Positions 1 through 46,987 of a stretch of DNA of 46,987 nt are shown in pieces. The position numbers were made by a program, and so were the translations under genes. Numbering within the stretch: position 1 is the stretch's first letter; each line of letters opens with the position of its first letter. The notes beneath the pieces were generated by a model. It was not told the DNA's origin. It saw nothing but the letters and a program-made list of their open reading frames with translations, and ran no database searches. This DNA is from Salinicola sp. (GTDB lineage Bacteria; Pseudomonadota; Gammaproteobacteria; Pseudomonadales; Halomonadaceae): NCBI GenBank assembly GCA_002695065.1, contig NZNW01000111.1:1-46987 (forward strand). Reading direction: 5' to 3'.

Positions 1-816
1 TACGTGATCCTGTTCGGCGCCATCGCCGGCCTGCCGGCCATGATCATCGCCGGACCGCTGTTCGGGCGCTGGATCGCCAAGCGCATCGATGCACGAATCC
101 CCGACTACATGGAGCTGCCGAAGAACGATGTCGATACCACCGGTCTGCCCAGCTTCAAGCTGATCCTGTCGATCATCCTGCTGCCGCTGGCGCTGATCGT
201 GCTCAACACCGTTTCCGGCGTGATCCTGGCGGAAGATAGCCCGGTCCTGGCCGCCCTGACCTTCCTCGGCCACCCGTTCGTGGCGCTGACGCTGGCCACG
301 CTGCTTGCCTTCACGCTGCTGGGCACCCGCCGCGGCATGAAGCGGGAGCAGGTCATGGAAGTCGCCACCAAGGCGCTGGAGCCGGCCGGCATCATCATTC
401 TGGTCACCGGTGCCGGCGGCGTGTTCAAGCAGGTGCTGATCGATTCCGGCGTGGGCGAAGTGATGGGCAACATCATGGCCGAAAGCGCCCTGCCGCCGAT
501 CCTGCTGGCGTTTTTGATCTCCACCGCGGTCCGTGTGATCCAGGGCTCGGCCACCGTCGCGATGATCACCGCCGCCGGCCTGATGGCCCCGGTGATCACC
601 ACGCTCAATCTCGACGGCCCGGTGCTCGGCCTGCTGGTCATCGCGATCGCTTCCGGCGCCACGGTGCTGAGCCACGTCAACGACTCCGGCTTCTGGCTGG
701 TCAACCGCTACTTCGGTCTGACCGAGGCGCAGACGCTCAAGAGCTGGACGGTGATGGAGACGATCATCGGCCTGACGGGGCTGGTGATGGCGCTGATCGT
801 CGGCCTGTTCGTCTGA
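1..816 (+). CDS. Gluconate:H+ symporter, GntP/GntT family (3' part only)
   Basis: The reading frame is open from the first base of the window, so the N-terminal part of the protein lies upstream; 271 codons remain. The product is an inner-membrane permease of the gluconate/GntP family, which imports gluconate or related sugar acids with protons. The visible part has about six hydrophobic segments. It also has the family hallmarks TGAGGVFKQVLIDSGVG (about residue 137 of the fragment), GSATVAMITAAG, and near the end SHVNDSGFW followed by YFGLTEAQTLKSWTVMETI, which match the C-terminal third of E. coli GntT/GntP. Exact substrate cannot be told from this fragment. The gene converges on cca, with a strong hairpin between them. 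Confidence 0.9.
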   Translation, partial: YVILFGAIAGLPAMIIAGPLFGRWIAKRIDARIPDYMELPKNDVDTTGLPSFKLILSIILLPLALIVLNTVSGVILAEDSPVLAALTFLGHPFVALTLATLLAFTLLGTRRGMKREQVMEVATKALEPAGIIILVTGAGGVFKQVLIDSGVGEVMGNIMAESALPPILLAFLISTAVRVIQGSATVAMITAAGLMAPVITTLNLDGPVLGLLVIAIASGATVLSHVNDSGFWLVNRYFGLTEAQTLKSWTVMETIIGLTGLVMALIVGLFV

Positions 817-841
817 CCCGCGACTCGGCCATGAAACGCAT

Positions 842-874
842 GACGCCCGCTGCGGGGTTCCCGCAGCGGGCGTC
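842..874. terminator. Bidirectional terminator-like hairpin between the permease gene and cca
   Basis: A perfect 15-bp inverted repeat (842-856 with 860-874) encloses a 3-nt loop, 25 bp after the permease stop and 39 bp beyond the cca stop on the other strand. There is no long T-run on either side, so it would be a strong stem with a weak U-tract. Its position between convergent genes suggests shared termination. Confidence 0.65.
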
Positions 875-913
875 CTGGTCTCCAGCACCGTCGACCGACA
901 CGTCGAAGGCTCG

Positions 914-2068
914 CTAGCGGCGCGTGTCCAGCGCTTCCCGCACCGTCGCTTGCCGACGCCGGGAGAGCTCCTTGCCCAGCGCCGGTCCACGAAACCCCTC
1001 GTCGAGCAGCGCTTTGGGCAGGATCTGGGAGGCCAGCCGCCAGGCCAGCGCCAGATCGTCCGCCAGTTCGCCATCGTCGTGGGCGATCAGGGCCAGCAGC
1101 GGCGTGACGCGCTCGGGCCGTCGCCAGGCGTCGATCCCGTCCAGCCAGGCCATGATCGCGCCGGCACGATCTTCGGCGTCACCGGGCCGCAGATCATCGA
1201 TGCGGAGACGCAACCGGCGGGACAGGGCCGCCAGCCGCATGGCATCCCGAAAGGCGTTGGGCGCCTTGACGGCATCGTTGAGCCGCGCTTGCTCATCGTC
1301 CTCGAGGTGCTCGCCGAGCCGCGCCCAGCGCCATAGCGCCACGCTGTGGGACGCGGATTCGTCGGGGACGGGCGCGAGTCGCGCCAACACCTCGGGTAGC
1401 GATGGCGTCGCCAGCGACGGCATCAGCACCGCCAACGCCCCGCAGGTCTCCAGCGTCTGGAAATAGGCGGAAGGGTCGGCTTCGCCCAGCGCCTTGTGCG
1501 TCTCCGTCCACACCCGCTCGGCGACCAGGTACTGCATTTCGCCGCTCTCGGTGAGCTGGCGCATCAGCGCCATCGTCTCCGCGACGATGGTGAAACCGAG
1601 CTTGCGGTAACGCGCCAGGAAACGCGCCGCGCGCAACACCCGCAACGGATCCTCGACGAAGGCGGCCGAGACATGCCGGAGCCTCCTGGCCGCAAGATCG
1701 GCGGCACCGCCATAGGGGTCGACCAGTTCGCCGTCCGGGGTCTCGGCCATGGCATTGATGGTGAAATCCCGCCGCGCCAGATCGGCTTCCAGCGTCACGT
1801 CGGGGCTGGCGTGGACCTCGAACCCGGTGTAGCCGTGCCCCTGCTTGCGCTCGGTGCGCGCCAGCGCGTACTCCTCGTGGGTATCGGGGTGCAGGAAGAC
1901 GGGGAAGTCGCGACCGACGGACTTGAAGCCGCGCAGGCGCATCGCTTCCGGCGTGGCGCCGACCACCACCCAGTCGCGATCGCCCACCGGCCAGCCCAGG
2001 CGGGCGTCGCGCACGGCGCCGCCCACCAGGTAGACCTCCAGTCCGTCGAGACGGGGATCGGGGGGCAT
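914..2068 (-). CDS. cca: CCA-adding tRNA nucleotidyltransferase without HD domain
   Basis: Adds or repairs the 3' CCA of tRNAs in the cytoplasm. The N-terminal class II nucleotidyltransferase domain is clear: GGAVRD at residues 16-21, the metal-binding pair D30/D32 in GDRDWVVVG, the run [22 protein letters not shown], then [16 protein letters not shown]. The protein has 384 residues from the ATG at 2068; a TTG two codons upstream (2074) is an alternative. E. coli Cca is 412 residues and carries an HD phosphohydrolase domain after residue ~225. Here that stretch is replaced by a shorter sequence without the HD motif, while the C-terminal end ([10 protein letters not shown], then [15 protein letters not shown]) is retained. 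The phosphatase/phosphodiesterase activities known from E. coli Cca are therefore probably absent. It is the last gene of a long minus-strand series, just after glpE. Confidence 0.93.
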
Positions 2069-2086
2069 GCTCAAGGCTCGCCGCCG

Positions 2087-2413
2087 TTATCGTTCGACAT
2101 GTTCGGGCCGCCGATGCGCCCAGTCCACGAACCCGCCGTCCAGGCTGTAGACCTCGTCGAAGCCCTGCCCGGCAAGCCAGGAGGCGGCTTGTTGACTGGA
2201 GTGCCCGTGATAGCAGACCACCACCACGGGCGTGTCGCTGGGCGTCTTGTCCACCAGCTCCGCCACCGTGGTGTTGTCGAGATGCCGGCTGCCGGGAATA
2301 TGGCCCTGGGCGAAACTCATGGGATCGCGAATGTCGACGAGCTTGAGCGAGCGTCCTTCGCTCAGCCACTGCGCCAGCGTCGTCGGGTCGAGATGGGCGA
2401 AAGACTGGGTCAT
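2087..2413 (-). CDS. glpE: Rhodanese-like thiosulfate sulfurtransferase GlpE
   Basis: A single-domain rhodanese of 108 residues, the usual GlpE length. It transfers sulfane sulfur from thiosulfate to an acceptor such as cyanide or a thioredoxin. The active-site loop CYHGHSS has its catalytic cysteine at residue 67, and the flanking VDIRDPMSFAQGHIPGS and YSLDGGFVDW motifs match E. coli GlpE closely. A good ribosome binding site (AGGAGTG) precedes the ATG. It lies 59 bp downstream of apaH and 18 bp upstream of cca on the same strand. It is thus an addition to the lptD-apaH operon rather than sitting beside glpG/glpR as in enterobacteria. Confidence 0.9.
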   Translation of the reverse strand: MTQSFAHLDPTTLAQWLSEGRSLKLVDIRDPMSFAQGHIPGSRHLDNTTVAELVDKTPSDTPVVVVCYHGHSSQQAASWLAGQGFDEVYSLDGGFVDWAHRRPEHVER

Positions 2414-2472
2414 GAATCACTCCTGAGAAGCGTTGGCTGAGCGAACGGAAGCGGAACCACTCACCGGTCTGC

Positions 2473-3282
2473 CTACCTGGACGGCTCCGAGATCCGCTCG
2501 CCGCTGTCGAGATCGAGGGCGGTCAGTGAGCCTCCCCATACGCAGCCGGTATCCAGCGCTTGCGCATCGACCCTGGCCCCCGGGGTATGCCCCTCCAGCG
2601 CGGCCCAATGGCCGAACAGCAGCGTCAGGCCGTCGGCGCGGGGATAGGTGAACCAGGGGGCGTAACCCTCGGGCGCGCTGTCCAGCCCTTCCTTGGCGGC
2701 AAAATCCAGCGTGCCGTCAGCGGCGATGAAGCGCATGCGGGTGAACACGTTGACGATGGCCCGGATGCGATCCATGCCGGCCAGGTCGGGCTCGAAACGA
2801 GCCGGGCGATTGCCGTACATCACGTTCAGGAAAGCATCCACATCGTCTGACCGCAACACCGCTTCCGCCTCCGCCGCCAACTCGTTCGCCTGGGCGAGCG
2901 ACCACTGCGGCGGCAGCCCGGCATGGGTCATCACGCAGCCGCGCTCGGCGTCGTCGACCAGCAGCGGCTGGTGCCGCAGCCATTCGAGCATTTCGTGCCG
3001 GTCCGGCGCCTCGAGAATGTCGCTCAGGGTATCGTTGCGCTTGAGCTTGCCATGGCCCCGCGCGACGGCCAGCAGGTGGAGGTCGTGGTTGCCAAGCACC
3101 ACGCTGGCGGCGCCGTCCAGCGCGACGCTCCTGCGCAGGCAGCCAAGCGAATCGGGGCCACGATTGACCAGGTCGCCGACCAGCCACAGCCGGTCCCGGG
3201 AGGGCGAGAAGTCGAGCCGCTCGAGCAGGGCTTCGAATTCGGCGTAACAGCCCTGCAGGTCGCCGATTGCGTAGGTCGCCAT
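2473..3282 (-). CDS. apaH: Symmetrical bis(5'-nucleosyl)-tetraphosphatase
   Basis: Hydrolyses Ap4A symmetrically to two ADP; it limits alarmone Ap4A and removes Np4-type RNA caps in E. coli. The metallophosphatase motifs are in order: GDLQG (residues 7-11), GDLVNRGPDS (about 36-45) and GNHD (64-67), followed by the histidine-containing MTHAGLPPQW. The 269 residues match the family. It is the final gene of the classic lptD-surA-pdxA-rsmA-apaG-apaH order. The 84-bp gap to apaG holds an 8-bp inverted repeat (3305-3312 with 3332-3339) that could fold in the mRNA; it lacks a T-run. Confidence 0.95.
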   Translation of the reverse strand: MATYAIGDLQGCYAEFEALLERLDFSPSRDRLWLVGDLVNRGPDSLGCLRRSVALDGAASVVLGNHDLHLLAVARGHGKLKRNDTLSDILEAPDRHEMLEWLRHQPLLVDDAERGCVMTHAGLPPQWSLAQANELAAEAEAVLRSDDVDAFLNVMYGNRPARFEPDLAGMDRIRAIVNVFTRMRFIAADGTLDFAAKEGLDSAPEGYAPWFTYPRADGLTLLFGHWAALEGHTPGARVDAQALDTGCVWGGSLTALDLDSGERISEPSR

Positions 3283-3366
3283 GCGCTTCCTCGTGTTGGT
3301 GGTGCCGCCGCAGGCCGCGATTCGATGCCGGTGCGGCGGCGGACGTGAACGCCGATCGCTCGCCGC

Positions 3367-3750
3367 TCAGTGGACCTGATTGGGGCCCGCCAGACGAAAC
3401 GGCGCGATGGCGACATCGAAGGTGGCCTGGCTGGACAGGTCGATACAGGTGTAACTGCCCTGCATGACACCGACGGGACATTCGATCACCGCACGACTGG
3501 TATAGCGAAAGCTGTGCCCGGCAGTGATCGTCGGCTGCTTGCCGACCACCCCGTTGCCGCGCACCTCCTGCACCTTGCCGTGGCCCTGGGTGATCTTCCA
3601 GTAACGCGACAGCAGCTGCACGCTGCGGTCGGAGTGATTGTGCACGGTCACCGTGTAGCTGAACACGAACCGGTTGTCGCCGGGCGACGATTCGTCCTCG
3701 CGAAACGCCGGCTCGATGTCGACGGTGACGGCGGGTGATCTCTCGCTCAT
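3367..3750 (-). CDS. apaG: ApaG, DUF525 protein
   Basis: A small all-beta protein of 127 residues (E. coli 125). The fibronectin-III-like ApaG fold is recognisable from FVFSYTVTVHNHSD, LLSRYWKITQGHGK, VQEVRGNGVVGKQP and GVMQGSYTCID. The biochemical role is not firmly known: the domain is also found in eukaryotic F-box and PDIP38 proteins. The reading frame continues upstream without a stop, but the ATG at 3750 is chosen because the ApaG family starts here. That ATG overlaps the rsmA stop codon by 4 bp (ATGA), which implies translational coupling. Confidence 0.93.
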   Translation of the reverse strand: MSERSPAVTVDIEPAFREDESSPGDNRFVFSYTVTVHNHSDRSVQLLSRYWKITQGHGKVQEVRGNGVVGKQPTITAGHSFRYTSRAVIECPVGVMQGSYTCIDLSSQATFDVAIAPFRLAGPNQVH

Positions 3751-4595
3751 GAACTCTCCTCCGTCGCGGAAGAACTCTCCGGCCGGTGGCCCGTGAGATG
3801 GTTGCTGATGGCGACCAGCTCCTCGACCCGCAGTGTCTGGGGACGGCGGCCGGGATCGATCCCCAGCGCCGCCAGCGCCTCCGCATCGATCATCCCCTTG
3901 AGATTGTTGCGCAGGGTCTTGCGCCGCTGGCCGAACGCCTCCCTCACCACGTCGGCAAAATGGGCCTCGTCCAGGGCCGGTGAAGGCGGCTCGGCATAGG
4001 GCGTCAGGCGAACGATCGCCGAGTCCACCTTGGGCTGCGGCACGAAGGCACCGGGCGGCACCACGAACAGCGACTCGACCGCGCAGTGATACTGGGTCAT
4101 CACCGACAGCCGCCCCCAATCGGGTCCGCCGGGCTCGGCGGCGAGGCGCTCGACGACCTCCTTCTGCAGCATGAAGTGCATGTCCAGGATGGCGCCGCGG
4201 GCCTTCAGCAGGTGGAAGATCAACGGCGTCGAGATGTTGTAGGGGAGATTGCCGATCACCCGCAGCGGGCGTCCATCCTGTCGGGACAGCTCGTGAAAAT
4301 CGAACTTGAGCGCATCCCCCTCGTGAATCGTGAACTCGGGATAGTCGTAGAACTGTACCCGCAGGCCGGGAATCAGATCGCGATCCAGCTCGATCACCTC
4401 CAGCGCACCGGCAGCCTCGAGTATCGGCCCGGTCAGCGCGCCCTGGCCGGGGCCGATCTCGACCAGGCGATCGCCGCCACGCGGACCGATGGCCCGCACG
4501 ATGCGCGAGATCACCCCGACGTCGCGGAGGAAGTTCTGGCCGAACCGTTTCCGGGCACGAGGCATCGGTGAACGATCGGAGGAGCGTGTAGCCAT
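3747..4595 (-). CDS. rsmA: 16S rRNA (adenine1518/1519-N6)-dimethyltransferase RsmA (KsgA)
   Basis: Dimethylates A1518 and A1519 of 16S rRNA late in 30S assembly; its loss gives kasugamycin resistance in E. coli. The sequence shows RKRFGQNFL (residues 15-23), the SAM-binding VEIGPGQGALT (45-55), the acidic ELDRDL, EGDAL, and the catalytic NLPYN (116-120), plus QKEVVERL and the C-terminal FGQRRKTLRNNL. Length is 282 residues. The start at 4595 has AAGGAA about 10 nt upstream; an internal ATG at codon 11 is an alternative. pdxA lies 15 bp upstream, and apaG overlaps by 4 bp. Confidence 0.96.
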   Translation of the reverse strand: MATRSSDRSPMPRARKRFGQNFLRDVGVISRIVRAIGPRGGDRLVEIGPGQGALTGPILEAAGALEVIELDRDLIPGLRVQFYDYPEFTIHEGDALKFDFHELSRQDGRPLRVIGNLPYNISTPLIFHLLKARGAILDMHFMLQKEVVERLAAEPGGPDWGRLSVMTQYHCAVESLFVVPPGAFVPQPKVDSAIVRLTPYAEPPSPALDEAHFADVVREAFGQRRKTLRNNLKGMIDAEALAALGIDPGRRPQTLRVEELVAISNHLTGHRPESSSATEESS

Positions 4596-4610
4596 GAAAA
4601 AAGGATTCCT

Positions 4611-5618
4611 TCAGTGAGCGCGGGCGGTCATCTGCCGAGCCACCTGGAGTGCGACCCGGAGGCTCCCCACATCGGCCAGGCCGGTGCCGGCGAGATCCAG
4701 GGCGGTACCGTGATCGACAGAGGTGCGAACCATTCCCAGGCCCAGCGTGATATTGGCGGCCTGCCCGAATCCGGCGTACTTGAGCACCGGCAGGCCCTGA
4801 TCGTGATACATCGCCAGCACGGCATCGGCGTGATCGAGATGACGGGGCGTGAACAGCGTGTCCGCCGGTAGAGGCCCCACCAGATCGAGGCCCTCGTCGC
4901 GCAGCCGATCCAGCGCCGGCGTGATGACTTCGATCTCCTCGCGCCCCAGGTGCCCGTCCTCCCCGGCGTGGGGGTTGAGCCCGCAGACGAGGATCCGGGG
5001 CGAGGCGATGGCGAAGCGCCGGTTCAGCTCTGCCGCCAGGACCCGGATGACGCGCATCAGGCCGGCTTCGGTGATCGCCTCGGCCACCCTAGAGAGCGGC
5101 AGGTGGGTGGTCGCCAGCGCTACCCGCAGTGGCCTGGAAGTGCGTTCGGTGGAGAGCATCATCACCACCTCCTCGACACCGCAGGCGTCGCGAAGATACT
5201 CGGTATGGCCGGTGAAGCCGGGATACCCGCCCTCGATGATCGCGCCCTTGTGCAGCGGCGCCGTCACCATGGCGTCGGCCGTTCCCCGCCTACAGGCCTC
5301 GATGGCCACGTCCAGCGTCTTCAGTACGTAGCCGGCGTTGGCGGGGTCCAGCCGGCCAGGCATCGAGGGCTTCGCCAGCGGTACCGGCCAGACCGGCAGC
5401 CGGCCGGCGGTGGGCGCAGGCAGCCTCGCTCCCGGATCGATGATGTCCAGCTCGACCGGCCAGCCCAGCACCCGGGCACGCTCGGCCAGCAGCGCCGGGT
5501 CCCCCACGGCAACCACCGTCGCCGCCAGTTGCTGCCAGTCCCGGGCCGCCGCAAGCGCCAGCTCGGGGCCGATGCCGGCCGGTTCGCCGGTGGTCAGTGC
5601 CAATACCGGCGAGGCCAT
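4611..5618 (-). CDS. pdxA: 4-hydroxythreonine-4-phosphate dehydrogenase
   Basis: Catalyses the NAD-dependent oxidation of 4-phosphohydroxy-L-threonine in the DXP-dependent route to pyridoxal phosphate. Motifs include TTGEPAGIGPE at the N-terminus, TAPLHKGAI and GHTEYLRD (metal/substrate histidines), CGLNPHAGEDGHLG, GPLPADTLF, and YHDQGLPVLKYAGFGQAANITLGL near the C-terminus. Length is 335 residues, typical for the family. The ATG overlaps the surA stop by one base (TGATG), so the two are translationally coupled as in enterobacteria. Confidence 0.96.
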   Translation of the reverse strand: MASPVLALTTGEPAGIGPELALAAARDWQQLAATVVAVGDPALLAERARVLGWPVELDIIDPGARLPAPTAGRLPVWPVPLAKPSMPGRLDPANAGYVLKTLDVAIEACRRGTADAMVTAPLHKGAIIEGGYPGFTGHTEYLRDACGVEEVVMMLSTERTSRPLRVALATTHLPLSRVAEAITEAGLMRVIRVLAAELNRRFAIASPRILVCGLNPHAGEDGHLGREEIEVITPALDRLRDEGLDLVGPLPADTLFTPRHLDHADAVLAMYHDQGLPVLKYAGFGQAANITLGLGMVRTSVDHGTALDLAGTGLADVGSLRVALQVARQMTARAH

Positions 5619-6577
5619 CAGCCGTTGTCGAGACGATTGTCGATGTAGGCGCTGGCGCGAATTTCCTGTGTCCAGGCTTCCAGCTCGTCATTGACCTTGC
5701 GCTGGAAGATCGCCTGGCTCGCCTGCTCCCGGGTCATCTTTGCGCTGTCGCCACCACGGGTGTCGATCAGCTTGACCAGGTGAAACCCGCTGGGGCTGCG
5801 AATCGGCTCGCTGACTTCCCCCTTGGACAGCTCCGGGATCACGTCGGCGAAGATGGTGGGAATCTGTGCCGCCTGGCGCCAACCGAGATCGCCCCCCTGC
5901 AGCGCCTGCGCATCATCGGACTCGGCCACGGCCAGCTGCTGGAAGTCAGCGCCACCCTGCAGTTGCTGATAGAGCTTCTGCGCCTCGTCCTGTGCCTGGG
6001 TGACCTGATCCGGCGTCGGTGACTGCGGCACGGCAATCAGAATCTGGGCGAGGTGGTAGGCGACATTGCTGTTCTCGCCACGCTGCGCCAGAAAACGATC
6101 GACTTCACGATCGGACACCGTGACTCTGCTGGCGACCCGGTCCTGCTGCACCTGTCGAATCAGCAGCTCACGACGCACCTGTTCACGCACTCCCGCCAGG
6201 GTCTGGCCCTGCTGCTCCAGCGTGTTCGCGAACTCGTCCAGACTCATGCCGTTGTTCTGGGCGATGCCGCGCATGGTGCTGTTGAGCTGGGTCTCGTCGA
6301 TGCTCAGCTTGGCATCCTCGGCCATCTGCAACTCGATCTGCTCGGTGATCATGCGGTCCAGCACCTGACGCTCCAGCGCCCGCTCCGGCGGCATCTGGAT
6401 GTTGTTGGCCTGGAGCTGGTCGCGCGCCTGGGCGACCCGCTGTTCGAGCTGGCTTTGCATGATGGCATCGTCGTTGACCACGGCGACGATACGATCCAGC
6501 GGCACCACCTCCGCCATCGCCGACAATGGCGACAGCAGCATTACCAGCGCCAGGGGGATCCATACTCTAGGACGCAT
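5618..6577 (-). CDS. surA: SurA-type periplasmic chaperone with a single parvulin domain
   Basis: SurA escorts unfolded outer-membrane proteins, including LptD, across the periplasm. The start at 6577 is chosen because it gives a signal peptide (MRPRVWIPLALVM... ending near SAMA) and a GAGAGG ribosome site; the frame continues 18 codons upstream. The N-terminal chaperone region (about residues 22-150, DRIVAVVNDDAIMQSQLEQR) is followed by one parvulin domain (about 170-275), then the C-terminal helix (FQRKVNDELEAWTQEIRASAYI). The protein has 319 residues against about 430 in E. coli and Pseudomonas. By alignment the retained domain corresponds to E. coli P1 (catalytically inactive there), while the active P2 is missing. 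Confidence 0.9.
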   Translation of the reverse strand: MRPRVWIPLALVMLLSPLSAMAEVVPLDRIVAVVNDDAIMQSQLEQRVAQARDQLQANNIQMPPERALERQVLDRMITEQIELQMAEDAKLSIDETQLNSTMRGIAQNNGMSLDEFANTLEQQGQTLAGVREQVRRELLIRQVQQDRVASRVTVSDREVDRFLAQRGENSNVAYHLAQILIAVPQSPTPDQVTQAQDEAQKLYQQLQGGADFQQLAVAESDDAQALQGGDLGWRQAAQIPTIFADVIPELSKGEVSEPIRSPSGFHLVKLIDTRGGDSAKMTREQASQAIFQRKVNDELEAWTQEIRASAYIDNRLDNG

Positions 6578-6602
6578 GCCTACCTCTCTTGCTTGATGGA
6601 AA

Positions 6603-6623
6603 GGCGAGCCGTTCGGGCTCGCC
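6603..6623 (-). terminator. Attenuator-like hairpin between lptD and surA
   Basis: An 8-bp perfect stem (6603-6610 with 6616-6623) with a 5-nt loop lies in the 78-bp gap after the lptD stop. On the minus strand it is followed by only three Ts (CTTTCC). It could act as a partial terminator or as an mRNA-processing structure that sets the lptD:surA ratio. Confidence 0.4.
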
Positions 6624-6655
6624 GTGAACATGGATTGATCGGAACAGCCGCTTCG

Positions 6656-9121
6656 TCAGAACTGCGTCGCTTCATAGCCCGGTACCGCGCGGGCAAAGTA
6701 GCTGTCGGCTTCCTGGCCGACGCCGCCCAGTCCCTTGAACACGAAGCGCAGGAACAGGCCTCGATCCGTGTAGTCGTCATTGATGGTGTTGGCGGTGTCG
6801 TTGTCTTCGACCCATTCTCGCCATACCACCTGGACCGCGCTGCAGCAGCTGTTGAACTGGACGCCGGCCAGCGTTTCCAGGTCGCGGCTGTTGGTGTTGT
6901 CGTAGAGATAACGGCCTATCAGGTCCAACGATGACGTGGCCTTGTAGGCGAACGACACGTCGAAATCCTCACGACTGTAGTTCAGGCGATCCTCTTCGTC
7001 TCCCGACGGATCGAACCCTTGGAGTTGCCATCGGTAGCCAAGGTTCACGACATGGCCAACCGGGCTCAGGTACTGGAGATAGGCCGACGCCTTTTCGGTC
7101 TTGGAGCGGTCCGGATCGTAGAACCACTCGTAACGCGAGCGCCACTGATCGTTGATACGCCAGTCGAGCTGGGTGATCACCGGCGAACGGTCGCGGGTGG
7201 CGCGATACCAGTCCTCGTAGTCGGTCTCCTTGTCCGGCAGCGTGTTCGGATCGCCCTCGATATCGATGTTGCGATCCGAGAAGTAGGCGCTCTGCCCCAC
7301 GGAAAGCGCCAGACGCTCGCGCCCGGTGTCATCCTCGAGGAAGCGCGTCGAGGCGCCGTAGGAGAGTTTGTTGACGTCCCCCACCCGGTCGGCCCCCGTG
7401 AAGCGATAAGGCGACCAGAGCTGGCTCCACGAGATCGCCCGCTCATCGGTATCGAAATCGGGGAACTCCGACTGATCCCGCTCCGGCACGTAGGCGTAGT
7501 AGAGGCGCGGCTCGAAGGTCTGCTTCCACTCGCTGTCGAACAGCGTGACGTCGCGCTGGAAAATCAGGCCGGAGTCGACCGAGTAGACCGGTACCGTGCG
7601 CGACAGGCTCTCGTCCCGGTCGGTGTCGCGGTTGCCGTAGTCGAGCTCGTAATTGGTCTGCCACAGCTGGAAGCGCGGCTCCAGGAAGCCCCAACTGGGC
7701 TGCCCGCGCCACCCGATGGCCGGGGTCAGGTTGATGCGCGACCCGTTGGCCGCCTCGCGCAGGCGGATCTGGCGGGTATTCCCGGTCTCCTCGTCCTCCC
7801 AGAAACCGTCGCTGTCGACGCCATGCAGATCGCGCCAGAAGTATGTCGCGTTGGAGTTCCACTCCTGATAGAAACCGTTGTCCTGCCCCCAGCGTGCATT
7901 GGCGGTCAGGCTGGGCAGCTTGTAGAACGGCCGATCGTCCTCGTCGAGAGGATAATCCATGCGCTGGTAGCCCTGGGCCCGGGCATCGAGGTTCCAGGTC
8001 GTGCCCTGATAGCTCAGCCGCGCCAGACGCTCGAGGTACTCGGTATCCTGCTCACCGAAATCACGCCCGAAATCGTCGAAATAGCGCCCGTCGCTGGCGG
8101 CACCGTAACGCATGGCGTAATCCAGCCGGTCGCTGAAGTAGCCGTAGTGGCTGTAATCGACGTACCAGCGATCCTCGCCGTCGAAGGCATCGTTGGGATC
8201 GTTGGGGTTGTCGTTCTCGCCGCCATTGTCATTGGGCAGGTAGGCGCCCTCGATGGACCCCTGGTCGCTGCCGAACAGATACCGGAACTCGCCGCCCAGC
8301 ATGAAGCCGTGGTCGGAGATGACCCGCGGGGTGATGGTCGCGTCGTAGTTGGGCGCCAGATTGAGGTAGTAGGGCTGGCTGTAGTCGAGACCGTCGCTGG
8401 AGATCCCCATCGTCGGCCACAGGAACCCGCTCTGGCGGCGATCGTCGATGGGAAAGCGTACCCACGGCCAGTAGAAGACCGGCACGTCTCCCATCTCGAG
8501 TCGCGCGTTGGAAGCGGTGCCGAAGCCCTGTTCGCGATCGATGGTGACGTCGCTGCCCACGATCCGCCACAGCCGGCTATCCGGGGCACAGGTGGTGAAG
8601 CTGGCCTCACGCATGCGATAGCGGCCGTCGTCGAGACGCTGCATCGACTGGGCATCCCCGCGCAGCCGTTGTTCATGGACGACGTAGTGGGCGTCGTCGA
8701 TGCGCGCCGCGTCGCTGTCGAGCGAGACCTGGCCATCGTCACCGCGCACCAGCATCCCCGGATAGCGGATCGTCAGGGGACCGTCGGCGAAGGCCGTGTC
8801 CCGGGCAGCATTGACCCGCACCCGCGGCGACTCCAGTTGGCTTTCGCCGCGCCGCAGCACGACATTGCCCCCCAGAATGGTTTCGCCATCGTCGCCGTAC
8901 TCGGCCGATCCCGAATTGGACAGCACCTCTTCGGGGGTCTTTCCCTCGGGCAGCAGGTAGCCCGGTTCGATATAGCGGCCACCGCAGAGCGCGCCAGCCG
9001 GTGCCTGGTCACCCCAGGGAGACCAATCCAGCTGGTCCGCCGGTAGGGGTGCGGGGGGCGCCGCCTGGGCCGTCGATGAAATCAGGCCGGTGAGGGCAGT
9101 CCAGACCAGTCGCTTGCCCAT
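6656..9121 (-). CDS. lptD: LPS-assembly outer-membrane protein LptD
   Basis: The beta-barrel LptD, with the lipoprotein LptE (not in this window), inserts lipopolysaccharide into the outer leaflet. The start at 9121 gives a signal peptide (MGKRLVWTALTGL, cut near AQA, about residue 20) and an AGAGGA ribosome site; the open frame extends another 68 codons upstream without family similarity. The N-terminal beta-jellyroll OstA-like domain (about 65-180, ILGGNVVLRRGESQLESP) is followed by the long LptD barrel domain. Cysteines at 46, 178 and the adjacent pair 759/760 match the four that form the essential disulfides in E. coli LptD. Length is 821 residues. It is the first gene of the operon, with a consensus -10 element just upstream. 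Confidence 0.95.
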   Translation of the reverse strand: MGKRLVWTALTGLISSTAQAAPPAPLPADQLDWSPWGDQAPAGALCGGRYIEPGYLLPEGKTPEEVLSNSGSAEYGDDGETILGGNVVLRRGESQLESPRVRVNAARDTAFADGPLTIRYPGMLVRGDDGQVSLDSDAARIDDAHYVVHEQRLRGDAQSMQRLDDGRYRMREASFTTCAPDSRLWRIVGSDVTIDREQGFGTASNARLEMGDVPVFYWPWVRFPIDDRRQSGFLWPTMGISSDGLDYSQPYYLNLAPNYDATITPRVISDHGFMLGGEFRYLFGSDQGSIEGAYLPNDNGGENDNPNDPNDAFDGEDRWYVDYSHYGYFSDRLDYAMRYGAASDGRYFDDFGRDFGEQDTEYLERLARLSYQGTTWNLDARAQGYQRMDYPLDEDDRPFYKLPSLTANARWGQDNGFYQEWNSNATYFWRDLHGVDSDGFWEDEETGNTRQIRLREAANGSRINLTPAIGWRGQPSWGFLEPRFQLWQTNYELDYGNRDTDRDESLSRTVPVYSVDSGLIFQRDVTLFDSEWKQTFEPRLYYAYVPERDQSEFPDFDTDERAISWSQLWSPYRFTGADRVGDVNKLSYGASTRFLEDDTGRERLALSVGQSAYFSDRNIDIEGDPNTLPDKETDYEDWYRATRDRSPVITQLDWRINDQWRSRYEWFYDPDRSKTEKASAYLQYLSPVGHVVNLGYRWQLQGFDPSGDEEDRLNYSREDFDVSFAYKATSSLDLIGRYLYDNTNSRDLETLAGVQFNSCCSAVQVVWREWVEDNDTANTINDDYTDRGLFLRFVFKGLGGVGQEADSYFARAVPGYEATQF

Positions 9122-9154
9122 GTGTCCTCTGTGTCCTTGCCGAGTGGAGTCGGT

Positions 9155-9160
9155 ATTATA
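9155..9160 (-). promoter_or_regulatory. Consensus -10 element for the lptD operon
   Basis: On the minus strand the sequence is TATAAT, a perfect sigma70 -10, 33 bp upstream of the lptD ATG. No good TTGACA-like -35 is seen 16-18 bp upstream, so an activator or another recognition feature may be needed. No sigma-E-like GGAACTT element was spotted. Confidence 0.5.
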
Positions 9161-9281
9161 CAGACCTCGACGGGACTTGCCGCGAAGCCATTCCTTGTTG
9201 AACCGTCTGGGTGCCGCGCGGGCGTGCCGAGATTTCGGCGGGGGCCAAGCCGATTTGGCGATGGCGTCCGAACGCGACACA

Positions 9282-9309
9282 TTGATCGCCGGCCGCCGGA
9301 TGCTACGCT
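9282..9309 (+). promoter_or_regulatory. Putative sigma70 promoter for amgK-murU
   Basis: TTGATC (9282-9287) and TACGCT (9304-9309) are separated by 16 bp. They lie about 145 bp upstream of the amgK start and point toward it. Confidence 0.4.
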
Positions 9310-9453
9310 GTCGCGCTCGATGCACCGATGGACTCGCGCGGCGATTCCGGATTAGAGCCCAGCATGCGGTGCCATTTCCGGCCCGTCAACTCGCGGCAAG
9401 CGCTGTCGTCGGCAATGCGCCGGAACACCCTCTCATCATTACCGGAAGCCTGC

Positions 9454-10485
9454 ATGACCTTGCGCCTGGATGCCCTTCGTCACTGGATCGCCGCCCAGCA
9501 TCACCTGTCACCGGAAGCCTGCCGACTGGAAACGGTGGCCGGCGACGCCAGCCTGCGTGGCTATTGTCGCGTCATCTTCCCGGACGGTACGACACGGATC
9601 GTCATGGACGCACCGCCGGCGCTGGAGGACAGCCAGCCATTCGTGACCATCGGCCGCGAGTGGCGCGAGGCCGGCCTGCCGGTACCCCAACTGCACGCCA
9701 TCGATCTCGAGTCGGGATTCATCGAACTCGACGATCTCGGCAACGACAGTCTTCACCATCACTTCGATACCGAATCCGGCGCACGCGAAGGGACTGCGCA
9801 GGCGCTGGCGCTGCTCGACCAGATCGAACGACTCGCGCCGGTCGCCTCGCTGCCAGGCTACGCCGCCGACTTTCTCGAAGAGGAGATGGACCGCTTCCCC
9901 GACTGGGGCCTGACCCGTTGGCTCGGTATCGAGACGCCACCGCAGTGGCCCGAGGTCAAGCGCCACCTGCTCGCCCACATCGCCGGGCTCCCCACCGTCG
10001 CCGTGCATCGCGATTTCGACGCCATGAACCTGATGATCCATCAGGAGCGTCTCTGGATCATCGACTTCCAGGGCGCACTGGCCGGGCCACTTGGCTACGA
10101 TCTGATCTCCCTACTGCGGGGCCGCTATCACCACTGGTCACGCCAGGAGATGGACCTCTGGATCGAGGATTTTCGCCTGCGCAGTCTCGCCGCGAGGCGG
10201 ATCGGCCCCGATATGGATGCCGGGGCGTTCCGGGCCGGTGTCGAGGCGATCGGTGCCCAGCGCCAGCTCAAGATTCTGGGTCAATTCTGTCGCCTCTGCC
10301 TGCGTGACGGCAAACCCCGCTATCTCGACTGGCTGCCCCATTTCTACGGGCATCTCGACGAGGGGCTGGCGGCACTGCCCGCGCTCGGCGATTTCCACCG
10401 CTGGCTGCGCGAAAGCTACCGCCCGGCCATGGAAGCACGCCTGGCCGAGCACCACGCCAACCTCGACCAGGGAGCCTCGCGATGA
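9454..10485 (+). CDS. amgK: N-acetylmuramate/N-acetylglucosamine anomeric kinase AmgK
   Basis: Phosphorylates C1 of MurNAc and GlcNAc in the cell-wall recycling route of Pseudomonas-type bacteria, feeding MurU. The aminoglycoside-phosphotransferase fold is shown by GDASLRGYCRV (residues 30-40), a GREWREAGLPVPQL helix, the catalytic HRDFDAMNLM (185-194, D187) and the metal-binding IDFQGALAGPLGYDL (203-217, D204). The product has 343 residues from the ATG at 9454, which is preceded by GGAAG; the frame is open 42 codons further upstream but without a better start. murU overlaps the stop by 4 bp. The divergent position next to lptD resembles Pseudomonas putida. Confidence 0.92.
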   Translation: MTLRLDALRHWIAAQHHLSPEACRLETVAGDASLRGYCRVIFPDGTTRIVMDAPPALEDSQPFVTIGREWREAGLPVPQLHAIDLESGFIELDDLGNDSLHHHFDTESGAREGTAQALALLDQIERLAPVASLPGYAADFLEEEMDRFPDWGLTRWLGIETPPQWPEVKRHLLAHIAGLPTVAVHRDFDAMNLMIHQERLWIIDFQGALAGPLGYDLISLLRGRYHHWSRQEMDLWIEDFRLRSLAARRIGPDMDAGAFRAGVEAIGAQRQLKILGQFCRLCLRDGKPRYLDWLPHFYGHLDEGLAALPALGDFHRWLRESYRPAMEARLAEHHANLDQGASR

Positions 10486-11150
10486 AAGCGATGATTCTCG
10501 CCGCCGGCCTCGGCACCCGCATGCGACCACTCACCGACCACTGCCCCAAGCCGCTGTTGCCGGTCGCCGGCAAGCCGCTGATCGTGCATCATCTCGAGCG
10601 TCTGGCGACAGCGGGAATCCGCGACATCGTGATCAACGTCAGCTATCGCGGCCAGCAGATCATCGACGCCCTCGGTGACGGCGAGCGCTACGGCGTCTCG
10701 CTCCAGTTCAGCGTCGAACGGACACCGCTGGAAACCGCGGGCGGATTGCGCCAGGCGCTGCCGCTGCTGGGCGAGGCGCCCTTCATCCTGCTCAACGGCG
10801 ACATATGGACGGATTTTCCGCTCGAACGTCTCGCCCTCGCCGAGGGCGACCTCGCCTCGCTGGTGATGGTGGATACCACCGACTTCCACCGCCGAGGCGA
10901 TTTCCATCTCGATTCACAGGGTCGGCTGCACGCCGAAGGCGAACCGCGGCTGATCTACGCCGGTCTCGGCGTCGTGCATCCCGAGCTGATCGCCGATCTG
11001 CCGGCCGGGGAGTCGGTCAAGCTGGCCCCGCTGCTGATCGATGCGATGCGGGCGGGCCGCGTCGGCGGCTGGCACCATCGCGGGGACTGGGTCGATGTCG
11101 GCACGCCGCAGCGTCTGGCCGAGCTGGAAGCGCGACTCGGGCAGACATGA
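10482..11150 (+). CDS. murU: N-acetylmuramate alpha-1-phosphate uridylyltransferase MurU
   Basis: Makes UDP-MurNAc from MurNAc-1-phosphate and UTP, bypassing de novo MurA/MurB. The nucleotidyltransferase signature LAAGLGTRMRPLTDHCPKPLL starts at residue 6, followed by VAGKPLI, INVSYRGQQI, ETAGGLRQALPLLGE, LLNGDIWTDF, and the C-terminal HHRGDWVDVGTPQRLAELE. Its 222 residues match the MurU length (about 223-225) rather than the longer glucose-1-phosphate enzymes. Start codon and amgK stop overlap (ATGA), so the pair is translationally coupled. In Pseudomonas this pathway lowers fosfomycin sensitivity; that is inference here. Confidence 0.93.
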   Translation: MKAMILAAGLGTRMRPLTDHCPKPLLPVAGKPLIVHHLERLATAGIRDIVINVSYRGQQIIDALGDGERYGVSLQFSVERTPLETAGGLRQALPLLGEAPFILLNGDIWTDFPLERLALAEGDLASLVMVDTTDFHRRGDFHLDSQGRLHAEGEPRLIYAGLGVVHPELIADLPAGESVKLAPLLIDAMRAGRVGGWHHRGDWVDVGTPQRLAELEARLGQT

Positions 11151-11259
11151 CGAATCCGGACGCCACCCGCCGTTGCCGGGAGTGTTATCCTGCCGCCATC
11201 GTCCCACGAGTGATTCGATACGCCTTTCAACACGAATCCCCAGTTAAGGAATCCTTGCC

Positions 11260-11679
11260 ATGAAAGCCACAGTCAAATGGACCGACGGTCGCCAGTTCGT
11301 CACCGAATCCGGCAGCGGCCACAGCGTCGTCATCGACGGCAACCCGGATCACGGCGGACGCAACACCGGGCCTCGCCCCATGGAGATGGTGCTGATGGGA
11401 CTGGGCGGCTGCACTTCGTTCGACGTGATCCAGATCCTCGAGAAGGCCCGCGCCGAGGTCACCGACTGCGTCGCCACGCTGGAAGCCGAACGCTTCGACG
11501 GCACCCCCAGCGTCTTCACCAAGATCCACGTTCACTTCGTCGTCACCGGCAAGGGGCTGAAGGACGCCGTGGTCAAGCGCGCCGTCGACCTCTCCGCCGA
11601 GAAGTACTGCAGTGCCTCGCTGATGCTGAGCAAAGGCGGGGTGGAGATCACCCACGACTACGAAATCGTCGAGGCGTAG
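11260..11679 (+). CDS. OsmC-family peroxiredoxin-like protein (YhfA type)
   Basis: A 139-residue OsmC/Ohr-fold protein resembling E. coli YhfA. The two conserved cysteines are C51 (in MGLGGCTSFDV) and C117 (in KYCSASLML). In OsmC/Ohr members such a pair reduces organic hydroperoxides; for the YhfA branch the substrate is not established. The start follows AAGGAATCCTTGCC. In Pseudomonas and E. coli this gene sits beside crp/vfr; here crp is absent, but coq7, hinT and prkB, which lie near it in those genomes, are found just downstream on the opposite strand. A rho-independent terminator follows. Confidence 0.88.
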   Translation: MKATVKWTDGRQFVTESGSGHSVVIDGNPDHGGRNTGPRPMEMVLMGLGGCTSFDVIQILEKARAEVTDCVATLEAERFDGTPSVFTKIHVHFVVTGKGLKDAVVKRAVDLSAEKYCSASLMLSKGGVEITHDYEIVEA

Positions 11680-11725
11680 GCCGCGAGCCGCGACAACCAA
11701 GATAAGCTCCCCCATAACGAACGAC

Positions 11726-11753
11726 GCCAGCGACTGCGGTCGCTGGCTTTCTT
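11726..11753 (+). terminator. Rho-independent terminator after the OsmC-like gene
   Basis: A 9-bp perfect GC-rich stem (11726-11734 with 11739-11747) with a TGCG loop is followed by TTTCTT. It starts 46 bp after the stop codon and lies between convergent genes. Confidence 0.85.
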
Positions 11754-11755
11754 CG

Positions 11756-11797
11756 TAGCCCGTAGCCCGTGGCCCGTGGCTTGTAGTCCGTGACTCA
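11756..11797. repeat. Degenerate heptanucleotide tandem repeat at the 3' end of coq7
   Basis: Six consecutive 7-bp units of consensus TRGCCCG, decaying from exact copies (11756-11762 and 11763-11769) to diverged ones. The last unit (11791-11797) contains the coq7 stop codon. It follows the terminator T-run at once. Confidence 0.75.
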
Positions 11798-12436
11798 GAT
11801 CCGATAGACGCTCTTGGTCATCACCTTCGACATCAGCCGCATGCCCCACTTCACCGGCAGCGGGAAGCGCTGGCCGCCGGACTCCAGCGCCCAGCGTTCG
11901 TGCTGCGCTTCGTCGATACGCATCTGCTCGAGCACCGCGCGCGAGCGCTTGTCGTCGATCGGCAGCTTGCGTAGATGGGCCTCGAGATGCCGCCCCACCT
12001 GCTCTTCCGTGGCAGCGACGAACCCGAGGCTGACCCGATCGCCGATCGCCCCGGCCACCGCGCCCAACCCGAACGAAGCCACGTAGAACGCCGGATTGAG
12101 ATAGCTGGTACGGCTGTCGAGCTCCTGTAGACGCTGATCGCACCAGGCCAGATGATCGATCTCCTCCGCTGCCGCCTCTTCCATGCGCTCGCGGGTTTCG
12201 GTCAGCTTGGCCGTCAGCCCCTGGCCCTGGTAGAGCGCCTGGGCGCACACTTCACCGGTGTGATTGATCCGCATCAGCCCCGCCACGTGACGGCGCTGCT
12301 CGTCGTCGAGCGCGCCCTCCGGCTGGACGTTGGCCGGCGACGGCCGACTCGGCTGGGCCGCCTTGGGCACCAGCGTGCGCAGCACCGTATCGAACTGATG
12401 GATCAGATTGTCGGCACGGGAAATCTTGCGAGTCAT
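11795..12436 (-). CDS. coq7: Demethoxyubiquinone hydroxylase Coq7
   Basis: Diiron monooxygenase for the C6 hydroxylation in ubiquinone biosynthesis, used in place of the flavoprotein UbiF by many Pseudomonas-like bacteria. The ferritin-like diiron ligands are visible: E62 ([11 protein letters not shown]), E92 and H95 (EEIDH), E144 (AATEEQ) and E176/H179 (DEAQH). Length is 213 residues. An N-terminal extension of about 40 residues precedes the catalytic core, as in the Pseudomonas proteins. AAGGAGG lies upstream of the ATG. hinT lies 43 bp upstream on the same strand, matching the Pseudomonas coq7-HIT neighbourhood. Confidence 0.93.
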
Positions 12437-12479
12437 CGGAACCTCCTTGTTGAAGCCGCATGAGCGAGCGGGAAGACTG

Positions 12480-12824
12480 TCAACCCGGTGGCCACTGCAT
12501 GCGCCGCCCGCCCAGCAAGTGCATGTGGATATGATAGACCGACTGCCCGCCCGCTTCGTTGCAGTTCATCACCACGCGATAGCCCTCCTCGGCAAACCCG
12601 AGCTCCTTGGCCAGCTTGGCCGCGGTGTACTGCAGCCGCCCGATCAGCGCCAGATCCCCCTCCTCGATGTCGTTGAGGGTGGCAATCGGTTTCTTGGGAA
12701 TGATCAGGATGTGCGTGGGCGCCTTCGGATCGATGTCGTTGAAGGCGAGCACCTCGTCATCCTCGTAGACGATATCCGCCAGTATCTCGCGGTCGATGAT
12801 CTTGCTGAAGAGAGTCGGCTCCAT
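12480..12824 (-). CDS. hinT: HIT-family purine nucleoside phosphoramidase
   Basis: A 114-residue HinT-like hydrolase for nucleoside phosphoramidates. The histidine triad HIHMHLL is at residues 98-104, with the family motifs [28 protein letters not shown] and IPKKPIATL. The ATG at 12824 is preferred because it has AGGAG upstream and matches the family start; the frame stays open 16 codons further. It lies between prkB (44 bp upstream) and coq7, all on the minus strand. Confidence 0.93.
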
Positions 12825-12868
12825 GAGAACTCCTGATGTCGGAATAAGGTATCGGTCGGCGACCAGGC

Positions 12869-13741
12869 TCAACGAAAACGGCGCTGGGCCAGCAGCTGAC
12901 GCACCTGGGGTGCGAGGATCAGGTCCATCGCCAGCGACAGGCGCGCCCCTGGGACGACCAGCGTGTTGGGTCGGCTCATGAAGGCATCATGAATCATGGT
13001 GACCAGGTAGGGGAAGTCGACGGCCGCCGGATCCCGGAACCGAATGACCACGAACGATTCGCCATCGTTGGGCACGTCCTGCAGCTCGAACGGGTTCGAG
13101 GTATCGACCGTCGGCACGCGCTGGAAATTGATGTGCGTGCGCGACAGCTGGGGCTGGATGTAGCGCACGTAGTCGTGCATGCGCCCGAGGATGGTGTCGA
13201 TGACCGCCTCCTGGGAGTAGCCGCGCAGCTTGGTATCGCGATCGATCTTCTGCAGCCACTCCAGGTTGATCGTCGGTGCCACGCCGATCAGCATGTCGAC
13301 GTGTCTGGCGATATCGACCTCATGGGTCACCAGCCCCCCGTGCAGCCCCTCGTAGAGCATCAGATCCGTGCCGCTGGGAATCGGCTGCCAGTCGGTGAAG
13401 GTACCGACCTGCCAGCCCGCCTCGATCATGCGCTTGTCCTCGGCATGGATATAGTGGCGGTAGGTGCCCTTGCCGCTTTCGCCGTACTCCTGGAACAGCG
13501 CATCGAGCCGGTCGAGCAGGTTGGCATTGACCGAAAAGTGGGAGAGTTCCGCCTTGCGCTCCGGCTCGACTTGAAGAATCTGCGCCAATTCCGCCCGCGA
13601 ATAACGGTGAAAGGCGTCGCCGTCGATGAACGCGGCGTGCACGTCCTCGCGGGCGAACATGCGCTCGAAGGTGCGCTTGACCGTGGTGGTGCCCGCGCCG
13701 GAAGAGCCCGTCACCGCTATGATCGGGAATTCACGCGACAT
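12869..13741 (-). CDS. prkB: Phosphoribulokinase-family P-loop kinase (PrkB type)
   Basis: A 290-residue protein like E. coli PrkB. The P-loop [10 protein letters not shown] is at residues 12-21, followed by [46 protein letters not shown] and the long [21 protein letters not shown]. The fold is that of the octameric proteobacterial phosphoribulokinase, but no RuBisCO or Calvin gene is nearby. As in E. coli its physiological substrate is unclear, and the genomic link with yhfA/crp suggests a regulatory or stress role. The start at 13741 has AGAGGT upstream; the ATG five codons earlier does not. Confidence 0.88.
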
Positions 13742-13894
13742 GCAGTACCTCTTCATTCAGCAAGCTCGACCGGCTGGCGCGGGCGCCCACCACGATGCCG
13801 CGGCAGCTCGAGCGTTCGAGTCGCTTTCCGATCGTCGATCGATGCCTCACTTGCTGCATGGCGGATTTTCCTTGTTGCTAAAGCGACCGGTTTT

Positions 13895-15190
13895 TCACGA
13901 CGACTGACGCTCTCGGGCGATGGCGCGATGAGCGATATCGCGCCGGTACTCGGCGCCGGGCCAGCGCACCACGTCGAGACCGGCATACGCCCGTGCCGCC
14001 GCGGCGCCGACCGTCTCGCCGAGAGCGGTAACACATAGCACGCGGCCACCGCTGGTGACGACGCGACCATCGTCGCTCATGCGGGTACCGGCGTGGAAGA
14101 CCTTGCAGCCGGCCGCGTCCGCTGCCTCGAGCCCAGTGATCTCGTCACCCTTGCGATAGCTGCCGGGATAGCCTTCCGCCGCCAGCACCACGCCGACGGC
14201 GGCACGCGAATCCCACTCGCACTCGACCTGGTCGAGCTTGCCCTCGAGCGCCGCCTGGCACAGCGCCACCAGATCGCCTTTCAGGCGCATCAGGATCGGC
14301 TGGGTTTCCGGATCGCCGAAGCGGCAGTTGTACTCGATCACCCTGGGAGCGCCATCGGCGTCGATCATCAGCCCGGCGTAGAGAAAGCCGGTGTAGGGAT
14401 GCCCTTCGGCGGCCATGCCACGGACCGTGGGCAGGATCACCTCGTCCATGATGCGCTGATAGACGCTTTCAGTGACCACGGGGGCCGGCGAATAGGCCCC
14501 CATGCCGCCGGTGTTGGGGCCGGTGTCGCCATCGCCTGCCCGCTTGTGGTCCTGACTGGTGGCCATCGGCAGCACGTGCTCGCCGTCGACCATGACGATG
14601 AAGCTCGCCTCCTCGCCGTCGAGAAACTCCTCGATCACCACCCGCGCGCCGGCGTCGCCGAAGGCGTTGTCCTCGAGCATGTCGCGAATCGCCGCCTCGG
14701 CTTCGGCTTCGGTCATCGCCACCACCACGCCCTTTCCCGCTGCCAGCCCGTCGGCCTTGATCACGATCGGCGCCCCCATCTTCCCGAGATAGGCCAGCGC
14801 CGGCGCGACGTCGCTGAAAGTCTGATAGTCGGCGGACGGAATCGAATGGCGCGCCAGGAAATCCTTGGTGAACGCCTTGGAGCCCTCGAGCTGGGCGGCA
14901 GCTTCGCTCGGACCGAAGATCGCCAGACCCACGGCCTGGAACGCATCGACGACCCCGGCGACGAGCGGGGCTTCCGGACCGACGATCGTCAGGTCGACGG
15001 CGTTATCGCGGGCGAAGGCGATCAGCGCCTCGCTCTCCATGACATCGATGGCAACGTTGGTCAGACCCGGCTCCCGCGCGGTGCCGGCATTGCCCGGCGC
15101 CACGAAAACCGTCTCGACCCGCGGCGATTGTGCCGCTTTCCATGCCAGCGCATGTTCGCGCCCGCCCCCGCCAATGATCAGAACCTTCAT
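13895..15190 (-). CDS. purD: Phosphoribosylamine--glycine ligase
   Basis: ATP-grasp enzyme of purine synthesis (GAR synthetase). The sequence starts MKVLIIGGGGREHALAW, then FVAPGNAGTA, GPEAPLVAGVVDAF, the ATP-grasp stretches KADGLAAGKGVVVA and EEFLDGEEASF, GPNTGGMGAYSPAP, NCRFGDPETQ and the C-terminal GRVLCVTALG. Its 431 residues are typical. The start at 15190 is fixed by homology; the frame is open for 33 codons upstream. purH, often the upstream partner, is not here, and rsmE is divergent. Confidence 0.96.
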   Translation of the reverse strand: MKVLIIGGGGREHALAWKAAQSPRVETVFVAPGNAGTAREPGLTNVAIDVMESEALIAFARDNAVDLTIVGPEAPLVAGVVDAFQAVGLAIFGPSEAAAQLEGSKAFTKDFLARHSIPSADYQTFSDVAPALAYLGKMGAPIVIKADGLAAGKGVVVAMTEAEAEAAIRDMLEDNAFGDAGARVVIEEFLDGEEASFIVMVDGEHVLPMATSQDHKRAGDGDTGPNTGGMGAYSPAPVVTESVYQRIMDEVILPTVRGMAAEGHPYTGFLYAGLMIDADGAPRVIEYNCRFGDPETQPILMRLKGDLVALCQAALEGKLDQVECEWDSRAAVGVVLAAEGYPGSYRKGDEITGLEAADAAGCKVFHAGTRMSDDGRVVTSGGRVLCVTALGETVGAAAARAYAGLDVVRWPGAEYRRDIAHRAIARERQSS

Positions 15191-15407
15191 CGCTAGCCTT
15201 CTTCTGAAGCTGTGACTGAGTGAATGGGACATTATGTCAGAAAGGCATCCCGCTCGCCGCTGTACTCCATCGATGCCAATCCTGTGCATCGCTATGGCAT
15301 TCCCTATCCATGACCGCCCACGTTCACGCGCGGCTAGGTTCGCGCGCAGCGCTCAGGCAGAATGACTACCCTGCCAGCTCCCCGACACCGTGTTGAATTG
15401 TTACCTC

Positions 15408-16118
15408 ATGAACCTGATCCTGCTAGAGCCCGACGAGTGGCTGGACGACTCCCACGCCGCCATTCGTGACCCGCGCCGCCTGCGCCACCTCGTCGATGTC
15501 CACCGCGCGACCCCCGGTGACAGCCTGACGGTGGGTGCCCTGGATGGCTTGATGGGCCGCGGGGAGCTGCTCGCGCTGAGCGACACCGAGGCGCGGTTCC
15601 GGATCACCCTCGACCGCGAGCCGCCGGCGCCACTGCCGGTGCACCTGCTGCTGGCGCTGCCCCGCCCGCGGATGCTGGCGAGGACGCTGGAGCACGTCTC
15701 GGCGCTGGGGGTCAAACGCGTGACCCTGATGCATACCCGACGCGTCGAGAAGAGCTACTGGCAATCCCCCGAACTGAAGCCGGAGAAGATCCGCCAGCAT
15801 CTGCTGCTCGGGCTGGAGCAGGCACGCGACACCCGGCTGCCGGAGATCACGCTGGAGACCCGTTTCAAACCGTTCGTGGAAGATCGACTGCCGACCCTTC
15901 TCGAGGGCCAGCGTGGCCTGCTGGCGCACCCTGGACTTGCCCAGGCCTGCCCCCGCGCCATCACCGAGCCGACGCTGCTGGCGATCGGCCCGGAGGGCGG
16001 TTTCGTCGACTACGAGGTCGAAAGGTTCCTCGAACTGGGCTTCGAGGGGATTCATCTGGGAGAGCGCATTCTGCGCGTGGAAACCGCCGTCACCGCGCTG
16101 CTCGCGCGGCTATTCTGA
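15408..16118 (+). CDS. rsmE: 16S rRNA (uracil1498-N3)-methyltransferase
   Basis: SPOUT-class methyltransferase that modifies U1498 of 16S rRNA. The N-terminal PUA-like part (RLRHLVDVHRATPGDSLTVGALDG) is followed by the SPOUT domain with TRRVEKSYWQSPELKPEKIRQ-type substrate loop. The SAM knot signatures are LLAIGPEGGFVDYEVE and LGERILRVETAVTALLARLF. The start at 15408 (ATG) gives 236 residues; a GTG six codons upstream is an alternative. No strong ribosome site is seen for either. The gene converges with the FlhF-associated gene pair across a 102-bp gap. Confidence 0.94.
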   Translation: MNLILLEPDEWLDDSHAAIRDPRRLRHLVDVHRATPGDSLTVGALDGLMGRGELLALSDTEARFRITLDREPPAPLPVHLLLALPRPRMLARTLEHVSALGVKRVTLMHTRRVEKSYWQSPELKPEKIRQHLLLGLEQARDTRLPEITLETRFKPFVEDRLPTLLEGQRGLLAHPGLAQACPRAITEPTLLAIGPEGGFVDYEVERFLELGFEGIHLGERILRVETAVTALLARLF

Positions 16119-16220
16119 CGCCACCGCCCTATCGACTCGACGGCAGTCGTACCGGCGGCGGTGACCGAGAACTGATGCGCCGCCTCATCGCCGACGACAA
16201 TGGGGAGGTGGCGAGCGGCA

Positions 16221-16673
16221 TCAACCCGCCGAGGCCTGAACCATCGATGGGTGTCGGCTCAGCCAGCTCGCGGGATCGCGAATCAGCTCGATGCCGAGAA
16301 ACCGCGCCGCGGTGACGCCGAGATTATCGAGCAGGCGAGCGCTCTCCTCGTCCAGCGCCGGGAAGGAGACGCCACCACGCGAGTCGTGCAACCAGCACAG
16401 CACGGGGGTCCGCCCGGGACCGACGGGAAACGCCAGCTTGAGCCGTCGGTAGAGATCCGCCACGTCGAGCCGTGCCGTATCCACCCACAACAGCCACCCG
16501 GCCAGAGGCGGTCCCACCTCTTGCTCCCCCACCGCCAGCCAGGTTCTGCCTTCCAGGACGGGCAGCGTGGCCAGCGCCCGCCTCAGCGCCTCGCCCTCCG
16601 GCTCGCCGACCACTCGCAGGGAGAGCGCGCCGGGGCTCAGCCGGGCGCGCAGGCCGGCCGCCTGGTCGCTCAC
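16221..16673 (-). CDS. Unknown 150-residue protein coupled to FlhF-like gene
   Basis: Not recognised with certainty. The gene overlaps the 3' end of the extended flhF by 4 bp (ATGA), so the two are probably translated together. The protein has no Walker A motif, signal peptide or membrane segment. It shows alternating hydrophobic strands (LSLRVVG, TWLAVGE, AGWLLWVDTARLD, PVLCWLHD) and a C-terminal helix-strand RLLDNLGVTAARFLGIEL. That last pattern resembles the C-terminal part of MinD/FlhG-type ATPases, which are the normal partners of FlhF. A P-loop-less FlhG-like remnant is one possibility, and a low-confidence one. Start codon and frame are well supported by the overlap and by coding-like composition. 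Confidence 0.7.
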   Translation of the reverse strand: MSDQAAGLRARLSPGALSLRVVGEPEGEALRRALATLPVLEGRTWLAVGEQEVGPPLAGWLLWVDTARLDVADLYRRLKLAFPVGPGRTPVLCWLHDSRGGVSFPALDEESARLLDNLGVTAARFLGIELIRDPASWLSRHPSMVQASAG

Positions 16674-18943
16674 GCCGCCACGGCCACGTCGGCAGACGTG
16701 ACCATTCCCGCCCTCGCCAGCGCGGCGTGAGCGCTCAGCGTATCCATGAGCGCCTCAAGCAGGGCCTTGGGACGACGTCCGCAACGACGCTGGGCGATGC
16801 CCGACAAGCTGGCCCGCACGTCCATCGCCCAGGCCTGCTCCTCTTCGCTCAGACGTAGCGCCAGCGCTGCCAGCATCGCGGCCAGGTGCCAGCGCTGCTC
16901 GCCGTCGTGGGTCGCCAGGCCGCGATCTATCAGAATCCGGTCCGCCTGCCGCGTCATGCCGGGCAGGGCATCGCCGGCAAACGCCGATGGCAGGCGCGAG
17001 GCGGCATCGAAGCCGGCTTGTGCGGTGCCGAGCCAGTAGCGGCTCGCCAATCGGCGGCCGTCGTCGCGGTCGCGAACTTCTCCATGCCAGGCGACGACCG
17101 GCAGAGCGTGATGATCCTGCCGGCGCTGGCTGATGCTCGTCTCCAGTCGCGTCACATGGAGATCCGCCGCGCGGCCCTGGTGACGCACCGTCCACTTGCC
17201 GACGCTTTCGCCCAACGCCATCGCCTGCGATAGCGCCAGCCATTCGCCAGCGTGACGCAGGCGGCGATTTCCCGTGACCGACGCCAACCAGCCCTGCCCC
17301 TGGCTATCGAGACCTTCCAGCTCCGGGACATCCGGCAGCTGCGCGAACAGGTGCCAGCCGACGCCGAGCGGTCGCGCCCACTCCAGCTGCCCGCGCTGGC
17401 CGGCCGGCAGCCGATGGCGTGGCCAGGCCAGCGGCTGCGGCATGCCGTGATGGTCCAGCGAGACCAGCGGCATCGCCCGGTCGACACCGCTGACATTGCC
17501 ACTCTTGGACCAGTACAGCGCATGGGAGGTGCGGCTGGAGGCCACCAGCCGCTGCTGCGTCATGTCGTCCATGAGTCGCGCGAAATCGCCGGAGGCGGCC
17601 CCGACGCGATTGGCGCGATGCCAGACCTGTTCGAGCAGCGCCATGCCCAGATTGTGCTGTCTCAAGGTGCCGAGTGTCGTCTCCAGCGCGCCGCCCTGGC
17701 GCAGCACACCGCGGGAGAGCGCCTGCTGGCGGGCCCGCGGCAGGGGTAGCGCTTCCGTTTCCCGAAGCTCGTCGAAGGGCGAATTTCCCGCCAGCGACAG
17801 CGCTTCGGTGAGCAGCGCGTCGGCCTCCACCCGCTCGAGATCTTCCGGCACGCGCTGCCCCCGGGACACATAGCAGAGCTTGAGACGATGGCGCATGACC
17901 ACATCGAGCACGCTGCCCAGGCGCGCCGCTTCGTCGAGCTTGGTCAGGATGCAGCCCCACAGCGGCTCCCCGGCATCCAGCGACGCCTGCTGCCAGGCTT
18001 CGATGACCTGCGCCAGGGTATCGCCGTGGCTGGCGGCGTTGAGCACGAGCACGCGTCTCGCCGGTGCGGGCCCTTCGGCCAGGCGTGCGATCTCCCCCAC
18101 CAACCGCTGGTCGCGCTGACTCATGCCGACGGTATCGATCACCGTCAATTTCTTCCCCGCGCTGCGTGACAGCAAGGCGCGACGCGGTTGCGTCAGTCTG
18201 GCGACCAGCTCCCCCAGATCGCCATCCTCCTCGAGCGCGTGAACCTCGGTGCCCAGCAGCCTGGCGTAGATTCGCAACTGCTCCGCGGCGCCGATTCGAT
18301 AGCTGTCCGTGGTCACCAGTGCCACCTCCTTGGGCCCGTGGCGCATCACGTAGCGAGAGGCCAGTTTCGCCGTGGTGGTGGTCTTGCCGACACCGGTGGG
18401 ACCGACCAGCGCGAACACTCCGCCATCGGCGAACAGCGCGTCCTCGTCCTCCAGCCATGTCAGCCGCGAGCGCAGCTGGCGCAGCAGCCAGGCCTCCACG
18501 GCGGGAGATTCGGGGGGCTCGTCGCGCAGCTCTTCCGGCGGATCCTGAAGGAGATCGTCGGCCAGCGATGCGCTGAACCCCGCCTGGATCAGGCGGCGAT
18601 GCAACGAGGCCGTCAGCGATGGCGAACCGGCCCGCGAGGAAGCGGCGTTGTCATGCAGCAGCGCACGCACGTCATCCAGCAAGCGGCGGTTGAGCGCCTC
18701 GAGCGTCTCCACCGTGGGCGTGGCGGCGGGCTCCGGCATGGCCGCCGCCGCGGGACTCGCCTGCGCCGCCGACGGGTCGAGACCGGCCAGCGCCTGCTCA
18801 TGCGCCTGCTCCGGCATGGCGATGATTTCGACACCCCCTTCGACCGCACGGTTGGAGAGGATCAGCACCTCATCCCCCAGTGCCGACCTCACCTGACGCA
18901 TGGCCTCGCGGCTGTTACTGGCTATGAAACGTTGGACGCCCAT
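16670..18943 (-). CDS. flhF: FlhF-type SRP GTPase with a large C-terminal extension
   Basis: FlhF is a signal-recognition-particle-like GTPase that sets the place and number of polar flagella. Residues 1-45 match the FlhF N-terminal B domain (MGVQRFIASNSREAMRQVR, ALGDEVLILSNRAVEGGVE). Residues 46-150 are Ala/Pro-rich linker and helical N region. The G domain has G1 GPTGVGKTTT (181-190), TTDSYRIGAAEQL (211-223), G3 DTVGMSQRD (270-278) and G4 TKLDEAARLG (334-343). The GTPase core ends near residue 386, where FlhF proteins normally stop, but this protein runs to 757. The last ~370 residues match nothing I recognise. The start at 18943 has GAGGAAG upstream. No flagellar gene lies within the window. 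Confidence 0.85.
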   Translation of the reverse strand: MGVQRFIASNSREAMRQVRSALGDEVLILSNRAVEGGVEIIAMPEQAHEQALAGLDPSAAQASPAAAAMPEPAATPTVETLEALNRRLLDDVRALLHDNAASSRAGSPSLTASLHRRLIQAGFSASLADDLLQDPPEELRDEPPESPAVEAWLLRQLRSRLTWLEDEDALFADGGVFALVGPTGVGKTTTTAKLASRYVMRHGPKEVALVTTDSYRIGAAEQLRIYARLLGTEVHALEEDGDLGELVARLTQPRRALLSRSAGKKLTVIDTVGMSQRDQRLVGEIARLAEGPAPARRVLVLNAASHGDTLAQVIEAWQQASLDAGEPLWGCILTKLDEAARLGSVLDVVMRHRLKLCYVSRGQRVPEDLERVEADALLTEALSLAGNSPFDELRETEALPLPRARQQALSRGVLRQGGALETTLGTLRQHNLGMALLEQVWHRANRVGAASGDFARLMDDMTQQRLVASSRTSHALYWSKSGNVSGVDRAMPLVSLDHHGMPQPLAWPRHRLPAGQRGQLEWARPLGVGWHLFAQLPDVPELEGLDSQGQGWLASVTGNRRLRHAGEWLALSQAMALGESVGKWTVRHQGRAADLHVTRLETSISQRRQDHHALPVVAWHGEVRDRDDGRRLASRYWLGTAQAGFDAASRLPSAFAGDALPGMTRQADRILIDRGLATHDGEQRWHLAAMLAALALRLSEEEQAWAMDVRASLSGIAQRRCGRRPKALLEALMDTLSAHAALARAGMVTSADVAVAA

Positions 18944-19139
18944 GACTTCCTCGATGGTTCGGGGCAGTCCGCCAGGAGTCGCTGACCGCCGCTGAAGATT
19001 CGCGGCCATAGTCTGCCAGTCACCGGAGGCCGGGCATGGCCGGGAATGGCGGTCAAAACGGTGCCAATTCCGAGGCTGGGCGATAGGGAAGCGACGCGCG
19101 GTGGCGATCCGTCGAGGAGAGGATGGCAACCGGCGGATG

Positions 19140-19167
19140 CGCGATGCGGGAAGGTTCCCGCATCGCG
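19140..19167 (-). terminator. Terminator-like hairpin after the lytic transglycosylase gene
   Basis: An 11-bp perfect stem (19140-19150 with 19157-19167) with a 6-nt loop begins 12 bp past the stop codon on the minus strand. It lacks a T-run. It separates mltB from flhF, which lie on the same strand. Confidence 0.6.
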
Positions 19168-19178
19168 TCGAGGTGGGG

Positions 19179-20537
19179 TCAGCCGTTGGTCAGCCGCTGG
19201 ATCAGGGACTGGGTCGGATAGCCGTCGGGAGTGACGCCAATGCTGCGCTGGTAGGCCCGCAGTCCGGCGCGGGTGTTGGGGCCGACCAGGCCATCCGGTG
19301 TGCCGACATCGAAACCGTGGTCGTTGAGGCCCTGCTGCATGCGACGGATGCGATCACGCGATAGCGCCGGCTCGTCCCGTGGCCACTCGCCCTGGATTCC
19401 CGGTCGTCCGGCCAGCCGGTCCGACAGCGTGGCGACGGCCAGCGCGTAGCTGGTCGAGGCGTTGTAGCGCATGATCACGCGGAAGTTGTGGCCGACCAGA
19501 AACGCCGGCCCCCGGGCCCCCGCGGGGGCGATCACCGAGGCCTGGTCGAAGTTGGGCAGAGGCTGGCCGTCGAGACGCTTCACGCCCTGCGCCTGCCATG
19601 CCTGGGTCGCGTGGCGCACCGACAGCTCGGTCTGGGAGTAATCGAAGCCGTCCGGCAAAGTGACCTCGACGCCCCAGGGTTGTCCGCGCTGCCAGCCGGA
19701 AGCATCCAGGTAGTTGGCCGTCGAGCCCATCACGTCGGGAATGCTGCCCCAGATATCCCGGCGGCCATCGCCGTCCTCGTCAACCGCGTAGGCCAGAAAG
19801 CTGCTCGGGATGAACTGGGTATGACCCATCGCCCCGGCCCAGGAGCCCCGCATGTGATCCCGGTCGATATCGCCGTTCTGCAGTATCTTGAGCGCGGCCA
19901 TCAGCTCGCCACGCGCAAACGACTGACGGCGGCCGTCGAAGCCCAGCGTCGAGAGCGCATCGATGGTTTCGAAGTCGCCGAAGTTGCTGCCGTAGTTGCT
20001 CTCGATCCCCCAGATGGCAACGATGATCTCCCCGGGGACGCCATATTGCCGGGTGACCTCCTCCACCGTGGCCCGGTTGGCGGCAAGGCGCTCGCGACCA
20101 TTGGAGACGCGCGACGCCGAGACGGCGCTGTCGAGATAGCTCCAGATCTGGCGGGTGAACTCGGGCTGGGAGCGGTCGTACTCGAGAATGCGGGGCTGGT
20201 AACTGACCCGATCGAACGCTTGCGCCAGCGTCGCCTGATCGATGCCTTCGGCGGCCGCCCGCTGCCGGAACTCATCGACCCAGGCATCGAATCCGGCCGG
20301 ATCCTGCGCGATCCCGGCATCCGCGGCAGCGCTGGAATCTGCAGTAGTCTCCTCGGTCGCCGTCCGGGCGTCGGACGCGCTGGACGTCGTCTCCCGGGGA
20401 GCGGTGGAGGAGATCGTTTCGCCGGCGCGACTTTTCGACGCGGTATGGGTATCGGCGACGCTCTGGCATCCCAGTAGCGCCAGTGAGAGGCAGAGCGAGA
20501 GTGTGGCGGGGGCCTTGAGCGGTAGTGAACGCTTCAC
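19179..20537 (-). CDS. Lytic murein transglycosylase B-type lipoprotein with C-terminal PG-binding domain
   Basis: Cleaves the MurNAc-GlcNAc bond of peptidoglycan to give 1,6-anhydro ends. The N-terminus is a lipoprotein signal with lipobox LALLGCQ (C24), then a Ser/Thr-rich linker to about residue 75. The SLT_2/MltB catalytic domain spans about 80-380, with the catalytic glutamate at E179 in AIWGIESNYG and the motifs GAMGHTQFIPSSF and YLDASGWQRGQPWG. A peptidoglycan_binding_1 domain ends the protein (about 390-450, RIRRMQQGLNDHGFDVGTPDGLVGPNTRAGLRAYQ, given here only as landmarks). The start is GTG with an AAGGATG ribosome site. Length 452. Its anhydro-muropeptide products are what AmgK/MurU eventually recycle. 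Confidence 0.9.
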   Translation of the reverse strand: MKRSLPLKAPATLSLCLSLALLGCQSVADTHTASKSRAGETISSTAPRETTSSASDARTATEETTADSSAAADAGIAQDPAGFDAWVDEFRQRAAAEGIDQATLAQAFDRVSYQPRILEYDRSQPEFTRQIWSYLDSAVSASRVSNGRERLAANRATVEEVTRQYGVPGEIIVAIWGIESNYGSNFGDFETIDALSTLGFDGRRQSFARGELMAALKILQNGDIDRDHMRGSWAGAMGHTQFIPSSFLAYAVDEDGDGRRDIWGSIPDVMGSTANYLDASGWQRGQPWGVEVTLPDGFDYSQTELSVRHATQAWQAQGVKRLDGQPLPNFDQASVIAPAGARGPAFLVGHNFRVIMRYNASTSYALAVATLSDRLAGRPGIQGEWPRDEPALSRDRIRRMQQGLNDHGFDVGTPDGLVGPNTRAGLRAYQRSIGVTPDGYPTQSLIQRLTNG

Positions 20538-20812
20538 GGGGGCACATCCTTATGCTGAGGTGGTTCCAGGAGAGGCTGGATGCCGACGCGGTTGCGCTGG
20601 CGGATTGCACCGCAGTGTAGCGTATCCCGTCGTCCGGGGTAGCGACCCGCGCCGGGGCAGCCGCCATCCATCGCAACCTATGGCTAGGTGTATATCGGCG
20701 TGGTAAAGTCGGACCAACGCCACCATTCGGTTTCCATAATTTATTAATACTTTCAATAATTTCGCGCTCAGCGAACCATGACCAGGCGTTTACTGAAGGG
20801 AGGAGAGACACC

Positions 20813-21007
20813 ATGCCGGGCCACATGCCTAGCCAGCTTTCGCTGACATGCGCGACCTGTCGTATTGGTGCCCCGACTCGTATCGGTGCCCAGACTCTGC
20901 CATCCATTGCTGGCACGATCGCACTTCGGAGCCAGACCCCCGCCTGGATGCTGGCACCTCGCGGCGTTCGTCGTCCTTACCTGACCGATCCGCCCCAGCG
21001 CCTCTGA
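20813..21007 (+). CDS. Possible small protein of 64 residues
   Basis: Hypothetical. The case for it is the ribosome site: AGGAG sits 7 nt before the ATG in a purine-rich run (20796-20807), better than most real starts in the window, with an AT-rich possible promoter 50-80 bp upstream. The predicted peptide has a CATCRIG segment near residue 13 and an internal hexapeptide duplication (RIGAPT then RIGAQT). It has no signal peptide or membrane helix and resembles nothing I know. It may instead be a leader ORF for the mrp operon, 280 bp downstream, or not translated at all. Confidence 0.35.
   Translation: MPGHMPSQLSLTCATCRIGAPTRIGAQTLPSIAGTIALRSQTPAWMLAPRGVRRPYLTDPPQRL
20861..20896. repeat. Tandem 18-bp direct repeat
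   Basis: Two adjacent 18-bp units (20861-20878 and 20879-20896) differ at two positions. In the small-ORF frame they encode a duplicated six-residue unit, so the duplication keeps the frame. Confidence 0.8.
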
Positions 21008-21287
21008 TCCGGCGACAGCTACCCCATGGCATCATGGGTATCGCCATCGCCACTTGTCCGTAGACGGCTACCGCTTCGTCTTGCGCGGAGAAAGGCCATC
21101 ATCGCCCCGACGTCGACCACGCCCCAAGACGCACGCCTCGTGTGACTGGCAACATCGCTTACACTGAGGCGAGATGGGGTCGCGGATCGATCGCGACGGC
21201 GCGAACCGAAGCTCGAGCCGACCGGCTGCCGCCATGAGGCAGATCGAGAAACGGGCCTCCCTGATCCAAGAATAGAGCGACAACTTC

Positions 21288-24092
21288 ATGTCACTGCCGC
21301 TGATCGTTCTGCTGCCGCTACTGGGCAGCCTCGTACCGTTGCTGAGCAGTAACCGGCAACGCAACCTCAATGCCTGGTCCACCGCCCTGCTTCCCGCGAT
21401 CGCGCTGGGCATCGTGATCGCCCATGCCCCGGGCGTGGTGGCGGGCGAGGTCTACCACTCCAGCATGAGCTGGGTGCCGCAACTGGGCCTCGATCTGGCA
21501 TTCCGGCTCGACGGCCTCTCGCTGCTGTTCCTGCTGTTGATTCTGGGTATCGGGCTGCTGATCATTCTCTACGCCCGCTACTACCTGGCGCCCGAAGACA
21601 GCATGCCGCGCTTCTACGCCTACCTGATGCTGTTCATGACCTCCATGATCGGCATCGTGATGGCCGACAACCTGTTGTTGCTGTGGGTGTTCTGGGAGTT
21701 GACCAGCCTGTCGTCGTTCTTGCTGATCGGCTACTGGTATCAGCAGAGCGAGGCACGTCGCGGCGCGCGCATGGCACTGGCGGTCACCGGCATGGGCGGG
21801 TTGGCGATGCTGGCCGGCTTCCTGCTGATCGGCCATATCGTCGGCACCTACGACATGCAGACGGTGCTCGACAGCCGCGAGCTGATCCAGGCCGACCCGC
21901 GCTATCTGCCGGCGCTGCTGCTGGTGCTGCTCGGCGCGTTCACCAAGTCGGCGCAGTTCCCTTTCCACTTCTGGCTTCCGCATGCGATGGCCGCACCGAC
22001 ACCGGTCTCGGCGTTCCTGCACTCCGCCACCATGGTCAAGGCGGGCGTCTTCCTGCTCGCCCGCCTGCACCCGGCGCTGGCCGGTTCCCAGCTATGGCTC
22101 TACATCGTCACCCTCACCGGGCTGGTGACGATGATCTACGCCGCCTATTTCGCCCTGCTCAAGTACGACCTCAAGGGCGTGCTGGCGTTCTCCACCGTGA
22201 GCCACCTGGGCCTGATCACCATGCTGTTCGGGCTGGACAGCAAGCTGGCCGTGGTGGCGGGGCTCTTCCACATCATCAACCACGCCACGTTCAAGGCGGC
22301 GCTGTTCATGTCCTCCGGGATCATCGATCACGAGACCGGCACGCGGGACATCCGCAAGCTGAGCGGGCTGCGCCGCAGCATGCCGATGACGGCGGCGCTG
22401 GCGGGCCTGGCCGCAGCCTCGATGGCGGGAGTGCCCCTGTTCAACGGCTTCATCTCCAAGGAGATGATGCTGACCGAGACCCTGGAGAGCGGCCTGCTGG
22501 GCGGCCTGGCCTGGCTGATCCCGGTCCTGGCGACGCTCGGCAGCGTGCTGTCGGTGGCCTATTCGCTGCGTCTGATTCGGAATGTGTTCTTCGGCCCGGA
22601 GGCGAAGGAGCTTCCCAAGACGCCGCATGAAGCACCGTTTTGGATGCGCCTGCCCATGCTGATACTGGTCGGCCTGTGCATCGTCATCGGGCTGATACCG
22701 GCGGTGATGGTTTCCGGGCTGCTCGATGCCGCCGCCCGGGTCACGATCCTGGCGCCGAGGCCGGAGCTTCATCTGTCGATCTGGCACGGCTTCAACCTGC
22801 CGCTGCTGATGAGCGCCATCGCGCTGGCCGGCGGTGTCGGCATCTATGCCGTGCGCCGCAACCTGTTCAGCTTTCAGCGCCAGTTCCCCCAGCGCAACGC
22901 GCTGATGATCTTCGAGCACAGCGTGCGGCGCCTGCTGCAGTGGACCCAGGTCACCATCGACCGGCTCGAGAACGGCTCGCTGCAGCGCTACATGCTGTGG
23001 CTGATCGTGGCGGTGCTGTTCCTCACCGGCAGCGGACTGCTGGATCTCGATCAGCTGCAGGGCTCGCGCCAGCCGCAGCCGCTCGACGGCCTGCTGCTCG
23101 CCGGCGCCGGCATCACCATCCTGGCGGGCCTGGGGACCGCCGTTCTCCACCGCCGCCGGCTGGTCTCGCTGATGATGCTGTCGGTGGTGGGGCTGATGGT
23201 ATCGCTGGCATTCGCCCGCTTCTCGGCACCGGACCTGGCGCTGACGCAGCTGGCGGTCGAGGTGGTGACCGTCATTCTGCTGATGCTGGCGCTGTTCTTC
23301 CTGCCCCAGCGCACGCCCAAGGAGTCCAGCGGCGCGCGCGTGGTGAGGGACGTGCTGCTGGCGGCCGGTTTCGGTGGCGTGGTGGCGAGTCTCAACTACG
23401 CCCTGTTGACCCGGCCGCTGGACAGCATCTCCGGCTTCTTTCTCGACAACAGCGTCAGCGGCGGTGGCGGGCACAACGTGGTCAACGTCATCCTGGTCGA
23501 CTTCCGCGGATTCGATACGCTGGGCGAGATCACCGTGCTCTGCATCGCCGCCATCGGCATCTACAAGCTGCTCAATCGCCTGCGCCTGTTCATGCCATCG
23601 AGCGACAGCGAAGGCCGCCCCTGGTCCCGGGATCTGCACCCCATGCTGCTGGCGACCGTGTCGCAAAGCCTGCTGCCGCTGGCGCTGCTGGTGTCGGTAT
23701 TCATCTTCCTGCGGGGCCACAACGAACCCGGCGGCGGCTTCATCGCCGGCCTGGTGACGGCGGTGGCACTGATCCTCCTCTACATCGCCCGGGGCGTGGA
23801 CTGGGCCCAGCAGCGCCTCTCCTTCCAGTACCAGCCGATCGCGGTGACGGGCGTCGCCATCGCCACCCTGACCGGCCTCGGCAGTTGGCTGTTCGGCCAC
23901 AACTTCCTGACCTCCGCCTTCGGCCATTTCTCGATCCCTTACATCGGCGAGATCGAGCTGGCCACAGCGATGCTGTTCGATCTCGGGGTCTACCTGACGG
24001 TCGTCGGCGCCACACTGATGATTCTGGCCAACCTGGGCAAACTGACCACGCGACACCGGCCCAGCAAAGAGAACGAAAAGGAGACCGTCTGA
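21288..24092 (+). CDS. mrpA: Mrp Na+/H+ antiporter subunit A fused to subunit B
   Basis: The large subunit of the multi-subunit Mrp (Pha/Mnh) antiporter, homologous to NuoL of complex I. It exports sodium in exchange for protons at the inner membrane. The key glutamate is E137 ([16 protein letters not shown]), with K220 ([16 protein letters not shown]) and K251 (SATMVKAG) in the proton-path helices. The C-terminal part (about 650-934) contains the MrpA C-terminal helices and then an MrpB domain ([43 protein letters not shown]). At 934 residues this is the fused A' form of group 2 operons. No strong ribosome site is visible before the ATG. The stop overlaps the mrpC start by one base. Confidence 0.95.
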
Positions 24093-24442
24093 TGGAAGCG
24101 CTCTACGCCACCGTAACCGGTTTCCTGGCCGCCAGCGGTCTCTACCTGGCACTGCGGGGCCGCACCTTCCCCGTGGTCGTGGGACTGACCCTGCTCTCCT
24201 ACGCGGTCAACCTGTTCCTGTTCTCCACCGGCGGGCTCACCACCAACGGCGCGGCGGTCATCCGCGACGGCGTCAATGACTACGCCGATCCGCTCCCCCA
24301 GGCCCTGGTCCTGACCGCCATCGTGATCGGCTTCGCCATGACGGCGTTCTCGGTGATCCTGGCGATGCGCGTGCGCGGCGACCAGGGCAGCGACCAGGTC
24401 AACGACCAGCGCGGCGAAGAGCCGAAGGAGGAGAAGTCATGA
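24092..24442 (+). CDS. mrpC: Mrp antiporter subunit C (NuoK-like)
   Basis: A 116-residue protein with three membrane segments (about 1-20, 27-47, 70-98), homologous to NuoK. Family motifs are GLYLALRGRTFPVVVGLTLL, SYAVNLFLFSTGG, DPLPQALVLTAIVIGFAMTAF. The start codon overlaps the mrpA' stop (TGATG) and is preceded by AAAAGGAGA. The stop overlaps mrpD by 4 bp. The hydrophilic C-terminal tail is rich in Asp, Glu, Gln and Lys. Confidence 0.95.
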   Translation: MEALYATVTGFLAASGLYLALRGRTFPVVVGLTLLSYAVNLFLFSTGGLTTNGAAVIRDGVNDYADPLPQALVLTAIVIGFAMTAFSVILAMRVRGDQGSDQVNDQRGEEPKEEKS

Positions 24443-25956
24443 TGCATCACCTGATCGTGCTTCCGATCCTCCTGCCGCTGTTGAGCGGGCTCGCGATGCT
24501 GGTCAAGCGAGACTCGATCTTGCTGCCTCGCCGGGCGATCGCCTTGACCAGCACGGCGGCACTGCTGGTGATCAGCGCCGCGCTGGTGATCCAGAGCGAC
24601 AGCGGCGAGATCACCTACTACGCGCTGGGCGACTGGCAGCCGCCCTTCGGTATCGTGCTGGTGCTCGATCGACTCTCGGCGCTGATGGTCTGCCTGACCG
24701 CCTTTCTGGCCCTAGGCAGCGTCGCCTATGCCTGCGCCGGCGACGACCGCAAGGGCAGCAACTTCCACGGCCTGTTCCAGCTGCAGCTGATGGGGATCAA
24801 CGGGGCCTTCCTGACCGGGGACATCTTCAACCTGTTCGTGTTCTTCGAAGTGCTGCTGATCGCCTCCTACTCGCTGCTGATGCATGGCGGCGGCAAGGAC
24901 CGCACCCAGGCCGGCTTCCACTACGTGGCGCTGAACCTGGCAGGCTCGGCGATGTTCCTGATCGCTCTCGGCGTGCTCTACGGCACCACCGGGACGCTCA
25001 ACATGGCGGACATGTCGCAGAAGGTCGCCGCGCTCGATCCCGACCAGCTCGGCCTGATCAAGGCGGGCGCCTTCCTGCTGCTGGTGGTGTTCGGTCTCAA
25101 GGCCGCGATCCTGCCGCTCTACTTCTGGCTGCCGCGGGCCTACAGCAGTGCCCCGGCGCCGGTGGCGGCGCTGTTCGCGATCATGACCAAGGTGGGGATC
25201 TACGCCATCCTGCGGGTCTACACGCTGATCTTCGGCGGCGGTGCCGGCGAGCTGGCCAACTTCGTTCAGCCCTGGCTGTGGTGGTTCGCGTTGGCGACAC
25301 TCGCACTCGGTGGCCTGGGCGTCCTGTCGGCCCGCGACCTGCGCAATCAGGTGGCCTATCTGATCCTGATTTCCGTCGGCACCCTGCTGGTCGGGGTCAG
25401 CATGAATCGCGAAGCGCCTCTCGCCGCCCTGCTCTACTACATGATCCACACCACCCTGGTCAGCGGCGGGCTGTTCCTGCTAGCCGACGCGATCGGCGAG
25501 CAGCGCGGCAAGGCCGGCGCGCGGATCGTTCCCGGCCGCGGTGTAACCCAACCGGCCCTGCTGGGGCTGTTCTACTTCGTCGGCGCGGTCACGGTGATCG
25601 GCCTGCCGCCACTCTCGGGCGCCATCGGCAAGGCGCTGCTGCTGAATGCCGCGCTACCCAGCGAGCAGCCCTGGCTATGGTCGCTGCTGCTGCTGTCGAG
25701 CCTGGCCGGGCTCGTCGCCATGGCGCGTAGCGGCTCGACCGTGTTCTGGAAGGCGGGGCGCGGCGATAGCGATGGCCCCAGGTTGAAGCCGGCGATGCTG
25801 GCCGGGCTGCTCCTGCTGATCGGCGCGTCACCGGCACTATCGATTCTCGCCGCCCCGATCACACGATTCACCGATGCCAGCGCCACTCAACTGCTCGATC
25901 ACGACGCCTATGCCGAGGCGATCCTGTCCCGCAACGTTGCCGGAGGTGACTCATGA
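24439..25956 (+). CDS. mrpD: Mrp antiporter subunit D (NuoM/N-like)
   Basis: The second antiporter-like subunit, with about 14 membrane segments and homology to NuoM/NuoN. The conserved charged residues of the proton path are present: E137 in FNLFVFFEVLLIASY, K221 in VVFGLKAAILPLYFWLP, and K251 in IMTKVGIYAILRVY. Length is 505 residues, normal for MrpD. The start overlaps mrpC (ATGA) with GGAGGAGAAG upstream; two ATGs are adjacent. The stop overlaps the mrpE start by 4 bp. Confidence 0.95.
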   Translation: MMHHLIVLPILLPLLSGLAMLVKRDSILLPRRAIALTSTAALLVISAALVIQSDSGEITYYALGDWQPPFGIVLVLDRLSALMVCLTAFLALGSVAYACAGDDRKGSNFHGLFQLQLMGINGAFLTGDIFNLFVFFEVLLIASYSLLMHGGGKDRTQAGFHYVALNLAGSAMFLIALGVLYGTTGTLNMADMSQKVAALDPDQLGLIKAGAFLLLVVFGLKAAILPLYFWLPRAYSSAPAPVAALFAIMTKVGIYAILRVYTLIFGGGAGELANFVQPWLWWFALATLALGGLGVLSARDLRNQVAYLILISVGTLLVGVSMNREAPLAALLYYMIHTTLVSGGLFLLADAIGEQRGKAGARIVPGRGVTQPALLGLFYFVGAVTVIGLPPLSGAIGKALLLNAALPSEQPWLWSLLLLSSLAGLVAMARSGSTVFWKAGRGDSDGPRLKPAMLAGLLLLIGASPALSILAAPITRFTDASATQLLDHDAYAEAILSRNVAGGDS

Positions 25957-26450
25957 TTCCTCCCACTCGCTGGCTGCCGATGCCGGTATTGTCGCTGCTG
26001 CTGCTGGTGGTCTGGCTACTGCTGCAGCAGAGCGTCGCGCTGGGGCAGTGGCTCCTCGGCGGCGTGCTGGCGATCCTGATCCCGGTGATCTGCCGACCTT
26101 TCTGGGAGCGCCAGCCGACCATCAAGCGCCCTCTGAAACTGCTGGGTTACTTCTTCCGCGTCCTGGGCGATATCGTTACCGCGAACATCCAGGTCTCCAA
26201 GTTGATACTCGATCCCCGGGGGCGGATGCGTCCGGCCTTCGTCGAGTACCCGCTGACATTGAAGGAGAACTTTCCGATCACCATCCTGGCCAGCACCATC
26301 ACCATGACGCCGGGCACCGTCTCCGCCCATCTGCGGCTCGACGGCAGGACCCTGCTCATCCACGCGCTGGACGTGGCGGACACCAGGGCGTTGATCGACG
26401 AAATTCACCAGCGCTACGAGCGCCCCCTGCTGGAGATCTTCGAATCATGA
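25953..26450 (+). CDS. mrpE: Mrp antiporter subunit E
   Basis: A 165-residue MrpE with two to three N-terminal membrane helices (SLLLLVVWLLLQQSVALGQWLLG and following) and a cytoplasmic C-terminal domain. Family motifs are VTANIQVSKLIL, the proline-rich region around residue 90, ITILASTITMTPGTVS and LLIHALDVADTRAL. MrpE has no complex I homologue and is needed for assembly or activity of the Mrp complex. The start follows GGAGGTGACTC and overlaps mrpD; the stop overlaps mrpF by 4 bp. Confidence 0.94.
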   Translation: MIPPTRWLPMPVLSLLLLVVWLLLQQSVALGQWLLGGVLAILIPVICRPFWERQPTIKRPLKLLGYFFRVLGDIVTANIQVSKLILDPRGRMRPAFVEYPLTLKENFPITILASTITMTPGTVSAHLRLDGRTLLIHALDVADTRALIDEIHQRYERPLLEIFES

Positions 26451-26716
26451 TCGACATGGCCCTGTGGATCGCGCTGGCGCTGTTCTGCGCCGCCATCGTA
26501 CTCAACTTCTATCGAGCCGTGGTCGGCCCCAGCCTGCCGGATCGGGTACTGGCGGTGGACACCATGTACATGAACTCGATCGCGCTGATCGTCCTGTTCG
26601 GTATCTGGGTCAACAACAAGGACTACTTCGAAGCGGCGCTGCTGATCGCGATGCTGGGCTTCGTCAGCACCATCGCCATCTGCAAGTATCTGCTGCGCGG
26701 CGACATCATCGAATAG
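26447..26716 (+). CDS. mrpF: Mrp antiporter subunit F
   Basis: An 89-residue three-helix membrane protein. Motifs include FYRAVVGPSLPDRVLAVDTM and AALLIAMLGFVSTIAICKYL. The start at 26447 is fixed by the 4-bp overlap with mrpE (ATGA) and by homology. In Bacillus, MrpF has been proposed to have a cholate/Na+ role on its own, but in this context it is a structural part of the complex. Confidence 0.93.
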   Translation: MIDMALWIALALFCAAIVLNFYRAVVGPSLPDRVLAVDTMYMNSIALIVLFGIWVNNKDYFEAALLIAMLGFVSTIAICKYLLRGDIIE

Positions 26717-26727
26717 GAGGCGGGACG

Positions 26728-27120
26728 ATGCTGAACACGATTATCGAAGGCGCGATCGCCTTCATGCTCATCGCCGGTGGCGCGTTTGCCTTCATCGGCT
26801 CGCTGGGCCTGACGCATCTCAAGGACTTCTACATGCGTCTACACGGCCCTTCCAAGACGACCACGCTGGGCGTCGGCTGCACCCTGATCGGCTCGCTGAT
26901 CTACTTCAGCCGGGAAGACGGCCCGATCATCCAGGAACTGCTGATCACCATTTTCGCCTTCATCACCGCACCGGTGTCGGCCCACATGCTGGCCAAGAGC
27001 GCGCTGCACCACAAACTGAAGCCCGACCCCCGCACCCGCGGCAATCCGGTCGAGCTGGAGAGCGACAAGCCCAAACACTCCATCGAGGAGGCCCCCCAGG
27101 GCGACTCCCCTCTGCCTTGA
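26728..27120 (+). CDS. mrpG: Mrp antiporter subunit G
   Basis: A 130-residue subunit with three membrane helices, homologous to MnhG/PhaG. Motifs are GGAFAFIGSLGLTHLKDFYMRLHGPSKTTTLG and TAPVSAHMLAKSALH, quoted as landmarks for the first and third segments. Its C-terminal tail of about 30 residues is hydrophilic. It follows mrpF by 11 bp with AGGAGG before the ATG and closes the operon. It converges on hemH; the 30-bp gap has no clear terminator. Confidence 0.94.
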   Translation: MLNTIIEGAIAFMLIAGGAFAFIGSLGLTHLKDFYMRLHGPSKTTTLGVGCTLIGSLIYFSREDGPIIQELLITIFAFITAPVSAHMLAKSALHHKLKPDPRTRGNPVELESDKPKHSIEEAPQGDSPLP

Positions 27121-27150
27121 CGGCGCCTTGGCGAGCTGCCGTCGCCGGCA

Positions 27151-28134
27151 TCACCAGCCGGCGGTGTGCTGCTCGACCAGATGGGTCAGCAGGGTAATGT
27201 GCTCCGGACGCTCGTTGAGCGCGGGGATGTAGCGATAGCGTCCCCCCCCGGCCTGCTGGAAGTAGTGGCGGTTCTCGGCGTCGATCTCTTCCAGGGTCTC
27301 CAGGCAGTCCGCCGCAAAGGCGGGGCTGATGACGTCGACGCACTCGGTCTTGTCCGCGCCCCAGGCCTTGAGCGTTTCGTCGGTGTAGGGCTTGAGCCAC
27401 TCCTCACGTCCGAATCGCGACTGATAACTCTGAAACCACTCCCCTTCGCCGAGCCCCAGCTCCTCGGCCAACAGCCGGCTGGTGGTCTCGCAGTGCCTGG
27501 CATAGGGGTCGCCGTTGTCGACGTAGCGCTTGGGGATGCCGTGATAGGACATCAGCAGCCGACCTCGGTCGCCGTTGGCCTCCCAGTGCTGGCGGACGCT
27601 GGCTGCCAGCGCCGCAATATAGTCCGGATGGTCGTGGTAATCGCGTACGAAGCGCAGCTCCGGCAGATGCGGACAAGGTTCCAGCGCCCTGGCCAGGCGC
27701 TGGAAGACCGCGCCCGTGGTGGTCCGCGAAAACTGCGGATAGAGCGGTAGCACCAGGATTTTTTCGACTCCTGCCTTGCGCAGCGCCAGCCCGGCCTCCT
27801 CCATGCTCGGCTTGCCGTAGGTCATCGCCAGTTCCACCGGGATCGCTTCTCCGGTACTGGCTGCCAGCGACTCCCTCAACGCGCGCTGCTGGCGCCGGCC
27901 GATCGCCAGCAGCGGTGACCCCTCTTCCTGCCACACCGACGCATAGGCCTTGGCGACCTTGGGCGGGCGAATACGCAGAATCACGCCATGAAGAATGGGC
28001 CACCACAGCCAGCGCGGCGCGTCGATGACCCGAGGGTCGCCGAGGAATTCCCCGAGATACTCTCTCACGGCCTTGGCCGTGGGCGCCTCGGGCGTTCCCA
28101 GATTGACCAGCAGCACTCCGTAACGGGCCGCCAT
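27151..28134 (-). CDS. hemH: Ferrochelatase
   Basis: Inserts Fe2+ into protoporphyrin IX, the last step of protoheme synthesis. The sequence shows GVLLVNLGTPEAPTAKAVREYL, VELAMTYGKPS, LPLYPQFSRTTTGA, the catalytic histidine in LLMSYHGIPKRY, FQSYQSRFGREEWLKPYT, and the conserved glutamate region DVISPAFAADCLETLEEI. Length 327 residues. AAAGGAG lies upstream of the ATG. It is divergent from a photolyase gene across 98-110 bp holding a dyad symmetry. No other heme genes are nearby. Confidence 0.95.
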   Translation of the reverse strand: MAARYGVLLVNLGTPEAPTAKAVREYLGEFLGDPRVIDAPRWLWWPILHGVILRIRPPKVAKAYASVWQEEGSPLLAIGRRQQRALRESLAASTGEAIPVELAMTYGKPSMEEAGLALRKAGVEKILVLPLYPQFSRTTTGAVFQRLARALEPCPHLPELRFVRDYHDHPDYIAALAASVRQHWEANGDRGRLLMSYHGIPKRYVDNGDPYARHCETTSRLLAEELGLGEGEWFQSYQSRFGREEWLKPYTDETLKAWGADKTECVDVISPAFAADCLETLEEIDAENRHYFQQAGGGRYRYIPALNERPEHITLLTHLVEQHTAGW

Positions 28135-28202
28135 AGCACCACTCCTTTCCCTGCCATCCTTTGATGAAATTCTACCATCGTCGCTTGCACTTACCCGATC
28201 AT

Positions 28203-28230
28203 CTTATACGATCAACACCATGTGTATAAG
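28203..28230. promoter_or_regulatory. Inverted repeat between hemH and photolyase gene
   Basis: CTTATAC (28203-28209) and GTATAAG (28224-28230) are a perfect 7-bp inverted repeat separated by 14 bp, centre-to-centre 21 bp, or two helical turns. That layout fits a dimeric DNA-binding regulator. It lies between the divergent genes, right before the photolyase start. A further perfect palindrome GTTAT-GG-ATAAC follows at 28230-28241. Confidence 0.55.
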
Positions 28231-28244
28231 TTATGGATAACTTC

Positions 28245-29807
28245 ATGTCGCGTCCGTTGATCCTGATGCTGGGTGATCAGTTGAGTGAGGCGCTGGAAGT
28301 CCTCACCGGCGCCCCCGCCAACGCCGTCGTCGCTCTCTGCGAGGTCAAGGCAGAGGGGGAGTATGTCCCTCACCATCCCCAGAAGATCGCGCTGATATTG
28401 TCGGCGATGCGTCACTTCGCGGATACCCTGCGCGACAAAGGGTATCAGGTCCACTACAGCCGGCTCGACGACGATGACAACCGCCAGGATCTGCTGCAGG
28501 AGGCCGAGCGACTCGCCGACGCCTACGGCTGCGATGAAATCCGGGTGACGCATCCCGGCGAATGGCGACTGCTGGAGCGCATCCAGCGTCGGGGCACGCG
28601 CTGGCGACTCTACGACGATACCCGCTTCTACTGCTCCATCGCCGAGTTCGGCGAGTGGCTCGAGGGGCGCAAGCGCTTCCGGATGGAGGACTTCTACCGC
28701 CAGATGCGCAAGCGTACCGGACTGCTGATGGAGGAAGACGAACCGGCCGGCGGTCAGTGGAACTTCGATCACGACAACCGACGGCCCCTCGAGAAGGGGC
28801 TTGGGTTTCCCGAGCCGCCGCGCCATCGCCGGGACGCCATCACCCGCGAGGTCCTGGCGCTGGTGGAGTCCCAGTTCGGCGACCATTTCGGCACCCTGGA
28901 CGGTTTCAACTGGGCGGTCACGCGGCGCCAGGCGCTGAGCGACCTGCACCATTTCATCGCCCACGCACTACCCGACTTCGGCACCTACCAGGACGCCATC
29001 AGCGACGAACAACCCTGGCTGTTTCATTCGCGGCTCTCGGCGGCGATGAACATCGGCCTGCTCTCTCCACGCGAAGTGTGCGATGCCGCCGTGGCGGCCT
29101 GGCACCGGGAGGAGGTTCCCATCAACGCCGTGGAAGGCTTCGTGCGCCAGATCCTGGGCTGGCGGGAATACGTCCGCGGCATCTATTGGCAACGCATGCC
29201 GCACTACAAGCGCGAGAACCGCCTGGACGCACGGCGTGGCCTGCCCGACTTCTACTGGACCGCCGACACCGATCTGCGCTGTGTCCGGCGCGCCCTGGAG
29301 ATGACCCGCGACAACGCCTATGCCCACCATATCCAGCGCCTGATGATCACCGGCAACTTCGCGCTGCTTTGCGGAGTCGCCCCCGCGGCGCTCTGCGACT
29401 GGTACCTGGCGGTCTACGTCGACGCCTTCGAATGGGTCGAGCTGCCCAACACCCTGGGCATGACCCTCTACGCCGATGGTGGCTATCTCGGGTCCAAACC
29501 CTACTGCGCGTCGGGAAAATACATCGACCGCATGTCGGACCACTGCCGCCAGTGCCGCTACGACGTCAAGAAGGTCACCGGCGAGGGCGCTTGTCCCTTC
29601 AACAGCCTGTACTGGCACTTTCTGGAGCGTCATCGCGAGCGTCTACGTGGCAACCACCGCATGAAACTGATCTACGGGAGCTGGGATCGCATGCAGGAAG
29701 ACAAGCGAGCGGCCATCCTCGACCAGGCAGCGCGCTTCCTGCGCTCGATCCACTTCGAGGCGCCCTACGGCCAAGGTGATCACGCAGAAGGCTACCAGCG
29801 TCGCTGA
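28245..29807 (+). CDS. Iron-sulfur bacterial photolyase/cryptochrome (FeS-BCP, PhrB/CryPro type)
   Basis: A light-driven DNA repair enzyme, most like the (6-4) photolyases of Agrobacterium (PhrB) that carry FAD, a lumazine antenna and a 4Fe-4S cluster. The N-terminal domain (LILMLGDQLSEAL, CEVKAEGEYVPHHPQKIALILSAMRHFA) and the FAD domain (NAVEGFVRQILGWREYVRGIYW, NAYAHHIQRLMITGNFALL, EWVELPNTLGM) match. Four cysteines in the cluster positions (C346, C434, C437, C450 from this start) are all present, the last three in DHCRQC and ACPF. The start at 28245 matches the family N-terminus; an ATG at 28233 is an alternative that lies inside a palindrome. Neither has a good ribosome site. 520 residues. 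Confidence 0.92.
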   Translation: MSRPLILMLGDQLSEALEVLTGAPANAVVALCEVKAEGEYVPHHPQKIALILSAMRHFADTLRDKGYQVHYSRLDDDDNRQDLLQEAERLADAYGCDEIRVTHPGEWRLLERIQRRGTRWRLYDDTRFYCSIAEFGEWLEGRKRFRMEDFYRQMRKRTGLLMEEDEPAGGQWNFDHDNRRPLEKGLGFPEPPRHRRDAITREVLALVESQFGDHFGTLDGFNWAVTRRQALSDLHHFIAHALPDFGTYQDAISDEQPWLFHSRLSAAMNIGLLSPREVCDAAVAAWHREEVPINAVEGFVRQILGWREYVRGIYWQRMPHYKRENRLDARRGLPDFYWTADTDLRCVRRALEMTRDNAYAHHIQRLMITGNFALLCGVAPAALCDWYLAVYVDAFEWVELPNTLGMTLYADGGYLGSKPYCASGKYIDRMSDHCRQCRYDVKKVTGEGACPFNSLYWHFLERHRERLRGNHRMKLIYGSWDRMQEDKRAAILDQAARFLRSIHFEAPYGQGDHAEGYQRR

Positions 29808-29884
29808 CGACGGGAGGTTCGCGGAGCCTGACAAGCCGGCACCGGCGTAGACGAGAGAAGAAAGCAGAGAGAAGAGAAAGAGTA

Positions 29885-29930
29885 TTCCCTCCAGAGCATG
29901 GCAAGTCACTGCGGGACTCGCCGGAGGGAA
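29885..29930 (-). terminator. Possible terminator for the DUF6482-like gene
   Basis: An 8-bp stem (29885-29892 with 29923-29930) with a 30-nt loop lies 60 bp past that gene's stop. On the minus strand it is followed by about 30 nt of almost pure pyrimidine (complement of 29853-29882). The loop is long for an intrinsic terminator, so confidence is low. Confidence 0.35.
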
Positions 29931-29989
29931 ATCAGGTTGGTGAATGGAAAATTCGTCGACTTGGCGTCATCGAGACCGTCGGTCCGGGA

Positions 29990-30292
29990 TCAGAAGACCA
30001 GCGGCATCCGCGACAGCAGCGGATCGTGATAATGCGGATCGTGCCCGACGATCTCGTCGTTGGCAACCTGCTGGACCAGATAGGCGCGGTGGATGCCGGC
30101 CTGTTTCAGTTCGCCATAGACATCGTCGAGGGAGCGAAACAGCATCGGTTTGCCGCGCCGGGTCAAGGCCTGCGTGGCACCGTCTTCCGGTTCCAGCATG
30201 ACCTGATAGTAGCGGCTGCCGGCATGGGCGATGACGCGGATCTCGAAGTTCTCATGATGTCGTTGATATTGCTCTAGCTCCTTGAGTTCCAT
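29990..30292 (-). CDS. Small conserved protein, DUF6482-like
   Basis: A 100-residue soluble protein. The overall pattern (an N-terminal helix MELKELEQYQ, strands FEIRVIAHAGSRYYQVMLE, then PMLFRSLDDVYGELKQAGIHRAYLVQQVANDEI and a C-terminal Pro/His-rich end) resembles the DUF6482 proteins seen in Pseudomonas and Halomonas, whose function is not known. AGGAGG precedes the ATG. It stands alone: the photolyase gene converges on it and the EAL/GGDEF gene lies 129 bp upstream on the same strand. The family assignment is from memory of its pattern. Confidence 0.75.
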   Translation of the reverse strand: MELKELEQYQRHHENFEIRVIAHAGSRYYQVMLEPEDGATQALTRRGKPMLFRSLDDVYGELKQAGIHRAYLVQQVANDEIVGHDPHYHDPLLSRMPLVF

Positions 30293-30421
30293 GGTTCCCT
30301 CCTGTGGGTCGTTTATGGAATCGTATTCTGGATCGGGAGACGCTCCTTGCCATCCCGTCGCGACACCCTGACAGTCGGTTGTGACAGAGCTGTGACTAAG
30401 ACGTCAGGGCACGCTGATCGT

Positions 30422-32203
30422 TCACTTCCCGACAGGCGCCGAATGGCGGTCTAGCCTCACCACGATCCGGCCGTTGCCGGCGCGCTTGGCTGCCGGCTTG
30501 AAGTGACTCCAGAGGTCGCCGAAGCTCTCGACCCTGGCCTCGGCACCGACGCGAAGCGCGATGATCGACAGGCGGACCAGCGGAAAAAAACGCCATTGAT
30601 CGTAGCGATCCTTGGCATGAAAGCCACCTTCCGCTCTGGCGTCGGCGGGAACCAGCGCATGACTCTCGGCGATGAAGCGTCGTTGGATACCGGCCAGCCG
30701 GCGGTGGAGATTCTTCCCGTCATCCAGCAGCAGTATGAAATCGTCGCCGCCGAGGTGGCCCAGAAAGTCCTCCCGCCCCAGTTCGCTGCTCACCAGATTC
30801 GCCAGCGCGAGGATCATTCGATCCCCCAGGGCGTAACCGAACCGGTCATTGAAGGGCTTGAAATTGTCGAGATCCAGATAGCAGGCGACGAAGCCCCGCG
30901 CCTGGCGCTGATAGTGCTCCAGTGCCACCCTGATGGGGCGGTTGCCGGGCAACTGGGTCAACGGATTGGCCTGGCGCGCCAGTTGAACCTGCTGTTCCGT
31001 GAACAGTTGCAGCAGGTTGATGACGTGCCCCATGCCCAGATAGCGGCCACCGTCGGTGATGATGAAATCCTCGTCCCGGGAGGCTTCGTCGCGCCCCGTC
31101 ACCTTGCGCGAGACCCGCTCCAGCGGCTCGTGGGCCTCCACACAGAGCGCCTGGGTCCGCATCACCTTGGTGATGGGCTGACGACCGTGAAGATCGAAAC
31201 CGAAGCGTTTGCCGAGCAGCGCCATGAGCTGCTGACGCCCCAGGATACCGATCGGCCGGCTCCTGCCATCGACGACCGCCAGCGCGTTGGCATGCGGCAG
31301 ACGGCTGAAGCGCTCGGACGCCTCCGCCACACAGAGGTCGGCATCCAGCGCAGGCAGCGGCACGCTGAGGCGCTGGATCTCTGTCGCGGCGGTGGCCGGG
31401 CGACGATTGGCCGCCAGTGAAGCGAGCCGGGCCTCGAGCGCCTCGCGCATCCGGTGGGGGGCGGCATCGGGGGGCGCGAACAACCACCCCTGGCAATAAT
31501 CCGCGCCCAGCTCGAGAAGCGTATCCAGCTCCCCCTCCCGCTCCACTCCCTCCGCGATGACCCGACTGTCCATGCTGTGCGCGATATCGATGATGGAGCG
31601 GACGAACCGGCGCTTGACGCGATCCTCGTCAAGACGACTGACGAAGTGGCGATCCAGCTTGACGTAGTCCGGATTGAGCTGGGACCAGAGTCGCAGGCCG
31701 GCGTACCCGTCTCCCAGATCGTCCAGCGCGATGGAGAATCCCATCGCCTGATAGTAGCGGGCAGCCTCGGCCATCAGGTCGGGGTCGATCCCCGGCGACT
31801 GTTCGGTGATCTCGATGACGATGCGGGCGGGCGAGAGACCGTGCTGCTCAAGCAGAGCCAGCGTCCTGCCGCCGAGATTCTCCGGGTCGATCAGGACTTC
31901 CGGACTGACGTTGAGGAACAGAAGCTCGCCAAGGCCGGTACCCACCCAGCTTTCGATCGCCCGTTCCCGACACCCGCACTCCAGCGCGGCCAGCAGGTCG
32001 CATGCGCGGGCCGCCCGGAACATCGGGATCGGATTGGCATAGGGCGAATCCCGCGGGCCGCGAGACAAGGCCTCGTACGCCAGAATGTGGCCGGTCGCGA
32101 CGGAAACGATCGGTTGAAAATGCACGCTCAGATCGCGACGGGCGACGATCTCCTCGAGGGAGGGGTTATCGATGGGAGCGAGGGGTGGGTTCATGAATGC
32201 CAT
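30422..32203 (-). CDS. EAL-CBS-GGDEF cyclic-di-GMP signalling protein
   Basis: A soluble 593-residue protein with an N-terminal EAL domain (about 20-260), paired CBS-like modules (about 275-400) and a C-terminal GGDEF domain (about 410-590). The EAL catalytic set is intact: E44 of EAL, N98, E131, D161-D162, K182, E218 and Q238. That supports c-di-GMP phosphodiesterase activity. The GGDEF signature is GGDDF (485-489), an allowed variant, and there is no RxxD inhibitory site just before it. The CBS pair suggests adenine-nucleotide sensing. No membrane segment is seen. The order EAL first, GGDEF last is the reverse of the common arrangement. Start at 32203 lacks a clear ribosome site; an ATG three codons in is possible. 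Confidence 0.9.
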   Translation of the reverse strand: MAFMNPPLAPIDNPSLEEIVARRDLSVHFQPIVSVATGHILAYEALSRGPRDSPYANPIPMFRAARACDLLAALECGCRERAIESWVGTGLGELLFLNVSPEVLIDPENLGGRTLALLEQHGLSPARIVIEITEQSPGIDPDLMAEAARYYQAMGFSIALDDLGDGYAGLRLWSQLNPDYVKLDRHFVSRLDEDRVKRRFVRSIIDIAHSMDSRVIAEGVEREGELDTLLELGADYCQGWLFAPPDAAPHRMREALEARLASLAANRRPATAATEIQRLSVPLPALDADLCVAEASERFSRLPHANALAVVDGRSRPIGILGRQQLMALLGKRFGFDLHGRQPITKVMRTQALCVEAHEPLERVSRKVTGRDEASRDEDFIITDGGRYLGMGHVINLLQLFTEQQVQLARQANPLTQLPGNRPIRVALEHYQRQARGFVACYLDLDNFKPFNDRFGYALGDRMILALANLVSSELGREDFLGHLGGDDFILLLDDGKNLHRRLAGIQRRFIAESHALVPADARAEGGFHAKDRYDQWRFFPLVRLSIIALRVGAEARVESFGDLWSHFKPAAKRAGNGRIVVRLDRHSAPVGK

Positions 32204-32217
32204 GAAACAGAAACATC

Positions 32218-32247
32218 ATGACACAACAATGACACACAAAGTTACAA
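32218..32247 (-). repeat. Short direct repeats upstream of the EAL-GGDEF gene
   Basis: On the minus strand GTGTCAT occurs twice with an 11-bp period (complements of 32229-32235 and 32218-32224), with a looser copy TTGTAAC upstream (32241-32247). The layout is like a Pho box, but it lies only 15 bp before the start codon. Confidence 0.45.
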
Positions 32248-32267
32248 CCACCTCAAGACGGCGGCGA

Positions 32268-32561
32268 TCATTGATAATCGGAAGGGTCGATCGCCTTGCC
32301 CAGTGAGTTGCGATCGATCCACTTGCCCGCCTTGGCTTCCTTGTAGCGAAATACCACGCGATCACCGATGGCAACCGGCAATTCGGCATCTTCCGTCTGG
32401 TAACTGTAGAGCTCGCCATCGACCGTCAGCCAGTGACGGTAGAGATCGGGCATGCCCAGCCACTCCTTGAAGGGGCCTTCGCGCTCGAGCTTCTCCAGTT
32501 GGCCTCGTACCTCGATCTTGGGGACCCGTTGACGACGCCCCCGCTGAAAACCGCCTGCCAT
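32268..32561 (-). CDS. Unknown 97-residue basic/aromatic protein downstream of dnaB
   Basis: Not recognised. It has a strong ribosome site (AAGGAG) and coding-like composition. The N-terminus is basic (QRGRRQR), then a helix (EVRGQLEKLEREGPFKEW) and a beta-rich part with aromatic residues (MPDLYRHWLTVDGELYSYQ, VAIGDRVVFRYKEAKAGKW). No cysteine pair, signal peptide or membrane segment. The last part could be a small SH3/PilZ-like beta unit, but I would not claim it. It follows dnaB by 63 bp on the same strand, with a possible attenuator between. Confidence 0.7.
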   Translation of the reverse strand: MAGGFQRGRRQRVPKIEVRGQLEKLEREGPFKEWLGMPDLYRHWLTVDGELYSYQTEDAELPVAIGDRVVFRYKEAKAGKWIDRNSLGKAIDPSDYQ

Positions 32562-32583
32562 GATTCGACTCCTTGATGTCTTT

Positions 32584-32605
32584 CCAAAACACCGGCAATG
32601 CCGGC
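32584..32605 (-). terminator. Weak terminator/attenuator after dnaB
   Basis: On the minus strand a 5-bp stem with a 3-nt loop (32592-32596 with 32600-32604) is followed by TGTTTTGG. It lies 20 bp past the dnaB stop and before the 97-residue gene, so read-through may be partial. Confidence 0.4.
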
Positions 32606-32624
32606 TTCTTCACTGTCTGTCGGC

Positions 32625-34010
32625 TTACTCGTAGTGCTGGCCGTAGCTGTCCGGCGCCAGATCCTCGAAGCGCGTGTACTTGCCGATGAAGGCCATGTGG
32701 ACGGTGCCTATGGGGCCGTTACGCTGCTTGCCGATGATCAGCTCGGCCAATCCCTTGTTGTCGGGGTTGTCGGAGTTGTAGACCTCGTCGCGATAGACGA
32801 AAGCGATGACATCGGCGTCCTGCTCGATGGCGCCGGATTCACGCAAGTCCGACATGACGGGGCGCTTGTTGGGTCGCTGCTCCAGCGAGCGGTTGAGCTG
32901 AGAGAGCGAAACCACCGGACAGTGGAACTCCTTGGCCACGCCCTTCAGTGAACGAGAGATCTCCGAGATCTCGGCGGTCCGGTTCTCGGAGAGTCCCGGC
33001 ACCTGCATCAGCTGTAGATAGTCGATCATCACCAGGCCGACATTGCCGTGCTCGCGGGCGATGCGGCGCACCCGCGACCGCAGTTCATTGGGCGACAGCG
33101 CCGGCGTATCGTCGATGAACAGCTGCCGATCCTTGAGCAGATTGACCGCCGAGGTCAATCGTGGCCAATCCTCGTCCTCGAGCTGGCCGGTACGCACCCG
33201 CGTCTGATCGATCCGCCCCAGAGACGAGAGCATGCGCAGCATCAGCGATTCCGCGGGCATCTCCATCGAGAACACGATGACCGGCTTGTCGTTGGAGACC
33301 ACCGCGTGCTCCACCAGGTTCATGGCGAAGGTGGTCTTGCCCATGGAGGGTCGGCCCGCGATGATCACCAGGTCCGAGGGCTGCAGGCCCGAGGTCATGT
33401 CGTCGAGATCGCGAAAACCGGTCGAGATCCCGGTCATCTGCCCCTTCATGTTGAACAGCTCGTCGATCCGGTCGACCGCCTTGGTCAGCAGGTCGCTCAT
33501 GCCGATCGGCCCGCCGAACTTGGGCCGGGACTCGCTGATCTGGAACACCAGCCGCTCGGCCTCGTTGACCAGCTCGTCCGGCGGCCGCCCTTCCGGGGAG
33601 TAGGCGCTGTCGGCGATCTGACGTGAGGCCTGGATCAGTTTTCGCAGCGTCGCCCGCTCGCGGACGATATCGGCGTAGGCGCGAATGTTGCTGGCCGACG
33701 GCGTGTTGCGTGCCAGCTCCGCCAGATAAGCGAGCCCTCCCACGCTCTCGAGCTGATCGCGACGCTCCAGCGCTTCCGACAGCGTGACGACATCGAGTGG
33801 ATGCGCACTCTCGGCCAGTTCCGCCATCGCATTGAATGCCAGGCGATGCTCGTGGCGATAGAAGTCGTCCGCGACCAGGCGCTCCGACACCGTATCCCAG
33901 CTGCTGTTGTCGAGCATCAGCCCGCCCAGCACCGACTGCTCCGCCTCCAGCGAGTGCGGCGGCATCTTCAGTTGTGCGGTTTCGTGATCATTGTCGACGC
34001 GTTGATTCAT
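32625..34010 (-). CDS. dnaB: Replicative DNA helicase
   Basis: Hexameric 5'-3' helicase of the replisome. The N-terminal DnaG-interacting domain (PHSLEAEQSVLGGLMLD, residues 18-34) is joined by a linker to the RecA-like domain. That domain has Walker A GRPSMGKTTFAM (219-230), VFSMEMP, LVMIDYLQLM (Walker B) and SQLNRSLEQRPNKRPVMSDLRESGAIEQDAD. Its 461 residues fit the family. rplI lies upstream but is closed off by a strong terminator, so dnaB needs its own promoter (a TAGAAT-like -10 is present). No intein interrupts it. Confidence 0.97.
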   Translation of the reverse strand: MNQRVDNDHETAQLKMPPHSLEAEQSVLGGLMLDNSSWDTVSERLVADDFYRHEHRLAFNAMAELAESAHPLDVVTLSEALERRDQLESVGGLAYLAELARNTPSASNIRAYADIVRERATLRKLIQASRQIADSAYSPEGRPPDELVNEAERLVFQISESRPKFGGPIGMSDLLTKAVDRIDELFNMKGQMTGISTGFRDLDDMTSGLQPSDLVIIAGRPSMGKTTFAMNLVEHAVVSNDKPVIVFSMEMPAESLMLRMLSSLGRIDQTRVRTGQLEDEDWPRLTSAVNLLKDRQLFIDDTPALSPNELRSRVRRIAREHGNVGLVMIDYLQLMQVPGLSENRTAEISEISRSLKGVAKEFHCPVVSLSQLNRSLEQRPNKRPVMSDLRESGAIEQDADVIAFVYRDEVYNSDNPDNKGLAELIIGKQRNGPIGTVHMAFIGKYTRFEDLAPDSYGQHYE

Positions 34011-34064
34011 GCTTGGCGTTCATCCCGTGTCGCGCGCAGAACACGCTGCAAATGTCTGGCGCTC

Positions 34065-34070
34065 ATTCTA
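34065..34070 (-). promoter_or_regulatory. Possible -10 element for dnaB
   Basis: On the minus strand the sequence is TAGAAT, 54 bp upstream of the dnaB start and just downstream of the rplI terminator. The -35 region is GC-rich and does not match TTGACA. Confidence 0.3.
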
Positions 34071-34109
34071 CCCAGTCGGCAGCCGCCATCGCCACGCCTC
34101 CCGGCCATG

Positions 34110-34142
34110 AAAAAGGCACGCAGGGCGTGAACCCTGCGTGCC
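34110..34142 (-). terminator. Rho-independent terminator of the rpsF-rplI operon
   Basis: A perfect 11-bp stem (34115-34125 with 34132-34142) with a 6-nt loop, followed on the minus strand by five Ts (complement of 34110-34114). It begins 38 bp after the rplI stop. Confidence 0.92.
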
Positions 34143-34179
34143 TTCGGCCAGACGTCTCGGCGACGACGATGGTCGAGAT

Positions 34180-34626
34180 TTACTCGGCCACCACCACCAC
34201 GCGGACGCTGGAAGTGACTTCGGCATGCAACTGCAGCGCGATGTCATACTCGCCGGTCTGGCGAAGCGGGCCTTCCGGCATGCGAACTTCGCTCTTGGCG
34301 ACTTCGATGCCGGCCTGGGCCATGGCTTCGGCCAGATCGCGCGGGCCGATGGAACCGAACAGCTTGCCTTCCTCGCCCGCTTTCGCGACCAGAGACAGTT
34401 CGATTTCGGCGAGCTGTGCCGCGCGGGTCTCGGCCTGGGCCTTGCGCTCGGCAGCCTGGGCTTCGAGCTCGGCGCGCTGCGCTTCGAACGCTTCGACGTT
34501 GTCTTTGGTTGCCGGCACGGCCAAGCCGTAGGGAACCAGGTAATTACGGCCGTATCCGGGCTTGACGGTGACCTTGTCACCCAGGTCGCCCAGCTTGCCG
34601 ATGTTATCGAGCAGAATGACTTCCAT
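34180..34626 (-). CDS. rplI: 50S ribosomal protein L9
   Basis: A 148-residue L9 binding 23S rRNA domain V. The N-terminal motif [32 protein letters not shown] is diagnostic (landmark only), followed by the long connecting helix rich in Ala/Glu (about 40-75) and the C-terminal domain ([30 protein letters not shown]). The start at 34626 is set by homology and GAGAGG. It follows the DUF2232 gene by 16 bp and ends the operon. Confidence 0.97.
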
Positions 34627-34642
34627 TCTCGTGAACCTCTCG

Positions 34643-35494
34643 TCAATCACTGCGTGTCAGACGACCGCGAAAATCCGCGAAGGTATCTACCAACGCCAAC
34701 AGCAGTACAATCAGAATCGTGGGCCAGGTGGTCAACAGCAAGGCATAAAAGCCTACCAGCCAGAACCCGCTCATTCCCTTCAAACCAATAAACCCATGAA
34801 CCAGTGCCACACCGGCGACCAGCAACGGAACCCAGGCCAGCAGGCTGGCGGCGGGAACGGCCAGTACCATGCCCAGCGCCATCAGCCCGACCAGCAGCAG
34901 GAGCTGCTTGCGCGACAGTTTCAGTGCATGAAACTCTTCGCGAAACCCTCCGGGGTTGTAAAGCCCCGCCTGCCAGCTGCGAGCCAGCGCCAGGCAGGCG
35001 ATCCCGGCGAGCAGCACGACCAGGCCGGTCGCCCCGCCGATCACCAGCGTCGCCATCAACTCGGTATCGACGCCCTGCGCCGATAGCTGGTCGAGCATGC
35101 TGGCGACCTCCGACGAGCTCTGCCGCAGCTCCGCCAGCAGTGGCGCGGTCCCTCCGGCCGGCACGAAGATGCCAAGCTGCACCAGCGCCATGCAAACCAC
35201 GCTGCCGACGATGAGCGCTTCGGACCAGCGCATGCGTGAACGCAGCACCGTCGCCATCAACGTCACCAGCAGGATGCTGGCCAGCGGGACCGAGTCACCC
35301 TGCATCCACCACCAGCCGGCGGGAAGGGCTGCGGCCAGCAGCACCGGCGCCGCCGTGGTCATGCCCCGGCGCAGGGTAACCAGCCCGGCGACTGCGGCAC
35401 TGAACCAGAACAGCCACGGCACCAACGCTGTCAGTGCGGCCGCCGCTATCGCTTGTGGCGTACCGCGCATGATCCAACGTGCCAGTGCCAGCAT
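34643..35494 (-). CDS. DUF2232 (YybS-like) inner-membrane protein
   Basis: A 283-residue protein with about eight predicted membrane segments (for example [77 protein letters not shown]). Position between rpsR and rplI is the same as in Pseudomonas. Function is unknown; the fold is similar to S-component-like transporters by family opinion. Start at 35494 is 45 bp downstream of rpsR. Translation probably continues into rplI 16 bp later. Confidence 0.85.
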
Positions 35495-35539
35495 GATGCC
35501 TCGCTATGGATTACCGATCGTGGACTACCGGATCAGGGT

Positions 35540-35767
35540 TTACTGGTGGCTGTCGGAGTACGGCAGCAGCGCCAGGTAACGCGCCCGCTTGATCGCGGTA
35601 GACAGTTGACGCTGGTAGCGCGCCTGAGTACCGGTAATACGGCTCGGGACGATCTTGCCAGTTTCAGTGACGTAGGCTTTCAGCGTATCGATGTCTTTGT
35701 AATCGATGTACTTCACGCCTTCGGCGGTGAAGCGGCAGAATTTACGGCGACGGAAAAAACGTGCCAT
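35540..35767 (-). CDS. rpsR: 30S ribosomal protein S18
   Basis: A 75-residue protein of the 30S platform that pairs with S6. The sequence [19 protein letters not shown] and [20 protein letters not shown], then the C-terminal [14 protein letters not shown]-like end (here [19 protein letters not shown]) are typical. Its single cysteine is at residue 11. It lies 26 bp after rpsF with a good GGAGAG ribosome site. Confidence 0.98.
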
Positions 35768-35793
35768 GAGAGTCTCTCCTTAGCGAAATCGAA

Positions 35794-36213
35794 TCAGTTG
35801 GTTTCGGCGGTGGTTTCGGAACGCTCGGGGCGCTCTGAACGCTCACGATCGCCACGCTCGGAGGGCTTGTCGTCACGGCGACGGCTCTTCTCTTCAGCCG
35901 GCTTCATCATCGGCGAGGCTTCGGTAACGGCCTCTTTGTTGCGCACGATCATGCTGCGGATGATGGCATCGTTGAAGCGGAAGATGTTCTCGATCTCGTC
36001 GAGGGTCTCGCCGCTGCATTCGATGTTCATCAGCACGTAGTGTGCCTTGTGGATCTTGTTGATCGGGTAGGCCAGGTGGCGACGGCCCCAATCCTCGAGA
36101 CGATGCACGGTACCGCCGTTCTCGGTCACGAGGCTGGTGTAGCGCTCGACCATGGCCGGAACCTGCTCGCTCTGGTCCGGGTGGACCATAAACACGATTT
36201 CATAATGACGCAT
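35794..36213 (-). CDS. rpsF: 30S ribosomal protein S6 with charged C-terminal tail
   Basis: 139 residues. The S6 fold spans about 1-100 ([70 protein letters not shown]). The remaining ~35 residues form a low-complexity tail rich in Ser, Arg, Glu and Asp. E. coli S6 carries a tail to which RimK adds glutamates; here the tail does not end in Glu-Glu but in an acidic-polar stretch. It opens the rpsF-rpsR-DUF2232-rplI operon. AAGGAG precedes the ATG. Confidence 0.97.
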
Positions 36214-36297
36214 GTTAGCTCCTTGCGGTTTGGCAGCTTCCGCGCGGCGACACTCCTTAAGAGATGACCACCACGAGAAGCAAGGAGTCGATACCGG

Positions 36298-36322
36298 GTG
36301 AACGGCACAGTGCTCCGTTCAC
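36298..36322 (-). terminator. Hairpin between rlmB and rpsF
   Basis: An 8-bp perfect stem (36298-36305 with 36315-36322) with a 9-nt loop lies in the rpsF leader, about 85 bp before the start codon and downstream of the putative promoter. With no T-run it could be a leader-RNA structure rather than a terminator. Whether it is related to the S6:S18-binding leader motif known in many bacteria cannot be decided by eye. Confidence 0.35.
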
Positions 36323-36415
36323 GACCCCGGATATTCAGACCAATTGGCGATTCGCCCGGACGAGCCCGAGCGGGAGTCGCGTTCCATGAGCATAGCCTGC
36401 CCACAGAACCGCGCA

Positions 36416-36444
36416 ATTGTAGAGGCCAAGCCCTGTCAGCGCAA
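36416..36444 (-). promoter_or_regulatory. Sigma70 promoter for the rpsF operon
   Basis: On the minus strand TTGCGC and TACAAT are separated by 17 bp. It sits just after the rlmB stop codon, about 200 bp upstream of rpsF, leaving a long leader that contains a hairpin. A second weaker candidate, TTGCGC-N16-TATGCT, starts inside it. Confidence 0.6.
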
Positions 36445-36446
36445 GT

Positions 36447-37244
36447 TCAACCGGCAACGCGCCCTGCCCGCTGGCGTACCGCCTCGAACAGACAGATGCC
36501 GGTGGCGACCGAGACATTGAGACTGGAGACACCGCCCTGCATCGGCAGCTTGACCAGCCCATCACAGGCCTCGCGAGTCAGACGGCGCATCCCCTTGCCC
36601 TCGGCGCCCATCACCAGGGCACAGGGCACGGTGAAATCGGCGTCGTAGAGGAGCGAATCCGCTTCACCGGCGGTACCGGTGATCCAGACGCCCTGCTGCT
36701 TGAGCTTCTCCATGCAACGGGCGAGATTGGTGACCTGGAACACCGGCACCAGCTCCGCCGCCCCGCAGGCCACTTTGCGCACCGTCGCATTGAGCGGCGC
36801 CGACTTGTCCTTGGGCACGATCACGCCATTGACCCCGGCAGCGTCGGCGCTGCGCAGGCAGGCGCCCAGATTGTGGGGGTCGGTGACGCCGTCCAGAATC
36901 AGCAGCAGTGGCGGCGGGCCGGCCTGCCACTGCTCGAGCCGCCACCACAGGGTCGTTTCGCTCTCGGCGATCAGCGGCTCGCAAAAACCGATCACGCCCT
37001 GATGAGACGCTTGATGGGAGACCCCGTCGAGCACCTCACGCGCCATTCGCCTCAGTTCGCAACCCGTCGCGTGGGCCTGTTGCAGCAGAGCCTCCAGGCG
37101 CTGCTCGGCATGGCCTTGCTGAACCCACAGCACTTTCGGCGGCTGGCCGCGTTCGAACAGCGCACGAACGGCGTGGACGCCGTAGACGGGCTCCAGCCCG
37201 TCCGGCATGCGAGGCAGATCGCGCGGTTTCGCGGGACGACTCAT
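36447..37244 (-). CDS. rlmB: 23S rRNA (guanosine2251-2'-O)-methyltransferase RlmB
   Basis: SPOUT (TrmH-type) methyltransferase for Gm2251. The N-terminal substrate-binding domain (EPVYGVHAVRALFERG) is followed by SPOUT motifs: motif 1 DPHNLGACLRSADAAGV, motif 2 VMGAEGKGMRRLT and motif 3 LNVSVATGICLFEAVRQR. 265 residues from the ATG at 37244; a second ATG 12 codons later is an alternative, and neither has a strong ribosome site. The frame is open upstream into rnr but that part is antisense-like. It follows rnr by 40 bp, the usual rnr-rlmB pair. Confidence 0.95.
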   Translation of the reverse strand: MSRPAKPRDLPRMPDGLEPVYGVHAVRALFERGQPPKVLWVQQGHAEQRLEALLQQAHATGCELRRMAREVLDGVSHQASHQGVIGFCEPLIAESETTLWWRLEQWQAGPPPLLLILDGVTDPHNLGACLRSADAAGVNGVIVPKDKSAPLNATVRKVACGAAELVPVFQVTNLARCMEKLKQQGVWITGTAGEADSLLYDADFTVPCALVMGAEGKGMRRLTREACDGLVKLPMQGGVSSLNVSVATGICLFEAVRQRAGRVAG

Positions 37245-37284
37245 CTCGGGTGGCGCCTGCTGGACGGCTGGCCGACGGCCGCCG

Positions 37285-39720
37285 TCATCGCTTGCCACCG
37301 CGTTGACGCGGGCCGCGGGAACGACGCTTGCCGCCCTCGTCGTTGCTCCCCGCTGCCCCCTGGCGCTCACGCTTGCCGGGGCGACTCTTGCGTGACGAGG
37401 GCTTCTTGGCGGGCGCGTCAGCAGTGGGAGCATCGCCGCCGGGCTTTTGGCCACGTGGCGTGCGACGGTGGCGCGGCGCCGCATCGGCGAGATCGAAATC
37501 GATCTTGCGGTCATCGAGATCGACCCGGGCGATGCGCACGGTGACGCCATCTCCCAGGCGATAGGCGACGCCGCTGCGCTCGCCCTTGAGACGGTGTTTT
37601 TCCGCTTCGTAGTGATAGTAGTCGGACGGCAGCGAGGTCACGTGCACCAAGCCTTCCACGTAGACGTCGTCGAGGCGCACGAAGATCCCGAACTGGGTCA
37701 CCGAGGCGATGGTGCCTTCGTAGACCTCGCCCACCTTGTCGGAGAGGAACTCGCACTTCAGCCAGTCGGTGACGTCACGCGTGGCGTCGTCGGCGCGACG
37801 CTCGGTCATCGAGCAGTGCTCGCCCAGCTCGACCATCTGTTCGAAGGTATACGGGCACCAGATCGAGGGTTTCTCGACCGGCGCCCCCTCCGCGCGCTGC
37901 ACGGTCTGGGTCTGGCGCGGGCCGCGAATGACCGACCGTATCGCGCGATGCACCAGCAGGTCGGGATAGCGGCGAATCGGCGACGTGAAATGCGCGTACG
38001 CCTGATAAGCGAGGCCGAAGTGTCCGTCGTTCTGCGGCGAATAGACCGCCTGGCTCATCGAGCGCAGCATGACGGTCTGGATGATATCGAAGTCCGGGCG
38101 CCCCTGAATCGCCTCGCGCAACGCCTGGTAGTCCTTCGGCGACGGTTCGTCACCGCCCCCCAGCGTCAGCCCCAGCTCACCCAGGAATACGCGCAGATTT
38201 TCCAGCCGCTCGGGTGCCGGCGACTGGTGGACGCGATAGAGCGCGGGCAGGTCGTGCTTGTCGAGGAAGCGCGCCGTGGCGACGTTGGCCGCCAGCATGC
38301 ACTCCTCGACCAGCTTGTGGGCGTCGTTGCGCGTGCGCGGCACGATCTTCTCGATCTTGCGCTCGTCGTTGAAGACGATCTGCGTCTCGGTGGTCTCGAA
38401 GTCGATCGCCCCGCGCGCCTCGCGGGCCTGGCGCAGCACCTTGTAGAGCGCGTGCAGATTCTCCAGCGATGGCACCAGCTCGCGGTAGTGCTCGCGAAGT
38501 GCTGCCCCTTCGTCGCTGTCCGGCTCCTCCAGCATCGCGCCGACCTGGTTGTAGGTCAGCCGGGCATGGGACTGAATCACCGCCTCGTAGAACTTGTAGC
38601 GGCTGATGGTGCCGTTCTGGGAGATGTTCATCTCGCAGACCATGGTCAGGCGGTCGACGTGCGGGTTGAGGGAGCAGAGCCCGTTGGAGAGCAGCTCCGG
38701 CAGCATCGGCACGACCTGCCCAGGGAAATAGACGGAATTGCCGCGGATGTAGCCCTCGTTGTCGAGGGCACTGCCGCCGCGAACGTAGTGGGAGACGTCG
38801 GCGATCGCCACGACCAGCTTCCAGCTCCCGGACTTGGTCTTCCAGGCGCAGACGGCGTCGTCGAAATCCTTGGCATCCTCACCGTCGATGGTCACCAGCG
38901 GCATCTCGCGGAGATCGATTCGCGCCGCCTTGTCCTCCTCCTTCACCTCGGCGGACATGCCGGCGATCTGCTCGTCCACTTCCGGCGGAAACTCAGCGGG
39001 AATATCGTGGGAGCGAATCGCGATGTCGATCTCGAGCCCGGGGTCCATCCGCTCCCCCAGAATCTCCACCACTTCACCCACCGGCTGCTTGCGGGTCTCC
39101 GGCTGCTGGGTGATGTGGACGGAAACGATCTGGCCGTCTTTCGCGCCACCGCTGACGCTGTGGGGAATGATCACTTCCTGGCTGATCCGCGAGTTCTCGG
39201 GGATCAGCACCGCGAATTCGGAACTGTTCTGGCGAAACACGCCGACCAGCGTCTGGGTGTTGCGGGCCAGCACCTCGGCGATGGTGCCCTCGGCGCGACC
39301 TCGACGATCCTTGCCGCTGACGCGAGCCAGCACCACGTCGCCGTCGAACACGCGGCGCATCTGGCGCGGCGGCAGCACCAGGTCGGGCTTGACGCCATCG
39401 TGCCGAATCAGGAAGCCCATGCCGTCACGGTGCCCCTGAACGCGCCCCTTGATCAGATCGAGCTTGTCGATCAGAGCATAGGCGCCTCTGCGATCCTTGA
39501 GGATCTGGCCGTCACGCTCCATCGCCGCCAGCCTGCGACGCACGGCTTCCAGCTGGTTGTCGTCCTCGAGCCCCAGCATCTCACTCATGTCTTCGTGAGT
39601 GATCGGCTTGCCGTAGCTCTCCAGCCGCGCCAGCAGATACTCGCGACTGGGTACGGGATTGTCATATTTTTCCGTTTCACGAGCCGCGTGCGGATCGTCA
39701 TCCAACGTCCAATGAGTCAT
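37285..39720 (-). CDS. rnr: Ribonuclease R
   Basis: A processive 3'-5' exoribonuclease that degrades structured RNA, acts on rRNA fragments and in trans-translation. 811 residues. Domain order: an N-terminal winged-helix part, cold-shock domains (about 70-230), the RNB catalytic domain (DAKDFDDAVCAW, LVVAIADVSHYVRGGSALD, YFPGQVVPMLPELLSNGLCSL as landmarks), HFTSPIRRYPDLLVHRAI, an S1 domain (about 650-730, VGEYEGTIASVTQFGIFVRL-like) and a basic Lys/Arg/Gly-rich tail. A good promoter lies upstream. tRNA-Leu genes are divergent from it. Confidence 0.96.
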   Translation of the reverse strand: MTHWTLDDDPHAARETEKYDNPVPSREYLLARLESYGKPITHEDMSEMLGLEDDNQLEAVRRRLAAMERDGQILKDRRGAYALIDKLDLIKGRVQGHRDGMGFLIRHDGVKPDLVLPPRQMRRVFDGDVVLARVSGKDRRGRAEGTIAEVLARNTQTLVGVFRQNSSEFAVLIPENSRISQEVIIPHSVSGGAKDGQIVSVHITQQPETRKQPVGEVVEILGERMDPGLEIDIAIRSHDIPAEFPPEVDEQIAGMSAEVKEEDKAARIDLREMPLVTIDGEDAKDFDDAVCAWKTKSGSWKLVVAIADVSHYVRGGSALDNEGYIRGNSVYFPGQVVPMLPELLSNGLCSLNPHVDRLTMVCEMNISQNGTISRYKFYEAVIQSHARLTYNQVGAMLEEPDSDEGAALREHYRELVPSLENLHALYKVLRQAREARGAIDFETTETQIVFNDERKIEKIVPRTRNDAHKLVEECMLAANVATARFLDKHDLPALYRVHQSPAPERLENLRVFLGELGLTLGGGDEPSPKDYQALREAIQGRPDFDIIQTVMLRSMSQAVYSPQNDGHFGLAYQAYAHFTSPIRRYPDLLVHRAIRSVIRGPRQTQTVQRAEGAPVEKPSIWCPYTFEQMVELGEHCSMTERRADDATRDVTDWLKCEFLSDKVGEVYEGTIASVTQFGIFVRLDDVYVEGLVHVTSLPSDYYHYEAEKHRLKGERSGVAYRLGDGVTVRIARVDLDDRKIDFDLADAAPRHRRTPRGQKPGGDAPTADAPAKKPSSRKSRPGKRERQGAAGSNDEGGKRRSRGPRQRGGKR

Positions 39721-39821
39721 GCAACCATCGTCCTTGCGTTGAGCCTGCTGGGCTTGGGTTGTAGAGAGAATTCACGCGGCGGGCGGCCTGAGCCGTTCAA
39801 TCTTTTTGGATTCATTCGCCA

Positions 39822-39850
39822 AGTATAGCGGTCACGCCAGCCCGACCCAA
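39822..39850 (-). promoter_or_regulatory. Sigma70 promoter for rnr-rlmB
   Basis: On the minus strand TTGGGT and TATACT are separated by 17 bp, about 100 bp upstream of the rnr start. The rest of the 270-bp gap (39721-39990) holds no gene that I can support. Confidence 0.6.
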
Positions 39851-39949
39851 CCATGTGCTGCCAAACAGCCTCGATTGCTGTCGGTGAACGGGTAGCGAAA
39901 CAGGGCCGACATGCGGTTCGAAGCACCCGCAAACCTTGCTACGGGAGGC

Positions 39950-39977
39950 TTGCATTCGGATGCAAAATCGGTATTAT
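39950..39977 (+). promoter_or_regulatory. tRNA-Leu array promoter with overlapping palindrome
   Basis: TTGCAT (39950-39955) and TATTAT (39972-39977) are 16 bp apart, and the first tRNA starts 14 bp after the -10. The -35 is the left arm of a perfect 6-4-6 palindrome (39950-39965, TTGCAT and ATGCAA). A GC-rich stretch follows the -10, as in stringently controlled stable-RNA promoters. Confidence 0.65.
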
Positions 39978-39990
39978 GCATCGCGCCTTG

Positions 39991-40077
39991 GCCCAGATGG
40001 CGGAATTGGTAGACGCGCTAGCTTCAGGTGCTAGTGTCCTTACGGACGTGGAGGTTCAAGTCCTCTTCTGGGCACCA
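39991..40077 (+). tRNA. tRNA-Leu (anticodon CAG), copy 1
   Basis: An 87-nt type II tRNA with encoded CCA. The acceptor GCCCAGA pairs with TCTGGGC before A-CCA. The D-arm GGCGGAATTGGTAGACGC, anticodon loop TTCAGGT on the stem CTAGC/GCTAG, and a variable arm with a GTCC/GGAC stem are clear. CAG reads the CUG leucine codon, the most used in such GC-rich genomes. It is the first of a tandem set of three. Confidence 0.97.
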
Positions 40078-40119
40078 TCGCTTGCGGCGATGGTCGTTTC
40101 GAACGCACAAGGCCGGTAA

Positions 40120-40206
40120 GCCCGGATGGCGGAATTGGTAGACGCGCTAGCTTCAGGTGCTAGTATCCTTACGGATGTGGAGGTTCAAGTCCTCTTCCGG
40201 GCACCA
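40120..40206 (+). tRNA. tRNA-Leu (anticodon CAG), copy 2
   Basis: 87 nt with encoded CCA; acceptor GCCCGGA pairs with TCCGGGC. Anticodon and loop are identical to copy 1. The variable-arm stem is ATCC/GGAT rather than GTCC/GGAC, a compensated pair change. It follows copy 1 by 42 bp. Confidence 0.97.
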
Positions 40207-40208
40207 TT

Positions 40209-40233
40209 CCAGAGGAGTTTTCCAGACTCCTGG
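40209..40233 (+). other. Hairpin between tRNA-Leu copies 2 and 3
   Basis: A 6-bp stem (40213-40218 with 40226-40231), extended by two GC pairs across a bulge, lies in the 47-bp spacer. It begins 3 nt after the CCA of copy 2. It may help processing of the polycistronic precursor; the four Ts in its loop region make it a poor terminator. Confidence 0.4.
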
Positions 40234-40245
40234 CAGCACCCGATA

Positions 40246-40349
40246 CATGACACGCCCAGGTGGCGGAATTGGTAGACGCGCTAGCTTCAGGTGCTAGTAT
40301 CCTTACGGATGTGGAGGTTCAAGTCCTCTCCTGGGCACCACGTGTCATG
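40246..40349 (+). other. 9-bp inverted repeat flanking tRNA-Leu copy 3
   Basis: CATGACACG (40246-40254, whose last base is the first tRNA base) and CGTGTCATG (40341-40349, right after CCA) are perfect inverted complements. In the precursor RNA they would pair and extend the acceptor stem. This is not seen around copies 1 and 2. Confidence 0.6.
40254..40340 (+). tRNA. tRNA-Leu (anticodon CAG), copy 3
   Basis: 87 nt with encoded CCA; acceptor GCCCAGG pairs with CCTGGGC. Variable arm as in copy 2, anticodon CAG. It ends the array; the nuclease gene converges on it 87 bp later. Confidence 0.97.
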
Positions 40350-40426
40350 ATCGCTTTCCTCTTGCTGCATCACTCGCAACACTCCCCGCAAGACACTTTT
40401 TCAGCGCAAGCCGGATACAGCCTCGC

Positions 40427-41281
40427 TCACTGGTAGCGTCCGGGCCGCGTCGACACCGCCTCGAGACCCCAGCCGTCCTTGTCCACCCGCCCCTCCAGCT
40501 GGCGCTCGACGGGGTCGGCCAATTGAGGGAAGAAGTCCAGGCCGGTGCGTGCCTCGATCTCATCGATCGTGACCAGAAAACGGGCAAGGGGCTCGTTGCC
40601 GTTGACGTCCTGCGGCATCAGAAACGCCAGCGCACGAGGCGTCGTGCCCGGGGCGATCAATATCTTGTAGAATCCCACGGGGATTTGAGAGAACCCGACC
40701 CGATGCAGCAACTGGTCGTCGTAGATCGGCCCGGTGACGACCCAGACGCGACCGAACCTGGGCACGAAATCGTCGATAACCGCTTCTTCCAGGCGCTGCC
40801 ACAGCTGTCGATTGAGCCTGGGTCGCTGCGGCGTGATATTGGTCATCAGGAAGCTGTCGAGCTGGGCGGCGCGCCCGTGGGCGACCGCCATGGCGTAGTT
40901 GGGCGCCATATGCCCCCGGTCATAGCCGCTGCCGGTATAGTCGTTGCTGCTGATGGGCCACAGGCTGCGCCAGTCGGAGTCGAAACGGTCTGGCCGCGGC
41001 AGGCTGTGAGGATCGTCGACCCGATTCAGCACATAGCCGACCCACAGCGGCCCGCCCCGCACGTCCGACCATCCCAACAGGAAACCGTCGTTGCGCAGCA
41101 CCCGGTTCCATCCCCGCCAGTCGTTCCACTGCCACTCGGGTACGCCCATCCAGCTCAACTGGTCGCGGACATCCCCTTCCTGCCAGTACCACAGCCCGCT
41201 GATGACGACGACGAAAATCAGGCCGATTCGGGAGGAGCGGGCCAGCTGCCCCAGCAGCCCCCGCTTTCGACGACGCGCCAC
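40427..41281 (-). CDS. Membrane-anchored DNA/RNA non-specific endonuclease (NUC1 family)
   Basis: A betabetaalpha-Me nuclease. The catalytic signature DRGH (residues 121-124) in GYDRGHMAPNYAM and the metal-binding asparagine N148 in MTNITPQ are intact. The fold is supported by WVGYVLNRVDD and VWVVTGPIYDD. The N-terminus is basic, followed by one membrane helix (about 19-33, IGLIFVVVISGLWYW) that is more like an anchor than a cleavable signal. The start is GTG, 6 bp after the RAM-domain gene's stop, so these two are co-translated. 284 residues. Probably periplasmic-facing with a role in nucleic-acid scavenging or clearance; that is inference. No dedicated inhibitor gene is seen. Confidence 0.88.
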   Translation of the reverse strand: MARRRKRGLLGQLARSSRIGLIFVVVISGLWYWQEGDVRDQLSWMGVPEWQWNDWRGWNRVLRNDGFLLGWSDVRGGPLWVGYVLNRVDDPHSLPRPDRFDSDWRSLWPISSNDYTGSGYDRGHMAPNYAMAVAHGRAAQLDSFLMTNITPQRPRLNRQLWQRLEEAVIDDFVPRFGRVWVVTGPIYDDQLLHRVGFSQIPVGFYKILIAPGTTPRALAFLMPQDVNGNEPLARFLVTIDEIEARTGLDFFPQLADPVERQLEGRVDKDGWGLEAVSTRPGRYQ

Positions 41282-41287
41282 CCCGAC

Positions 41288-41563
41288 TTACAGGCCGACG
41301 GAGAACATGGCGTCGAGGTCGTGGCGTGAGTGCACCTGCATGGCATTGAGCGTTTCGGTGTCACGGATGCCCTCGACGCTCATCAGCCGTTCGGTCACCA
41401 GCGAGGCCAAGGATTCGAAATCCCGCGTCCGGGCGATGGCGATGAGGTCGTAGCGGCCGCAGGTCGAATAGACCTCGCTGATTCCCTCCAGATCGGCCAG
41501 GCGCTCGGCGACACCCCGTATCCGGCCCTTTTCGACATTGATCAGAATGACGGCGTTCTGCAT
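41288..41563 (-). CDS. Stand-alone RAM (Lrp/AsnC ligand-binding) domain protein
   Basis: A 91-residue protein equal to the C-terminal ligand-binding half of Lrp/AsnC regulators (VILINVEKGRIRGVAERLADLEGISEVYSTCGRYDLIAIART as landmark region 5-46, and TLNAMQVHSR). The N-terminal helix-turn-helix is absent. Single RAM proteins form octamer-like assemblies and bind amino acids in some species. Here the partner is unknown. It lies between ogt (66 bp upstream) and the NUC1 nuclease (6 bp downstream). GGGAGAGG precedes the ATG. Confidence 0.87.
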   Translation of the reverse strand: MQNAVILINVEKGRIRGVAERLADLEGISEVYSTCGRYDLIAIARTRDFESLASLVTERLMSVEGIRDTETLNAMQVHSRHDLDAMFSVGL

Positions 41564-41629
41564 TTCCCTCTCCCACCGGCGTTCGGCCTTTCGCGAGGCC
41601 CGAAGAATGAATGATCCGGCGCGAGTATA

Positions 41630-42106
41630 TCAGCTCCCGGGCCAACCGCCCTCCAGCGTCAGCAGCGCGCGCTTCAGCGTCTCGCCACCGCTGTAGCCCC
41701 CCATCCCCCTGGCGGCGACGACCCGATGGCAGGGAATGAACAATGGCAGCGGATTGGCCCCCACCGCACCGCCGATGGCCTGAGCCGCGCCATCCTTGCC
41801 CAGGCGATGCGCCATCTCGCCATAGGTGCTGGTCTTGCCGTAGGGGATGCGCAACAGGCCCTGCCAGACCTGGAGCTGGAAATCGCTCCCCTCGGGCGAC
41901 AGAGTGACATTGAAACTCCGGCGGCGCCCCGCCAGGTAGGCTTCGAGCTCAGCCCGCGCCTGATCGAAGAAGCCGGCGTCCTCCTGCCAGGTCGACTCCG
42001 GCGCCCCGGAACGGGAACTTCGGGGAAGGCGCAGTTCGCGCAGGCCCTGCTCGTCCCCCACCAGCATCATCTCTCCATGATCGGTCAAAAACTGGACATA
42101 GCGCAT
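41630..42106 (-). CDS. ogt: Methylated-DNA--protein-cysteine methyltransferase
   Basis: A suicidal DNA repair protein that removes O6-methyl groups from guanine. The active-site motif IPCHRVV has the acceptor cysteine at residue 126, preceded by FQLQVWQGLLRIPYGKTSTYGEMA and the arginine-finger region. 158 residues from the ATG at 42106, which matches the Ogt N-terminus; 43 more open codons upstream lack family similarity. It leads the group ogt-RAM-nuclease. It is divergent from the HiPIP gene across a 146-bp region with a dyad. Confidence 0.94.
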   Translation of the reverse strand: MRYVQFLTDHGEMMLVGDEQGLRELRLPRSSRSGAPESTWQEDAGFFDQARAELEAYLAGRRRSFNVTLSPEGSDFQLQVWQGLLRIPYGKTSTYGEMAHRLGKDGAAQAIGGAVGANPLPLFIPCHRVVAARGMGGYSGGETLKRALLTLEGGWPGS

Positions 42107-42171
42107 AGTCGACCCTTGGTGGCACCATGATTGGCGATATCGCCCGCCAGCAGATGGCTGCTGCGGATGTC

Positions 42172-42201
42172 TTGTGACAATGTCACGACACATCGCATAC
42201 T
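42172..42201 (+). promoter_or_regulatory. HiPIP promoter with dyad over the -35
   Basis: A putative -35 TTGTGA (42172-42177) and -10 CATACT (42196-42201) are 18 bp apart, 51 bp before the HiPIP start. A perfect dyad GTGACA-A-TGTCAC (42174-42186) overlaps the -35. It is not a canonical CRP (N6) or FNR/Anr site. Confidence 0.45.
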
Positions 42202-42252
42202 TCCAGTCATCCAGAAGAGGCAGGCGGCAGGACAACGAACCGGAGACGGATC

Positions 42253-42609
42253 ATGCACGAACCGGCGGAAAAGATGGCGAAAGAGGCCGGCGGGCCGCCA
42301 AACGACGAAGGACGTCGGCGCCTTCTTCGGCATGGTATGTACGCCTCCGGCCTGCTGCTGTTCGGATGGCGAGGCCTGCCCGCCCTGGCGCAGGACAAGC
42401 CGATGCTGGACCCGGACGCCTATCAAGCCAGGGCGCTCGATTATGTAGAGGACGCCTCGAACGCACAGGGCAATTCCGCCTACCAGGCGGGTCGTCGCTG
42501 CGGCAATTGCGACTTCTTCACCGCGTCGAGCCAGGCCTGCGGACTGTTTCCCGACTACCGGGTCGCCAGCGATGGCTGGTGCAGCGGCTGGACGGCCAGC
42601 ACGTCCTGA
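42253..42609 (+). CDS. hip: High-potential iron-sulfur protein (HiPIP), Tat-exported
   Basis: A small periplasmic electron carrier with a 4Fe-4S cluster at high potential. Four cluster cysteines are at 83, 86, 96 and 110 (RRCGNC, ACGLF, WCSGW), the HiPIP spacing. The N-terminus has a twin-arginine signal (GRRRLLRHG then hydrophobic YASGLLLFGW), cleaved near residue 47 (ALA-Q). Tat export of a folded FeS protein fits. 118 residues before cleavage. In halophilic gammaproteobacteria HiPIPs serve respiratory chains rather than photosynthesis. It is divergent from ogt, convergent with spoVR. Confidence 0.93.
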   Translation: MHEPAEKMAKEAGGPPNDEGRRRLLRHGMYASGLLLFGWRGLPALAQDKPMLDPDAYQARALDYVEDASNAQGNSAYQAGRRCGNCDFFTASSQACGLFPDYRVASDGWCSGWTASTS

Positions 42610-42634
42610 CACCCATCCCCCGCGGGCGCAGCGC

Positions 42635-44191
42635 TCATGCCGACTCGCGGGTCGACTCGGGGATCGGCCACTGATAGCGACGCACGACTTCCCCTCCCTC
42701 CATCGACTCGAGCTTGATCGGAAACCCCCAGAGCTGGTGCAGATAACGCATCACCGGGAACAGGCTCTGCCCCAGCGGACGGCGCCGATCCTGCACGTGA
42801 CGTAGCGTCAGCGAACGGTCCCCGCGAATGTCGGCTTCCCACACCTGAATATTGGGCTCCCGGGCCGATAGCGCGTATTGCACGCTGAGCGCTTCGCGGA
42901 TGCGGCGATAGCCGCGATCGTCGTGGATCGCCTCGACCTGAAGACTGTCGTCGCGATCGTCGTCGACCAGGCTGAACAGCTTGAGATCGCGGATCACCTT
43001 GGGCGACAGGAACTGCTGGATGAACGATTCGTCCTTGAAGTTGTGCATCGCGAAATGCAACGTCTCCAGCCAGTCGCTGCCGGCGATGTCCGGGAACCAT
43101 TCCCGGTCCTCGTCGGTGGGCGCCTGACAGATGCGCTGGATGTCGCTGAACATCGCAAACCCCAGCGCATAAGGATTGATGCCGTTGAAATAGGGGCTGC
43201 CGAAACCCGGCTGGCTGACCACGGAAGTGTGGGACTGCAGAAACTCCAGCATGATGCCTTCGTCGATCAGCCCGTCGTCGTACAGGCGATTCATCAGCGT
43301 GTAGTGCCAGAACGTCGCCCAGCCCTCGTTCATGACCTGGGTCTGGCGCTGCGGGTAGAAATACTGGGCCAGCTTGCGCACGATGCGCACGATCTCGCGC
43401 TGCCAGGGCTCCAGCAACGGCGCATTCTTCTCCAGAAAGTAGAGCAGATTTTCCTGGGGCTCACTGGGGTAGCGGTCGTGCCGGTGCAGTCCCAGGGGGT
43501 CGTTCTCCAGATCGTGCAACGGCTGCTGCACAAGGCCACTGGCCGGGGCCGGGATCGTGCTCCAGAGCCGGTTGACCTGGGTCTGGAGATAGGCCTCGCG
43601 CTCATCCTGGCGCCGCACCTCCTCCTCGGCGGAGATCGGCGACGGGCGCTTGTAGCGGTCGACGCCATAATTCTGCAGTGCATGGCAGGCGTCGAGCAGC
43701 TGCTCGACCGCCTCCACGCCATGCCGCTCTTCGCACTTGGCGACATATTTGCGGGCGAACACGAGATAATCGACGATCGCCGAAGCGTCCGTCCAGGCGC
43801 GGAACAGATAGTTGCCCTTGAAGAAGGAGTTGTGGCCATAGCAGGCGTGGGCGATGACCAGCACCTGCATCATCAGCGAGTTCTCCTCCATCAGGTAGGC
43901 GATGCAGGGATCGGAGTTGATCACCAGTTCGTAGGCCAACCCCATCTGCCCCCGGCGATAGGCCTGCTCCACCGACAGAAACTGCTTGCCGAATGACCAG
44001 TGGTGATAGCCGATCGGCATGCCCACGCTGGCGTAGGCATCCATCATCTGTTCGGAAGTGATGATCTCGATCTGATTGGGATAGGTATCCAGCCGATACT
44101 CCCGGGCCAGCTCCCCAATGGCGCGCTCGTAGGCTTCCAGCGCCTCGAAGTTCCAGTCCGATCCGGTGGCAATGGGCTTGCGTCGCGTCAT
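42635..44191 (-). CDS. ycgB: SpoVR family protein (YcgB)
   Basis: A 518-residue SpoVR-family protein of unknown mechanism, related to Bacillus spore-cortex SpoVR. The sequence shows the family blocks WNFEALEAYERAI, YPNQIEIITSEQMMDAYASVGMP, YHHWSFGKQFLSVEQAYRRGQMGLAYELVINSDPCIAYL (as landmarks, about 60-100), NSLMMQVLVIAHACYGHNSFFKGNYLF, MNEGWATFWHYTLMNRLY and a C-terminal beta-rich region. Conserved histidines/glutamates suggest a metal site. Strong AGGAGA ribosome site. It is the third gene of the prkA-yeaH-spoVR module; yeaH lies 42 bp upstream. Confidence 0.94.
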   Translation of the reverse strand: MTRRKPIATGSDWNFEALEAYERAIGELAREYRLDTYPNQIEIITSEQMMDAYASVGMPIGYHHWSFGKQFLSVEQAYRRGQMGLAYELVINSDPCIAYLMEENSLMMQVLVIAHACYGHNSFFKGNYLFRAWTDASAIVDYLVFARKYVAKCEERHGVEAVEQLLDACHALQNYGVDRYKRPSPISAEEEVRRQDEREAYLQTQVNRLWSTIPAPASGLVQQPLHDLENDPLGLHRHDRYPSEPQENLLYFLEKNAPLLEPWQREIVRIVRKLAQYFYPQRQTQVMNEGWATFWHYTLMNRLYDDGLIDEGIMLEFLQSHTSVVSQPGFGSPYFNGINPYALGFAMFSDIQRICQAPTDEDREWFPDIAGSDWLETLHFAMHNFKDESFIQQFLSPKVIRDLKLFSLVDDDRDDSLQVEAIHDDRGYRRIREALSVQYALSAREPNIQVWEADIRGDRSLTLRHVQDRRRPLGQSLFPVMRYLHQLWGFPIKLESMEGGEVVRRYQWPIPESTRESA

Positions 44192-44233
44192 CGCTCTCTA
44201 TCTCCTCGCTGCGTTACGTCTCCAGGCCTTCGA

Positions 44234-45514
44234 TCACCCCTTTGCCCGCTGGCGGAAAAGCTCACGGAAAACCGGGTAGATATCTTCCGCCTGGACGATC
44301 TGCTGCATGGCGAAGCGCTCGGGGTAGGCCGCCCTGACCGTCTCGTAGGCTTCCCACAGCGCCTGGTGTGCGTGAGGCGTGATCTCCACGTAGGTGAAGT
44401 ACTGCAACTTGCGCATCAGCGACTCGTCGAGTAACTCGAGACAGGTGGACGAATCGTCGTCCCAGTTGTCCCCATCGCTGGCCTGCGCCACGTAGAGATT
44501 CCACTGCTCCGGCGCGTAGCGCGCCTCGATGATGCTGTCGACCAGCGTCAACGCACTGGAGACGATGGTGCCGCCAGTTTCGCGGGAATAGAAGAACTCC
44601 TCCTCGTCGACCTCCTTGGCTACGGTGTGGTGGCGCACGAAGACCAGCTCGACCTTCTCGTAGTTGCGCTCGAGGAACAGATAGAGCAGCAGGAAGAAGC
44701 GCTTGCCGATGTCCTTGTGCGCCTGGGTCATAGACCCCGAAACATCCATGATGCAGAACATCACCGCCTGGTTCGATGGCATGGGTTGATGCGTAAGATG
44801 GTTGTAGCGCAGATCGTAGGTGTCGAGGAACGGGATCGATCCGATCCGCTTCTCGAGCCGTGCGATCTCGGATTTCAGTTCATCGATACGCGCCGGGTTG
44901 CGCAGTACCGGATCCTTGCGCTCTTCGGCTTCGAGCGCCTCCTGCGCCTCGCGCAGGGCACGTTTCAGCGGCGCCCGCATGCCGATACGCCGGGCCTGGG
45001 CCTCGCGCATCGAGCGGACGATATTGATCCGCGCCGGCACCCCTTCCTTGGAGATCCCCGCACGCACCGGTCGTGTCTCTTCCAATACCTGCAGCTCCTT
45101 GCGCTCGAGGTGCGGCAGCTCCAGGCCATCGAAGACGAAATCGAGGAACTCCTCGCGAGACAGCGAGAACACGAACTCGTCCATGCCTTCGCCCTGATTT
45201 CCCGCCTGCCCCTCGCCGCTCCCCTGCCCACCGCCACCGCTGGGTCGCCTCAGCCGATCTCCCTCGGCAAACTCCCTGTTGCCGGGACTCACCACCGTTC
45301 GCCGACCGCCCGGGCCGTGCTGAAACGAAGGTTCGGAAATATCCTTGGCGGGAATGGAGACTTTCTCGCCACGCTCCATATCGGTGATCGAGCGTCGATT
45401 CACCGACTCCTCCACGGCACGCTTGATGTGGGAGCGGTAGCGCTGCAGGAACCGCTGACGGTTCACGGCACTCTTGTTGCGCGCGTTGGGGCGTCGATCG
45501 ATGAAGTAGCTCAT
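44234..45514 (-). CDS. yeaH: YeaH/YhbH family (DUF444) von Willebrand-like protein
   Basis: A 426-residue protein of the YeaH family, which works with the PrkA kinase in starvation responses. The N-terminal [27 protein letters not shown] and an Arg/Gly/Gln-rich linker (about 70-112) precede the helical core. The vWA domain has the MIDAS motif DVSGS (257-261) and the later [12 protein letters not shown] and GDNWDDDS. The start at 45514 matches the family and has GGGAGG; the frame stays open upstream into the prkA gap. prkA is 109 bp upstream and spoVR is 42 bp downstream. Confidence 0.95.
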
Positions 45515-45571
45515 GGCACCTCCCGCAGACTGACTGCGACAGCGACCGACCGGCAATGGCCCCTGCCTCAA

Positions 45572-45601
45572 GGCGCGGAGAGCGATTCGCGACCCCGCGC
45601 C
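45572..45601 (-). other. Intercistronic hairpin between prkA and yeaH
   Basis: A 7-bp GC stem (45572-45578 with 45595-45601) with a 16-nt loop lies 23 bp past the prkA stop. There is no T-run, so mRNA stabilisation or processing is more likely than termination. Confidence 0.4.
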
Positions 45602-45623
45602 GCTGACATCGACTTGCGATCGT

Positions 45624-46987
45624 TCAGTGCGACTTGCGCACCCGCAGATACCACTCAGAGAGCAGTCGCACCTGCTTCTCGGTGTAACCGCGCTGCACCA
45701 TGCGATCGACGAAATCCTCATGCTTGCGCTGATCGGAGGCCGACGCCTTGGCGTTGAACGAGATCACCGGCAGCAGCTCCTCGGTGTTGGCGAACATCTT
45801 GTGCTCGATCACCCCGCGGAGTTTTTCGTACGACTGCCAACTGGGGTTCATGCCGTTGTTGTGCGCCCGCGCCCGCAGCACGAAGTTGACCACCTCGTGA
45901 CGGAAATCCTTGGGATTGGAGATGCCGGCCGGCTTCTCGATCTTCTCGAGATCCTCGTTGAGCGACTGCCGGTCGAACAGCTCGCCGGTCTCGGGATCGC
46001 GGTACTCCTGGTCCTGGATCCAGAAATCGGCATAAGTCACGTAGCGGTCGAAGATGTTCTGGCCATATTCGGTGTAGGACTCGAGATAGGCGGTCTGGAT
46101 CTCCTTGCCAATGAAATCGACGTAGCGCGGCGCCAGGTACTCCTTGATGAAACGCAGATAGCGCTCGTGGGTCTCCTTAGGCAACTGCTCGCGCTCCAGC
46201 GCTTGCTCCAGCACGTAGAGCAGATGCACCGGATTGGCAGCAATCTCGTGAGCGTCGAAGTTGAATACCTTGGAGAGGATCTTGAACGCGAACCGCGTGG
46301 AGAGCCCATCCATGCCCTCGTCGACGCCGGCGGCGTCGCGATACTCCTGGATCGACTTGGCCTTGGGATCGGTGTCCTTCAGGTTCTCACCGTCGTAGAC
46401 GCGCATCTTGGAATAGATGCTCGAATTCTCCGGCTCCTTGAGTCGCGAAAGGACCGAGAACTGCGCCAGCATGCGCAAGGTATCCGGCGCGCAGGGCGCC
46501 TCGTCGAGGGAGGAGTGCTCGAGCAGCTTCTGATAGATCTTGATCTCCTCGGAGACCCGCAGGCAGTAAGGCACCTTGACGATGTAGACGCGGTCGAGAA
46601 AGGCCTCGTTGTTGCGGTTGTTGCGAAACTGCTGCCACTCGCTCTCGTTGGAGTGGGCCATGATGATGCCGTCGAAGGGGATCGCGCCCATGCCTTCGGT
46701 GGGATTGTAGTTGCCTTCCTGGGTGGCCGTCAGCAGCGGATGCAGCACCTTGATCGGCGCCTTGAACATCTCGACGAACTCCATTAGCCCCTGGTTGGCC
46801 TTGCACAGGCCGCCGGAGAAGCTGTAGGCGTCCGGGTCGTCCTGGGAATAGAGCTCCAGCTGGCGGATGTCGACCTTGCCCACCAGCGATGAGATGTCCT
46901 GATTGTTCTCGTCCCCGGGCTCGGTCTTGGATACCGCGATCTGGTTGAGACGCGAGGGATGCAGGCGCACCACCCGGAACTGCGACA
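45624..46987 (-). CDS. prkA: PrkA serine protein kinase (YeaG), 5' part outside the window
   Basis: The frame is open to the last base of the window, so the N-terminal part (AAA+ P-loop region) is missing; about 454 codons remain of the usual ~640. The visible part has the AAA core sequence [36 protein letters not shown] (landmark), [33 protein letters not shown] and the C-terminal kinase-like region with [16 protein letters not shown] and [16 protein letters not shown]. In E. coli the yeaG-yeaH operon responds to nitrogen starvation and stationary phase. Here it is followed by yeaH and spoVR on the same strand. Confidence 0.96.

Follow-up and report, generated by a model that had tools for sequence, protein, structure and literature searches.

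FlhF and FlhG set the position of flagella and their number per cell. The stretch of Salinicola sp. DNA analysed here (46,987 nucleotides in full, hereafter the window) carries an flhF gene whose product continues for about 370 residues beyond its GTPase core, and it raises three questions: where this tail comes from, what it might do, and how the gene came to stand outside a flagellar cluster.

The gene occupies positions 16670..18943 on the minus strand and encodes 757 amino acids without an internal stop, which confirms the open reading frame and unexplained tail described in an earlier note on this DNA and adds its strand. Residues 1-165 (18449..18943, approximate limits) comprise the N-terminal B region and the start of the N domain, according to the curated NCBIfam FlhF model TIGR03499 and alignment. 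Residues 176-382 (17798..18418) form an SRP54-type GTPase domain, scoring 119 bits against a cut-off of 22.7 with Pfam PF00448, whose nucleotide-binding motifs GPTGVGKT, DTVG and TKLDE are intact in the alignment. The protein passes TIGR03499 with 201.8 versus 174.15 bits, residues 1-252 being covered. The host is a Salinicola relative within the Halomonadaceae, and in its assembly (96% complete) a search for a second, standard flhF, as the note had advised, found none; the other two matches, 29% and 27% identical, are at the level of Ffh/FtsY. The suggestion that the gene is a repurposed SRP-type GTPase, in the sense of a divergent extra copy, is thus not supported, the search having yielded this FlhF alone. 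Nor is the DTVGM motif a peculiarity of this protein: DTVG occurs in 16 of the 17 aligned long FlhFs of the GTDB family (15 of those 16 read DTVGM; L071 has DTLG) and in six Burkholderiales-type FlhFs, while three FlhFs of family f297 read DTTG, DTTG and DNMG. Upstream of the gene, a promoter scan returned no sigma-70-type site, and the top sigma-28-like site did not rise above shuffled sequences; among nine upstream regions scanned for sigma-28-like sites, only that of L071 was reached by few shuffles (20 of 200).

The genome's flagellar genes lie on contig C130, where a CheY-type regulator, CheZ, FlhB, FlhA, FlhE and a sigma factor stand in a row, with FlhC (E=8e-84) about 11 kb away; flhF is absent from this row. 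We surveyed 14 genera with long FlhFs, examining 20 kb in each, and in 12 of them flhF immediately follows an FlhA-like gene, neighbour genes other than FlhF, FlhA included, being named by eye. The order flhA-flhF-flhG is not present in the Salinicola-type genome, and it is in Salinicola and one other genus that flhF, paired with the small gene described below, stands away from flhA. Because an FlhA-like gene precedes flhF in most genera and the genome's own cluster lacks it, the flhF of the window is best described as relocated, as the earlier note had proposed on finding it outside a flagellar cluster.

The tail itself (residues 388-757; 16673..17782, minus strand) resisted domain searches. 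Searched alone (371 residues), it had no Pfam match above cut-off and none in NCBIfam or the PDB up to E=1; a profile of 16 tails retrieved one unrelated PDB entry (E=0.16), and a mixed profile, A7, retrieved no relevant one. Two candidates, PF18089 (E=0.0019) and PF11453 (E=0.053), were rejected, being below cut-off and present in only one of 16 tails. The AlphaFold model of the tail was poor (pLDDT 45, from an eight-row alignment of the window and seven Salinicola sequences). One model does span it: NCBIfam NF011312 (PRK14723, 'FlhF', 768 positions) aligns with residues 1 to 731 of the window protein at 413.8 bits, below its cut-off of 951. The claim that the tail matches no family therefore stands for Pfam, NCBIfam and PDB searches that leave it unexplained, and is qualified by this sub-threshold match. 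Of 121 genomes sampled from the GTDB family, 84 gave a match to the tail, an automatic tally of 85 having been reduced by G024, whose weak match lay in an open reading frame other than its FlhF. The tail is also present in Cupriavidus and other genomes inferred to be Burkholderiales, but not in all Burkholderiales FlhFs: that of B. glumae was not matched by the tail profile A3. The survey that the earlier note called for thus places the tail in most FlhFs of the family; we found no described function for it, and the covering model is silent on its nature. Among weaker matches of the tail search, two of 15 matched genomes gave hits that are not FlhF as far as they were read (G1087, E=0.007, with no FlhF among the gene calls of L157; G1093, E=5e-4, where two stops interrupt the frame).

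Sequence comparison traces the tail to a full-length IS4/Tn5-type transposase. The Burkholderiales-type tail of L155 matches transposase L117 in BLASTP at E=2e-37, with 27% identity over 375 residues, colinear over nearly its whole length. Four such tails (L155, L156, L154 and L122) each match two to four of the transposases L117, L133, L134 and L193 (E 3.6e-38 to 3.5e-4), and the same search against six reversed transposases gave nothing up to 0.05. Among Halomonadaceae, tail L076 matches L133 weakly (pairwise E=0.002) and the window's own tail has no pairwise match to transposases, to which it is connected by way of profiles and Burkholderiales-type intermediates. Profile A3, built from Halomonadaceae tails only, was run against 483 sequences and retrieved six Burkholderiales-type FlhFs (1.9e-17 to 1.1e-5) and transposases L134 (6.6e-9), L133 (9.2e-9) and L117 (1.1e-6), the top unrelated protein scoring 0.48 and reversed sequences giving nothing up to E=1. 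It recovers three of the nine transposases of alignment A4 and misses the other six; on L193 it reaches only E=0.0048. Profile-profile comparison of tails and transposases gave P=4e-10 over 320 columns (hhalign took 19 of the 20 rows of A5), falling to P=0.0055 once the three closest transposases were removed; among the controls, no P below 0.07 was reached by either of two reversals, by any of 60 column shuffles or by any of four unrelated pairings. Within the order to which G905 belongs, a tail profile built without transposases matched nine of 399 genomes: seven FlhF tails, one transposase open reading frame (E=1e-22) and, at E=1.2e-5, a fragment of a transposase. Tn5 transposase in turn is matched along its length by the nine transposases of A4 (E=5.9e-66). 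The Pfam transposase model matched none of the five Burkholderiales-type tails scanned. Alignments A1-A10 consist of hand-picked representatives, mostly top-scoring loci rather than a random sample, and A10 omits four of the 16 tails of A3 (L074, L078, L081 and L087).

The tail is probably catalytically dead, since the first catalytic aspartate (D1) is missing from all 12 aligned FlhF tails and the second (D2) from 10. The window tail has K, A and D at the D1, D2 and E columns of alignment A7 and thus lacks the DDE triad; the E column is acidic in nine of the 12. Its dN/dS of 0.08-0.14 in four comparisons indicates that the tail is under purifying selection. Most likely, the fusion arose in a Burkholderiales lineage and reached the Halomonadaceae together with flagellar genes; the tree, unrooted and weakly supported at its deep forks, does not by itself prove this transfer.

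Directly behind flhF lies an open reading frame of 150 residues (16221..16673, minus strand), whose GTG start overlaps the flhF stop by four bases (GTGA). Its residues 3-9 read DQAAGLR (16647..16667, minus strand), an instance of DQAxxLR, the 'enhancer helix' motif of FlhG, which is known together with its role from a 2025 review that presents FlhG as an ATPase (PMC12826062). The offset of DQA..LR from the flhF stop is +3 to +55 in all 36 loci compared. A profile of these proteins matches FlhG at P=1.2e-6, and at P=1.3e-6 with the helix removed, the best of 40 shuffles giving 0.19 (hhalign). The Walker A motif (KGGxGKT) of MinD-type ATPases is absent from the 150 residues, and none of the genome's MinD/ParA-like matches bears the helix motif. 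The frame is thus apparently a shrunken FlhG (mini-FlhG), consisting of the helix and what remains of the C-terminal half of FlhG, and the ATPase of FlhG is apparently gone from the FlhF-FlhG system of Salinicola. The earlier statement that the window holds no flhG is accordingly correct for the full-length ATPase and incorrect for this reduced gene. Its evolution is rapid, with dN/dS at 0.43-0.74 in three comparisons and at 0.095 in another, a point against the switch proposed below.

We therefore propose, at a probability of roughly 0.72, that the locus encodes a rebuilt FlhF-FlhG switch for flagellar placement, working in an FlhDC-type flagellar system with a transposase-derived tail and a mini-FlhG. 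FlhF would form a GTP-dependent dimer as elsewhere, and the overlap of the two genes makes translational coupling probable. Mini-FlhG would supply the DQAxxLR helix, whose glutamine would trigger GTP hydrolysis by FlhF, so that on/off control of FlhF would survive, whereas the ATP-driven membrane cycling of FlhG and its counting of flagella would be lost. The tail would serve, without catalysis, as a module for docking or dimerisation, either placing FlhF or holding on to a partner from the flagellum or the cell envelope. Its most likely function is protein binding, at about even odds, and a function other than protein or DNA binding is possible, if doubtful. A more specific version, put forward tentatively, has the dead Tn5-type fold, perhaps still dimeric or DNA-binding, positioning FlhF and new flagella while the stand-alone helix protein switches GTP hydrolysis, so that placement proceeds without the FlhG ATPase.

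Several other readings of the tail deserve consideration. It may have kept the DNA binding of its ancestor and tie FlhF, in flagellar placement or gene control, to the chromosome, as its homology to a DNA-binding transposase over almost the full length, including some of the N-terminal region, and the basic character of the three Salinicola-genus tails measured (pI 10.3-11.1) would allow. Charge, however, is not conserved across FlhFs (pI 5.8 to 11.1), the Cupriavidus-type tails L122, L124 and L153 being acidic (pI 5.8-5.9), and we regard this reading as unlikely. That the tail is a functionless remnant of an insertion-sequence fusion would suit the lost catalytic residues and the mere 21-38% identity to the window tail outside Salinicola, yet its low dN/dS, its presence throughout much of the family and in Burkholderiales-type FlhFs, and its retention in f43 genomes despite decayed GTPase motifs make this very improbable. 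A still-active transposase or nuclease, for which the acidic E column could be cited, deserves almost no credence given the missing aspartates. Convergent or compositional similarity would fit the window tail's lack of a pairwise match and the six transposases missed by A3, but is strongly disfavoured by the colinear match of L155 and by the uniformly negative shuffled, reversed and unrelated controls.

The 150-residue frame, for its part, might not derive from FlhG at all, its first helix alone mimicking it. Fifteen members had no convincing Pfam or NCBIfam match, Foldseek returned nothing at E<=0.001 and only generic P-loop/Rossmann folds, and the comparison with P. aeruginosa FleN alone gave P=0.0087. 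Against this stand the position directly after flhF, the profile match that persists without the helix, and a PDB search of 177,635 sequences in which three of the nine listed at E up to 5 were FleN (E about 1) in the same colinear place, weak by itself; we consider a non-FlhG origin rather improbable. For the rebuilt switch, the loci point both ways. In its favour, within family f43, L118 and L119 lack mini-FlhG and have decayed FlhF GTPase motifs with the tail retained, and L120 and L121 retain both mini-FlhG and the GTPase motifs. L082, the one g7 genome examined, has no mini-FlhG next to an flhF whose tail and GTPase motifs persist, which counts against our preferred explanation, as does a motif search in L156 and L198-L200 that found no helix-bearing FlhG.

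In the literature searched, mostly outside subscription papers, neither the fusion nor mini-FlhG is described in the titles or abstract openings among the matches listed, and we take this variant of the FlhF-FlhG switch to be novel. It would be a natural version of the system that has apparently lost the ATPase and gained the body of a transposase. Such a version separates two tasks of FlhG, triggering by the helix and cycling by the ATPase, and it offers an entry point to flagellar placement in this Halomonadaceae-type family. It would also represent a domesticated prokaryotic transposase within a host protein, one that stayed hidden because Pfam and NCBIfam do not recognise the tail as such.

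Among the known systems compared, the long FlhF of NF011312 has a model that spans the tail. With the cut-off at 951 bits, C. metallidurans FlhF reaches 1238, the L155 protein, like that of the window, falls below it (853 bits), and the match ends at residue 443 in L072 and 351 in L121; the record returned describes neither the tail nor its origin. With FlhF as defined by TIGR03499, the window protein shares the B-N-G architecture, the intact GTPase motifs, the status of sole FlhF found and, in most relatives examined, a gene position after flhA; it differs in its transposase-derived tail and, in Salinicola, in lying outside the flagellar cluster. Mini-FlhG resembles FlhG/FleN in its place directly after flhF, its DQAxxLR helix and its C-terminal-half remnant, and differs in its length of about 150 residues and the absence of Walker A; the six Burkholderiales FlhGs examined keep full length, with the Walker A lysines already gone. 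To the IS4-family/Tn5 transposases, finally, the tail is homologous along nearly its whole length, and it departs from them in the missing D1 and D2, in its fusion to a GTPase and in having been kept across genera.

Our analysis of the gene at 16670-18943 (minus strand) showed that it is an uninterrupted reading frame of 757 aa whose product passes the curated FlhF model, with an SRP54-type GTPase domain at residues 176-382. When searched alone, the 371-residue tail gave no Pfam match over the cut-off and no NCBIfam or PDB match up to E=1, and the relatives found by name (n=7) were all from Salinicola (64-94% identity), which puts the window in Salinicola or close beside it. No second FlhF was found by a search of its own genome. 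The earlier note placed flhF outside a flagellar cluster and this was confirmed: the genome's own cluster lies on contig C130, in a row of genes (CheY-type regulator, CheZ, FlhB, FlhA, FlhE and sigma factor) that does not include flhF. FlhC, ~11 kb from this row, marks a FlhDC-type flagellar system, which is of the betaproteobacterial/enteric type (partly after PMC12826062). The gene directly upstream of the relocated flhF, on the same strand, encodes a lytic murein transglycosylase (SLT_2; 19179-20537, minus strand), and a similar gene was seen by eye at two other loci (L068 and L069). Elsewhere in the genome (C142:8000-27528) a second FHIPEP protein of 729 aa adjoins secretin and, by eye, SctD/SctJ-like reading frames, a non-flagellar type III secretion-like cluster.

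A tailed FlhF occurs in 84 of the 121 genomes sampled from the GTDB family, including the genome studied here (an automatic tally of 85 counted a weak match in a reading frame other than FlhF). Sixteen more, from genera g3, g4, g22 and g24, match FlhF but have no tail, with open frames of 424-477 aa in 15 and a partial one of 170 in the other; the remaining 21 have Ffh/FtsY-level matches at most, or none, as assigned by E-value. Across the wider order the tail was matched in 15 of 293 genomes, 11 of the same family and four of family f43, and a search of 398 genomes of the phylum found FlhF tails in families beyond these. A tail profile containing no transposase matched nine of 399 genomes in the order of genome G905, namely seven FlhFs, one 441-aa transposase frame and one fragment. 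We take this order to be Burkholderiales, since the FlhF tree places another of its genomes, G984, in one group with Cupriavidus. Named tailed FlhFs are those of Cupriavidus metallidurans (825 aa) and C. campinensis (835 aa); the FlhF of B. glumae (574 aa) did not match the tail profile.

The tail derives from an IS4/Tn5-type transposase. When a Halomonadaceae-only tail profile was run against 369 genomes of the class, the sole match outside the family was a transposase frame (E=7e-7). This frame and its relatives, nine aligned IS4-type transposases, match along the length of the Tn5 transposase (E=5.9e-66), and profile-profile comparison with the Halomonadaceae tails gave P=2e-7. Adding two f43 and two Cupriavidus tails gave P=4e-10 (tail 38-364 against transposase 43-464), while all controls (two reversals, 30 shuffles per side and four unrelated pairings) gave P>=0.07. 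Individually, FlhF L155, from one of the families reached by the phylum search, aligned with transposase L117 at E=2e-37. In the reverse direction, the transposase profile found the FlhFs of G905 (9.7e-18), G1099 (2.5e-8) and G984 (1.7e-4), and none of the Halomonadaceae FlhFs at E<=1. Two results speak against this reading: the comparison weakened to P=0.0055 when the three closest transposases were removed, and the Halomonadaceae profile recovered only three of the nine. In an alignment of 12 FlhF tails with three transposases, the first catalytic aspartate (D1) is replaced in all 12 tails and the second (D2) in 10, and the glutamate column is acidic in nine. Of these transposases, L134 too lacks the D1 aspartate (it has N there), so this column by itself does not prove inactivity.

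Next after flhF lies a 150-aa frame (16221-16673, minus strand), here called mini-FlhG, whose GTG start overlaps the flhF stop (GTGA) and whose N-terminus reads MSDQAAGLR. In FlhG, the enhancer helix DQAxxLR stimulates GTP hydrolysis by FlhF (PMC12826062). Both strands were examined at 36 best-scoring loci, and in all 36 the motif was 3-55 bases from the flhF stop; small frames carrying it also occur in genera g8, g10, g11, g12, g20 and g23; none was found nearby in g7 (one genome read, L082) or in two of the four f43 genomes (L118, L119). The remainder of mini-FlhG matches FlhG columns 122-213 (P=1.2e-6). The protein was modelled with confidence (pLDDT 82, pTM 0.80; helix residues 1-11 below 50), and the model resembles P-loop/Rossmann folds, with no structural match at E<=0.001. 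Among 20 genomes read over 20 kb, an FlhA-like gene (named by eye) directly precedes flhF in 12 of the 14 long-FlhF genera and the small frame follows it in 13; FlhE-like and/or fliA-like frames, also named by eye, come next in the loci printed. In Salinicola and genus g15 the flhF and small-frame pair sits elsewhere. Four genomes with a short FlhF (L083-L086; one each from g3, g22, g24 and g4, same GTDB family) had no DQAxxLR frame within the 20 kb read, nor did the MinD-like matches read include an FlhG with the helix; these genomes apparently have FlhF without FlhG. The long FlhFs of family f297 (L198-L200; 866, 1016 and 783 aa) have tails that diverge further, and a motif search of the 11 kb read there found no FlhG with the helix.

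Comparing the window with S. lusitanus and S. acroporae, dN/dS was 0.10 and 0.08 for the tail, 0.05 and 0.055 for the GTPase domain, and 0.48 and 0.74 for mini-FlhG; two further Salinicola pairs gave 0.10/0.14, 0.03/0.01 and 0.43/0.095, respectively. Family f43 provides a natural test of helix and tail. In the two loci without mini-FlhG nearby, L118 (9632-11548) and L119 (8450-10408), the GTPase motifs have decayed to those of a pseudo-GTPase (DTRG; TKxDE lost; P-loop persisting as GPAGVGKT) and the tail is kept (E=2.3e-53 and 7.4e-53), whereas the other two f43 genomes have both mini-FlhG and the motifs. This pattern agrees with the helix acting on behalf of the GTPase and the tail having a separate job, although g7 is a counter-example, with intact motifs and no mini-FlhG adjoining flhF. 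We propose that the FlhF switch would be worked by the coupled helix protein, and that the tail may be a docking or dimerisation module. DNA binding by the tail seems less likely because its charge varies (pI 5.8 to 11.1).

In an unrooted tree of the FlhF core (32 rows), the seven Burkholderiales-type FlhFs form one group (93/91, full tree) and four short FlhFs group with P. aeruginosa (100/100), on a long branch of 1.16. The inner branches from Halomonadaceae to Burkholderiales total ~0.7, through forks with support values of 83/69 to 88/84. Acquisition of a betaproteobacteria-type system by Halomonadaceae would fit this unrooted tree, which does not prove it; a transfer of such a flagellar system into enterics is described in PMC12826062. 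The peritrichous or lateral flagella in several Halomonadaceae species descriptions, as given in PMC10690426, are consistent with loss of ATP-driven counting. The Burkholderiales-type FlhGs (L122, L124, L153-L155 and L132) are still full-length and retain the helix but lack the Walker A lysines, which suggests that the ATPase was lost before shortening. P. aeruginosa FleN (L123) is the opposite case, in which KGGVGKT is kept and the helix motif is absent from the annotated frame.
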